In this document: piece by piece, positions 1 through 33,975 of the stretch
How the letters are laid out: each line of letters starts with the position of its first letter
How positions within the stretch are numbered: the stretch's first letter is position 1
Origin: a virus
Reading direction: 5' to 3' (one strand)
Virus record (IMG/VR): IMGVR_UViG_3300036822_000295
Coordinates: 1 to 33,975 of that record
DNA length: 33,975 nucleotides
Made by a program: the position numbers and the translations under genes
Notes under the pieces: model-generated
Databases searched by the model: none
Told to the model about the DNA's origin: nothing
Seen by the model: only the letters and a program-made list of their open reading frames with translations

Positions 1-195
1 ATGAACAGATTAACAGAATCTCGTTTGCGTGGGCAATTTCGTTGTGTAGCTGCAAGCTGCGCTAAACCGCCGGTGCCGTTGCGTTATGTGATGAGAATAC
101 CTGGCGGCTGGTTGCCTGTCACCCACAGCGTATTGCAGGAAGTTGTGGCTCGCTTTAAGTACCTGGCGCTGCCAGCACCGGGAGTTGCTGCATGA
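1..195 (+). CDS. Small hypothetical phage protein upstream of the replication gene
   Basis: A 64-residue reading frame opens at the first base of the window, so the true start could lie further upstream and the ribosome binding site cannot be judged. Its stop overlaps the start of the O-like gene by four bases (ATGA at 192-195). The same junction type joins all following genes down to 3297, which is the main support for it being translated. The protein has two cysteines in the N-terminal third and a basic N terminus. I recognise no family. It probably belongs to the early replication operon. Confidence 0.5.
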   Translation: MNRLTESRLRGQFRCVAASCAKPPVPLRYVMRIPGGWLPVTHSVLQEVVARFKYLALPAPGVAA

Positions 196-1079
196 GTATG
201 AACCTTATGGCTCAAGCAATGAGCATAAAGGTTGGCAATCCCCTGCGTAAGCTGGTGCTGATAAAAATGGCTGATAACGCCAATGACAAAGGCGAATGCT
301 GGCCGTCTTACCAACATATTGCTGACCATTGCGAGTGCAGTAAGAGCGCTGTAAAGGCTCATATCACAGCACTGATAAAAATGGGGCTGCTCTCTAAAGA
401 GAACCGGCTGGGCGTCAATAACGGAAAGGGCAATACATCAAACATTTACATGCTGACCCTGCATAACCCTGTGTCGCCAGAAAGCATAGCCCCTGTGGCG
501 TCAAAAAACACAGGTGTGTCAGGAGAAAGCATAGGGGAGTCGTCAGAAAACACAGCCCCTGTGTCACCTGCTGGCACCCCCTGTGGCACCACGTGGCACC
601 AGAACCAGTCATTAGAACCTAAAGACAAAAACCCTTCTTGTCAGGTCGCTGCGCAACCAGACCTTTCCCCTGATGACATTTTTTTATCTCGTCATCCGGA
701 AGCTGTCGTTTTCATTGCCAAGAAAAAAATCTGGGGCAGTGCAGAAGACCTCAAATGCGCCGAGTGGATCCGCTCTCGCATCGTCAAGCTATACGAACAG
801 GCTGCTGAGACGGATGGCGAAGTGGCAAGGCCAAAAGAACCGAACTGGGCTGACTGGGCAAACGAGATCCGCTTGATGAGCTCTCAGGATGGCCATACCC
901 ACAAACAAATCTGCGAGTTATTTGCGAAGGCTAACCGGGATCCGTTCTGGTGCAAGAACATCCTCAGCCCATCCAAGCTGCGTGAAAAGTGGGATGACCT
1001 GACGCTGAAACTGAGTGCTAGCCCAGCGGCAAACGGCGGTCATTGGAATACTGCTGAAGCCTGGGGGAACACCATATGA
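192..1079 (+). CDS. O: Phage replication protein O-like (initiator, HTH domain)
   Basis: This 295-residue protein has an N-terminal helix-turn-helix domain (about residues 15-90, with the pattern CWPSYQHIADHCECSKSAV typical of HTH_36 initiators). A Ser/Pro/Thr-rich linker follows (about 92-140). The C-terminal domain (about 160-285) contains PNWADWANEIRLM and NRDPFWCKNILSPSKLREKW, the signature of lambda O-type proteins. The family binds iterons in the origin and recruits helicase through the P protein. The linker-coding DNA carries repeats that look like such iterons. Translation overlaps the neighbours on both sides by four bases. The assignment to the O family is firm; origin binding is inferred. 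Confidence 0.9.
   Translation: MSMNLMAQAMSIKVGNPLRKLVLIKMADNANDKGECWPSYQHIADHCECSKSAVKAHITALIKMGLLSKENRLGVNNGKGNTSNIYMLTLHNPVSPESIAPVASKNTGVSGESIGESSENTAPVSPAGTPCGTTWHQNQSLEPKDKNPSCQVAAQPDLSPDDIFLSRHPEAVVFIAKKKIWGSAEDLKCAEWIRSRIVKLYEQAAETDGEVARPKEPNWADWANEIRLMSSQDGHTHKQICELFAKANRDPFWCKNILSPSKLREKWDDLTLKLSASPAANGGHWNTAEAWGNTI
468..605 (+). repeat. Iteron-like repeats inside the O gene, candidate replication origin
   Basis: Imperfect direct repeats of 21-24 bp run through the linker region of the O gene. Near copies begin at 468 and 513 (sharing TGTGTC and AGAAAGCATAG) and at 492 and 537 (sharing GTCA and AAAACACA). CCTGTG recurs at 468, 492, 558 and 580. An A/T-rich stretch follows at about 611-690. 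In lambda the origin iterons sit at the same place inside O, so this is the likely origin. The exact repeat borders are uncertain. Confidence 0.55.
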
Positions 1080-1798
1080 ACAAATTCATGAGTGCTGTTC
1101 ATAACCGTGACGGTGGAGCCTTGGCGCGGATGATGCCAGCGGAGCCACAGGCTAGAGTGGTCAACGGAAACGCCGAAAAATTGGTTGATCTGTTATTCAC
1201 CAACCTGATGCAAGTCTTCCCCGCTGCAAAACAGACCGCGTTGAGCACAACTGCAGAAGTTGCAGCAGCAAAACGTCAGTGGATCCTCGCATTTGCAGAG
1301 AATGGGATCACCTCTGTTGAGCAACTACAAGCTGGAATGCGTATGGCGCGACAGCAGGAGAGCGACTTTTGGCCGAGTTGCGGAAAATTCATTGGTTGGT
1401 GCAAGACGGGTGCTGCTGAAAGTGCTGGCTTGCCATCAGTCGATGAGGTCGAAGCAGAGTTCAAACGCTACAACACCAACCGTGGACTACATGCAAGACC
1501 TGAGGACTTTGATTGGTCAGTGCCGGTCATGTACTGGATCGTGATCGACGTTCGCCACCTGATGCATCAGCACAACTACACCGACGGTGAAATCCGCAAG
1601 TCAATTCAGTTGCACCTTGGCCGCTGGGCAAAGCGACTGGCGAAAGGCGAACGAGTCCCGCAGCCTGCACCACAGATCACCCATCAGCAGCATGTTCCAG
1701 CCCCATCAGAACTGATGGACAAAGACGGCAAATATCAGCGCAAGGGCGAAGAGCTGCTGGCGCGTATCCGCTCGAAAAGAATGGGGGAGGCATTATGA
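1076..1798 (+). CDS. P: Phage replication protein P-like (helicase loader)
   Basis: This 240-residue protein resembles the lambda P family, which captures the host DnaB helicase and delivers it to the O-origin complex. Recognisable features are the region VDLLFTNLMQVFPA (about residues 37-50), the stretch with KRQWILAFAENGI (about 66-78), and DFWPSCGKFIGWCK (about 97-110), which is highly typical of the family. The C-terminal third is basic and has heptad-like segments. It overlaps O by four bases and the next gene by four bases, so production is probably coupled. Confidence 0.88.
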   Translation: MNKFMSAVHNRDGGALARMMPAEPQARVVNGNAEKLVDLLFTNLMQVFPAAKQTALSTTAEVAAAKRQWILAFAENGITSVEQLQAGMRMARQQESDFWPSCGKFIGWCKTGAAESAGLPSVDEVEAEFKRYNTNRGLHARPEDFDWSVPVMYWIVIDVRHLMHQHNYTDGEIRKSIQLHLGRWAKRLAKGERVPQPAPQITHQQHVPAPSELMDKDGKYQRKGEELLARIRSKRMGEAL

Positions 1799-2139
1799 AA
1801 AAATTAACGATCCCGGTAGACGTATTCGAAAGCGATCGTATCAACAGCGGCATCCGCCGCCTGGTTCGTGCAGGTGTCCTGAAAGATAAGCCAGAAAGCC
1901 AGGTATGCCGTGTACGTAATGCTGCCGCTGGTGCCACGTGGCGCACACTCCGTGACCTTGAGCTGCTGGTGGTGCAGATGTACGGCGTGTACGACACACA
2001 GCCAGCTATCAGTGCCCGCCTGCGCGAATTCAGTAAACCATTCCAGGGCCTGGTTAAGGAACGTCGGGTAGAGAAAAGCGAGTCAGGGAAGTATGTGTAT
2101 TTTTACCGCCTGGTAGCCGTAGAGGAGCAAGCCGCATGA
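1795..2139 (+). CDS. Hypothetical phage protein with winged-helix-like C terminus
   Basis: The protein has 114 residues and I know no named family for it. About residues 70-108 (TQPAISARLREF, then a polar turn, then GKYVYFYRLV) look like a recognition helix followed by a beta-hairpin wing. A role as a small DNA-binding protein is therefore plausible. The N-terminal half is rich in Arg, Val and Ala. The gene starts inside the stop of the P gene and overlaps the next start by four bases, placing it in the early replication operon. Its function is unknown. Confidence 0.75.
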   Translation: MKKLTIPVDVFESDRINSGIRRLVRAGVLKDKPESQVCRVRNAAAGATWRTLRDLELLVVQMYGVYDTQPAISARLREFSKPFQGLVKERRVEKSESGKYVYFYRLVAVEEQAA

Positions 2140-2363
2140 AATGTATTTCAGGCATTGAGGTTTTGCCTTTGCTGGCTGTGGCGCACCGCTTTTACCGCTG
2201 GTGGATGTTACGAGAGGCGCGACGTACTTGGCAGGAGCGCGGTGATTTCCGCAAGTACGCAATTTCGCAGGGATGGCTAACAGACTGGCAGCGCCAGCAC
2301 TTTGGCTGGGATTACTACGGGATCCGGTATTTGGTACGAAGGGCGACGGAGGGCTTGAAATGA
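2136..2363 (+). CDS. Small basic hypothetical phage protein
   Basis: A 75-residue protein, rich in Arg, Trp and Tyr, in a chain of genes joined by ATGA overlaps at both ends. The segment around residues 40-60 (RKYAISQGWLTDWQRQHFGWDYYG) has an amphipathic aromatic character. No family is recognised. Its place between the replication genes and the DNA methyltransferase suggests an accessory role in phage DNA metabolism, but nothing in the sequence proves it. Confidence 0.65.
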   Translation: MKCISGIEVLPLLAVAHRFYRWWMLREARRTWQERGDFRKYAISQGWLTDWQRQHFGWDYYGIRYLVRRATEGLK

Positions 2364-2929
2364 AATACCCATTGATTTACGCAGATCCGGCGTGGACCTA
2401 CAGCGACAAGTGCAAAGACGGTAACCGCGGTGCCGGTTTCAAGTACCAGACCATGACGGTGGCCGATATCTGTCGTTTACCGGTGTGGGATCTGGCCGCT
2501 GATTCATGCCTGCTGGCCATGTGGTGGGTACCGACGATGCCGACGGAAGCGCTGAAGGTGATCGATGCCTGGGGATTTCGCTTGATGACCATGAAGGGCT
2601 TCACCTGGCACAAAACCAACCGTGTGAAAGGGAACAGCGCGATCGGCATGGGTCACATGACCCGAGCCAACAGCGAAGACTGCCTGTTTGCGGTCAAGGG
2701 CAAGCTGCCACCGCGCCTGGATGCATCGATTTGCCAACACATTACGGCCCCACGAATGGAGCACAGCGCAAAGCCTGAGGTGTTCCGCGAAAAGTTGGTC
2801 AATCTGCTTGGCGATGTACCGCGCATTGAGTTGTTCGCCCGTAATCATACCGACGGCTGGCATACCTGGGGTAATCAGTGCGATCAGTCTGTGATTCTAG
2901 CACCGGGTAAGGTTGAGGTGGCTGCATGA
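2360..2929 (+). CDS. MT-A70 family DNA N6-adenine methyltransferase
   Basis: The 189-residue protein begins MKYPLIYADPAWTYSD. DPAW is a form of the DPPW catalytic motif of MT-A70 enzymes, which transfer a methyl group from S-adenosylmethionine to the N6 of adenine. Further family features are the segment ending LLAMWWVPT (about 45-60), the WGF strand and KTNR (about 68-88), and the late motifs SICQHITAPRMEHSAKPE and IELFARN. The start at 2360 is chosen because it overlaps the previous stop by four bases, as elsewhere in this operon; a longer in-frame start at 2273 would overlap the previous gene heavily. Methylation of phage DNA may protect against host restriction (inference). Confidence 0.88.
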   Translation: MKYPLIYADPAWTYSDKCKDGNRGAGFKYQTMTVADICRLPVWDLAADSCLLAMWWVPTMPTEALKVIDAWGFRLMTMKGFTWHKTNRVKGNSAIGMGHMTRANSEDCLFAVKGKLPPRLDASICQHITAPRMEHSAKPEVFREKLVNLLGDVPRIELFARNHTDGWHTWGNQCDQSVILAPGKVEVAA

Positions 2930-3297
2930 TTTTAACGTTGCCATTCCCGCCCAGCGTTAACGGCTACTGGCGCTCGCCGAACAAGGGTTCGTTGAGCGGC
3001 AGAACTCTGGTCAGTGAACGCGGCAGAGCATTTCAAGCCGAGGCTATCGCCCAGGTGTTTGAGCAACTACGCCGCCGACCAAAACCAATCAGTGCAGATA
3101 TCGCCGTTGAAGTGGTGTTCTGTCCACCGACCAAAGCCAGACGTGATCTGGATAATTACTTCAAGGGTCTGTTCGATGCGATGACCAAGGCTGGAGTGTG
3201 GCTCGATGACAGTCAGATTAAACGCATCAATGCGAGCTGGGGACCGATCATCAAGGGCGGTAAAGTAGAGCTACGGATCAGCGAGGTAGAGGTATGA
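2926..3297 (+). CDS. rusA: RusA family Holliday junction resolvase
   Basis: The 123-residue length fits RusA, a metal-dependent dimeric endonuclease that cuts four-way DNA junctions during phage recombination and replication. The N terminus LPFPPSVNGYWR is typical. The acidic cluster RRDLDNYFKGLFDAM (about residues 71-85) followed by VWLDDSQI (about 90-97) supplies the conserved aspartates of the active site. It overlaps both neighbours by four bases. Confidence 0.9.
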   Translation: MILTLPFPPSVNGYWRSPNKGSLSGRTLVSERGRAFQAEAIAQVFEQLRRRPKPISADIAVEVVFCPPTKARRDLDNYFKGLFDAMTKAGVWLDDSQIKRINASWGPIIKGGKVELRISEVEV

Positions 3298-4289
3298 GAG
3301 GGATACTGAAGCCGATCATCGTACGCGAGTTGGGGCAGGTCATCTTAAAGCCAGGCACTGACCTGCTGTCGATATTTGGCGATAGGGTGATGGTGGCCAC
3401 GGTACCGGCTGAGTTTCGTGAAATGCCGACAGGCGCATTACCGGCCACTGAACAGCAGTTGGCCATTGACCCGCGCTTCCGTCCTTTCTTTCAGCATGAG
3501 CGTGTACTCTCGGCTGCTGGTGGCATTAACAGTCTCGAGAGCTGGCTGGATCGTCGTCCTGACTGCCAGCGCCAATGCGCCGATGGGTACCACGACAAGA
3601 ACATGGAGACGATGCGCTATGGCTATGGTGCTATCCGGTTGTGCTGGCATCACTCGCATTTATACCGCGATAAAACCATGCCTGAGCTTTCCGCGACGGC
3701 AGAGCAAAACATAGCGGATTTCGTTGTGTACCGGGCCCGGAGTTACTTCATGTTCGAAGAGAGCCATCAACTGACGTTACCTGAGCTTTGCTGGTGGGCA
3801 TGGGTTATGGAGTTGACGGATCTGTTGCCTGAGGCAGTTGCAGCAGCGTCATTGCGCATCAAGCCGATAACTATCCCATCAGGCACCCGGAAAGAGGCTG
3901 ACATAATGCCAAGCCTTGCGCCTACCCAGATAATCGCCGAGATAGCCAAGAAGGCGGCGAAGACGTTGGTTATCGATCCGGCCCCGCCGAAGTCATTCTT
4001 CAAGTTTCCGAAGCGCGAGCGGTGGGAAAGCAAAACATACCTGCAATGGGTTAAGTCGCAGTTGTGTGTAATTCGTGGTGTCCAGGCCGACGATGCACAC
4101 CACATCATCGGTCATGGTCAGGGAGGGATGGGAACAAAGGCTCATGACCTTTTCACCATTCCATTGTGTCGCGAAGAACGCGATGCATTACACCGTGACC
4201 CGTCACGATGGGAAGCAGAGCACGGCAGTCAGATCGATCTGTGGTTCAAGTTCATTGACCACTCGTTATCGGTCGGTGCCATTTCATAA
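3294..4289 (+). CDS. DUF968 family phage protein, putative HNH-like nuclease
   Basis: The 331-residue protein matches what I know of DUF968 proteins, found between replication genes and Q in lambdoid phages. The C-terminal 100 residues hold the characteristic part: QLCVIRG, then DDAHHIIGHGQGGMGTK, then FTIPLCREERDALH. Paired histidines and a late cysteine/histidine look like an HNH-type zinc/metal site, as in the Ref nuclease group. The N-terminal two thirds is variable and has two cysteines near residues 96-100. Nuclease activity is inferred. It starts inside the stop of rusA and is the last gene of the overlapping chain. Confidence 0.8.
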   Translation: MRGILKPIIVRELGQVILKPGTDLLSIFGDRVMVATVPAEFREMPTGALPATEQQLAIDPRFRPFFQHERVLSAAGGINSLESWLDRRPDCQRQCADGYHDKNMETMRYGYGAIRLCWHHSHLYRDKTMPELSATAEQNIADFVVYRARSYFMFEESHQLTLPELCWWAWVMELTDLLPEAVAAASLRIKPITIPSGTRKEADIMPSLAPTQIIAEIAKKAAKTLVIDPAPPKSFFKFPKRERWESKTYLQWVKSQLCVIRGVQADDAHHIIGHGQGGMGTKAHDLFTIPLCREERDALHRDPSRWEAEHGSQIDLWFKFIDHSLSVGAIS

Positions 4290-4341
4290 GTGTGGAGTAT
4301 AGGCGAGCTGGCATGCGGGCCAGACGCCTGGAGATTAAAGC

Positions 4342-5034
4342 ATGATCGTGACACAGCAATATCTGCAGTACATTCGCGAGAGCTTCATGATGGCAACAGC
4401 TGACCTAAGCGGGAAGACGAAAGGGCAGTTACAGGCTTTCACTGAGTCAACACAGGTCAGCACAACGAGATTGAAGCGCAAGCGTCGTACCATTGTAGAG
4501 CCAGACGGTACAAGGATCGTTGTTCATAGCAATCCGGTACCGGGTACAGAAACGAGGCCTAGTTCGGGAGCTATTGCCTTGATAGAGCCGGAAACATTTT
4601 TAGCAACATCTTGGCGCCGCGCTGTATATCCTCTGGTTGGGCATCAACGTAGCTGGTTATCTTGGTGCTATGCGCATGATCTGGAATTCAAACACCAAGT
4701 TGCAATCACCCAGTGGGGATGGTTGGAGTTCAAAGAAAGCCTTAACGGCCAAAAGGTAGCATCAAAAACGATGGACAGACTGAGAGCTTTAATCTGGTTG
4801 GCAGCACAGGATGTGCGTTCTGAAATGAAAGGGCTTACCCCATACCAGAATCAAGACTTGGCTGAGCTGGTAGGCGTTTCCGCACCGAATTGGTCGAAGA
4901 ATTACAATGGCTATTGGTCAAGCATGCGTAATGTCTTCCTTAGGTTGGATCGAGAGGGGTTAGTTTCTCTATCGAGATCACGATCACAACAAAAATCGAC
5001 ATTTTCGCAGCAATATCTTGCAAAAGTTAATTAA
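4342..5034 (+). CDS. Q: Antitermination protein Q-like, late gene activator
   Basis: The 230-residue protein resembles a class of phage Q proteins of enteric bacteria, shown by YIRESFMMATADLSGKTKGQ near the N terminus and by WRRAVYPLVGHQRSWLSWCY and LEFKHQ in the middle (about residues 91-117). Q proteins bind DNA at the late promoter and make RNA polymerase ignore terminators. Position supports this: it is the last early gene, and an intrinsic terminator follows 67 bp after its stop. A second methionine pair near residues 16-17 could be an alternative start, but the upstream methionine is kept because the N-terminal motif looks conserved. Confidence 0.8.
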   Translation: MIVTQQYLQYIRESFMMATADLSGKTKGQLQAFTESTQVSTTRLKRKRRTIVEPDGTRIVVHSNPVPGTETRPSSGAIALIEPETFLATSWRRAVYPLVGHQRSWLSWCYAHDLEFKHQVAITQWGWLEFKESLNGQKVASKTMDRLRALIWLAAQDVRSEMKGLTPYQNQDLAELVGVSAPNWSKNYNGYWSSMRNVFLRLDREGLVSLSRSRSQQKSTFSQQYLAKVN

Positions 5035-5046
5035 ATAGGCCATATT
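5019..5046 (+). promoter_or_regulatory. Possible late promoter at the end of Q
   Basis: TTGCAA at 5019-5024 and CATATT at 5041-5046, 16 bp apart, each match four of six consensus bases. A transcript would start near 5053 and meet the terminator at 5101, the arrangement expected for a Q-controlled late promoter and its tR'-like terminator. The match is weak and other positions in 5035-5100 are possible. Confidence 0.3.
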
Positions 5047-5100
5047 TAGCGTTAATTTGATATCGTGCCACAAATGTAATGACCGGCACCAAAATTAAAG

Positions 5101-5122
5101 CCTCGCTCCGGCGGGGTTTTTA
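5101..5122 (+). terminator. Intrinsic terminator after Q (tR'-like)
   Basis: A 6-bp G/C-rich stem (CCTCGC with GCGGGG) with loop TCCG is followed by TTTTT. It sits between Q and the first late gene, where a terminator is bypassed by Q-modified polymerase in lambdoid phages. Confidence 0.75.
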
Positions 5123-5164
5123 CATTCTTAAGTATCATTTCGTGTGCTGGTTGTATCCACACCT

Positions 5165-5180
5165 TGAAGGCCGGCCTTCA
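5165..5180. repeat. Perfect 16-bp palindrome upstream of the accessory cassette
   Basis: TGAAGGCCGGCCTTCA is fully self-complementary with no loop. It lies 44 bp before the start of the first cassette gene and after the Q-region terminator. This is a sensible place for an operator bound by a symmetric dimer. No T-run follows, so it is not a terminator. Confidence 0.6.
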
Positions 5181-5223
5181 TTAGGCTAACCTCACAGGCA
5201 AGAATCAGCAGGATACTCATTAC

Positions 5224-5991
5224 ATGACCCCAAACCCGCAAAGCAAATCTGGAGAAATCCAAGATACCCTCACTGACTATATAAATCGTGGGGAAAGGAT
5301 TGATCAGTTTACTTTCATTAGGGTTATGAAGGACATAAAGTTATTGCCGGATGCAGTGTCGGTTATCATGTGTACTGCTCTCGCATACGGCGCAGACAAG
5401 CAGTTTGAGCTTGCTAAGGACTGGTTCATTGAAGGGCTACAGTACGGTGATGTTCAGTTAGCACGTAACTACCTAGCCTTTCTCGCCAGAACGTCACACA
5501 ACGAACTTCATAAGAAAGAAGCTTTGAGATTAGGCTATATTTTTAAAGAGCCTAATATTCTCTGGTTGGCTTCGTCAGCAGCAATACTAGCTGGCGACGA
5601 TGAAAGGGTTTCTGATTTTTCAGAAAGACATGCTTCTCTTTACGATGGAGAAGAAGCCAGGGAAATACTTCAGGACGGTGAAATGAGTGCTTCTATAATC
5701 AACCGGTTCAAATCACTTAGTGGTTTAACATCACCTGAGATTGACAGAATTAGTGATGTCATGGCCGGTATCGCCACGCGATACAACCTTGGGATGATCG
5801 GTGCTGATTATTACCTTGATGAATGCGGAATAGACAGCGCGTATGTTGGCATGATCCATGGTAACGATCCGGATGTTATTTCCGATATGAATCTAGATCT
5901 TGCATTTGCTTTGGCAGAAAACGAGCTGTTAGATGGTAAGAAAGCAACGGCTTGGTTCAGAGGATTACCTACACAGCTAGATGGTGAATAG
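5224..5991 (+). CDS. Hypothetical protein, helical repeat-like, partner of HEPN protein
   Basis: I do not recognise a family for this 255-residue protein. About residues 35-130 look helical and repeat-like (AVSVIMCTALAYGADKQ, LAKDWFIEGLQYGDV, ARNYLAFLART), as in TPR or Sel1-type solenoids. The C-terminal third is acidic and contains LDLAFALAENELLDG and ATAWFRGLP. There is no signal peptide or membrane segment. A ribosome binding site (AGGA at 5210-5213) precedes the ATG. The HEPN gene starts two bases after its stop, so the two are co-translated. The DNA looks richer in A/T than its neighbours, which fits an acquired accessory gene. An antitoxin or sensor role is only a guess from context. 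Confidence 0.8.
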   Translation: MTPNPQSKSGEIQDTLTDYINRGERIDQFTFIRVMKDIKLLPDAVSVIMCTALAYGADKQFELAKDWFIEGLQYGDVQLARNYLAFLARTSHNELHKKEALRLGYIFKEPNILWLASSAAILAGDDERVSDFSERHASLYDGEEAREILQDGEMSASIINRFKSLSGLTSPEIDRISDVMAGIATRYNLGMIGADYYLDECGIDSAYVGMIHGNDPDVISDMNLDLAFALAENELLDGKKATAWFRGLPTQLDGE

Positions 5992-5993
5992 TT

Positions 5994-6377
5994 ATGAGTG
6001 TAACCGGTAAGGATTTCCATGAGTTTGCGCAAAAGTGCATGTCTTATGATGATGAAATTAGCTACCGTAACGCCATAGGTAGGGCTTATTATGGCCTATA
6101 TCATGAAGTATGTTCCGCTCTGCACAATTGTCCCGCAACCTCACACACTGGTGTGGCCACATATTTGCAGGATGAGGCATGGAGGGGGAACGAACCATAC
6201 GAAAAGTTTGCGATGAAATCCCTTGGTATCGTGTTGCAACAACAGCATAGTAAGCGTAAGCAATGTGATTATCAGATCGATCTGAATGTAACCAAAGAAG
6301 ATGCACTTGAAAGCATGAAAGTCACAGAAAAAATGCTGATAAAACTGCAGTCGATGCTGGTACCAAAAACGGCATAG
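5994..6377 (+). CDS. HEPN domain protein, putative toxin RNase
   Basis: The 127-residue protein has the HEPN pattern YRNAIGRAYYGLYHEV at residues 24-39. R30 and H37 form an R-x6-H motif, the catalytic signature of HEPN ribonucleases. The C-terminal helices with KRKQCDYQIDLNVTKEDAL (about 87-105) and a final coiled segment are also typical. HEPN proteins commonly act as RNases in toxin-antitoxin, abortive infection and CRISPR systems. No nucleotidyltransferase antitoxin lies next to it; its partner is the unknown 255-residue protein just upstream. The location between Q and the lysis genes is a usual spot for phage accessory genes. Fold assignment is good; RNase activity and defence role are inferred. 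Confidence 0.8.
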   Translation: MSVTGKDFHEFAQKCMSYDDEISYRNAIGRAYYGLYHEVCSALHNCPATSHTGVATYLQDEAWRGNEPYEKFAMKSLGIVLQQQHSKRKQCDYQIDLNVTKEDALESMKVTEKMLIKLQSMLVPKTA

Positions 6378-6420
6378 TTAAAAAATTTCACATAAGTAAT
6401 GATTTTCAGAACATTTAAAG

Positions 6421-6445
6421 CCCTGGCCTAATCGCCGGGGCTTCT
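6421..6445 (+). terminator. Hairpin after the HEPN gene, possible terminator
   Basis: AGCCCTGGC pairs with GCCGGGGCT over 9 bp (one G-U) around a 6-base loop CTAATC. The following bases (TCTGCATTTC) are only moderately T-rich, so termination may be weak. Confidence 0.5.
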
Positions 6446-6530
6446 GCATTTCAGCCCCAGCCAACATCCGACACACTCCTGGCACACCCCGTATCGCCTA
6501 TTCGTTTACGGCTGGTGGCTGAACCCTATT

Positions 6531-6557
6531 AGCCGTGGCATAGACCGCGGCTTTTTT
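6531..6557 (+). terminator. Intrinsic terminator before the lysis genes
   Basis: AGCCGTGG pairs with CCGCGGCT (one G-U) around CATAGA and is followed by six T. With the hairpin at 6421 it separates the accessory cassette from the lysis operon. Q-modified polymerase would be expected to read through. Confidence 0.8.
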
Positions 6558-6602
6558 ATGCCCTCGGTATGGAGAGGACAATTACAGCAATGAGGAGTAA
6601 CG

Positions 6603-6980
6603 ATGTCCGATCCTTTAACCACTGCTGGAGCGGCTGGGCTTGCTGGTGCTACTGCAGCTGCTCCCGTATTCGGCATTGATTACGGCGTAATCTTTGGTGC
6701 CTTTATTGGTGCGATGTTTTACGTAACACAAGCCAAAGATATCCCGCGCATCCGGCAAGTATTCTCGTTTGTCGTTTCTTTCGGTACGGGAGTGCTGGGG
6801 GCGAGCGTCACAGCTGCAAAGCTTTCAGGATGGCTGAGTTATAACGACAAGCCATTAGAGCCGCTGGGAGCACTAATCATCTCTGCGGTAGCCGTAAAAC
6901 TGCTGACCTTCATCAGTGAGAAGATGGAGGATCCGACGTCACTATTTAGTCGGTGGCGGGGAGGTTCGGATGGTAGATAA
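6603..6980 (+). CDS. Putative phage holin
   Basis: The 125-residue protein has three hydrophobic stretches: about residues 8-45 (Ala/Gly-rich, then YGVIFGAFIGAMFYV), 56-75 (FSFVVSFGTGVLGASV) and 87-105 (LGALIISAVAVKLLTFI). A charged C terminus follows. This pattern and size fit a class I-like holin of the family often called putative phage holin in enteric prophages. Holins form membrane lesions that release the endolysin. The gene is first in the lysis operon, has GAGGAGTAACG before the ATG, and overlaps the next gene by 11 bases. Confidence 0.8.
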   Translation: MSDPLTTAGAAGLAGATAAAPVFGIDYGVIFGAFIGAMFYVTQAKDIPRIRQVFSFVVSFGTGVLGASVTAAKLSGWLSYNDKPLEPLGALIISAVAVKLLTFISEKMEDPTSLFSRWRGGSDGR

Positions 6981-7290
6981 CGAATTAGCGCTGATGTGGT
7001 TTCGGCTGACACAAAGCGATCCGATGGTGGTTATAAATGTTCTGCTGTGCTCGGCAATTGTCTGCCGACTGGCATTCTTCAGAAAGACGGGATACCGGCA
7101 CCGGGCATGGGTAGCCTGGCTGGCATGGTTCCTCATTGCGGTCTATTCGTGGATCCCGTTCCGCTTCATAGCCCAGCAGTATCAAGACACCCACTGGAGC
7201 GTTATCGCTGCCAACCTAATTATCTGCATCGCGCTGTACCGGGTTAAGGGGAACATCGCGAAACTGCTGCACTCCCCGAGGTCACAATGA
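6970..7290 (+). CDS. Second holin-like membrane protein (3-TM phage holin family)
   Basis: A 106-residue protein with three membrane segments: about residues 16-32 (MVVINVLLCSAIVCRLAFF), 43-62 (WVAWLAWFLIAVYSWIPF) and 75-90 (VIAANLIICIALY). It resembles the putative 3TM phage holin group that accompanies another holin in enteric prophages. The ATG at 6970 is preferred over an in-frame upstream start at 6916 because GAGG lies just before it and overlap with the holin stays short. It could be a second holin or an antiholin. It ends in a 4-nt overlap with the endolysin. Confidence 0.75.
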   Translation: MVDNELALMWFRLTQSDPMVVINVLLCSAIVCRLAFFRKTGYRHRAWVAWLAWFLIAVYSWIPFRFIAQQYQDTHWSVIAANLIICIALYRVKGNIAKLLHSPRSQ

Positions 7291-7829
7291 CAAAAGAAGA
7301 AATTTTCAATGCCATTCTCGGTAAAGAGGGGGGCTACGTTAATAATCCAGATGACAGAGGTGGTGCTACTCGTTGGGGTATCACCGAGCAGGTTGCTCGC
7401 GCTCATGGCTATGTCGGCAATATGCGAAGCCTACCACGTGAAACAGCGTTGGCGATCCTGATCGCTGATTATTGGACGGGCCCACGCTTTGACTTGATAG
7501 CCACTGCGTCTCCGTCGATTGCCGCTGAAATATGCGACACAGGAGTAAACATGGGACCGAGTGTCCCGAGCAAGTGGCTCCAACGCTGGCTGAACGCCTT
7601 TAATCAGCAAGGCAAACTTTACCCTGACCTTATTGCTGATGGACAGATTGGTGCCCGGACAGTTAATGCGTTAAAAGCATTCCTCTCCGCCCGTGGTGCT
7701 GAGGGGGAAAGTGTCTTGTTAAAGTCCCTAAATTGCAGCCAGGGTGCTCGTTATCTCGAATTAGCCGAGCAACGCGCAGCGAACGAAAGCTTTGTTTATG
7801 GATGGGTAAAAGAGCGGGTGGCATTGTGA
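7287..7829 (+). CDS. Endolysin, glycoside hydrolase family 108 (N-acetylmuramidase)
   Basis: The 180-residue protein begins with an amphipathic helix and KEGGYVNNPDDRGGATRWGIT (about residues 13-33), the family 108 hallmark. E14 in EGGY is the expected catalytic acid. The C-terminal part (about 95-175, with DGQIGARTVNAL) is the peptidoglycan-binding-type domain seen in this family. The enzyme cleaves the muramic acid to glucosamine bond in peptidoglycan. No cleavable signal peptide is seen, so export depends on the holins. It overlaps its neighbours by four bases on each side. Confidence 0.92.
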   Translation: MTKEEIFNAILGKEGGYVNNPDDRGGATRWGITEQVARAHGYVGNMRSLPRETALAILIADYWTGPRFDLIATASPSIAAEICDTGVNMGPSVPSKWLQRWLNAFNQQGKLYPDLIADGQIGARTVNALKAFLSARGAEGESVLLKSLNCSQGARYLELAEQRAANESFVYGWVKERVAL

Positions 7830-8212
7830 GCTGGTTTCCTTTGCCAAATGGAAAAGCATTGTTGGTAGCCGCTGTCTTTACTTTGTTCGCTTGGTTAGTT
7901 GTCAGCAACTGGGGTTACCGTAAAGACCTTCGATTGTCAGGTCAAAAGCTGGCGGAGCAAAAAAAGACGGTTGACCAGCAGGCTGGGGTGATAAACACGT
8001 TACAAACGCAGGACGCTTATAACCGCGCACTGATGGTAGCGCAGCAACATCGAGAACAGCAACTGCGCCAGCAAAGCGACATCTATCAGAGGAAGTACCG
8101 TGAAGCGATCAAAGATAACGCTTGTGCTGCTGAGCGGATGCCTGATGCTGTTGTTGAGCTCTTGCAGCAGAACGCCACCGGCACCGCAGCAAATCGTCCT
8201 GTTACCACCTGA
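7826..8212 (+). CDS. Rz: Rz-like spanin, inner membrane subunit
   Basis: The 128-residue product has one N-terminal membrane anchor (GKALLVAAVFTLFAWLVVSNWGY) followed by a long charged coiled coil (about residues 35-95, very rich in Gln, Lys and Glu). This is the layout of Rz/i-spanin proteins, which join Rz1 across the periplasm to fuse inner and outer membranes at lysis. The GTG at 7826 overlaps the endolysin stop in a GTGA junction and is preferred; an ATG at 7802 is possible but poorly supported. Rz1 overlaps it in another frame. Confidence 0.85.
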   Translation: MSWFPLPNGKALLVAAVFTLFAWLVVSNWGYRKDLRLSGQKLAEQKKTVDQQAGVINTLQTQDAYNRALMVAQQHREQQLRQQSDIYQRKYREAIKDNACAAERMPDAVVELLQQNATGTAANRPVTT

Positions 8213-8363
8213 ATCAGTGTTTACACCATGTGTGCAACCAAGCTTGCAGGGCGATACTTGGGGTGATGCGGTCAGCTACACGTTGATGCTGCAAGCAGCA
8301 CTTCAAATCTGCGCGGGACAGGTGGACACGCTTAACCAATGGCGGGAGTCGGTAGGGAGATAA
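8100..8363 (+). CDS. Rz1: Rz1-like spanin, outer membrane lipoprotein
   Basis: The 87-residue protein starts at a GTG inside the Rz gene, in a different frame, the nested layout known for Rz/Rz1. It has a lipoprotein signal (LVLLSGCLMLLLSSC, probable lipidated Cys at residue 22 in LSSC) followed by a proline-bearing stretch SRTPPAPQQ. It continues well past the end of Rz, as in overlapping but not embedded spanin pairs. It is expected to bind Rz and complete disruption of the outer membrane. Confidence 0.85.
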   Translation: MKRSKITLVLLSGCLMLLLSSCSRTPPAPQQIVLLPPESVFTPCVQPSLQGDTWGDAVSYTLMLQAALQICAGQVDTLNQWRESVGR

Positions 8364-8365
8364 TC

Positions 8366-8758
8366 ATGGGAAGAAAAGCCCCAACCCCACCGCCATATAA
8401 GCCGGGGGATAAAGTTGTACGTCCAGAACCACCGCCAATCCCACCCAAACGCGGACCTATACCAAGAGAAGATCCGCGAGACGAACAATTCTATTGTCAT
8501 GATCTACTAATCCAGGATCTAACAGTTGAACGATTTACTAGTAAAAAGGAAGATAGCGTGAAATTTCAGCTAGCTAAGCTATACAGAAGAGGTACTTTTT
8601 TCGGCTATGGTATTGCAGTTAATGGCGAACTATTAGACTGTCAGGCAATAACAGAGATTAAGACTGAGCCCAACGAAATTGCAAAGGTTGTGGCCGTTTT
8701 CAACCTGACTGCCGAACATGCAGAAAATCAAATTACCATTGATTTAAGCAATGATTAG
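8366..8758 (+). CDS. Hypothetical phage protein with Pro-rich N terminus
   Basis: The 130-residue protein begins with a basic, proline-rich tail (about residues 1-35, many PPP and PPIPPK-type runs). A mixed alpha/beta region follows with no membrane segment. I recognise no family. The ATG at 8366 lies three bases after the Rz1 stop; an in-frame start at 8339 would overlap Rz1. The DNA from about 8470 on is A/T-rich compared with the lysis genes. It may be an accessory gene carried by the late operon. Confidence 0.65.
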   Translation: MGRKAPTPPPYKPGDKVVRPEPPPIPPKRGPIPREDPRDEQFYCHDLLIQDLTVERFTSKKEDSVKFQLAKLYRRGTFFGYGIAVNGELLDCQAITEIKTEPNEIAKVVAVFNLTAEHAENQITIDLSND

Positions 8759-8765
8759 GTATAAT
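8739..8765 (+). promoter_or_regulatory. Candidate local promoter for the 84-residue gene
   Basis: A perfect TATAAT at 8760-8765 has TTGATT at 8739-8744 upstream, with a short 15-bp spacer. Transcription would start near 8772, inside the hairpin that otherwise hides the ribosome binding site of the next gene. Confidence 0.45.
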
Positions 8766-8783
8766 CCTCCCCAATAGGAGGAT
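8764..8783 (+). promoter_or_regulatory. Hairpin sequestering the ribosome binding site
   Basis: ATCCTCC (8764-8770) pairs perfectly with GGAGGAT (8777-8783) around a six-base loop. The right arm contains AGGAGG, the ribosome binding site of the gene starting at 8787. Long late transcripts would fold this hairpin; a transcript from the local promoter would lack the left arm. Confidence 0.6.
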
Positions 8784-8786
8784 CCC

Positions 8787-9041
8787 ATGTCATACAATCT
8801 CGGCAATCTGCCAAAAGAAGAAATGGACAAGGTGAACGTAGACCTTGCCGCATCAGGCGTAGCGTACAAAGAGCGCATGAACCAGCCGGTGATAGCTGAG
8901 CAGGTAGAGCGAGAACAACCTGAGCATCTGCGTGAATACTTCCGTGAACGGGTGGCACATTACCGAGGGGTGAGTAAAACACTCCCTACCGGTTCAGCCG
9001 CCGTCTATCTGCAAATGGCAGAGGCCAACGGTAAGAAGTAA
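8787..9041 (+). CDS. Small hypothetical phage protein
   Basis: An 84-residue, charged, soluble protein with helical character around residues 28-62 (KERMNQPV to [13 protein letters not shown]). No family is recognised. It has a strong ribosome binding site (AGGAGG, four to five bases from ATG), its own candidate promoter upstream and an intrinsic terminator 17 bp after its stop. That is the promoter-gene-terminator layout of a phage moron, so it may be expressed outside the late phase. Confidence 0.75.
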
Positions 9042-9058
9042 CAGAACATTGATAACGA

Positions 9059-9079
9059 CCCGCTTCGGCGGGTTTTTTT
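9059..9079 (+). terminator. Intrinsic terminator
   Basis: CCCGC and GCGGG form a stem with a UUCG tetraloop, followed by seven T. The same hairpin core recurs at 14361 and 29297. Confidence 0.9.
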
Positions 9080-9104
9080 ATGCCCATTGAATAGGAATAT
9101 CTAT

Positions 9105-9347
9105 ATGTCAGGCACTGTAGAGATCACCCCAGCTCAAACAATCCGGCTTCGGTTACTTGAACTAGTCAATTACGACACCGCCGCCGCAGCGAAGGCAATT
9201 GAGTTTGTCGGTGACGATGCACTCAAAAACGCTATCTTCCAGCAACAATTTGCACGTGTTTTTACGGAAAGCGAGATTGTCGCTAAGACAGTCAAAGCTA
9301 TTCAGGAAAGCAAAGAAGCCCTGGCTCTGTTCGACACCGAAGCATAG
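9105..9347 (+). CDS. Small hypothetical phage protein, helical
   Basis: An 80-residue protein that looks almost wholly helical and rich in Ala and Glu (ITPAQTIRLRLLELV, then AKTVKAIQESKEALALF). ATG at 9105 follows AGGA at 9093-9096 with good spacing; the TTG at 9087 is less likely. It lies between two terminators in the stretch between the lysis and glycosyltransferase genes. No family is recognised. Confidence 0.65.
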   Translation: MSGTVEITPAQTIRLRLLELVNYDTAAAAKAIEFVGDDALKNAIFQQQFARVFTESEIVAKTVKAIQESKEALALFDTEA

Positions 9348-9404
9348 TAAGCATCGCAACAGCCATTCAGTGAGTGGCTGATTCAATGCCACAACCAAGA
9401 CACC

Positions 9405-9434
9405 AGCCCGTTAATGCAGGTTGATGGCTTTTTT
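9405..9434 (+). terminator. Weak terminator-like element
   Basis: A short AGCC/GGCT stem with a long loop precedes six T (9429-9434). A second hairpin with no T-run (9361-9379, AGCCA with TGGCT) lies just upstream. These fill the gap between two small genes. Confidence 0.35.
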
Positions 9435-9465
9435 ATACCCATAAGTAAGATAGGAGAAGAAGACC

Positions 9466-9687
9466 ATGCTAACAATGACTCACCACTATGCAGATGGTGG
9501 AGAACGTTGCTGTGAAGTTCGCGAGGTTCGCAATGCCGGACATGTAATACTTATTGATCACCCTAAAGCTAATGGCGGCATGTCGGAACGGCTAGAGCTA
9601 TCAGCAGGTGATCTACTTTATGTGATGAACGAGCGTGGAAGCACTATCGCACGTTTCTTTGGTCCCAAAAAATCATCGGCGAATTAA
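9466..9687 (+). CDS. Small hypothetical phage protein
   Basis: A 73-residue protein with an apparent beta-rich pattern (CCEVREVRNAGHVILIDHP, RLELSAGDLLYVM) and adjacent cysteines near residues 15-16. GGAGAAGAAG precedes the ATG. No family is recognised. The next gene starts two bases after its stop, and an intrinsic terminator lies inside that next gene's first codons, which could mark the end of this gene's own transcript. Confidence 0.65.
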   Translation: MLTMTHHYADGGERCCEVREVRNAGHVILIDHPKANGGMSERLELSAGDLLYVMNERGSTIARFFGPKKSSAN

Positions 9688-9689
9688 TA

Positions 9690-11150
9690 ATGCAGGTGAT
9701 CATTGACGGTATCCCATATGAGCCTGCAAACAAGCAGGCTTTTTTGCGTATAGGCATAGCTATATCAACCCACCAACGCCCGGAAATTTTGCGACGAGCT
9801 TTAGACCAGCATATTAAGCACCTTCCAGTCTGTGCGCTGGTGGTTGTTGTCGATGATGGTTCTACGCCTGCAGCCGTTGTCCCTGACGGGGTTAAGCTGG
9901 TCAGGCATGAAAAGTCACAGGGTATTGTTGCCTCGAAGAACGCCAGCCTGGAGGTCTTGATGGACGCCGGTTGTGAGCATCTGTTCTTGTGGGACGATGA
10001 TGCTTGGCCCATTGCTGATGGCTGGCATTTACCTTACATCGAGTCGCCAGAGCTTCATCTGGCTTATCAATTCCTCGATCTGGCTGGACCGAGAAAGCTT
10101 CAAGATCTGGCGGTGCTTTATTCAGATGATGACCACGTTGCTTATACCGGTCAGCGTGGCGTGATGTTGTATTACCACCGTAGTGCTATTGAAAGGGTTG
10201 GTGGGTTTGATCCAGTTTATGGCCGTGGTATGTACGAACATAGCGATCTGGCTCTTCGTGTTCACAATGCTGGATTAACCACGTGGGCTTATGCTGATGT
10301 GGCTGGTTCGTCATCGCTTATTCATTCGCTTGATGAGCATGAAGCCGTAGAACGGTCGGTGTCAAAACCTGACAGAATAGCGCTGGTTGAACGTAACGTG
10401 AAGATTCACAACGAACGCCGTGATGCTGGGTATACAGGTTTTGTCGGATACCGACGTCAGCGCAATGTGGTGATTACCACTCTGCTAACCAGCCAGCCAG
10501 ATCCGCAGCGAGGCGTTAGATTGAAACCTGATCAGACGCTGATTGCAAAGTGGTCATCATCCATTAAGGGCGGAGACGCGGTAATTCTCGCTGATGAATT
10601 TGAATATTCTCCTGCTGAACAGCTTACAGTTCGCGTACCAACGGTTGTTATGAACGTGTATTTCCGCCGCTGGTTGCACATCTGGCAGTACCTGCGTGAC
10701 AACCCTCAATTTCGCTTTGTCTGGTGTACTGATGGGACGGACGTTGAAATGCTCCGTGAACCGTGGGGTGAAATGGATGACGGCAAGGTTTACGTTGGCT
10801 CCGAGCCAAAGACCTACGCTGATACCTGGGCCAAGGAAAAACACCCCGAACGCATCTATCAAGATTTCCTCAACCGGCATCGAAATGATGTGATGTTGAA
10901 TGCGGGATTATTAGGTGGCAGACGTGAAGACGTCATGGCGTTTGCGCATGCCATTGTCCGCTTGTTTTATCGGATAGAGAGCTATCGATTCTGGAAGATG
11001 GAGAAGGCAGCAGCAGCGATAGGCGACATGATAGCGTTTGGTATCGTTGCTAAGTCATTCGGTGATCGAGTCGTTACGGGTCCGTTGGTGCATACTGTAT
11101 TCCGCACTGATGGGACAGGTAAGGAGCATGCGTGGTGGAAACACAAATAA
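9690..11150 (+). CDS. Two-domain glycosyltransferase (GT2-type N-terminal domain)
   Basis: The 486-residue protein has an N-terminal GT-A domain (about residues 20-250). It opens IGIAISTHQRPEILRRAL, then VVVVDDGS (D55-D56) and LWDDDAWP (D102-D104, the metal/sugar-nucleotide DXD motif), then GGFDPVYGRGMYEHSDLALR. The C-terminal half (about 260-470) looks like a second glycosyltransferase-like domain, with CTDGTDVEML (D348, D351) and NAGLLGGRREDV (residues 404-415). Such enzymes move sugars from nucleotide sugars to an acceptor. The acceptor here could be modified phage DNA, a virion protein or host surface glycan; sequence alone does not say. A third GT-like gene overlaps its end. The N-terminal codons contain an intrinsic terminator. 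Confidence 0.82.
   Translation: MQVIIDGIPYEPANKQAFLRIGIAISTHQRPEILRRALDQHIKHLPVCALVVVVDDGSTPAAVVPDGVKLVRHEKSQGIVASKNASLEVLMDAGCEHLFLWDDDAWPIADGWHLPYIESPELHLAYQFLDLAGPRKLQDLAVLYSDDDHVAYTGQRGVMLYYHRSAIERVGGFDPVYGRGMYEHSDLALRVHNAGLTTWAYADVAGSSSLIHSLDEHEAVERSVSKPDRIALVERNVKIHNERRDAGYTGFVGYRRQRNVVITTLLTSQPDPQRGVRLKPDQTLIAKWSSSIKGGDAVILADEFEYSPAEQLTVRVPTVVMNVYFRRWLHIWQYLRDNPQFRFVWCTDGTDVEMLREPWGEMDDGKVYVGSEPKTYADTWAKEKHPERIYQDFLNRHRNDVMLNAGLLGGRREDVMAFAHAIVRLFYRIESYRFWKMEKAAAAIGDMIAFGIVAKSFGDRVVTGPLVHTVFRTDGTGKEHAWWKHK
9721..9745 (+). terminator. Intrinsic terminator inside the start of the glycosyltransferase gene
   Basis: AGCCTGC (9721-9727) pairs with GCAGGCT (9734-9740) around AAACAA, followed by six T. 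It covers codons 11-19 of the glycosyltransferase frame. It may end the transcript of the preceding small gene when Q is absent. Confidence 0.75.
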
Positions 11151-11731
11151 AGTTTGTTGTGGTCGGACATCACTCCCGTCAGGTTCAGGCGACGGCACTG
11201 GCAACATCGCTTCAGGCATATTTGCTAATCGATGATGGCGACAATGGCGCCAATTGGAACCACCGTCGAGCGCTTAATTGGGCTGCTACTCAGCCATGCC
11301 GTGTTGTCATCCTTGAGGATGATGCCGAGCCAGTGCCTAACTTCATCGCAAAAATCGAAGGGTGGCTGTTGCGTTATCCTGATGCGCTGGTGAGTTTTTA
11401 TCTTGGGACAGGCCGACCACCACAGTATCAGCTAAAGATAGCTGAGCGGTTGATAGTGGCAGATAAAACCCGTGCTGACTTCATCACGTTGCCACAGCTG
11501 ATTCATGGCGTTTGCTACAGCATTCCTCAGCAGTACATTGAGCATGTGTTGTCTCGATGGGATACCCGGAAGGCCGCTGATTACGCGGTAGGTGATGCAT
11601 ACGGTGGCCAGGTGATCTATCCATGCTGGTCGTTGGTAGACCATACAGATGGAGATCCAGTAGAGAGTCATCCTGATGGGAAGCCGCGCTCTGAGCGGCG
11701 TAAGGCGTGGAGGTTGAATGGGAAAGCTTAA
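11132..11731 (+). CDS. Glycosyltransferase-like protein (GT25-like)
   Basis: The 199-residue protein has a GT-A-like layout: an initial strand IKFVVVGHHSRQ, then NWNHRRALNWA (about residues 41-51) and VVILEDDAEPVPNF (E62-D64). ILEDD is the acidic motif expected for LPS/collagen-type family 25 glycosyltransferases. A later segment with VGDAYGGQVIYPCWSLVDH fits the acceptor half. It starts at GTG with AAGGAG just upstream, overlapping the end of the previous glycosyltransferase; a second GTG three bases on is equally possible. It is probably made together with the two-domain enzyme and acts on the same acceptor. Family assignment is moderate. Confidence 0.65.
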   Translation: MVETQIKFVVVGHHSRQVQATALATSLQAYLLIDDGDNGANWNHRRALNWAATQPCRVVILEDDAEPVPNFIAKIEGWLLRYPDALVSFYLGTGRPPQYQLKIAERLIVADKTRADFITLPQLIHGVCYSIPQQYIEHVLSRWDTRKAADYAVGDAYGGQVIYPCWSLVDHTDGDPVESHPDGKPRSERRKAWRLNGKA

Positions 11732-12086
11732 AACACTTCAGCCACGACTGAAGGCGATAGACACAAGGCGGATTAAGCCAGTTTATGGCGAGCATCGACG
11801 CGTAAGCGGTAGTGCAAGGGTTAGCCTTAAGCGTCGGTTGTATGTTCGTGATAGCGGTAAGTGCTGCATGTGTTGTCGCGTAGTTGACTTGCACGACAGC
11901 GAACTAGATCACCGCATCGCCCTACAGTTTGGTGGCGACAATGAAGAGGCAAACCTCTGGACACTATGCATCGAGTGTCATGCAGGCAAATCTGCAAGAG
12001 AGGCCTCTACGAGTCAGCCAGATGAAGAAGCGTTGAAGCACTCAGTACCATCATCAATGAGAATCGACAGCGTCATCGTGATCTAA
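11718..12086 (+). CDS. HNH endonuclease associated with the terminase
   Basis: The 122-residue protein has a basic N terminus, a CCMCC zinc-type cysteine cluster (about residues 49-53), and then LDHRIALQFGGDNEEANLWTLCIECHAGKS (about 64-94). That gives the D-H pair, the N and the second C-x2-C of a zinc-stabilised HNH fold. HNH proteins next to terminase genes in cos-type phages such as HK97 assist terminase in cutting the packaging site. The gene overlaps the glycosyltransferase frame by 14 bases and is followed by a non-coding gap of about 130 bp before the small terminase gene. Confidence 0.88.
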   Translation: MGKLKTLQPRLKAIDTRRIKPVYGEHRRVSGSARVSLKRRLYVRDSGKCCMCCRVVDLHDSELDHRIALQFGGDNEEANLWTLCIECHAGKSAREASTSQPDEEALKHSVPSSMRIDSVIVI

Positions 12087-12091
12087 TTTAA

Positions 12092-12200
12092 ATGATAATT
12101 AATATCATAAACAGCTATGTCAAGGCGGGGGGTATCGGCAAAAGTAAACGTCGATCGCCCTGGACACCGCGCCCCCTCTCACGCACAGAAAAAATCCCCT
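12092..12200. other. Candidate cos/packaging region
   Basis: The gap between HNH and terS contains an A/T-rich inverted repeat (ATGATA at 12092-12097 with TATCAT at 12103-12108) and a G-run (12124-12132) facing a C-run (12167-12178). HNH-linked terminases usually cut a cos site here. The exact cut cannot be located by eye. Confidence 0.35.
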
Positions 12201-12215
12201 TTGGAGGGTATAAAC

Positions 12216-12677
12216 ATGTTAACAGGGCAGAAGCGCAAATTTGCATTGGCGCTGATGTCCGGTTCAACTCAAGTCGCCGCTGCAATAAAGGCTGGCTATT
12301 CTGAGAAATCGGCGCGTTCCAAGGGTTCGCAGCTGAAGAAAGACCCGGACGTCATCGCGTTTATGAAGAAAAAACAAGGTGAACAAGTTCGTGTCGATCA
12401 TCGCGTTGAGGCTCCGGTTTCTCCCCCTCCTCTTGTTAACAAAACCGTTAAGGAATTCGATGACCCGCTTGAGTTTCTGTTGGCGATCATGAATGACGTC
12501 ACAGAGGAAACTGACGTCAGAAAGGATGCAGCAAAGGCAATGTTGCCATATGTCCATCCGAAGAAAGGCGAGGGAGGGAAGAAAGACGCCAGAAACGCAG
12601 CTGCGAAAGTGGCTGCTACCGTCAGCAAGTTTGGTGCATTGGCGGCGCCGAAATTGGTGGTCAATAACAAGGGGTAA
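12216..12677 (+). CDS. terS: Terminase small subunit
   Basis: The 153-residue protein starts LTGQKRKFALALMSGSTQVAAAIKAGYSEKSARSKG. This is the helix-turn-helix region of Terminase_2-type small subunits, which recognise the packaging site and load the large subunit. A basic, Ala-rich C terminus (about 105-145) would contact DNA or the large subunit. ATG at 12216 has GGAGGG seven bases upstream; an in-frame ATG at 12117 lacks such a site and would add a non-conserved basic leader lying in the probable cos region. Confidence 0.85.
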   Translation: MLTGQKRKFALALMSGSTQVAAAIKAGYSEKSARSKGSQLKKDPDVIAFMKKKQGEQVRVDHRVEAPVSPPPLVNKTVKEFDDPLEFLLAIMNDVTEETDVRKDAAKAMLPYVHPKKGEGGKKDARNAAAKVAATVSKFGALAAPKLVVNNKG

Positions 12678-12680
12678 TTT

Positions 12681-14342
12681 ATGGTGCAGTGGACAACAGC
12701 CTGCCCAGATTGGGAAAAGCGGCTGATTGACAGGGCATCAATAATCCCACCGCCTATTTTTGTGGACCAGGCAGAACATGCACTGGCCATTTTCAAAGAG
12801 CTTCGTGTTTCAGACTTGCCAGGAAAGCCAACCTTTGGCGAGTGCTCGGAGCCCTGGGTATTTGATTTTGTGAAGGCTATATTTGGTGGCTATGAAGCTG
12901 AAACGGGTAATCAACTAATCCGCGAATATGGCCTACTCATCAGCAAGAAAAATACAAAATCGACCATTGCCGCCGGAATTATGCTGACAGCTTTAATTCT
13001 TTGTTGGCGCGAAGATGAAGAGCATCTGATTCTGGCGCCAACGAAGGAGGTCGCCGACAACAGTTTCAAACCGGCCGCTGGCATGATCCGGGCCGATGAA
13101 GAATTGTCAGATATGTTTCAGATACAGGACCATATCAGGACGATCACCCATCGAGTGACTCGTAATACCTTGAAAGTCGTTGCAGCTGATACTGATACGG
13201 TTTCAGGTAAGAAGGCAGGGCGTATCCTCGTTGATGAACTCTGGCTTTTCGGCAAACGCCAGAACGCAGAGGCCATGTTTATGGAAGCCCTCGGCGGACA
13301 GGTATCGAGAAACGAAGGTTGGGTTATCTTTCTGACCACACAAAGCGATGATCCCCCGGCTGGGGTTTTTAAAGAAAGGTTGGATTACTGGCGCTCCGTG
13401 CGTGATGGTGAGATTAAAGATCCTAAAACGCTCGGCGTTCTCTACGAATTCCCTGAAGCGCTAGTGGAAAGCAAAGAGTATTTATTACCTGAAAACTTTT
13501 ACATCACCAATCCTAATATTGGCCGTTCGGTAAATGCTGAATGGATCGAAGATCAACTTCGCAAGAATCAGGCTAAAACTGACGGGACACTTCAGCAGTT
13601 TCTCGCCAAGCACCTAAATATAGAAATTGGGTTAAACCTACGGAGTGACCGGTGGGCTGGTGTTGATTTCTGGGAGCCTCAAGGGAAAAAGCAGGTAACG
13701 TTTGATGAGATAATGCGGCGCTGCGAGGTGGTGACTGTCGGTATCGATGGCGGTGGCCTGGATGACCTGCTGGGAATGTCAGCTGTTGGCCGTGATAAAG
13801 AAACTCGCGAATGGCTTTGCTGGTGCCACGCGTGGGCCCACGAAATTGTTTTAAAACGGCGGAAAAGTGAGGCTTCAAGGCTGCTCGATTTTGTAGCCGC
13901 TGGCGATCTCACGCTGGTTAAGCAAATTGGGCAGGACACCTTAGAGGTTGCGCTATATGTAAAACGGCTCTATATGGCTGAATTACTCGACAAGATTGGG
14001 ATTGACCCGTCAGGTGTTGGGCAAATTCTGGACGCAATGATCGAAGAGGATATCCCTGCCGACCTGGTGGTTGGTATCAGTCAGGGATGGCGCCTTGGTG
14101 GAGCAATTAAAACTACCGAGCGCAAACTTGCAGAAGGTGTGCTTGTCCACGGTAACCAGCCAATGATGGCCTGGTGTGTGGGTAACGCACGCGTAGAGCC
14201 AAAAGGCAACGCAATTCTGATCACCAAGCAGGCCAGCGGGAAGGGGAAAATAGATCCCTTGATGGCACTATTTAATGCCGTGTCTCTCATGTCGCTTAAC
14301 CCTGAAGCGAAAAAGCGGGATTACCAGGTATTTTTCATATGA
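12681..14342 (+). CDS. terL: Terminase large subunit (HK97-like)
   Basis: The 553-residue ATPase/nuclease packages DNA into the prohead. A Walker A-like segment ISKKNTKST lies at residues 87-95 and Walker B ILVDEL has D185-E186. A coupling motif VIFLTTQSDD follows at about 215-224. The nuclease domain begins with VGIDGGGLDD (D356) and ends with GKIDPLMALFNAV near residue 525. Length and motifs fit the Terminase_1 family. It begins three bases after terS and is followed by a strong terminator at 14361. Confidence 0.93.
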   Translation: MVQWTTACPDWEKRLIDRASIIPPPIFVDQAEHALAIFKELRVSDLPGKPTFGECSEPWVFDFVKAIFGGYEAETGNQLIREYGLLISKKNTKSTIAAGIMLTALILCWREDEEHLILAPTKEVADNSFKPAAGMIRADEELSDMFQIQDHIRTITHRVTRNTLKVVAADTDTVSGKKAGRILVDELWLFGKRQNAEAMFMEALGGQVSRNEGWVIFLTTQSDDPPAGVFKERLDYWRSVRDGEIKDPKTLGVLYEFPEALVESKEYLLPENFYITNPNIGRSVNAEWIEDQLRKNQAKTDGTLQQFLAKHLNIEIGLNLRSDRWAGVDFWEPQGKKQVTFDEIMRRCEVVTVGIDGGGLDDLLGMSAVGRDKETREWLCWCHAWAHEIVLKRRKSEASRLLDFVAAGDLTLVKQIGQDTLEVALYVKRLYMAELLDKIGIDPSGVGQILDAMIEEDIPADLVVGISQGWRLGGAIKTTERKLAEGVLVHGNQPMMAWCVGNARVEPKGNAILITKQASGKGKIDPLMALFNAVSLMSLNPEAKKRDYQVFFI

Positions 14343-14360
14343 CAAAAATGTCAGTTACTG

Positions 14361-14381
14361 ACCCGCTTCGGCGGGTTTTTT
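14361..14381 (+). terminator. Intrinsic terminator after terL
   Basis: ACCCGC and GCGGGT pair around TTCG and are followed by six T (14376-14381). It is nearly identical to the hairpins at 9059 and 29297. Confidence 0.9.
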
Positions 14382-14400
14382 CGTTTCAGGAGGCAAGCAA

Positions 14401-16338
14401 ATGACGCTTAATCGCGCCTGTACCCTCATGACGGTTAAATCGGTTGATGAAGATAAGCGGATTATTGTCGGCATAGCTTCAACACCATCGCCGGATCGTG
14501 ACGGAGACATTATGGAGCCAGGAGGTGCGCGGTTCGGAAATGAGAACCCATTTCTCTGGCAGCATGACAGATCACAACCCATCGGTAACTGCGCCGCAAA
14601 AAAGGTCAATGACGGCCTGCAGATTACAGCGCAGTTGGTAAAGCCAACGCCTGATATGCCATCGCAACTTATTGCCCGCCTTGATGAGGCATGGGCATCG
14701 ATTAAATCAGGGTTGGTCAAAGGTCTGTCGATTGGTTTTAAACCCATTAAATACGCATTTCTTGATGCCGGTGGCATTCATTTTTTGGAATGGGAGCTAC
14801 TGGAAGTTTCTGCCGTAACTATTCCGGCAAATGCTGAATGCAGCATCACAACAGTTAAGTCGTATGACCGCCAGTTCCTCGCCGCGTCAGGCAATGAGAA
14901 ACCCGTGGTTAAAGTAAATCCTATCGCTGGCGCTACAGCAAAAAAATCAACTGAAATTAAAGGAAAAAACATGAATATCGCTGAGCAAATCAAAAGCTTT
15001 GAAAATAAGCGTGCGGCGCTGGCAGCATCACTGAATGATGTTATGAGCAAAGCCGCTGATGAAGGTCGAACTCTGGACAGCGAAGAAACGGAGCAGTACG
15101 ACAACGTATCTTCCGAGATCAAGTCTGTTGACTCCCATCTGGGTCGCCTGCGCGATATGGAATCGAACATGGCCTCTACTGCAAAGCCAGTAGCAAAAGT
15201 AGCTAATGGCGAAATTACCATCGTTAATAACCAGGCTCCGGGCATCATCCGTGTTGAACAGAAGCTTGAAAAAGGGATCGCATTCGCCCGCTTTGCCAAA
15301 TCCTTGGCGGCGGCTAATGGCCACCGTTCGGAAGCCCTGGAGATTGCGAAGAAGCAATATCCACTCGATAACAAGCTTCATCATGTTTTGAAAGCTGCTG
15401 TTGGCGCAGGCACTACTACCGATCCTGCTTGGGCTGGCAGCTTGGTTGAATATCAGGAATATGCCAACGACTTTGTAGAATTCCTGCGACCACAGACCAT
15501 CATTGGTCGTTTCGGACAGGGTGCTATTCCATCACTTCGGCAGGTACCATTTAACATTAGAATCCCGGCGCAGACTTCAGGCGGTTCAGCAGGCTGGGTA
15601 GGCCAAGGCAAGGCTAAGCCACTGACAAAGTTTGATTTTGAGTCGATCACCTTTGGTTTCTCAAAAGTGGCAGCAATCGCAGTATTGACCGATGAACTGA
15701 TCCGTTTCTCCAATCCAGCTGCAGATGCGTTGGTTCGAAATGCGTTGGCCGAGGCTGTAATTGCTCGTCTTGATACAGACTTCATTAACCCAGCAAAAGC
15801 TGAAGTTGCCAACGTTTCACCTGCTTCCATTACGAATGGTATCACCGGCATTCCATCTACTGGTGACCCGGATGAAGATGCTGCTGCGGCCTTTGGCCAG
15901 TTTATTACGGCTAACCTGCAGCCAACTGGCGGCGTGTGGATCATGTCCAGCACTAATGCGCTGGGACTATCCATGAAAAAGAACCCTCTTGGTCAGAAAA
16001 TGTACCCAGAAATGACATTGTTGGGTGGCACTTACCAAGGTCTGCCAGCAATTGTTTCTCAATATGCGGGTACCAATCTGACCTTGGTAAATGCGCCGGA
16101 TATTTACCTAGCAGATGACGGCGGCGTTGCGGTCGATATGTCCCGTGAGGCTTCATTGGAAATGGAAAGTGAGCCAACTGGTGACAGCGTGACTCCAACC
16201 GGAACCGAAATGGTTTCTATGTTCCAGACAAATAGCGTGGCAATCCGTGCTGAACGCTGGATTAACTGGAAACGTCGCCGTACTGCAGCTGTAGCTGTCA
16301 TCACTGGTGTTAACTACGGTGCTAATCAGGGCAGCTAA
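14401..16338 (+). CDS. Prohead protease fused to HK97-fold major capsid protein
   Basis: One 645-residue frame joins two normally separate genes. Residues 1 to about 160 are an S78-type prohead protease: IVGIASTPSPDRDGDIMEP, H55 in LWQHD, S110 in VKGLSIGFKP, then WELLEVSAVTIPAN. Residues about 191-260 form a charged coiled coil like the HK97 delta/scaffold domain. About 275-645 are the HK97-fold capsid protein, ending with a strand around SVAIRAERWINWKR. In HK97-type phages the protease removes the scaffold domain and itself after shell assembly. An internal ATG with its own ribosome binding site at 14971 probably makes capsid subunits without protease. Confidence 0.9.
   Translation: MTLNRACTLMTVKSVDEDKRIIVGIASTPSPDRDGDIMEPGGARFGNENPFLWQHDRSQPIGNCAAKKVNDGLQITAQLVKPTPDMPSQLIARLDEAWASIKSGLVKGLSIGFKPIKYAFLDAGGIHFLEWELLEVSAVTIPANAECSITTVKSYDRQFLAASGNEKPVVKVNPIAGATAKKSTEIKGKNMNIAEQIKSFENKRAALAASLNDVMSKAADEGRTLDSEETEQYDNVSSEIKSVDSHLGRLRDMESNMASTAKPVAKVANGEITIVNNQAPGIIRVEQKLEKGIAFARFAKSLAAANGHRSEALEIAKKQYPLDNKLHHVLKAAVGAGTTTDPAWAGSLVEYQEYANDFVEFLRPQTIIGRFGQGAIPSLRQVPFNIRIPAQTSGGSAGWVGQGKAKPLTKFDFESITFGFSKVAAIAVLTDELIRFSNPAADALVRNALAEAVIARLDTDFINPAKAEVANVSPASITNGITGIPSTGDPDEDAAAAFGQFITANLQPTGGVWIMSSTNALGLSMKKNPLGQKMYPEMTLLGGTYQGLPAIVSQYAGTNLTLVNAPDIYLADDGGVAVDMSREASLEMESEPTGDSVTPTGTEMVSMFQTNSVAIRAERWINWKRRRTAAVAVITGVNYGANQGS
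14961..14973 (+). promoter_or_regulatory. Internal ribosome binding site and start for the capsid subunit
   Basis: AGGA at 14961-14964 stands six bases before an in-frame ATG at 14971 (codon 191 of the fusion). It lies exactly between the protease domain and the scaffold helix. Starting here gives a 455-residue protein with the size and layout of a normal HK97 capsid precursor. Confidence 0.65.
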
Positions 16339-16344
16339 TCATAC

Positions 16345-16378
16345 AAGGAGGGCGGGGGAAACCCCGCCGTTTTGCATG
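16345..16378 (+). promoter_or_regulatory. Ribosome binding site, GAAA-loop hairpin, then start codon
   Basis: AAGGAG ends at 16350. A 7-bp perfect hairpin (GGCGGGG with CCCCGCC, loop GAAA) fills 16351-16368, and ATG follows at 16376. The linear spacing is too long (25 nt), but with the hairpin folded the effective gap is seven bases. GTTTTG after the hairpin also makes a weak terminator or attenuator possible. Confidence 0.5.
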
Positions 16379-16546
16379 GCGAAAATCAGATATCTACAGC
16401 GCACACACGATTCTATCCCTGGAGATGAGAAAAGCGTGAATGATCAGTGCGCCAGAGTGCTGGTGATGCTGGGCAAAGCTGAGTACATCAGTAACAAGCG
16501 TGCTGGTGGCCGTTCAAATAATAAAAAATCTGCGGGGACTGGCTGA
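16376..16546 (+). CDS. Small hypothetical head-region protein
   Basis: A 56-residue basic protein (start AKIRYLQRTHDSIPGDEKSV) between capsid and portal. Its stop overlaps the portal start by one base (TGATG). It resembles small proteins often found beside head genes that read the capsid-portal junction, but I cannot name a family. The ATG at 16376 is chosen over an upstream frame overlapping the capsid gene, because a ribosome binding site is present upstream across a hairpin. Confidence 0.6.
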   Translation: MAKIRYLQRTHDSIPGDEKSVNDQCARVLVMLGKAEYISNKRAGGRSNNKKSAGTG

Positions 16547-17895
16547 TGTGGACTCCTTTCCGTAAAAAAGAAAAATCACTGCAACAGCCATCCGGGCAAG
16601 GGACTTGGCAGCGTATCTTTTCGTTTATCCGTGAGCCATTCGCTGGTGCATGGCAGAAGAACCTTGAGATAAATAATCAAACTGTAATTTCTTTCTATGC
16701 TGTTTTTTCATGCATTTCTTTGATAGCCAGCGATATTTCAAAGATGCCTGCAAGACATCAGCTCCGTGACTCTAATGGAGTATGGAAAGAGCAAACATCT
16801 GGTTGGGTTTCGGCGTTACTTGAGAAACCAAACACATTCCAGAATCGGATCCAGTTTTTTGAAAACTGGGTCAACTCAAAACTGTGTCATGGCAATACCT
16901 ATGTCATGAAAGTACGTGATCAGAACGGTGTCATCAAAGAGCTCAGAATCCTAGATCCGAACAAAGTTACTCCGCTGGTTGCAGATGATGGTTCTGTTTT
17001 TTATCAGATTAATCCTGACAATATTGCGGGGTTACCAACACAGGTCACTGTGCCTGCGCGAGAAATTATTCACGACCGGTTTAATTGTTTTTTCCACCCA
17101 TTAGTTGGGCTTTCTCCTCTTTATGCTGCCGGACTCGCCGCGATGCAGGGGCACCATATTCAGGAGAATTCAGCATTCTTCTTCAAAAATGGCGGTAAGC
17201 CAAGCGGAGTAATTGAGGTTCCAGGATCTCTAACTGAAGATAATGCCAAAAGTATTAAGGCTAACTGGGACACGGGTTACACCGGAGAAAACGCAGGTAA
17301 GACAGGGATACTGAGTAACGGCGCTAAATATAATCCTATATCAATGTCTGCAGCAGATGCCCAGATCGTTGAACAGCTAAAAATGACAGCCGAAATTGTC
17401 TGTTCAGTATTTCATGTTCCTTCGTACAAAGTAGGGGTAGGCGACCCACCGTCATATAACAATATTGAGGCGCTAGAGCAGCAGTATTACTCACAGTGTC
17501 TTCAGATCCTGATTGAGTCAGCCGAGCTACTGCTGGATGAAGCGCTTGGCCTATCCGGCGACGCCGGTACTGAGTTTGAAGTAAATGCGTTGCTGCGAAT
17601 GGATACAGAAAGGCGAATAAAAACGCTGGGTGAAGCAGTTAAAAACACCATCATGTCGCCAAACGAAGCCCGCCGCAAAGAGAACCTTCCACCGGTACCT
17701 GGTGGCGACTCTCTCTATCTACAGCAACAGAACTTTAGCCTTGAAGCTTTGGCCCGCCGAGATGCTTCTGATGATCCGTTCAGCAAAAATGCACCGGCGC
17801 CAACAAGCCAAGCAGCCAACGATGATAGTAAGGCGCTGTCCTATCCTGAGTTGAATATTGCCAAGGCAATGATTAGAGGATTATTAGCCAAATGA
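16546..17895 (+). CDS. Portal protein, HK97 family
   Basis: The 449-residue protein is a clear HK97-type portal. The segment YAVFSCISLIASDISKMPARHQL is at about residues 45-70, then LLEKPNTFQNRIQFFENWVNSKLCHGNTYV, LRILDPNKVTPLV, and HHIQENSAFFFKNGGKPSGVIEVPGS. The dodecameric portal sits at one head vertex, docks the terminase and later the connector. Here it lies after the capsid gene, whereas the usual order is terminase, portal, protease, capsid. It overlaps the next gene by four bases. Confidence 0.93.
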   Translation: MWTPFRKKEKSLQQPSGQGTWQRIFSFIREPFAGAWQKNLEINNQTVISFYAVFSCISLIASDISKMPARHQLRDSNGVWKEQTSGWVSALLEKPNTFQNRIQFFENWVNSKLCHGNTYVMKVRDQNGVIKELRILDPNKVTPLVADDGSVFYQINPDNIAGLPTQVTVPAREIIHDRFNCFFHPLVGLSPLYAAGLAAMQGHHIQENSAFFFKNGGKPSGVIEVPGSLTEDNAKSIKANWDTGYTGENAGKTGILSNGAKYNPISMSAADAQIVEQLKMTAEIVCSVFHVPSYKVGVGDPPSYNNIEALEQQYYSQCLQILIESAELLLDEALGLSGDAGTEFEVNALLRMDTERRIKTLGEAVKNTIMSPNEARRKENLPPVPGGDSLYLQQQNFSLEALARRDASDDPFSKNAPAPTSQAANDDSKALSYPELNIAKAMIRGLLAK

Positions 17896-18785
17896 ACGAT
17901 CGCGACTTATCCATAATCACGGTAATTACTGAGGAGTTTTCACAAGCTCTTCTAGGCCTCAAAGAGGATTTCAATAAACGGCTTGAGGATCAGCGAGAAA
18001 CCTTTACCAAAGCGGTCGCTGAATTGAAAGAGGCTTTTGCTGGCATCAGCCAAATAAGCTCAGATGAAGTCGCATTGGCGATTGAGAATGCAGTGCAAGC
18101 CATTACTCCAACTCAAATTCCTGATGTATCAAAAATGGTTTCTGAGGCTGTTGCAGCTTTACCAGTACCGGCTGATGGAAAAAGCCTTACCCCAGACGAT
18201 ATTAGACCATTGCTAAAAGAGATGGTTGAAGACGCTATTTCAGATATCCCGACACCGCGTGATGGGAAAGATGCCGATCCTGAAGCTATAAAGGCGGCGG
18301 TTTCTGACGCGCTGGCAGCGTTGCCGGAACCGGAATCACCAGCTTCCGGCGCTGATGGCCGCGATGCCTTGCAGATTGAAATATTGCCCGGCATTGACGC
18401 TGAGAAGAGTTATCCCCGTGGAACTTATGCCACGTATAGCGGTGGGCTTTGGCGTTCATTCGAAAAAACAGCTGGCATGCGCGGGTGGGAATGTGTGGTT
18501 GATGGCATATCTGCCGTTGATGTTGCCAATGACGATGAGCGGATGTTTACCGTGACAGTCACGAGAGCAAGCGGCGCATGTGAAACCAAAACGTTCGGTA
18601 TTCCAGTGATGATATATCGCGGCGTTTTCAAGGCTGAGGGTAGTTATCAGCCGGGTGACACAGTGACCTGGGGTGGTTCGCTTTGGCACTGTGATGAAAC
18701 AACAGCAGATAAACCAGGCGAGCTCGGATCCAAAGGGTGGACGCTGGCAACCAAGCGTGGGCGCGATGGTAAGGATAAAACATGA
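17892..18785 (+). CDS. Putative virion protein with coiled coil and two carbohydrate-binding-like modules
   Basis: The 297-residue protein has an N-terminal coiled coil (about 10-65). Two related segments of about 35 residues built on P-x-DGK (around PADGKSLTPDDI and PRDGKDADPEAI) come next, then ADGRDAL. Two W-rich modules then follow: SYPRGTYATYSGGLWRSF to GWECVVDG, and SYQPGDTVTWGGSLWHC to GWTLATKRG. These resemble the chitin-binding CBM5/12 pattern. The protein ends with a collagen-like GRDGKDKT. The layout suggests a trimeric fibre or decoration with glycan-binding heads. It lies between portal and connector genes with 4-nt overlaps on both sides, so it is probably a head-associated structural part. 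The function is inferred. Confidence 0.7.
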   Translation: MNDRDLSIITVITEEFSQALLGLKEDFNKRLEDQRETFTKAVAELKEAFAGISQISSDEVALAIENAVQAITPTQIPDVSKMVSEAVAALPVPADGKSLTPDDIRPLLKEMVEDAISDIPTPRDGKDADPEAIKAAVSDALAALPEPESPASGADGRDALQIEILPGIDAEKSYPRGTYATYSGGLWRSFEKTAGMRGWECVVDGISAVDVANDDERMFTVTVTRASGACETKTFGIPVMIYRGVFKAEGSYQPGDTVTWGGSLWHCDETTADKPGELGSKGWTLATKRGRDGKDKT

Positions 18786-19111
18786 TCGAACTCGTGACGT
18801 TGGATGAAGCAAAGCAGCACTTACGCATTGATGATGACTACGGCGATACAGACCTTACTCTGAAAATTCAGGGGGGTAGCGCCGCTATTCTCTCCTATGT
18901 GCAAGGTAGCCGACAGTTGATTGTGGCTGATAACACCAATGCCCTGATCGAAGGTGAAGCACTATCCCGAGTTAAAACGGCTCTGCTTGTGCTGCTTGGG
19001 ATGCTGGATCGTAACCGCGGTGGTGAAGAAGAAGAAAAGCTGAAGCAGGGAGAACTTCCATTTTCTGTATCAATGCTGATCTACGATTTGCGCCGCCCAA
19101 GTATTTTGTGA
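18782..19111 (+). CDS. Head-tail connector protein (gp6-like)
   Basis: The 109-residue protein starts ELVTLDEAKQHLRIDDDYGDTDL, the opening of the Phage_connect_1/HK97 gp6 family, and continues with a helical segment IQGGSAAILSYV and ALLVLLGMLDRNRG. Gp6-like proteins form a ring under the portal that extends the DNA channel. It overlaps the previous gene by four bases. Confidence 0.88.
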   Translation: MIELVTLDEAKQHLRIDDDYGDTDLTLKIQGGSAAILSYVQGSRQLIVADNTNALIEGEALSRVKTALLVLLGMLDRNRGGEEEEKLKQGELPFSVSMLIYDLRRPSIL

Positions 19112-19117
19112 GGGCTT

Positions 19118-19273
19118 ATGGCCTGTAAAGGATGTCGGCGACGCCGGGAATGGTTAAAGAACTGGTTGAGGATTGCCCATGAAAGAGCAACAGGTAAGCG
19201 CACTGATAGCAGCGCTGCAGGCGGAGACGCAGGCAAAGCAGGAACAGACAGCAGCACTAACCCGCCTGGCTGA
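19118..19273 (+). CDS. Small Cys/Arg-rich protein overlapping the next gene
   Basis: A 51-residue frame beginning ACKGCRRRREWLKNWLRI has a C-x2-C pair followed by a basic helix. It starts six bases after the connector gene stop and overlaps the gene at 19179 in another frame over most of its length. Small proteins with this kind of N terminus occur in the head-tail regions of related phages, as far as I recall. The ribosome binding site is modest (GAGGG). It could be spurious; the C-terminal half is low complexity (Gly, Ala, Ser, Thr). Confidence 0.5.
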   Translation: MACKGCRRRREWLKNWLRIAHERATGKRTDSSAAGGDAGKAGTDSSTNPPG

Positions 19274-19388
19274 GTCCAATGAGTCATTGGTCGCTGTTCT
19301 GGCCGATGCATTTAGCAATGATGCCGATATTATCGAAACGACAACATTAGATGACCAAACCCCTCAATATTTGAGCACCCGGAGGTAA
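19179..19388 (+). CDS. Small hypothetical head-tail region protein, helical
   Basis: A 69-residue protein with a long Gln/Ala/Glu-rich coiled-coil helix (VSALIAALQAETQAKQEQ to LTRLAESNESLVAVLADA) and an acidic C terminus. ATG at 19179 follows GAGGA by six bases. It lies between connector and head-closure genes, three bases before the latter. No family is recognised. Confidence 0.65.
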   Translation: MKEQQVSALIAALQAETQAKQEQTAALTRLAESNESLVAVLADAFSNDADIIETTTLDDQTPQYLSTRR

Positions 19389-19390
19389 CC

Positions 19391-19723
19391 ATGCAAGCAG
19401 GAAAACTGCGCCATCGGATTACCCTGCAGAAACCCGTTAAGGTACAAGACACCACCTCTGGTGAAATGATCGACAACTGGCAGAATGTGTCTAATCTCTG
19501 GTCCGACGTATCCCCTCTCTCTGCTCGCGAGTTTATCGCTGCGCAAGCTATGCAAAATTCAGTTACCACCAGGATTAAAATCCGGTACCGCCAAGATATT
19601 TCAGCAAAGTATCGCATTCTTTTTCGCGGGAAAATTTTCAATATTGAAGGGGTATTACCAGACCCGGATAGTGGACTGGAGTATCTGACCCTTCCATGCT
19701 CAGAGGGGACGAACGATGGCTGA
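19391..19723 (+). CDS. Head closure / head-tail joining protein
   Basis: The 110-residue protein begins QAGKLRHRITLQKPV, the typical start of the Phage_H_T_join (SPP1 gp16-like) family. WQNVSNLWSDVSPLSAREFI and RYRQDISAKYRILFRGKIFNIEGV follow, all characteristic. It plugs the portal-connector channel until the tail attaches. It overlaps the next gene by eight bases. Confidence 0.9.
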   Translation: MQAGKLRHRITLQKPVKVQDTTSGEMIDNWQNVSNLWSDVSPLSAREFIAAQAMQNSVTTRIKIRYRQDISAKYRILFRGKIFNIEGVLPDPDSGLEYLTLPCSEGTNDG

Positions 19724-20201
19724 TGGCGTTGAATACACCCTCACTGGCGTTGATGAGCTGATGGGTAAACTTGCCTCAATCAGCGATGACATGAAGCGCA
19801 AAGGAGGGCGTGCGGCCTTGAGAAAAGCTGCCAACGTTATCGCCAACAAGGCCAAGGCAAATGCCAAGCGACTGGATGATCCAGAAACCGGACGTAGCAT
19901 CGCTGACAACATCGCAGTGCGTTGGAATAGTCGCGAATTTAAGCGCAACGGTAACCTGGCCTTTCGTATTGGCGTGTTACACGGCGCCGTACTGCAAAAG
20001 CATCCTGATAAAGCCAAAAATGCTCCTACACCTCACTGGCGTTTATTGGAGTTTGGTACGGAAAACATGCGGGCACAGCCTTTCATGCGTCCAGCGGCAG
20101 AAAGCGGAGCTGCTGAGGCGTCTAATACTTTCGTTATGGAATACGGTAAAGCTATCGATCGGGCAATAGCCAGAGCGGTTAAGAAAGGGGGCAGGGCATG
20201 A
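19716..20201 (+). CDS. HK97 gp10-like neck/tail completion protein
   Basis: The 161-residue protein fits the HK97-gp10 family: GVDELMGKLASISDDMKRKGGRAALRKAANVI near the N terminus, TPHWRLLEFGTENMRAQPFMRPA in the middle, and a helical basic C terminus. Proteins of this family act in tail completion or the neck. It sits between head closure and tail terminator genes, as usual, and shares four bases with the next gene. Confidence 0.88.
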   Translation: MADGVEYTLTGVDELMGKLASISDDMKRKGGRAALRKAANVIANKAKANAKRLDDPETGRSIADNIAVRWNSREFKRNGNLAFRIGVLHGAVLQKHPDKAKNAPTPHWRLLEFGTENMRAQPFMRPAAESGAAEASNTFVMEYGKAIDRAIARAVKKGGRA

Positions 20202-20563
20202 TCGCACCAATTTTTAAAGCCTGTGCGGCCAGCCAGGCAGTGACGGCGCTGATCGGTTCAAACCCTGTGCGGTTATATCCCTTTGGCCTGCAGGATGATG
20301 TGGTGGCGTATCCCTACGTTGTCTGGCAGAACATCAGCGGAGCGCCAGAGAATTACCTAGACAAACGCCCGGACGCCGACAGTTACACGATTCAGGTAGA
20401 TGTGTATGCAGATACGGTCACATCTGCCACAGCAGTGGCTACGGCGCTGCGCGATGCCATAGAGCCACACGCCTACATCACCCGGTGGGGCGGACAGAGC
20501 CGCGACCCAGAAACAAAGCGCTACCGCTATTCATTCGACGTTGACTGGATAGTGCTTCGCTAA
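20198..20563 (+). CDS. Tail terminator/completion protein (DUF3168)
   Basis: The 121-residue protein has the DUF3168 pattern: an N-terminal helix with FKACAASQAVTALIG, then RLYPFGLQDDVVAYPYVVWQNISG and YTIQVDVYADTVTSATAVATALRDAIE. These proteins cap the tail tube and join it to the head. It is the last gene before a terminator and the tail tube gene. Confidence 0.88.
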   Translation: MIAPIFKACAASQAVTALIGSNPVRLYPFGLQDDVVAYPYVVWQNISGAPENYLDKRPDADSYTIQVDVYADTVTSATAVATALRDAIEPHAYITRWGGQSRDPETKRYRYSFDVDWIVLR

Positions 20564-20583
20564 CCCTCTCAACTTTTCAACAT

Positions 20584-20606
20584 ACCGGCCTTGCGCCGGT
20601 TTTTTT
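20584..20606 (+). terminator. Intrinsic terminator before the tail tube gene
   Basis: ACCGGC and GCCGGT pair around CTTGC and are followed by seven T. Confidence 0.85.
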
Positions 20607-20622
20607 ATGACCGGAGATCACC

Positions 20623-21120
20623 ATGTCTGTACTGACACAAGGCACGCAGTTGTTTGTCCTCGCTAATGGCGTTGTAAGCGAGGTTGAATGTATTACCAAT
20701 TTTACCCCTGGCGGAAACCCGGCAGATCAGATTGAAGACACCTGCCTATCGGAGCGTAAATCTAAGACCTACAAAAAAGGCCTGCAGACGCCTGGCCAGT
20801 CGTCAGTAACCCTGAACGCGGATCCAGCTAACGCCAGCCACCTGATGCTGCATAACCTGGCTGAAACTGACGATGAAACACCACTTACCTGGGCTTTGGG
20901 TTGGTCCGATGGCGAGTCTGTTCCTACAGCCGCGGCACCAAGTGCACCTGGTGCAGTCGATGGATTGTTATTGCCGGATGACCGCACCTGGTACGTTTTC
21001 CAAGGTTATGTGTCCGATTTTCCTTTCGACTTCCAACAAAACACCGTGGTGAGCACCGCCGCAACAATCCAGCGTTCTGGCCCTTCGATTTGGGTGCCAA
21101 AGGTGCAGGCTGGCAGCTGA
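20623..21120 (+). CDS. Major tail tube protein
   Basis: The 165-residue protein resembles lambda-V-type tube subunits: TQGTQLFVLAN, then GGNPADQIEDTCLSERKSKTYKKGLQTPG, and a final segment DDRTWYVFQGYVSDFPFDFQQNTVVSTAATIQRSG. The family forms stacked hexameric rings. GGAG stands just before the ATG. A hairpin (CGGGGC with GCCCCG, loop TGCG, 21134-21149) follows it with only a weak T-run. This hairpin could adjust the amount of tube relative to later tail proteins. Confidence 0.88.
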   Translation: MSVLTQGTQLFVLANGVVSEVECITNFTPGGNPADQIEDTCLSERKSKTYKKGLQTPGQSSVTLNADPANASHLMLHNLAETDDETPLTWALGWSDGESVPTAAAPSAPGAVDGLLLPDDRTWYVFQGYVSDFPFDFQQNTVVSTAATIQRSGPSIWVPKVQAGS

Positions 21121-21133
21121 TCAATTTACCCGT

Positions 21134-21149
21134 CGGGGCTGCGGCCCCG
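21134..21149 (+). terminator. Hairpin after the tail tube gene, possible weak terminator
   Basis: CGGGGC pairs with GCCCCG around TGCG. The following bases (CGTTAACTTCTT) give a poor T-run, so attenuation or RNA stabilisation is as likely as termination. Confidence 0.45.
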
Positions 21150-21176
21150 CGTTAACTTCTTCCTGATGGTAGCGAT

Positions 21177-21557
21177 ATGAAATTAACTTTGGATTCATTG
21201 AAAGAACGCGGCGCTTTCACTGGTCGCCCGGTAGAGAAGGAAATCACCTGGAAGCAGGGCGAGGACGAAATTACCGCCACCGTGTTTGTGCGCCCATTGG
21301 GTTACTACACAGCGCGTTCAGATATTCTGGCGGTTGGTGGGAAAGTAGATGGTGTTGCCGGTCGGATCGCAGCATCCATTTGTGATGAAAATGGGCAACC
21401 AGTCTTTACCCCTGCGGATATTACCGGTGAGGCAGACCCTGAGCGTGGTGCTCTAGATGGTAATTTAACGGTAGCATTGCTGTTGGCAATCCAAGAAGTA
21501 AATAATCTGGGAAAGACGGAGCCATCAGCGCAGACGACGAAGCCTGGTGCGAATTAG
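21177..21557 (+). CDS. G: Tail assembly chaperone (gpG-like)
   Basis: The 126-residue protein matches the Phage_TAC family: KLTLDSLKERGAFTGRPVEKEITWK, VFVRPLGYYTARSDIL, and DGNLTVALLLAIQEVNN. It binds the tape measure during tail assembly and is not part of the final virion. Codons 111-113 contain the slippery heptamer G GGA AAG, and a -1 shift there gives a longer G-T product of about 217 residues. Confidence 0.87.
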   Translation: MKLTLDSLKERGAFTGRPVEKEITWKQGEDEITATVFVRPLGYYTARSDILAVGGKVDGVAGRIAASICDENGQPVFTPADITGEADPERGALDGNLTVALLLAIQEVNNLGKTEPSAQTTKPGAN

Positions 21558-21829
21558 TCCTTAACGGTATCGGCGGCAGGACAGTAGCAGAGGCTCAGGA
21601 GCGTCTCAGTCTTTCTGAGTTTCGCCTGTGGATGAAGTATCGCAACAAGTTCGGCAGTCTAAACCCCATGATGAGGACTGAGTGGGGCGCCGCGCTGGTG
21701 GCCAGTACGATCGCTAATGTAAACAGGGGTAAGAATACACCTCCATTCTTGATCACAGATTTTGCACCACATCTTGAGCATAAAGAAAAAACAATCAGTT
21801 TAGACGAAGCGATGAAAGAATGGTCATAA
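21177..21829 (+). CDS. GT: Tail assembly chaperone fusion (gpGT-like) made by -1 frameshift
   Basis: After slipping back one base at 21509-21515 the ribosome reads on in the -1 frame without a stop to 21829. The added 104 residues include WCELVLNGIGGRTVAEAQ, LSEFRLWMKYRNKFG and SLNPMMRTEWGAALVA, the DUF4035/gpT pattern. In lambda, gpG and gpGT in a fixed ratio guide tape-measure folding and tube polymerisation. The T part has no good start of its own (ATG at 21632 would cut off the conserved first part). Confidence 0.85.
21509..21515 (+). other. Programmed -1 frameshift site GGGAAAG
   Basis: The bases read G GGA AAG in the gpG frame, the same slippery heptamer as lambda G/T. It lies 12 codons before the gpG stop. 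Confidence 0.9.
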
Positions 21830-21831
21830 CT

Positions 21832-21840
21832 TGCTACAAT
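21832..21840 (+). promoter_or_regulatory. Candidate extended -10 promoter for the lipoprotein moron
   Basis: TGCTACAAT is an extended -10 element (TGn followed by TACAAT, five of six). No good -35 is seen at 16-18 bp. It lies three bases after the gpT stop and would give a short leader before AAGGA and the ATG at 21871. Confidence 0.55.
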
Positions 21841-21870
21841 ACCGTAACTTAATCTAAAAAGGATACGGAT

Positions 21871-22230
21871 ATGAAATGGTTTTTGACTTCTATTTTTATT
21901 TTGATGCTTTCTGGTTGCGCAAATAAAATTGATTATAATAAAGCCTCTCTTAACCTTGCTTTGGGGATGAGTAAAAGTCAAGTTCAAGGGGTGATGGGGG
22001 CTCCGCGGAGGACAGATGTTAATCAAGATAGAGAAAGATGGATTTACTGGAATCCTGTTATTGTTGGTTTAACTCCAATCGATAATGAACAGTTGTCTCA
22101 AGATAGACTTGTTGTTACGTTTATTGACAACAAAGTTACCAAGTGGGGGCAACAAACTCTTTCAGATGACATTCTAGAATCATCTCAAAAAACAACACAG
22201 GCTTATATGGATGCGTTGAATAAGAAGTGA
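21871..22230 (+). CDS. Lipoprotein moron, BamE/SmpA-like
   Basis: The 119-residue protein has a lipoprotein signal (KWFLTSIFILMLSGC, lipidation expected at Cys16). The mature part (LALGMSKSQVQGVMGAP, ERWIYWNP, RLVVTFIDNKVTKWG) looks like the SmpA/OmlA (BamE) two-helix, three-strand fold. The residue after Cys is Ala and position +2 is not Asp, so outer-membrane sorting is expected. It is A/T-rich, interrupts the tail genes between GT and tape measure, and has its own candidate promoter, ribosome binding site (AAGGA) and terminator. Possible roles are changing the lysogen surface or blocking superinfection; this is inference. Confidence 0.8.
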   Translation: MKWFLTSIFILMLSGCANKIDYNKASLNLALGMSKSQVQGVMGAPRRTDVNQDRERWIYWNPVIVGLTPIDNEQLSQDRLVVTFIDNKVTKWGQQTLSDDILESSQKTTQAYMDALNKK

Positions 22231-22249
22231 TTTTTAATCATGAAACTAA

Positions 22250-22272
22250 ACCCTGCCTAGGCGGGGTTTTTT
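22250..22272 (+). terminator. Intrinsic terminator after the lipoprotein gene
   Basis: ACCCTGC and GCGGGGT pair (one G-U) around CTAG, with six T following at 22267-22272. The tape measure gene starts 17 bases later. Confidence 0.85.
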
Positions 22273-22288
22273 ATTGCCCGGAGTTAGT

Positions 22289-24859
22289 ATGGCTAGCAAG
22301 TCTCTTGGTACACTGACAATTGATCTTATCGCCAAAGTAGGCGGTTTTGTTTCAGGCATGGATAAGGCTGAGAGAGCATCTGAAAAGTGGGGTAAGCAAG
22401 TTCAAAAAGATGCTGCTGAATCAGGAAAAGCATTGGCTGGGATAGCTAGTGCAGCAGCGGCAGCGGCAACTGCTGTAGGAGTTGCAGGTTATCAATTGCT
22501 TAAGTCAACTTCAGAGCAGGTTGCATCAACAGATAAATGGGCAAAGTCTTTAAACATTTCAACCCAAGAGTTGTTGGCATGGCAATTTGCTGCTGAGAAA
22601 GCCGGTTTATCAGGCGATAACATGGCTGACATATTCAAAGACCTAGGTGACAAGATTGGCGATGCCGTTTTAAATAAATCAGGCGAAGCTGTCGATGCTT
22701 TAAATACACTTGGATTATCTGCTGAAAAGTTATCAAAGGTATCACCTGATAAGCAACTTCTTGCCATAGGTGATGCATTAGGAAAAATCAGCACAAACTC
22801 TGCAAAGATAAATATCCTAGAAGGAATCGGAAACGATCTTTCTAAGATGATACCACTATTTGATAATAACAATGAAAAATTAAAGCAATTTATTCAGCTT
22901 GCAAAAAATTACGGTGTTGCCCCAGACCCATCATCAATAGATGATTTGGTGAAAGTAAACGACATTTTTCAAGATATGGAAAGCCAAGTAAAAGGGCTTA
23001 AAATTGAAATAGCAACTGGGCTTGCTAAAGTTGATTTGTCACCTCTTCAAGATTCCTTAGATAAGTTAAGAACCGTTCTTACCGATCCTGCTGTTCAGCA
23101 AGGGCTGGTAGATTTAGTTAACAATACGGCACAGCTTGCTGGGTGGTTTGTTAAGGTTGCGGCATCTGCCGGTACCCTTCTAAAGTTTCAGAATAATAGA
23201 GTGTCTGTTCTTGGTGGGAATATAGATACAACAAATGCCGAACAAGTCGCAGGGCGTATAGAACATTTGCAAAACATGATTTCCAAAAGGTCAGGAAACA
23301 TGTATAGCGAAGACCAATCATTTTTTGGGTGGATCACTGATGATGATGATTCAATTAAAGGACTGACAAAAGAATTAAATGGACTTCTGTCAGTACAAGA
23401 AAAACTCCGCGATAAAAATATAGTAGGTAAAAATTTACCAACAGGATCTGCAACTGTAGGCACCAATCAATTTAAGTTAGGTGCTGGCGAAACTAACGGG
23501 AAGCCAACTCCAGATGCAGGAGCAAAAAAACTAGAGTCAGCATTTAAGGCTACAGAATTAAGTTACATGCGCCAGATAGCGCTGATAGAAACTACGGGTA
23601 AAAAAACTGCTGAGGTGACCGAAGCTGAAAAACTACGGTTTGACCTCGCAAGTGGGAAATTGGTTGGTATCAATGCTGAGCAACAGAAGCGCCTTGCTCA
23701 GTTGGCTGATGAGTTGGATAAACTTCAAGCGTTAAAGAAAGCCAATGAAGAAAATCTTAAGGTGGCGGCATTCGCAGCCAATCTGAAATCTTCAAATGAT
23801 AATGAACGCCAAACCTTAAATGCTGACATTATTGGCGCTGGTATGGGTGAAAAAAACCGTACCCGTATGAAAGAATTACTGGGAATACAGCAAGAGTTTA
23901 TCGCTCAGCAGCAAGAGTTGCAGAAGCAATACCAGTCCGGTGACATATCACAGTCACTATACGATAAAGAAACGCAGGCCCTCCAAGATGCACTGAATGA
24001 GAGACTTGAAATACAAGAGGATTACTACAAGCGATCCGACGAGATGCGGGATGATTGGTCATCAGGTATTTCTGATGCTCTGATTGATTTTGCTGACCGT
24101 TCAAGTGATTACTATTTACAGTCAGCAGATGCGATGACATCTGTTTTGGGTTCTGCCACCGACTCTATATCTGATCATCTCTATGATGTCATCAGCGGTA
24201 CAGAGTCTATGGGAGAAGCCATTAAAGGTATTTTCTCTGATCTTGGTCAGTCTGTTGTAAAGGCTCTGGTTGATATGGCTGCTCAGTGGCTTGTTTATCA
24301 GGGGGTTCAATTACTGATAAACAAGACCGCACAAGCTGCAGCAATTCCTGCAATGGTGGCTAATGCGCAAGCAACATCATTGCAAGCACAATTAGCAGCT
24401 TTTGCCTCAACAGCGGCAATCCCAATCGTTGGCCCGGCAATGGCTCCGGCAGCAATGGCAGCGGCAGCGGCAGTTACTACCCCTATGGTTGCCGCAATAT
24501 CTGCTGTCGGCCTATCAGGCATGGCACACGACGGTATCGATGCGGTACCGGAAACCGGTACGTGGTTGCTTCAAAAAGGGGAGCGCGTAACGACGGCAGG
24601 TACCAGTGCAAAACTGGATGCAACCCTGGAACGTGTGAGCCGTGATGCGAATACCGGAGGTAAGGCTTCTTATGCGCCAGTGACTCATTTAACCGTAAAT
24701 GGCGATCCAGATAAAAGTACGATAAGGGCAATTGAAGAGGCTGTATCTCGAGGGAATAAGCGTTTATACGGTCAGATGACTTCTGATGTTGCAACAGGAA
24801 GAGGGGATATGTCCAAAGCCCTGGGCGCTGGCTGGCAAACTAAAAGGAGGGCTGGTTAA
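22289..24859 (+). CDS. Tail tape measure protein
   Basis: The 856-residue protein sets tail length. Its N terminus (LGTLTIDLIAKVGGFVSGMDKAER) is typical, followed by an Ala-rich hydrophobic helix (about 45-68). Long helical, Lys/Gln-rich coiled coils span about 390-590, hydrophobic segments follow at about 655-735, and the C terminus includes GMAHDGIDAVPETGTWLLQKGERV. At roughly 1.5 angstroms per residue the tail would be near 130 nm, similar to lambda. ATG at 22289 has GGAG upstream. The first half is visibly A/T-richer than the second, a sign of mosaic recombination. Confidence 0.9.
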   Translation: MASKSLGTLTIDLIAKVGGFVSGMDKAERASEKWGKQVQKDAAESGKALAGIASAAAAAATAVGVAGYQLLKSTSEQVASTDKWAKSLNISTQELLAWQFAAEKAGLSGDNMADIFKDLGDKIGDAVLNKSGEAVDALNTLGLSAEKLSKVSPDKQLLAIGDALGKISTNSAKINILEGIGNDLSKMIPLFDNNNEKLKQFIQLAKNYGVAPDPSSIDDLVKVNDIFQDMESQVKGLKIEIATGLAKVDLSPLQDSLDKLRTVLTDPAVQQGLVDLVNNTAQLAGWFVKVAASAGTLLKFQNNRVSVLGGNIDTTNAEQVAGRIEHLQNMISKRSGNMYSEDQSFFGWITDDDDSIKGLTKELNGLLSVQEKLRDKNIVGKNLPTGSATVGTNQFKLGAGETNGKPTPDAGAKKLESAFKATELSYMRQIALIETTGKKTAEVTEAEKLRFDLASGKLVGINAEQQKRLAQLADELDKLQALKKANEENLKVAAFAANLKSSNDNERQTLNADIIGAGMGEKNRTRMKELLGIQQEFIAQQQELQKQYQSGDISQSLYDKETQALQDALNERLEIQEDYYKRSDEMRDDWSSGISDALIDFADRSSDYYLQSADAMTSVLGSATDSISDHLYDVISGTESMGEAIKGIFSDLGQSVVKALVDMAAQWLVYQGVQLLINKTAQAAAIPAMVANAQATSLQAQLAAFASTAAIPIVGPAMAPAAMAAAAAVTTPMVAAISAVGLSGMAHDGIDAVPETGTWLLQKGERVTTAGTSAKLDATLERVSRDANTGGKASYAPVTHLTVNGDPDKSTIRAIEEAVSRGNKRLYGQMTSDVATGRGDMSKALGAGWQTKRRAG

Positions 24860-25329
24860 TGGCGGTCACCTCAAATATCGATTATCCACATGACTATCTG
24901 CCATTGCCTCTACAGGACGGGTACGGGCTTAAACCTATAAGCCCTTTGCTCAGAACGCCGATGGTTTCTGGTCGGGCCCGTCAGCGCCGACGCTATATAT
25001 CCACGCCGACAGAGACTCCGGTATCCTGGCTCATGAATGATGTACAGGGACAGACGTTTGAAGCCTGGTATCGTGATGCTATCAGTGACGGTGCGGCTTG
25101 GTTCAACATGACGCTGCGGACTCCGATCGGGATAAAGCCTTATGTTTGTCGGTTTACGGATATTTATGAAGGTCCGGTATTGGTGGGTGGTAAATATTGG
25201 CAGTACAGCGCAACGTTAGAGCTTTGGGAGCGACCATTGCCTCCGCCAGGATGGGGTAATTTCCCCGAGTTCCTCGCAGGACAGAACATCATCGATCTTG
25301 CGCTTAATCGGGAGTGGCCAAAAGCATGA
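24859..25329 (+). CDS. Minor tail protein, distal tail region
   Basis: The 156-residue protein has the pattern DYPHDYLPLPLQDGYGLKPISPLLRT, a basic RARQRRR stretch, VSWLMNDVQGQTFEAWYRDAISDGAAWFNMTLRTP and YWQYSATLELWERPLPPP. This fits the small minor tail proteins placed just after the tape measure and before DUF1833 genes in related tails. It probably forms part of the distal tail ring. Its ATG overlaps the tape measure stop by one base (TAATG). Confidence 0.8.
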   Translation: MAVTSNIDYPHDYLPLPLQDGYGLKPISPLLRTPMVSGRARQRRRYISTPTETPVSWLMNDVQGQTFEAWYRDAISDGAAWFNMTLRTPIGIKPYVCRFTDIYEGPVLVGGKYWQYSATLELWERPLPPPGWGNFPEFLAGQNIIDLALNREWPKA

Positions 25330-25805
25330 CGGTATTAAATCGGCTTTATGCCTCTTCAGGCTCTGAAGTGATAATCGAAACACTCCAGATTGCTGTAGGT
25401 AACGCTACATACTGGCTGACACGAGGTTGGGATGATGTTACAGCCACATTGGAAAATGGGGTATCGGCAACGTTTACCGCATGTGGGATTGATTTATCGC
25501 TCCCTGCGAGGAACGCCGACGGTACGCAGGATCTGAAATTCGCCATCAGCAATATAGATGGAAAGGTTTCAAACACGATCCGCGACGCGTTAGGCAATCA
25601 AGAAATTGGCACGCTAACTTACCGGCATTACCTATCAACTGATCTCACTGCGCCAGCTTCACCGCCTTTCACGTTAACAATCAAATCTGGTTACTGGACT
25701 TCAATAGAGGTGCAGATAACAGCCGGTTATATGAATGTACTTGATACAGCTTGGCCACGGCGCCGATATACATTACCGGATCATCCAGGGCTGCGTTACC
25801 TCTAG
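25326..25805 (+). CDS. DUF1833 family tail protein
   Basis: The 159-residue protein begins TVLNRLYASSGSEVIIETLQI and continues WLTRGWDDVTATLENGVSATFTACGIDLSLPARN and LKFAISNIDGKVSNTIRDAL, the pattern of phage DUF1833 proteins (lambda L-like place, tail tip complex). ATG at 25326 overlaps the preceding stop in ATGA and is preferred over a start four codons upstream. Confidence 0.85.
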   Translation: MTVLNRLYASSGSEVIIETLQIAVGNATYWLTRGWDDVTATLENGVSATFTACGIDLSLPARNADGTQDLKFAISNIDGKVSNTIRDALGNQEIGTLTYRHYLSTDLTAPASPPFTLTIKSGYWTSIEVQITAGYMNVLDTAWPRRRYTLPDHPGLRYL

Positions 25806-25818
25806 TAAGGAATCTTCC

Positions 25819-26199
25819 ATGTTTAATCCTGATAAATACCTTTCAGTCACTTGGCTGAAGGGGGGGCGCACATACCCTGAACTTGATTGCTTCGGTATCG
25901 TTAACGAAATCCGCCGAGACATTGGCATGCCAACCTGGCCAGATTTCGCCGGGGTAACGAAGGATAATGACGGGCTTGACCGATCAGCTAAAGATCTGAT
26001 GAAAGAGTTAACAAAATGCCGTCCGGTTGAAGGGGCAGGAATCGTTTGTTACACGGGAAGTTTGGTTGATCACGTTGCGGTTGTGGTCAGCATTGATGGC
26101 ATTCTTCACGCTGCCGAATGTAATCCCAAATCAAACGTTACCTTTCTGCCGCTAACACGGTTTGAACGCCGATTTGTGAAAGTGGAGTATTACCAGTGA
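25819..26199 (+). CDS. NlpC/P60-like tail peptidase
   Basis: The 126-residue protein has YPELDCFGIVNEIRRDIG with probable nucleophile C24, and SLVDHVAVVVSIDGILHAAE with probable catalytic H85. These are the Cys and His of an NlpC/P60-type peptidase, corresponding to the C-terminal domain of lambda gpK. Such proteins sit at the tail tip and may cut peptidoglycan crosslinks during DNA entry. ATG at 25819 is chosen after the DUF1833 stop; an upstream frame would overlap that gene. It shares four bases with the J-like gene. Confidence 0.82.
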   Translation: MFNPDKYLSVTWLKGGRTYPELDCFGIVNEIRRDIGMPTWPDFAGVTKDNDGLDRSAKDLMKELTKCRPVEGAGIVCYTGSLVDHVAVVVSIDGILHAAECNPKSNVTFLPLTRFERRFVKVEYYQ

Positions 26200-29100
26200 C
26201 GATCCGTATTTACCCATCACGACTTCCCGGCGAGCCGCTGGAAACCCATGAACACAGTGCTATGACACTGCATCAGTGGTTTGTCGATAATGTGACGGAT
26301 TACAAAAATGAAATGCGTCAACCAGTAGCCGTGGAGGTTAACGGAAAATCCGTTTCTCCTGATGAATGGCCGCTATGTCACATAAGTTATGAAACTGATG
26401 TCAGGATATACCCAATCCCATATGCGACCGGTGCCGTTGTAGCTGCATGGACTGCTGTAGCGGTTGCAGTCGCTTCAGCTGCATATTCGCTGATCATGAT
26501 GTCTCGAATGAATAAAGACGGCATGGGTTCTGCAAATGGTGGTGATTCGTTGGATCTGTCTCCTGCAAAAGCGAATACCGCAAAATTGGGTGATCCGATC
26601 CGAGAAGTGCTGGGTAGAGACCGTGTTTTTCCTGATTATCTTGTTCAGCCTGTTAGTCGTTTTGATAGCAACAACCCGCAGATATATCGAACAGAAATGT
26701 TTCTCTGTATCGGTGTTGGAAACTTTGCGATTAATCAATCCACTATAAAAATTGGTAATACGCCAGTGGGCAGTTTTGGCGAGGATGTAAGCTACACCAT
26801 TTATCCTCCAGGGGTTGATGTTGGTGGCGATCCTCGTTCTGAAAACTGGTATGCATCGACTGAGGTTGGTGGGACCACTTCCGGCACCGCTGGGTTAGAT
26901 CTGGCTTCCACAGGCCCGGACTCCGTGAGCATTACTGCAGACGCGATAAGTGTGTCAGGTAATGCACTTTCAGTTATCGGTGCCGGTAGCGATACCGGTG
27001 ATTCCGTCATTCCTGATTCCTGGGTCGTTGGAACAGACCTGACCATCCAGGCTCCGGATACTTTCACTGTTGCAATTGAGGCAGGACTAAATGTTATCTA
27101 CGGTGATTTTTCAGAGTTAAACCCATCGGTAGGTTTGCCGGTATCTATGACCTGGAATGGAACAAGAATTGACTTATTCATCTCAGTTTACGATCCGGGT
27201 TCACCGGCGGTACCAGGTGTTGGTGGTAATGCGGCCAGCATAACGGCATCAGCTGCGCCTACTACCTACGATTTCAGCACTACACCATTATCATTTACGT
27301 TAGCCTGGACGGGTATCAATTATGTGATATCGCTGACGGCTAACTATGTGACGATGGGGGGGCTGACTGAAGAGATAGAGGATCAACTTTCCGGGTCTGG
27401 TTTGGATGTTTCCGCTGTAGATACGAAGATAGTAATCAGGGAAAAGGAAAGCCCATTCAGTGGTAACAGCATAGGCTTTAGTGTGCTCCCTTCAGTGTTA
27501 TTTGGTAATTCGCCAGTTGTCATTGCGGGTACCGCATCAACCGGCGGAACGCCAGCCGTAAGTGAACATATCGCTTTGGCTTGGGGTAGTGCGGTGGGTG
27601 ACGCCTTTGTGGGGATCCCAACAGGGTCGCAGCGGCTCGCGTTGGGTCTGAAAGGTTACCGATATCGCATTACAGATATAGACGGGCAAACTATTAGCGT
27701 TGAACGTCTGACGGAGAATTCTGATGGTTCAACAACCGTTGATCCTGGTTGGCCTGGATTCACCGGGCGTACCTTGCTGGATGCTACGGTAACCGGCCTG
27801 AATGATGATTATGATTGGATGGGGCCATTCCTCTGCTGTCCTCAAAATGAGAAAACGACACAGATCGAACTCAACTTTGTTTATCCGCAGGGCCTTTGTG
27901 ATGTGGGTAGCAAGGACGGCGCCATTCACTGGCATGATGTTGTGATGACACTGCAGTATCGTCTGTCAGGATCTGATGACTGGACTAGCGTTCAGATCCA
28001 GCATGGTAACAACACGGTGAACGAGGTGGGTTATACCGAAAAGGTGACGTTTCCAGCATTGGGTAATTACGAAGTCAGGATGAAGCGTGACACGCCAGTG
28101 TGGGGAGGGACAACGCGGGACTCGGTACAGTGGCAAGCTATGCGGGCCAAGTTAGCCGCACGTAAAACGAATTATCGAGATATCACTACGATCGGTTTAA
28201 CCATTCGTACCGGTAACCGTCTAGCTGCACAATCCGATCGCCGCATCAATATGGTGGCAACACGGCTTTATGATGGCCATACCTCTCGCAGTGTCAGTGG
28301 CGCGTTTTATCACGTGTTGAAAGACCTGGGATACACGGACAGCCAGATCGATTATGCAGCCATTAATTCTCTTGAAAATACGTATTGGACGCCACGCGGC
28401 GAAACCTTCGATTGGTCTGCCGGCAGCGATAACACCTCTGCTCTTGAGGTATTGCAAAGGATAGCTAATGCGGGGATGGGATATTTCCTGCTAAGTGATG
28501 GTTTAGCATCTGCCGGTAGAGAGGGTATCAAAAACTGGTCAGGTGTTATCAGTCCGCAGGAGCAAACAGAAGAGCTCCAAACCGGCTTTAAAGCGTTGTC
28601 ACAAGATGACTATGATGGGGTCGATGTTACCTACATTAACGCCACCACGTGGGCGGAGGAAACCATTCAGTGTCGTTTAAGCGATAACACAACACCTGTG
28701 AAGGTGGAGGATTACACGCTAGATGGAGTGCAAGATCCTGATAGGGCTTACCGTATCGGCATGCGGCGCCTGATGAAGTATACCCATCAGCGGTTAACGC
28801 ATTCGACGAGCACTGAAATGGATGCTCTATGTTACAACTTTGGCGATCGCATCGTTCTGACCGATGACATACCTGGCAGCAAAACGATCAGTTGTCTGGT
28901 GGTAGGTGAACAGCACGACGCCAGTACAGTACGTATCCAGGTTAGTGAGCCTCTCGACTGGTCATTTGAAAACCCGCGCTGTCTGCTTCGTTTTCAGGAT
29001 GGATCTGCATCAGTGCTGCTGGTTCCAGAACGTATTGATGATTACACATTTTCAGTGGCCAACACGGCTGATGTTCGGCTAGATGAATGGATCATGAATG

Positions 29101-29276
29101 ACCCAGCAGTAGAACCACCAAGGGTTGTTTTTTGCTCGTCAAACCGTGTTGGATATGACGCAATCATAGATGTCATTGACCCCGGCGATGATGGAACATG
29201 CCAAGTGAAAGCCCTGCAGTACACCCCTTTGCTTTATCAATACGATGATGCCAATTATCCCGGCAATATTTTTTAA
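26196..29276 (+). CDS. J: Tail tip protein J-like, with gpI-like N terminus
   Basis: The 1026-residue protein is the central tail tip/host specificity protein. Residues 1 to about 75 look like the beta-grasp start of tail protein I (IRIYPSRLPGEPLETHEH, then DVRIYPIP). A hydrophobic stretch follows (about 78-102, GAVVAAWTAVAVAVASAAYSLI), then the J core (LGDPIREVLGRDRVFPDYLVQP, TEMFLCIGVGNF). About 220-460 is a Ser/Thr/Gly-rich beta insert. Later parts (AARKTNYRDITTIGLTIRTG, GMRRLMKYTHQR, CQVKALQYTPLLYQYDD) are common to J/TipJ proteins. It probably covers both I and J functions. Confidence 0.87.
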   Translation: MTIRIYPSRLPGEPLETHEHSAMTLHQWFVDNVTDYKNEMRQPVAVEVNGKSVSPDEWPLCHISYETDVRIYPIPYATGAVVAAWTAVAVAVASAAYSLIMMSRMNKDGMGSANGGDSLDLSPAKANTAKLGDPIREVLGRDRVFPDYLVQPVSRFDSNNPQIYRTEMFLCIGVGNFAINQSTIKIGNTPVGSFGEDVSYTIYPPGVDVGGDPRSENWYASTEVGGTTSGTAGLDLASTGPDSVSITADAISVSGNALSVIGAGSDTGDSVIPDSWVVGTDLTIQAPDTFTVAIEAGLNVIYGDFSELNPSVGLPVSMTWNGTRIDLFISVYDPGSPAVPGVGGNAASITASAAPTTYDFSTTPLSFTLAWTGINYVISLTANYVTMGGLTEEIEDQLSGSGLDVSAVDTKIVIREKESPFSGNSIGFSVLPSVLFGNSPVVIAGTASTGGTPAVSEHIALAWGSAVGDAFVGIPTGSQRLALGLKGYRYRITDIDGQTISVERLTENSDGSTTVDPGWPGFTGRTLLDATVTGLNDDYDWMGPFLCCPQNEKTTQIELNFVYPQGLCDVGSKDGAIHWHDVVMTLQYRLSGSDDWTSVQIQHGNNTVNEVGYTEKVTFPALGNYEVRMKRDTPVWGGTTRDSVQWQAMRAKLAARKTNYRDITTIGLTIRTGNRLAAQSDRRINMVATRLYDGHTSRSVSGAFYHVLKDLGYTDSQIDYAAINSLENTYWTPRGETFDWSAGSDNTSALEVLQRIANAGMGYFLLSDGLASAGREGIKNWSGVISPQEQTEELQTGFKALSQDDYDGVDVTYINATTWAEETIQCRLSDNTTPVKVEDYTLDGVQDPDRAYRIGMRRLMKYTHQRLTHSTSTEMDALCYNFGDRIVLTDDIPGSKTISCLVVGEQHDASTVRIQVSEPLDWSFENPRCLLRFQDGSASVLLVPERIDDYTFSVANTADVRLDEWIMNDPAVEPPRVVFCSSNRVGYDAIIDVIDPGDDGTCQVKALQYTPLLYQYDDANYPGNIF

Positions 29277-29296
29277 TTAAATTTCGTACAAAAATA

Positions 29297-29315
29297 ACCC
29301 GCTTCGGCGGGTTTT
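29297..29315 (+). terminator. Intrinsic terminator after the tail tip gene
   Basis: ACCCGC and GCGGGT pair around TTCG, followed by four T and C. It is the third copy of the same hairpin core. Confidence 0.85.
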
Positions 29316-29333
29316 CTCATTTATGAGGCCAAG

Positions 29334-31475
29334 ATGACTACTTACAACACCAGAAACCCATTGGGTTCTACAGATCCTCGTGACCTTTATGATAACGCAG
29401 AGAACTATGATATCGCTTTAAATGGTAAATCAAATACATGGACAGATAGGTTTGGGATTGAAAGGTATACATGGGAAGGTGCACTGGCAAATATTGAACC
29501 ACTTGGACATCCTTGGACAGAGGCAGAGGCCAGTGCTGCAATAGCCTCTGGAGAGATACCCAATAACGCCTTCTATTTTGTGTGGTCAGACAACAAAAAC
29601 AGCGTTGCTGACGTATGGCAGAACGTGAATGGCGTCGCCACCAGAACAAATAAGAGCTACCCCTCAAGTGAATTTGTTTTTGAATTACAGAAGCAAGTTG
29701 ACTTCATTTTTGACAGTAACGCACAGAACGTAACTGGTTTCCCGGGGATAGCTGAAATGGCGACAGACAAAAACGGCAATGTAACCTATCAGCGTCTCGA
29801 TGATGGCACCTCACAGTTTCCTGCTGTAATGATTGGTAGCAGTATTGAACAGGTTCAAAAGTCAGACGGTTCTGTATTTCAATCCAGAGCATCTGGAGAT
29901 TCTATTCTTTCGTTATCAGAGGATGGTAGCGTTGGGATGCTTAAATATATCACTTTCTTTTCTAATTATTATCCGGATTACGCTGAAGTTCATGCCGACA
30001 AGAACGGTGAGATATTCAAGATTGTAAAAAGAAATGGCGAGATAATTGATTTAAGGAGCGGAGACGGAACTCAAAGCGAACCTGTTATTTCGTCTGATGG
30101 TGGACTGGCAATTGAGGTAAACGGTGTAATTAAATTTATTCACACTAACGGGAATAACGTCGCCTTGACTGTTGATGCGGGTAATAATACACCGGTCACA
30201 TTTAAAGCAGTGAATGGTGAATACTTCGTTAAGTTTGCATCGCAAGAGGGTGGGAGCGGAGATTTTAAAATCCATCGAGTAGCAGCTGCAGTCTCATCTC
30301 GAATTCGACAAGGCAATGGCGAACTGATCCACATCATTATTGTTGGACAATCCCTTGCCGTAGGTGCCGCCTCGATTACTCAACCGGCAGTAACGACAAC
30401 GTCAAGATACCCATATGGCGCAGTAACTTTCAACGGTGGACCCAAGTATGACAGCGCCCACACAGAGCAGTCTGTGTCGTTAGCTGACTTACAATATCTG
30501 GTCCCTATGGCTGAGAACATCGGCAAAGTAGGTGGTCAGGAGTCTGATTGCGGTGGACTTGCAGAACGACTCTGCGAGAAATCAGGAATTACCTGCATGG
30601 TTACGGCAACTGGAGCCTCAGGGACCACGTTAGCCAATATCTCGAAAGGAACAGCTTCGTTTATTGCGACGCAGTTGGTGATGCAGCGTGCCTTTGAAAC
30701 TGCTACAGGTCTGGGAATGAAGTACCGACCACACCTGCTGTTTATTCATGGTAATGCTGATGCTGTGAACAATACCAGTGCGGATACATACAAAAGCCTG
30801 ATGATGAGCCTGCGCCAGGATTATGAAAGTTATTTGGCTGATTTAACGAATGATTATGATTTTTCTCTGAAAATGTTCGTGCAGCAATTCAGCAACGCCA
30901 CTGTGCAGGCTGGTGCTGCTAGGGCTGATGTCAATCTCATAATCGGTAATGCCCAGTATGAAATCTGCCGAGATAACGATGACTTCATTCTGACCGGCAC
31001 GCAGTATGTGCGTCCATATGTCGATAAAGACCACTTGTCTAATTATGGTTATCGGACTGATGGAGAAATCGCCGGAGTGGCTATTTCCAGTTACGTGAAT
31101 TCGGGCAGTAAACTGGCACTTCGCCCAGATGACGCAAATATCACCCAAACCTCAAGTGAGGTGGTTATCCCCTTGCTAGGAGGTGTAGGGAATGCCGTTG
31201 CTGATACTGTTCGCGTAGCCGATCCGGGTAATTATGGTTTCCGCCTGGTTGGTGCAACGATAACCGGTGTCACGGTAACAGCAGGGAATGTTATTCGCAT
31301 TGCCAAAACAGGAACTGCAACCGCAGTGAACTATGCCTATGTCGGCAACAGGGCAAACATGCCAGGTGCCACGACTGGCAGCAGAGGATGCATTAGGGAT
31401 TCTGCTACTGATGTTTCCCTGGTTTCAGGACTCCCGCTTTATAACGACCTTATCGCTTTCAACAAATCTCTCTGA
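29334..31475 (+). CDS. Tailspike with SGNH-type carbohydrate esterase domain
   Basis: The 713-residue protein starts TYNTRNPLGSTDPRDLYDNAENYDIA, a virion-anchor type N terminus seen in spikes of enteric phages. Residues about 130-330 are beta-rich repeats (DKNGNVTYQRL, DGSVGML, DKNGEIFKIVKRNGEIIDL). About 335-575 is an SGNH hydrolase-like domain: HIIIVGQSLAVGA with nucleophile S340, LLFIHGNADA, and DKDHLSNYGY giving D564-x-x-H567. This predicts removal of acetyl groups from host capsule or O-antigen. About 600-713 is a beta-rich C terminus. GAGG stands before the ATG. Confidence 0.8.
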   Translation: MTTYNTRNPLGSTDPRDLYDNAENYDIALNGKSNTWTDRFGIERYTWEGALANIEPLGHPWTEAEASAAIASGEIPNNAFYFVWSDNKNSVADVWQNVNGVATRTNKSYPSSEFVFELQKQVDFIFDSNAQNVTGFPGIAEMATDKNGNVTYQRLDDGTSQFPAVMIGSSIEQVQKSDGSVFQSRASGDSILSLSEDGSVGMLKYITFFSNYYPDYAEVHADKNGEIFKIVKRNGEIIDLRSGDGTQSEPVISSDGGLAIEVNGVIKFIHTNGNNVALTVDAGNNTPVTFKAVNGEYFVKFASQEGGSGDFKIHRVAAAVSSRIRQGNGELIHIIIVGQSLAVGAASITQPAVTTTSRYPYGAVTFNGGPKYDSAHTEQSVSLADLQYLVPMAENIGKVGGQESDCGGLAERLCEKSGITCMVTATGASGTTLANISKGTASFIATQLVMQRAFETATGLGMKYRPHLLFIHGNADAVNNTSADTYKSLMMSLRQDYESYLADLTNDYDFSLKMFVQQFSNATVQAGAARADVNLIIGNAQYEICRDNDDFILTGTQYVRPYVDKDHLSNYGYRTDGEIAGVAISSYVNSGSKLALRPDDANITQTSSEVVIPLLGGVGNAVADTVRVADPGNYGFRLVGATITGVTVTAGNVIRIAKTGTATAVNYAYVGNRANMPGATTGSRGCIRDSATDVSLVSGLPLYNDLIAFNKSL

Positions 31476-31482
31476 GGCCCCA

Positions 31483-32241
31483 ATGACAACTACACGCGTT
31501 TATATCGACAGCACAGTTACTGCCAGCCGCTCCCTGGGGCAGATAGCTTTTCCGATTACCTCGTTACCAGATTTAGTTCCTGGCATGATCCTTCAGTTTG
31601 ACGTCGATGCAACCACATCCTCATTAACCCGTAACCGCGTCGGTTCAACTATGACAGCAGTTGGTGTGCCGGTTATTGATAATTACGAAGTATCACTCAA
31701 CGAAACAAATTACATCGATACCGGCATCAGCATTGCACAATACGCTAACAGCGACATGACGTTTATCGGGATCACGAAGAACCCAGGCGGAAAATTCAAC
31801 GTCGTTGGAGTGATGCAGGTCGCTGCACCGATGCGTTCCCGTTGCCACGAATACGAGGCTACGAAGAAAGTTGGCGGGCGTTGGCTGAACTCGGCAGGAT
31901 CAGCGTGGTTCTCTGTACTCGATACAGCACCCACCGAGGTTTTGGCGTTGGATAGCATTTTTGCGGTTTCAAGAACTGTAGTGAATGATGGCACGGGCAG
32001 GGTGGGAATTCACGCCGACATCCCTGTTACGGGGGCGCATGCCCTTGTAACTAACGGGACCGCTCCATCTCCGAGTATTGTTGGTAATATCTTGATTGGA
32101 GCCAGCCTGGACCATGGAACAACTGTGACAGGTAAGGTAATGGCCGTACTTGCATTTAGCCGAGCGATCACTGATGCGGAAATGACAACAATTTATCGCG
32201 CATACAAGAGTTTTTATGCTGGAGTAGGAAAGGCTATCTAA
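31483..32241 (+). CDS. LamG-like tail fibre accessory protein
   Basis: The 252-residue protein has a short N-terminal beta part (VYIDSTVTASRSLGQIAFPITSLPDLVPG). A concanavalin/LamG-like jelly-roll follows (about 70-250: NETNYIDTGISIAQYANSDMTFIGI, VTNGTAPSPSIVGNILIGAS, KVMAVLAFSRAITDAEMTTIYRAYKSFYAG). The final MAVLAFSRAITDAEM is typical of such folds. ATG at 31483 with GAGG upstream is chosen; an in-frame start at 31333 would overlap the spike gene. It probably forms a second receptor- or glycan-binding element of the spike apparatus. Confidence 0.72.
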   Translation: MTTTRVYIDSTVTASRSLGQIAFPITSLPDLVPGMILQFDVDATTSSLTRNRVGSTMTAVGVPVIDNYEVSLNETNYIDTGISIAQYANSDMTFIGITKNPGGKFNVVGVMQVAAPMRSRCHEYEATKKVGGRWLNSAGSAWFSVLDTAPTEVLALDSIFAVSRTVVNDGTGRVGIHADIPVTGAHALVTNGTAPSPSIVGNILIGASLDHGTTVTGKVMAVLAFSRAITDAEMTTIYRAYKSFYAGVGKAI

Positions 32242-32411
32242 TTTTTTTTCTTATTCCACCAATCCCATTCTGCTTGCAACCAAATAGCCAGCATAACGAG
32301 GCTGGCTATGAACATATTGTCAGGCCATTTTGTTGTTCCTGTGAGAATTGAAATAGCAGACATCAGCGCGGCGAGGCGCACCAGAGTTTTGACAAACATT
32401 TTTACGTCCAT
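32238..32411 (-). CDS. Possible small two-helix membrane protein
   Basis: A 57-residue frame on the minus strand runs from ATG at 32411 to TAG at 32238. Two hydrophobic stretches are visible, about residues 10-24 (LVRLAALMSAISILT) and 33-46 (MFIASLVMLAIWLQ), then a Trp-rich charged tail ending NKKKN. It is convergent with the late operon, with its stop overlapping the end of the LamG-like gene, and points away from the integrase. No clear ribosome binding site is seen, which lowers confidence. Small membrane proteins here could act in superinfection exclusion (inference). Confidence 0.45.
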   Translation of the reverse strand: MDVKMFVKTLVRLAALMSAISILTGTTKWPDNMFIASLVMLAIWLQAEWDWWNKKKN

Positions 32412-32641
32412 GCAATGCAGGTGCGCATATGGTGAGCGTATAAGGAGATGGGTTCAAATTGGTTTTATAGATCAATCAAGGTCTATCGATCGTTGAAAAC
32501 GATCGCAATTCAAATTATTTACCTGCGTTCTTATAAACAAATTTAAAGGGAAGAAAACTGTGCGGACTGTCTATAGAATGAGCTGATAAAGACGCCTTTC
32601 TAGATGACTGGTATTAATGACACTGCCGGGGTATAACCCGG
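32412..32641. other. Non-coding gap, expected attP region
   Basis: Together with 32242-32411 this is the only gap over 300 bases unless the small minus-strand gene is real. It holds a hairpin-like repeat (32467-32486), a perfect 8-bp inverted repeat (32487-32505) and another hairpin at the right end (GCCGGG with CCCGGC, 32625-32642). It lies next to the 3' side of the integrase operon, where attP is expected in lambda-type phages. The core cannot be defined without the bacterial attachment site. Confidence 0.4.
32487..32505. repeat. Perfect inverted repeat in the attP region
   Basis: CGATCGTT and AACGATCG are separated by GAA. The neighbouring segment 32467-32486 forms another imperfect hairpin (ATAGATC with GGTCTAT). 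There is no T-run on either strand, so protein binding or recombination is more likely than termination. Confidence 0.6.
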
Positions 32642-32884
32642 CTATTTCTTCGCAAGGTCAGTTATTTCGAAAGCAAGCGCAGCGTCTAACGCCAAGTCCT
32701 CTGTAGAGTAAGGTGTTTCTGAAACCAATTTCCAGCCTCGGTTGTGATAAGTGTACAGCCAGCCCTGACCTTCTTCATCTTCTCTAATCGCCAGCATGAT
32801 CGCGCTGTTCTGATCAGGCGCTGGGAAACGTTCATTTTCTGTTAGAAAGAAGATTTGTTTAGCGCCTATTCTGAAACTAGCCAT
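32642..32884 (-). CDS. Hypothetical protein co-translated with the integrase
   Basis: An 80-residue soluble protein (start MASFRIGAKQIFFLTENERFP) with a beta-rich first half and an acidic helical C terminus (STEDLALDAALAFEITDLAKK). Its ATG overlaps the integrase stop (TGATG). A GTG three bases upstream fits the GGAGG spacing better and is a possible alternative start. It is not recognisably an excisionase, which in any case usually lies before int. It may be a small regulator of integration or an unrelated lysogeny gene. No family is known to me. Confidence 0.75.
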   Translation of the reverse strand: MASFRIGAKQIFFLTENERFPAPDQNSAIMLAIREDEEGQGWLYTYHNRGWKLVSETPYSTEDLALDAALAFEITDLAKK

Positions 32885-33975
32885 CACTTTTTCTTTGCCT
32901 CCTGTAACGCCGCAAATTTTTCATGTAGCGACTTCGGATAAAGCTCTGTATAGACCTGCCAAAGAGTATTAAGATTTTTATGGCCGGTTACCTGGGCTAC
33001 TTCTTCAATGCTAAAACCTGCCTCAAAAAGCCTGCTGGCTCCCTCTCTTTTAAGATCGTGATACCGTAAATCTTCAATCCCAACCTTATCTTTTATCTGT
33101 ACAAAAGCTGCGCTAATTGATTTTTCATTAAAGGGGAAAATTAGCTTAGAAGTTTTCTTCTGGCGCATGACTATGTCCCAAGCTTCCCCCAAGAGGGGTA
33201 CACTCATATGATTACCTATCTTCTTTCTCGGATCCTTCCTATCCCTTACCAATACTGACTTTTGAATATAGTCAACATCATCCCATTCTATACGGCAAAC
33301 TTCGCCAATACGCATACAAGAAAGTATGGAAAAGTTAAAAATGTCCACAAAGGGAATTCTTGCGCGGGGATGCCCCTGCCTTTTTAGGAGTGCTTCAGTT
33401 AGAATTTCGATCTCAGTCTTGTCTGGTCTGCGTGAGCGTCTATTGGATTTTGAAATTAACCCCATGTTAGACAGTAGGGGTCTTGCCTCGTCGATCGGGT
33501 TGGCTGTGTAGTCAATGCCGTATATAGGCTTAGCAGCCTTTAATACGGTGCCAAGGTAACTCAAGTCATGGGAAACCGTTGACGGTGAGGTGCCGGTGGC
33601 AACGCGACGCCGACAATGCTCAATGATGTCGTTCGCTTGTAACTTTGAAAGAGTCGAAACGCTCAGTTCTGCCGTAAGCAATTTTGTAAGAGTGGATGTT
33701 TTATCCTTACCAGCCTTGCCGCCGGTTTTTGGATCCTCGATGTATTTTTGAATGAGTTCAGCAACGGTGATCCTGTCAGCATCACTGGCATTAGGGATGC
33801 CATTCTTTTCCAACTCAGCTACACGATTAATCCCCCATGTCTTGGCATGTGCCTGTTTAGTGAAGGTTCTGTTTTCACGAAACACATAGCGGCCTTTTTC
33901 ACGCACACCGACTGTGCATCTATACCTGGTAGTGCCATCTGCCTTGGTTCTTTTCTCGATACTGTAATAGGCCAT
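32884..33975 (-). CDS. int: Tyrosine integrase
   Basis: The 363-residue protein is a phage tyrosine recombinase. It has an N-terminal arm-binding-type segment (about 1-55, YRCTVGVREKGRYVFREN), a core-binding helical domain (about 68-170) and a catalytic domain. Catalytic candidates are R222 in SCMRIGEV, the lysine region RDRKDPRKK, H306 in YHDLK, H332 in VTGHKN and nucleophile Y342 in QVYTEL. The place of the second arginine (H-x-x-R) is occupied by K309, with R310 next to it. The start codon lies exactly at the window edge, so promoter and any excisionase gene are outside. Its 3' end faces the tail genes. Confidence 0.92.
   Translation of the reverse strand: MAYYSIEKRTKADGTTRYRCTVGVREKGRYVFRENRTFTKQAHAKTWGINRVAELEKNGIPNASDADRITVAELIQKYIEDPKTGGKAGKDKTSTLTKLLTAELSVSTLSKLQANDIIEHCRRRVATGTSPSTVSHDLSYLGTVLKAAKPIYGIDYTANPIDEARPLLSNMGLISKSNRRSRRPDKTEIEILTEALLKRQGHPRARIPFVDIFNFSILSCMRIGEVCRIEWDDVDYIQKSVLVRDRKDPRKKIGNHMSVPLLGEAWDIVMRQKKTSKLIFPFNEKSISAAFVQIKDKVGIEDLRYHDLKREGASRLFEAGFSIEEVAQVTGHKNLNTLWQVYTELYPKSLHEKFAALQEAKKK

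Follow-up and report, generated by a model that had tools for sequence, protein, structure and literature searches.

The window analyzed here is a stretch of viral DNA of 33,975 nucleotides (IMG/VR record IMGVR_UViG_3300036822_000295). Its plus strand carries a frame of 645 codons without an internal stop (14401–16338), which encodes a protease, a scaffold-like segment and a capsid protein in a single chain. Pfam places a Peptidase_S78 domain (PF04586; E 1.6e-9, 38.6 bits against a cut-off of 21) at residues 49–153 (14545–14859), including residues H55 and S110, which are invariant in a 30-member alignment, and a Phage_capsid domain (PF05065; E 1.4e-12, 48 bits against a cut-off of 24.2) at residues 385–635 (15553–16305). 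The AlphaFold model of the whole fusion, built on a 27-row alignment, is of low confidence overall (mean pLDDT 58, pTM 0.29), and only its parts are reliable. It shows a beta-rich protease part, a stretch with pLDDT below 50 at residues 141–191 and then two long helices (193–220 and 227–260; 14977–15180) with local pLDDT of about 70–86, while the capsid part lies below 50 over much of its length. The helices are delta-domain-like by position, and a scaffold function is inferred for them. Since confidence is low over residues 141–191 and the helices begin at residue 193, codon 191 marks the boundary between the protease and the scaffold-like helices. A reading made earlier from the letters alone, of one open frame joining an S78 protease, a scaffold helix and an HK97 capsid, is borne out, the protease by Pfam and the alignment, the capsid by Pfam and the helices by the model.

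Residues 1–639 of the fusion match positions 7–626 of the PHROGs profile phrog_617 (745 bits, E 1e-223), and the protein is a whole-length member of this 'major head protein' family (626 positions). Protease-capsid fusion as such is already known. The family is handled as one protein, the annotations that we examined mention neither an internal start nor an RNA element, and the E. coli, Salmonella and Rhizobium records examined annotate a single full-length product. The family is widespread: a locus covering at least 80% of the fusion query is found in 1,243 of 5,426 complete E. coli genomes.

Several features surround the gene. Between terL and the fusion, at 14362–14381, lies a hairpin resembling an intrinsic terminator (CCCGC-TTCG-GCGGG followed by a T run), just upstream of a strong Shine-Dalgarno (SD) sequence. 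The enterobacterial relatives inspected have a similar hairpin there, with an altered stem or loop; the distant ones do not. Rfam hits to isrB, isrK and RsmY at 14307–14381 span this hairpin, scored far under their thresholds and were rejected. A small frame between capsid and portal (16376–16543) matches phrog_829, a family of unknown function, and related phages have a 'hypothetical protein' at the equivalent place. The portal gene (16546–17895) and the gene that follows it (17892–18785) match the two ends of phrog_2271, a portal family of 859 positions, so that the one-chain portal of this family appears split over 16546–18785, with a 4-nt overlap. Further upstream, the frame at 11718–12086 corresponds in position to a gene of E. 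coli TST3 that precedes the one for the small terminase and is annotated as an HNH endonuclease.

A probable internal start codon at the domain border

Positions 14959–14973 read AAAGGA-AAAAAC-ATG on the plus strand. The putative SD AAAGGA (14959–14964, with AGGA at 14961–14964) is separated by 6 nt from an in-frame ATG at codon 191 (14971–14973), which would open a nested capsid frame of 455 residues (14971–16338). The earlier note had placed an AGGA and an ATG precisely on the domain border; the sequence agrees, and the structural model puts codon 191 just before the helices.

We compared the site across 170 distinct fused coding sequences, 49–100% identical to the window and drawn from viral contigs, genome contigs, phage records and E. 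coli records. The codon aligned with 191 is ATG in 166, TTG in two and GTG in one, and in one homologue (L117) the ATG lies one codon earlier. An SD-like site with an in-frame start is present at the border in 170 of 170, and a strict SD stands at the proper distance in 168, against 179 of the 6,121 remaining in-frame start codons in these genes (2.9%; 5.8% for ATG alone); as the homologues are related, these counts are not independent trials and the percentages overstate independence. The two homologues without a strict SD carry an AGGA-type sequence, ACAGGAAAC in L091 and, farther upstream, AAGGAAAG in L117. When every aligned column is scored, start and SD coincide at the codon-191 column in 99% of the 170; the next column, at residue 538, reaches 34%, and no further column exceeds 30%. 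A distant fusion, L410, has a border ATG without a clear SD. Sequence comparison confirms that the start and SD at codon 191 are not a product of chance. A scan of SD energies by itself had not singled out the site, because Gly-rich protein motifs also give strong, SD-like energies at non-start codons; it emerged once only start codons were scored and aligned columns and codon phase were taken into account.

The way in which the SD is encoded points in the same direction. It is read as AAA GGA (Lys-Gly) in the window and AAG GAA (Lys-Glu) in E. coli phages. Lys-Gly prevails overall, Lys-Glu occurs in the E. coli clade and in Rhizobium phage RHph_X2_26, metagenomic phages have other residues, and in distant phages the SD sits in other codon phases over other residues. 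The codon for Gly188 is GGA in 80 of 80 sequences, compared with 343 of 3,782 glycine codons overall. Few parts of the protein vary as much as the linker, whose mean column entropy is 1.26 versus 0.43 overall. An SD kept at the nucleotide level within a variable peptide is the pattern expected of a translation signal. Loss of the site from fused homologues would have spoken against the earlier proposal; across the 170 it is kept.

Split relatives and a second fusion family

Searching 398 Pseudomonadota genomes with alignment A1 revealed a relative (L407, genome G396) in which the protease frame closes with TGA and a separate capsid frame follows. Its protease, used as a query, retrieved 15 viral contigs. 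In 14 of them (L429–L440, L442 and L443) the protease stops at TGA, TAA or TAG and the capsid has its own gene next to it; the remaining one, L441, is fused. In 13 contigs (L429–L440 and L443) the codon homologous to codon 191 of the window opens the capsid gene, with the N-terminus ATG/GTG-Asn-Leu/Ile-Gln-Glu/Asp-Gln aligned with MNIAEQ, and in L442 the protein opens differently, with MATLAEQI. In L407, whose capsid frame lies on the minus strand, the homologous helix is preceded at the N-terminus by a hydrophobic extension of ~50 residues that the relatives on viral contigs do not have. The capsid tree requires three changes between the fused and the split state, or two when the long-branched L406 is left out. 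A stop codon would therefore have been gained or lost repeatedly, with the start of the capsid unmoved. Judged by this alignment, the internal start is the homologue of the split relatives' own capsid gene start. The proposal that the internal ATG is a true start for capsid alone thus gains comparative support from both the conserved SD and start and the split relatives. In the open-access literature searched, no earlier description of such a capsid start within a fused protease-capsid gene came to light, which speaks only weakly for novelty.

A comparable design appears in phrog_4523, 'major head and protease protein', a distinct sequence family that is likewise a protease-capsid fusion with an SD and ATG at the domain border in most members. 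It has a match in 30 of 200 Pseudomonadota genomes. Among the 15 loci examined, of which one (L427) is truncated, eight have an aligned internal ATG with an SD (mean duplex -8.6 kcal/mol). The internal start and SD are present but displaced in L414, L417 and L420, sites are moderate in L424 and L428, and none is strong in L426. The internal-start design thus appears, from these alignments, to occur in more than one fusion family, less uniformly in phrog_4523.

A pair of RNA hairpins upstream of the internal start

The earlier note made no mention of two hairpins with GCGNNN hexaloops that precede the internal start by 90 and 45 nt on the plus strand. Among 83 distinct near relatives, the 20 seven-codon windows of the gene with the lowest synonymous change all fall within codons 157–192, with observed/expected ratios of 0.13–0.25 against a median of 1.05. 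Within this trough, RNAalifold applied to 68 sequences finds hairpin I (GCC-GCGUCA-GGC, 14881–14892) and hairpin II (GCUG-GCGCUA-CAGC, 14926–14939) and nothing else, and both are seen on comparison of homologues. A covariance model of the pair, R1, delimits a two-hairpin element at 14875–14945 (78 bits).

In the alignments, compensatory changes preserve both stems. Distant members form hairpin II with UGCCG/CGGCA, CCCG/CGGG, UACCG/CGGUA or UCCCG/CGGGA, and hairpin I with ACC/GGU or GGCC/GGCC. Across 39 diverse sequences the core cells are paired in 273 of 273 cases, the nine-pair structure has 87.5% of its cells paired compared with 16–41% in slid versions, and the covariation score is 0.211 compared with 0.099 after shuffling. 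Of 103 distinct elements, 65 have TA and 38 have CG at two third-codon positions of hairpin II, and none combines the two; as few as two events on the tree suffice to explain this wobble-pair switch. A longer stem around hairpin I (14866–14910) shows several two-sided changes, mainly in close relatives; with only 75% of its cells paired, it was left out of the element. Bases 1–3 of the loops are GCG throughout alignment A4. We considered a kissing contact between the GCG loops of hairpins I and II, which, as the loops are invariant, lies beyond the reach of a covariation test.

By rule, both hairpins are present in 164 of the 170 fused members. The element lies farther upstream in L132, hairpin I is changed or deleted in L054 and L217, and L100, L102 and L136 lack both hairpins and retain the SD and start. 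R1 gives one strong match in the window and also recognizes the pair in L407 and in 15 of the 15 contigs found with its protease. Its convincing matches across 200 genomes are limited to members of the fusion gene family, and it detects no such element in the phrog_4523 loci. Weak matches (E about 0.001–0.05) came from non-members of the family and were attributed to chance; G201, a member with 46% identity, was the exception. A scan of viral contigs for the exact hairpin pattern returned many chance matches in GC-rich DNA, and the covariance model was used in its place. Rfam has no match at 14875–14945, even at E values up to 5.

As the hairpins occur in fused and split genes alike, they would serve the capsid start or the junction mRNA and not the fusion as such. 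They may act in initiation control, processing, stability or protein binding of this mRNA. We tentatively propose, as a possibility somewhat short of even odds, an undescribed cis-acting RNA in which hexaloop hairpins about 45 nt apart at the protease/capsid junction control the amount of capsid relative to protease. Such an element would be conserved across phages ranging from those of enterobacteria to those of Rhizobium, whether the two genes are fused or split, and a phage or host factor would recognize its loops.

One gene, probably two products

We consider it probable, at about 87%, that the locus is a two-product cassette. Initiation at 14401 would give the protease-scaffold-capsid fusion, and initiation at the internal SD and ATG 14971 the scaffold-capsid protein alone, of 455 residues. 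Both products share the assembling part, so fusion subunits would co-assemble with capsid-only subunits, enter the shell and deliver the protease to the prohead interior for removal of the scaffold segment. The hairpin pair most likely affects capsid expression, through initiation or through mRNA processing or stability, and hence may act on the protease:capsid ratio too.

On the relative output of the two starts, the earlier proposal goes beyond what the sequences show. It had suggested few fusions, most capsid from the internal start and a ratio set by two ribosome binding sites. On a crude energy estimate, the upstream SD, AGGAGG at 14388–14393, 7 nt before ATG 14401, is predicted to pair more strongly (mean -9.1 versus -6.1 kcal/mol for the internal site), while the internal site is the more open (opening cost 5.5 versus 9.4), with no clear winner. 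With the stronger SD upstream, the fusion may not be rare.

That same strong upstream SD would suit a gene translated only in full length, in which the protease cleaves itself off, all capsid arises by cleavage and the SD and ATG are a relic of a formerly separate gene. The lack of a stop between the domains and the treatment of the fusion as one protein in PHROGs fit such a scheme as well. A relic would be expected to decay, however, yet the SD is retained in nearly all and the start in all of the 170 homologues and in differing codon phases, and the same codon is the gene start of the capsid in split relatives, which makes this account improbable. Less probable still is that the conservation before codon 191 reflects a site at which the mRNA is processed or stabilized, a pausing of ribosomes between the domains or a signal in the DNA itself, with the SD-like sequence incidental. 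The constrained region is indeed broader than an SD, and the hairpins are common to fused and split genes, but this would leave unexplained why an SD and start at the correct spacing persist in the hairpin-less L100, L102 and L136, and why phrog_4523, which has no hairpins, carries an SD and ATG too. The conserved region possibly has another function in addition to the internal start, not replacing it.

The two-product cassette has known counterparts. The protease genes of lambda (C/Nu3) and Mu (I/Z) each contain a further start in the same frame, which yields an abundant assembly protein with a common C-terminus. The comparison with lambda drawn in the earlier note is fair as to the way of working. 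There the nested product is scaffold only, whereas that of the window would combine scaffold and major capsid protein. In herpesvirus UL26/UL26.5, a protease is fused to an assembly protein that the virus also produces separately in large amounts, and the nested scaffold has its own promoter, in contrast to the putative internal ribosome site of the window. What sets the window apart from these nested genes is that its inner product would be the major capsid protein. The herpesvirus scaffold and protease bind the capsid protein (PMC8539031). HK97 resembles the window in its S78-type protease, its capsid family and its scaffold, which forms the N-terminal domain of the major capsid protein, but encodes protease and capsid in separate genes (PMC10275583).

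Phages of the HK97 type need far more capsid than protease, with the protease inside the shell, and a fusion with an internal capsid start would meet both needs from one gene. Because some relatives differ by a stop codon, the two-product design can be put to the test, and the hairpin pair represents a tangible and seemingly uncatalogued RNA element within a structural gene. Since the family is common and the records examined annotate the long product only, the head compositions assumed for these phages may be wrong.
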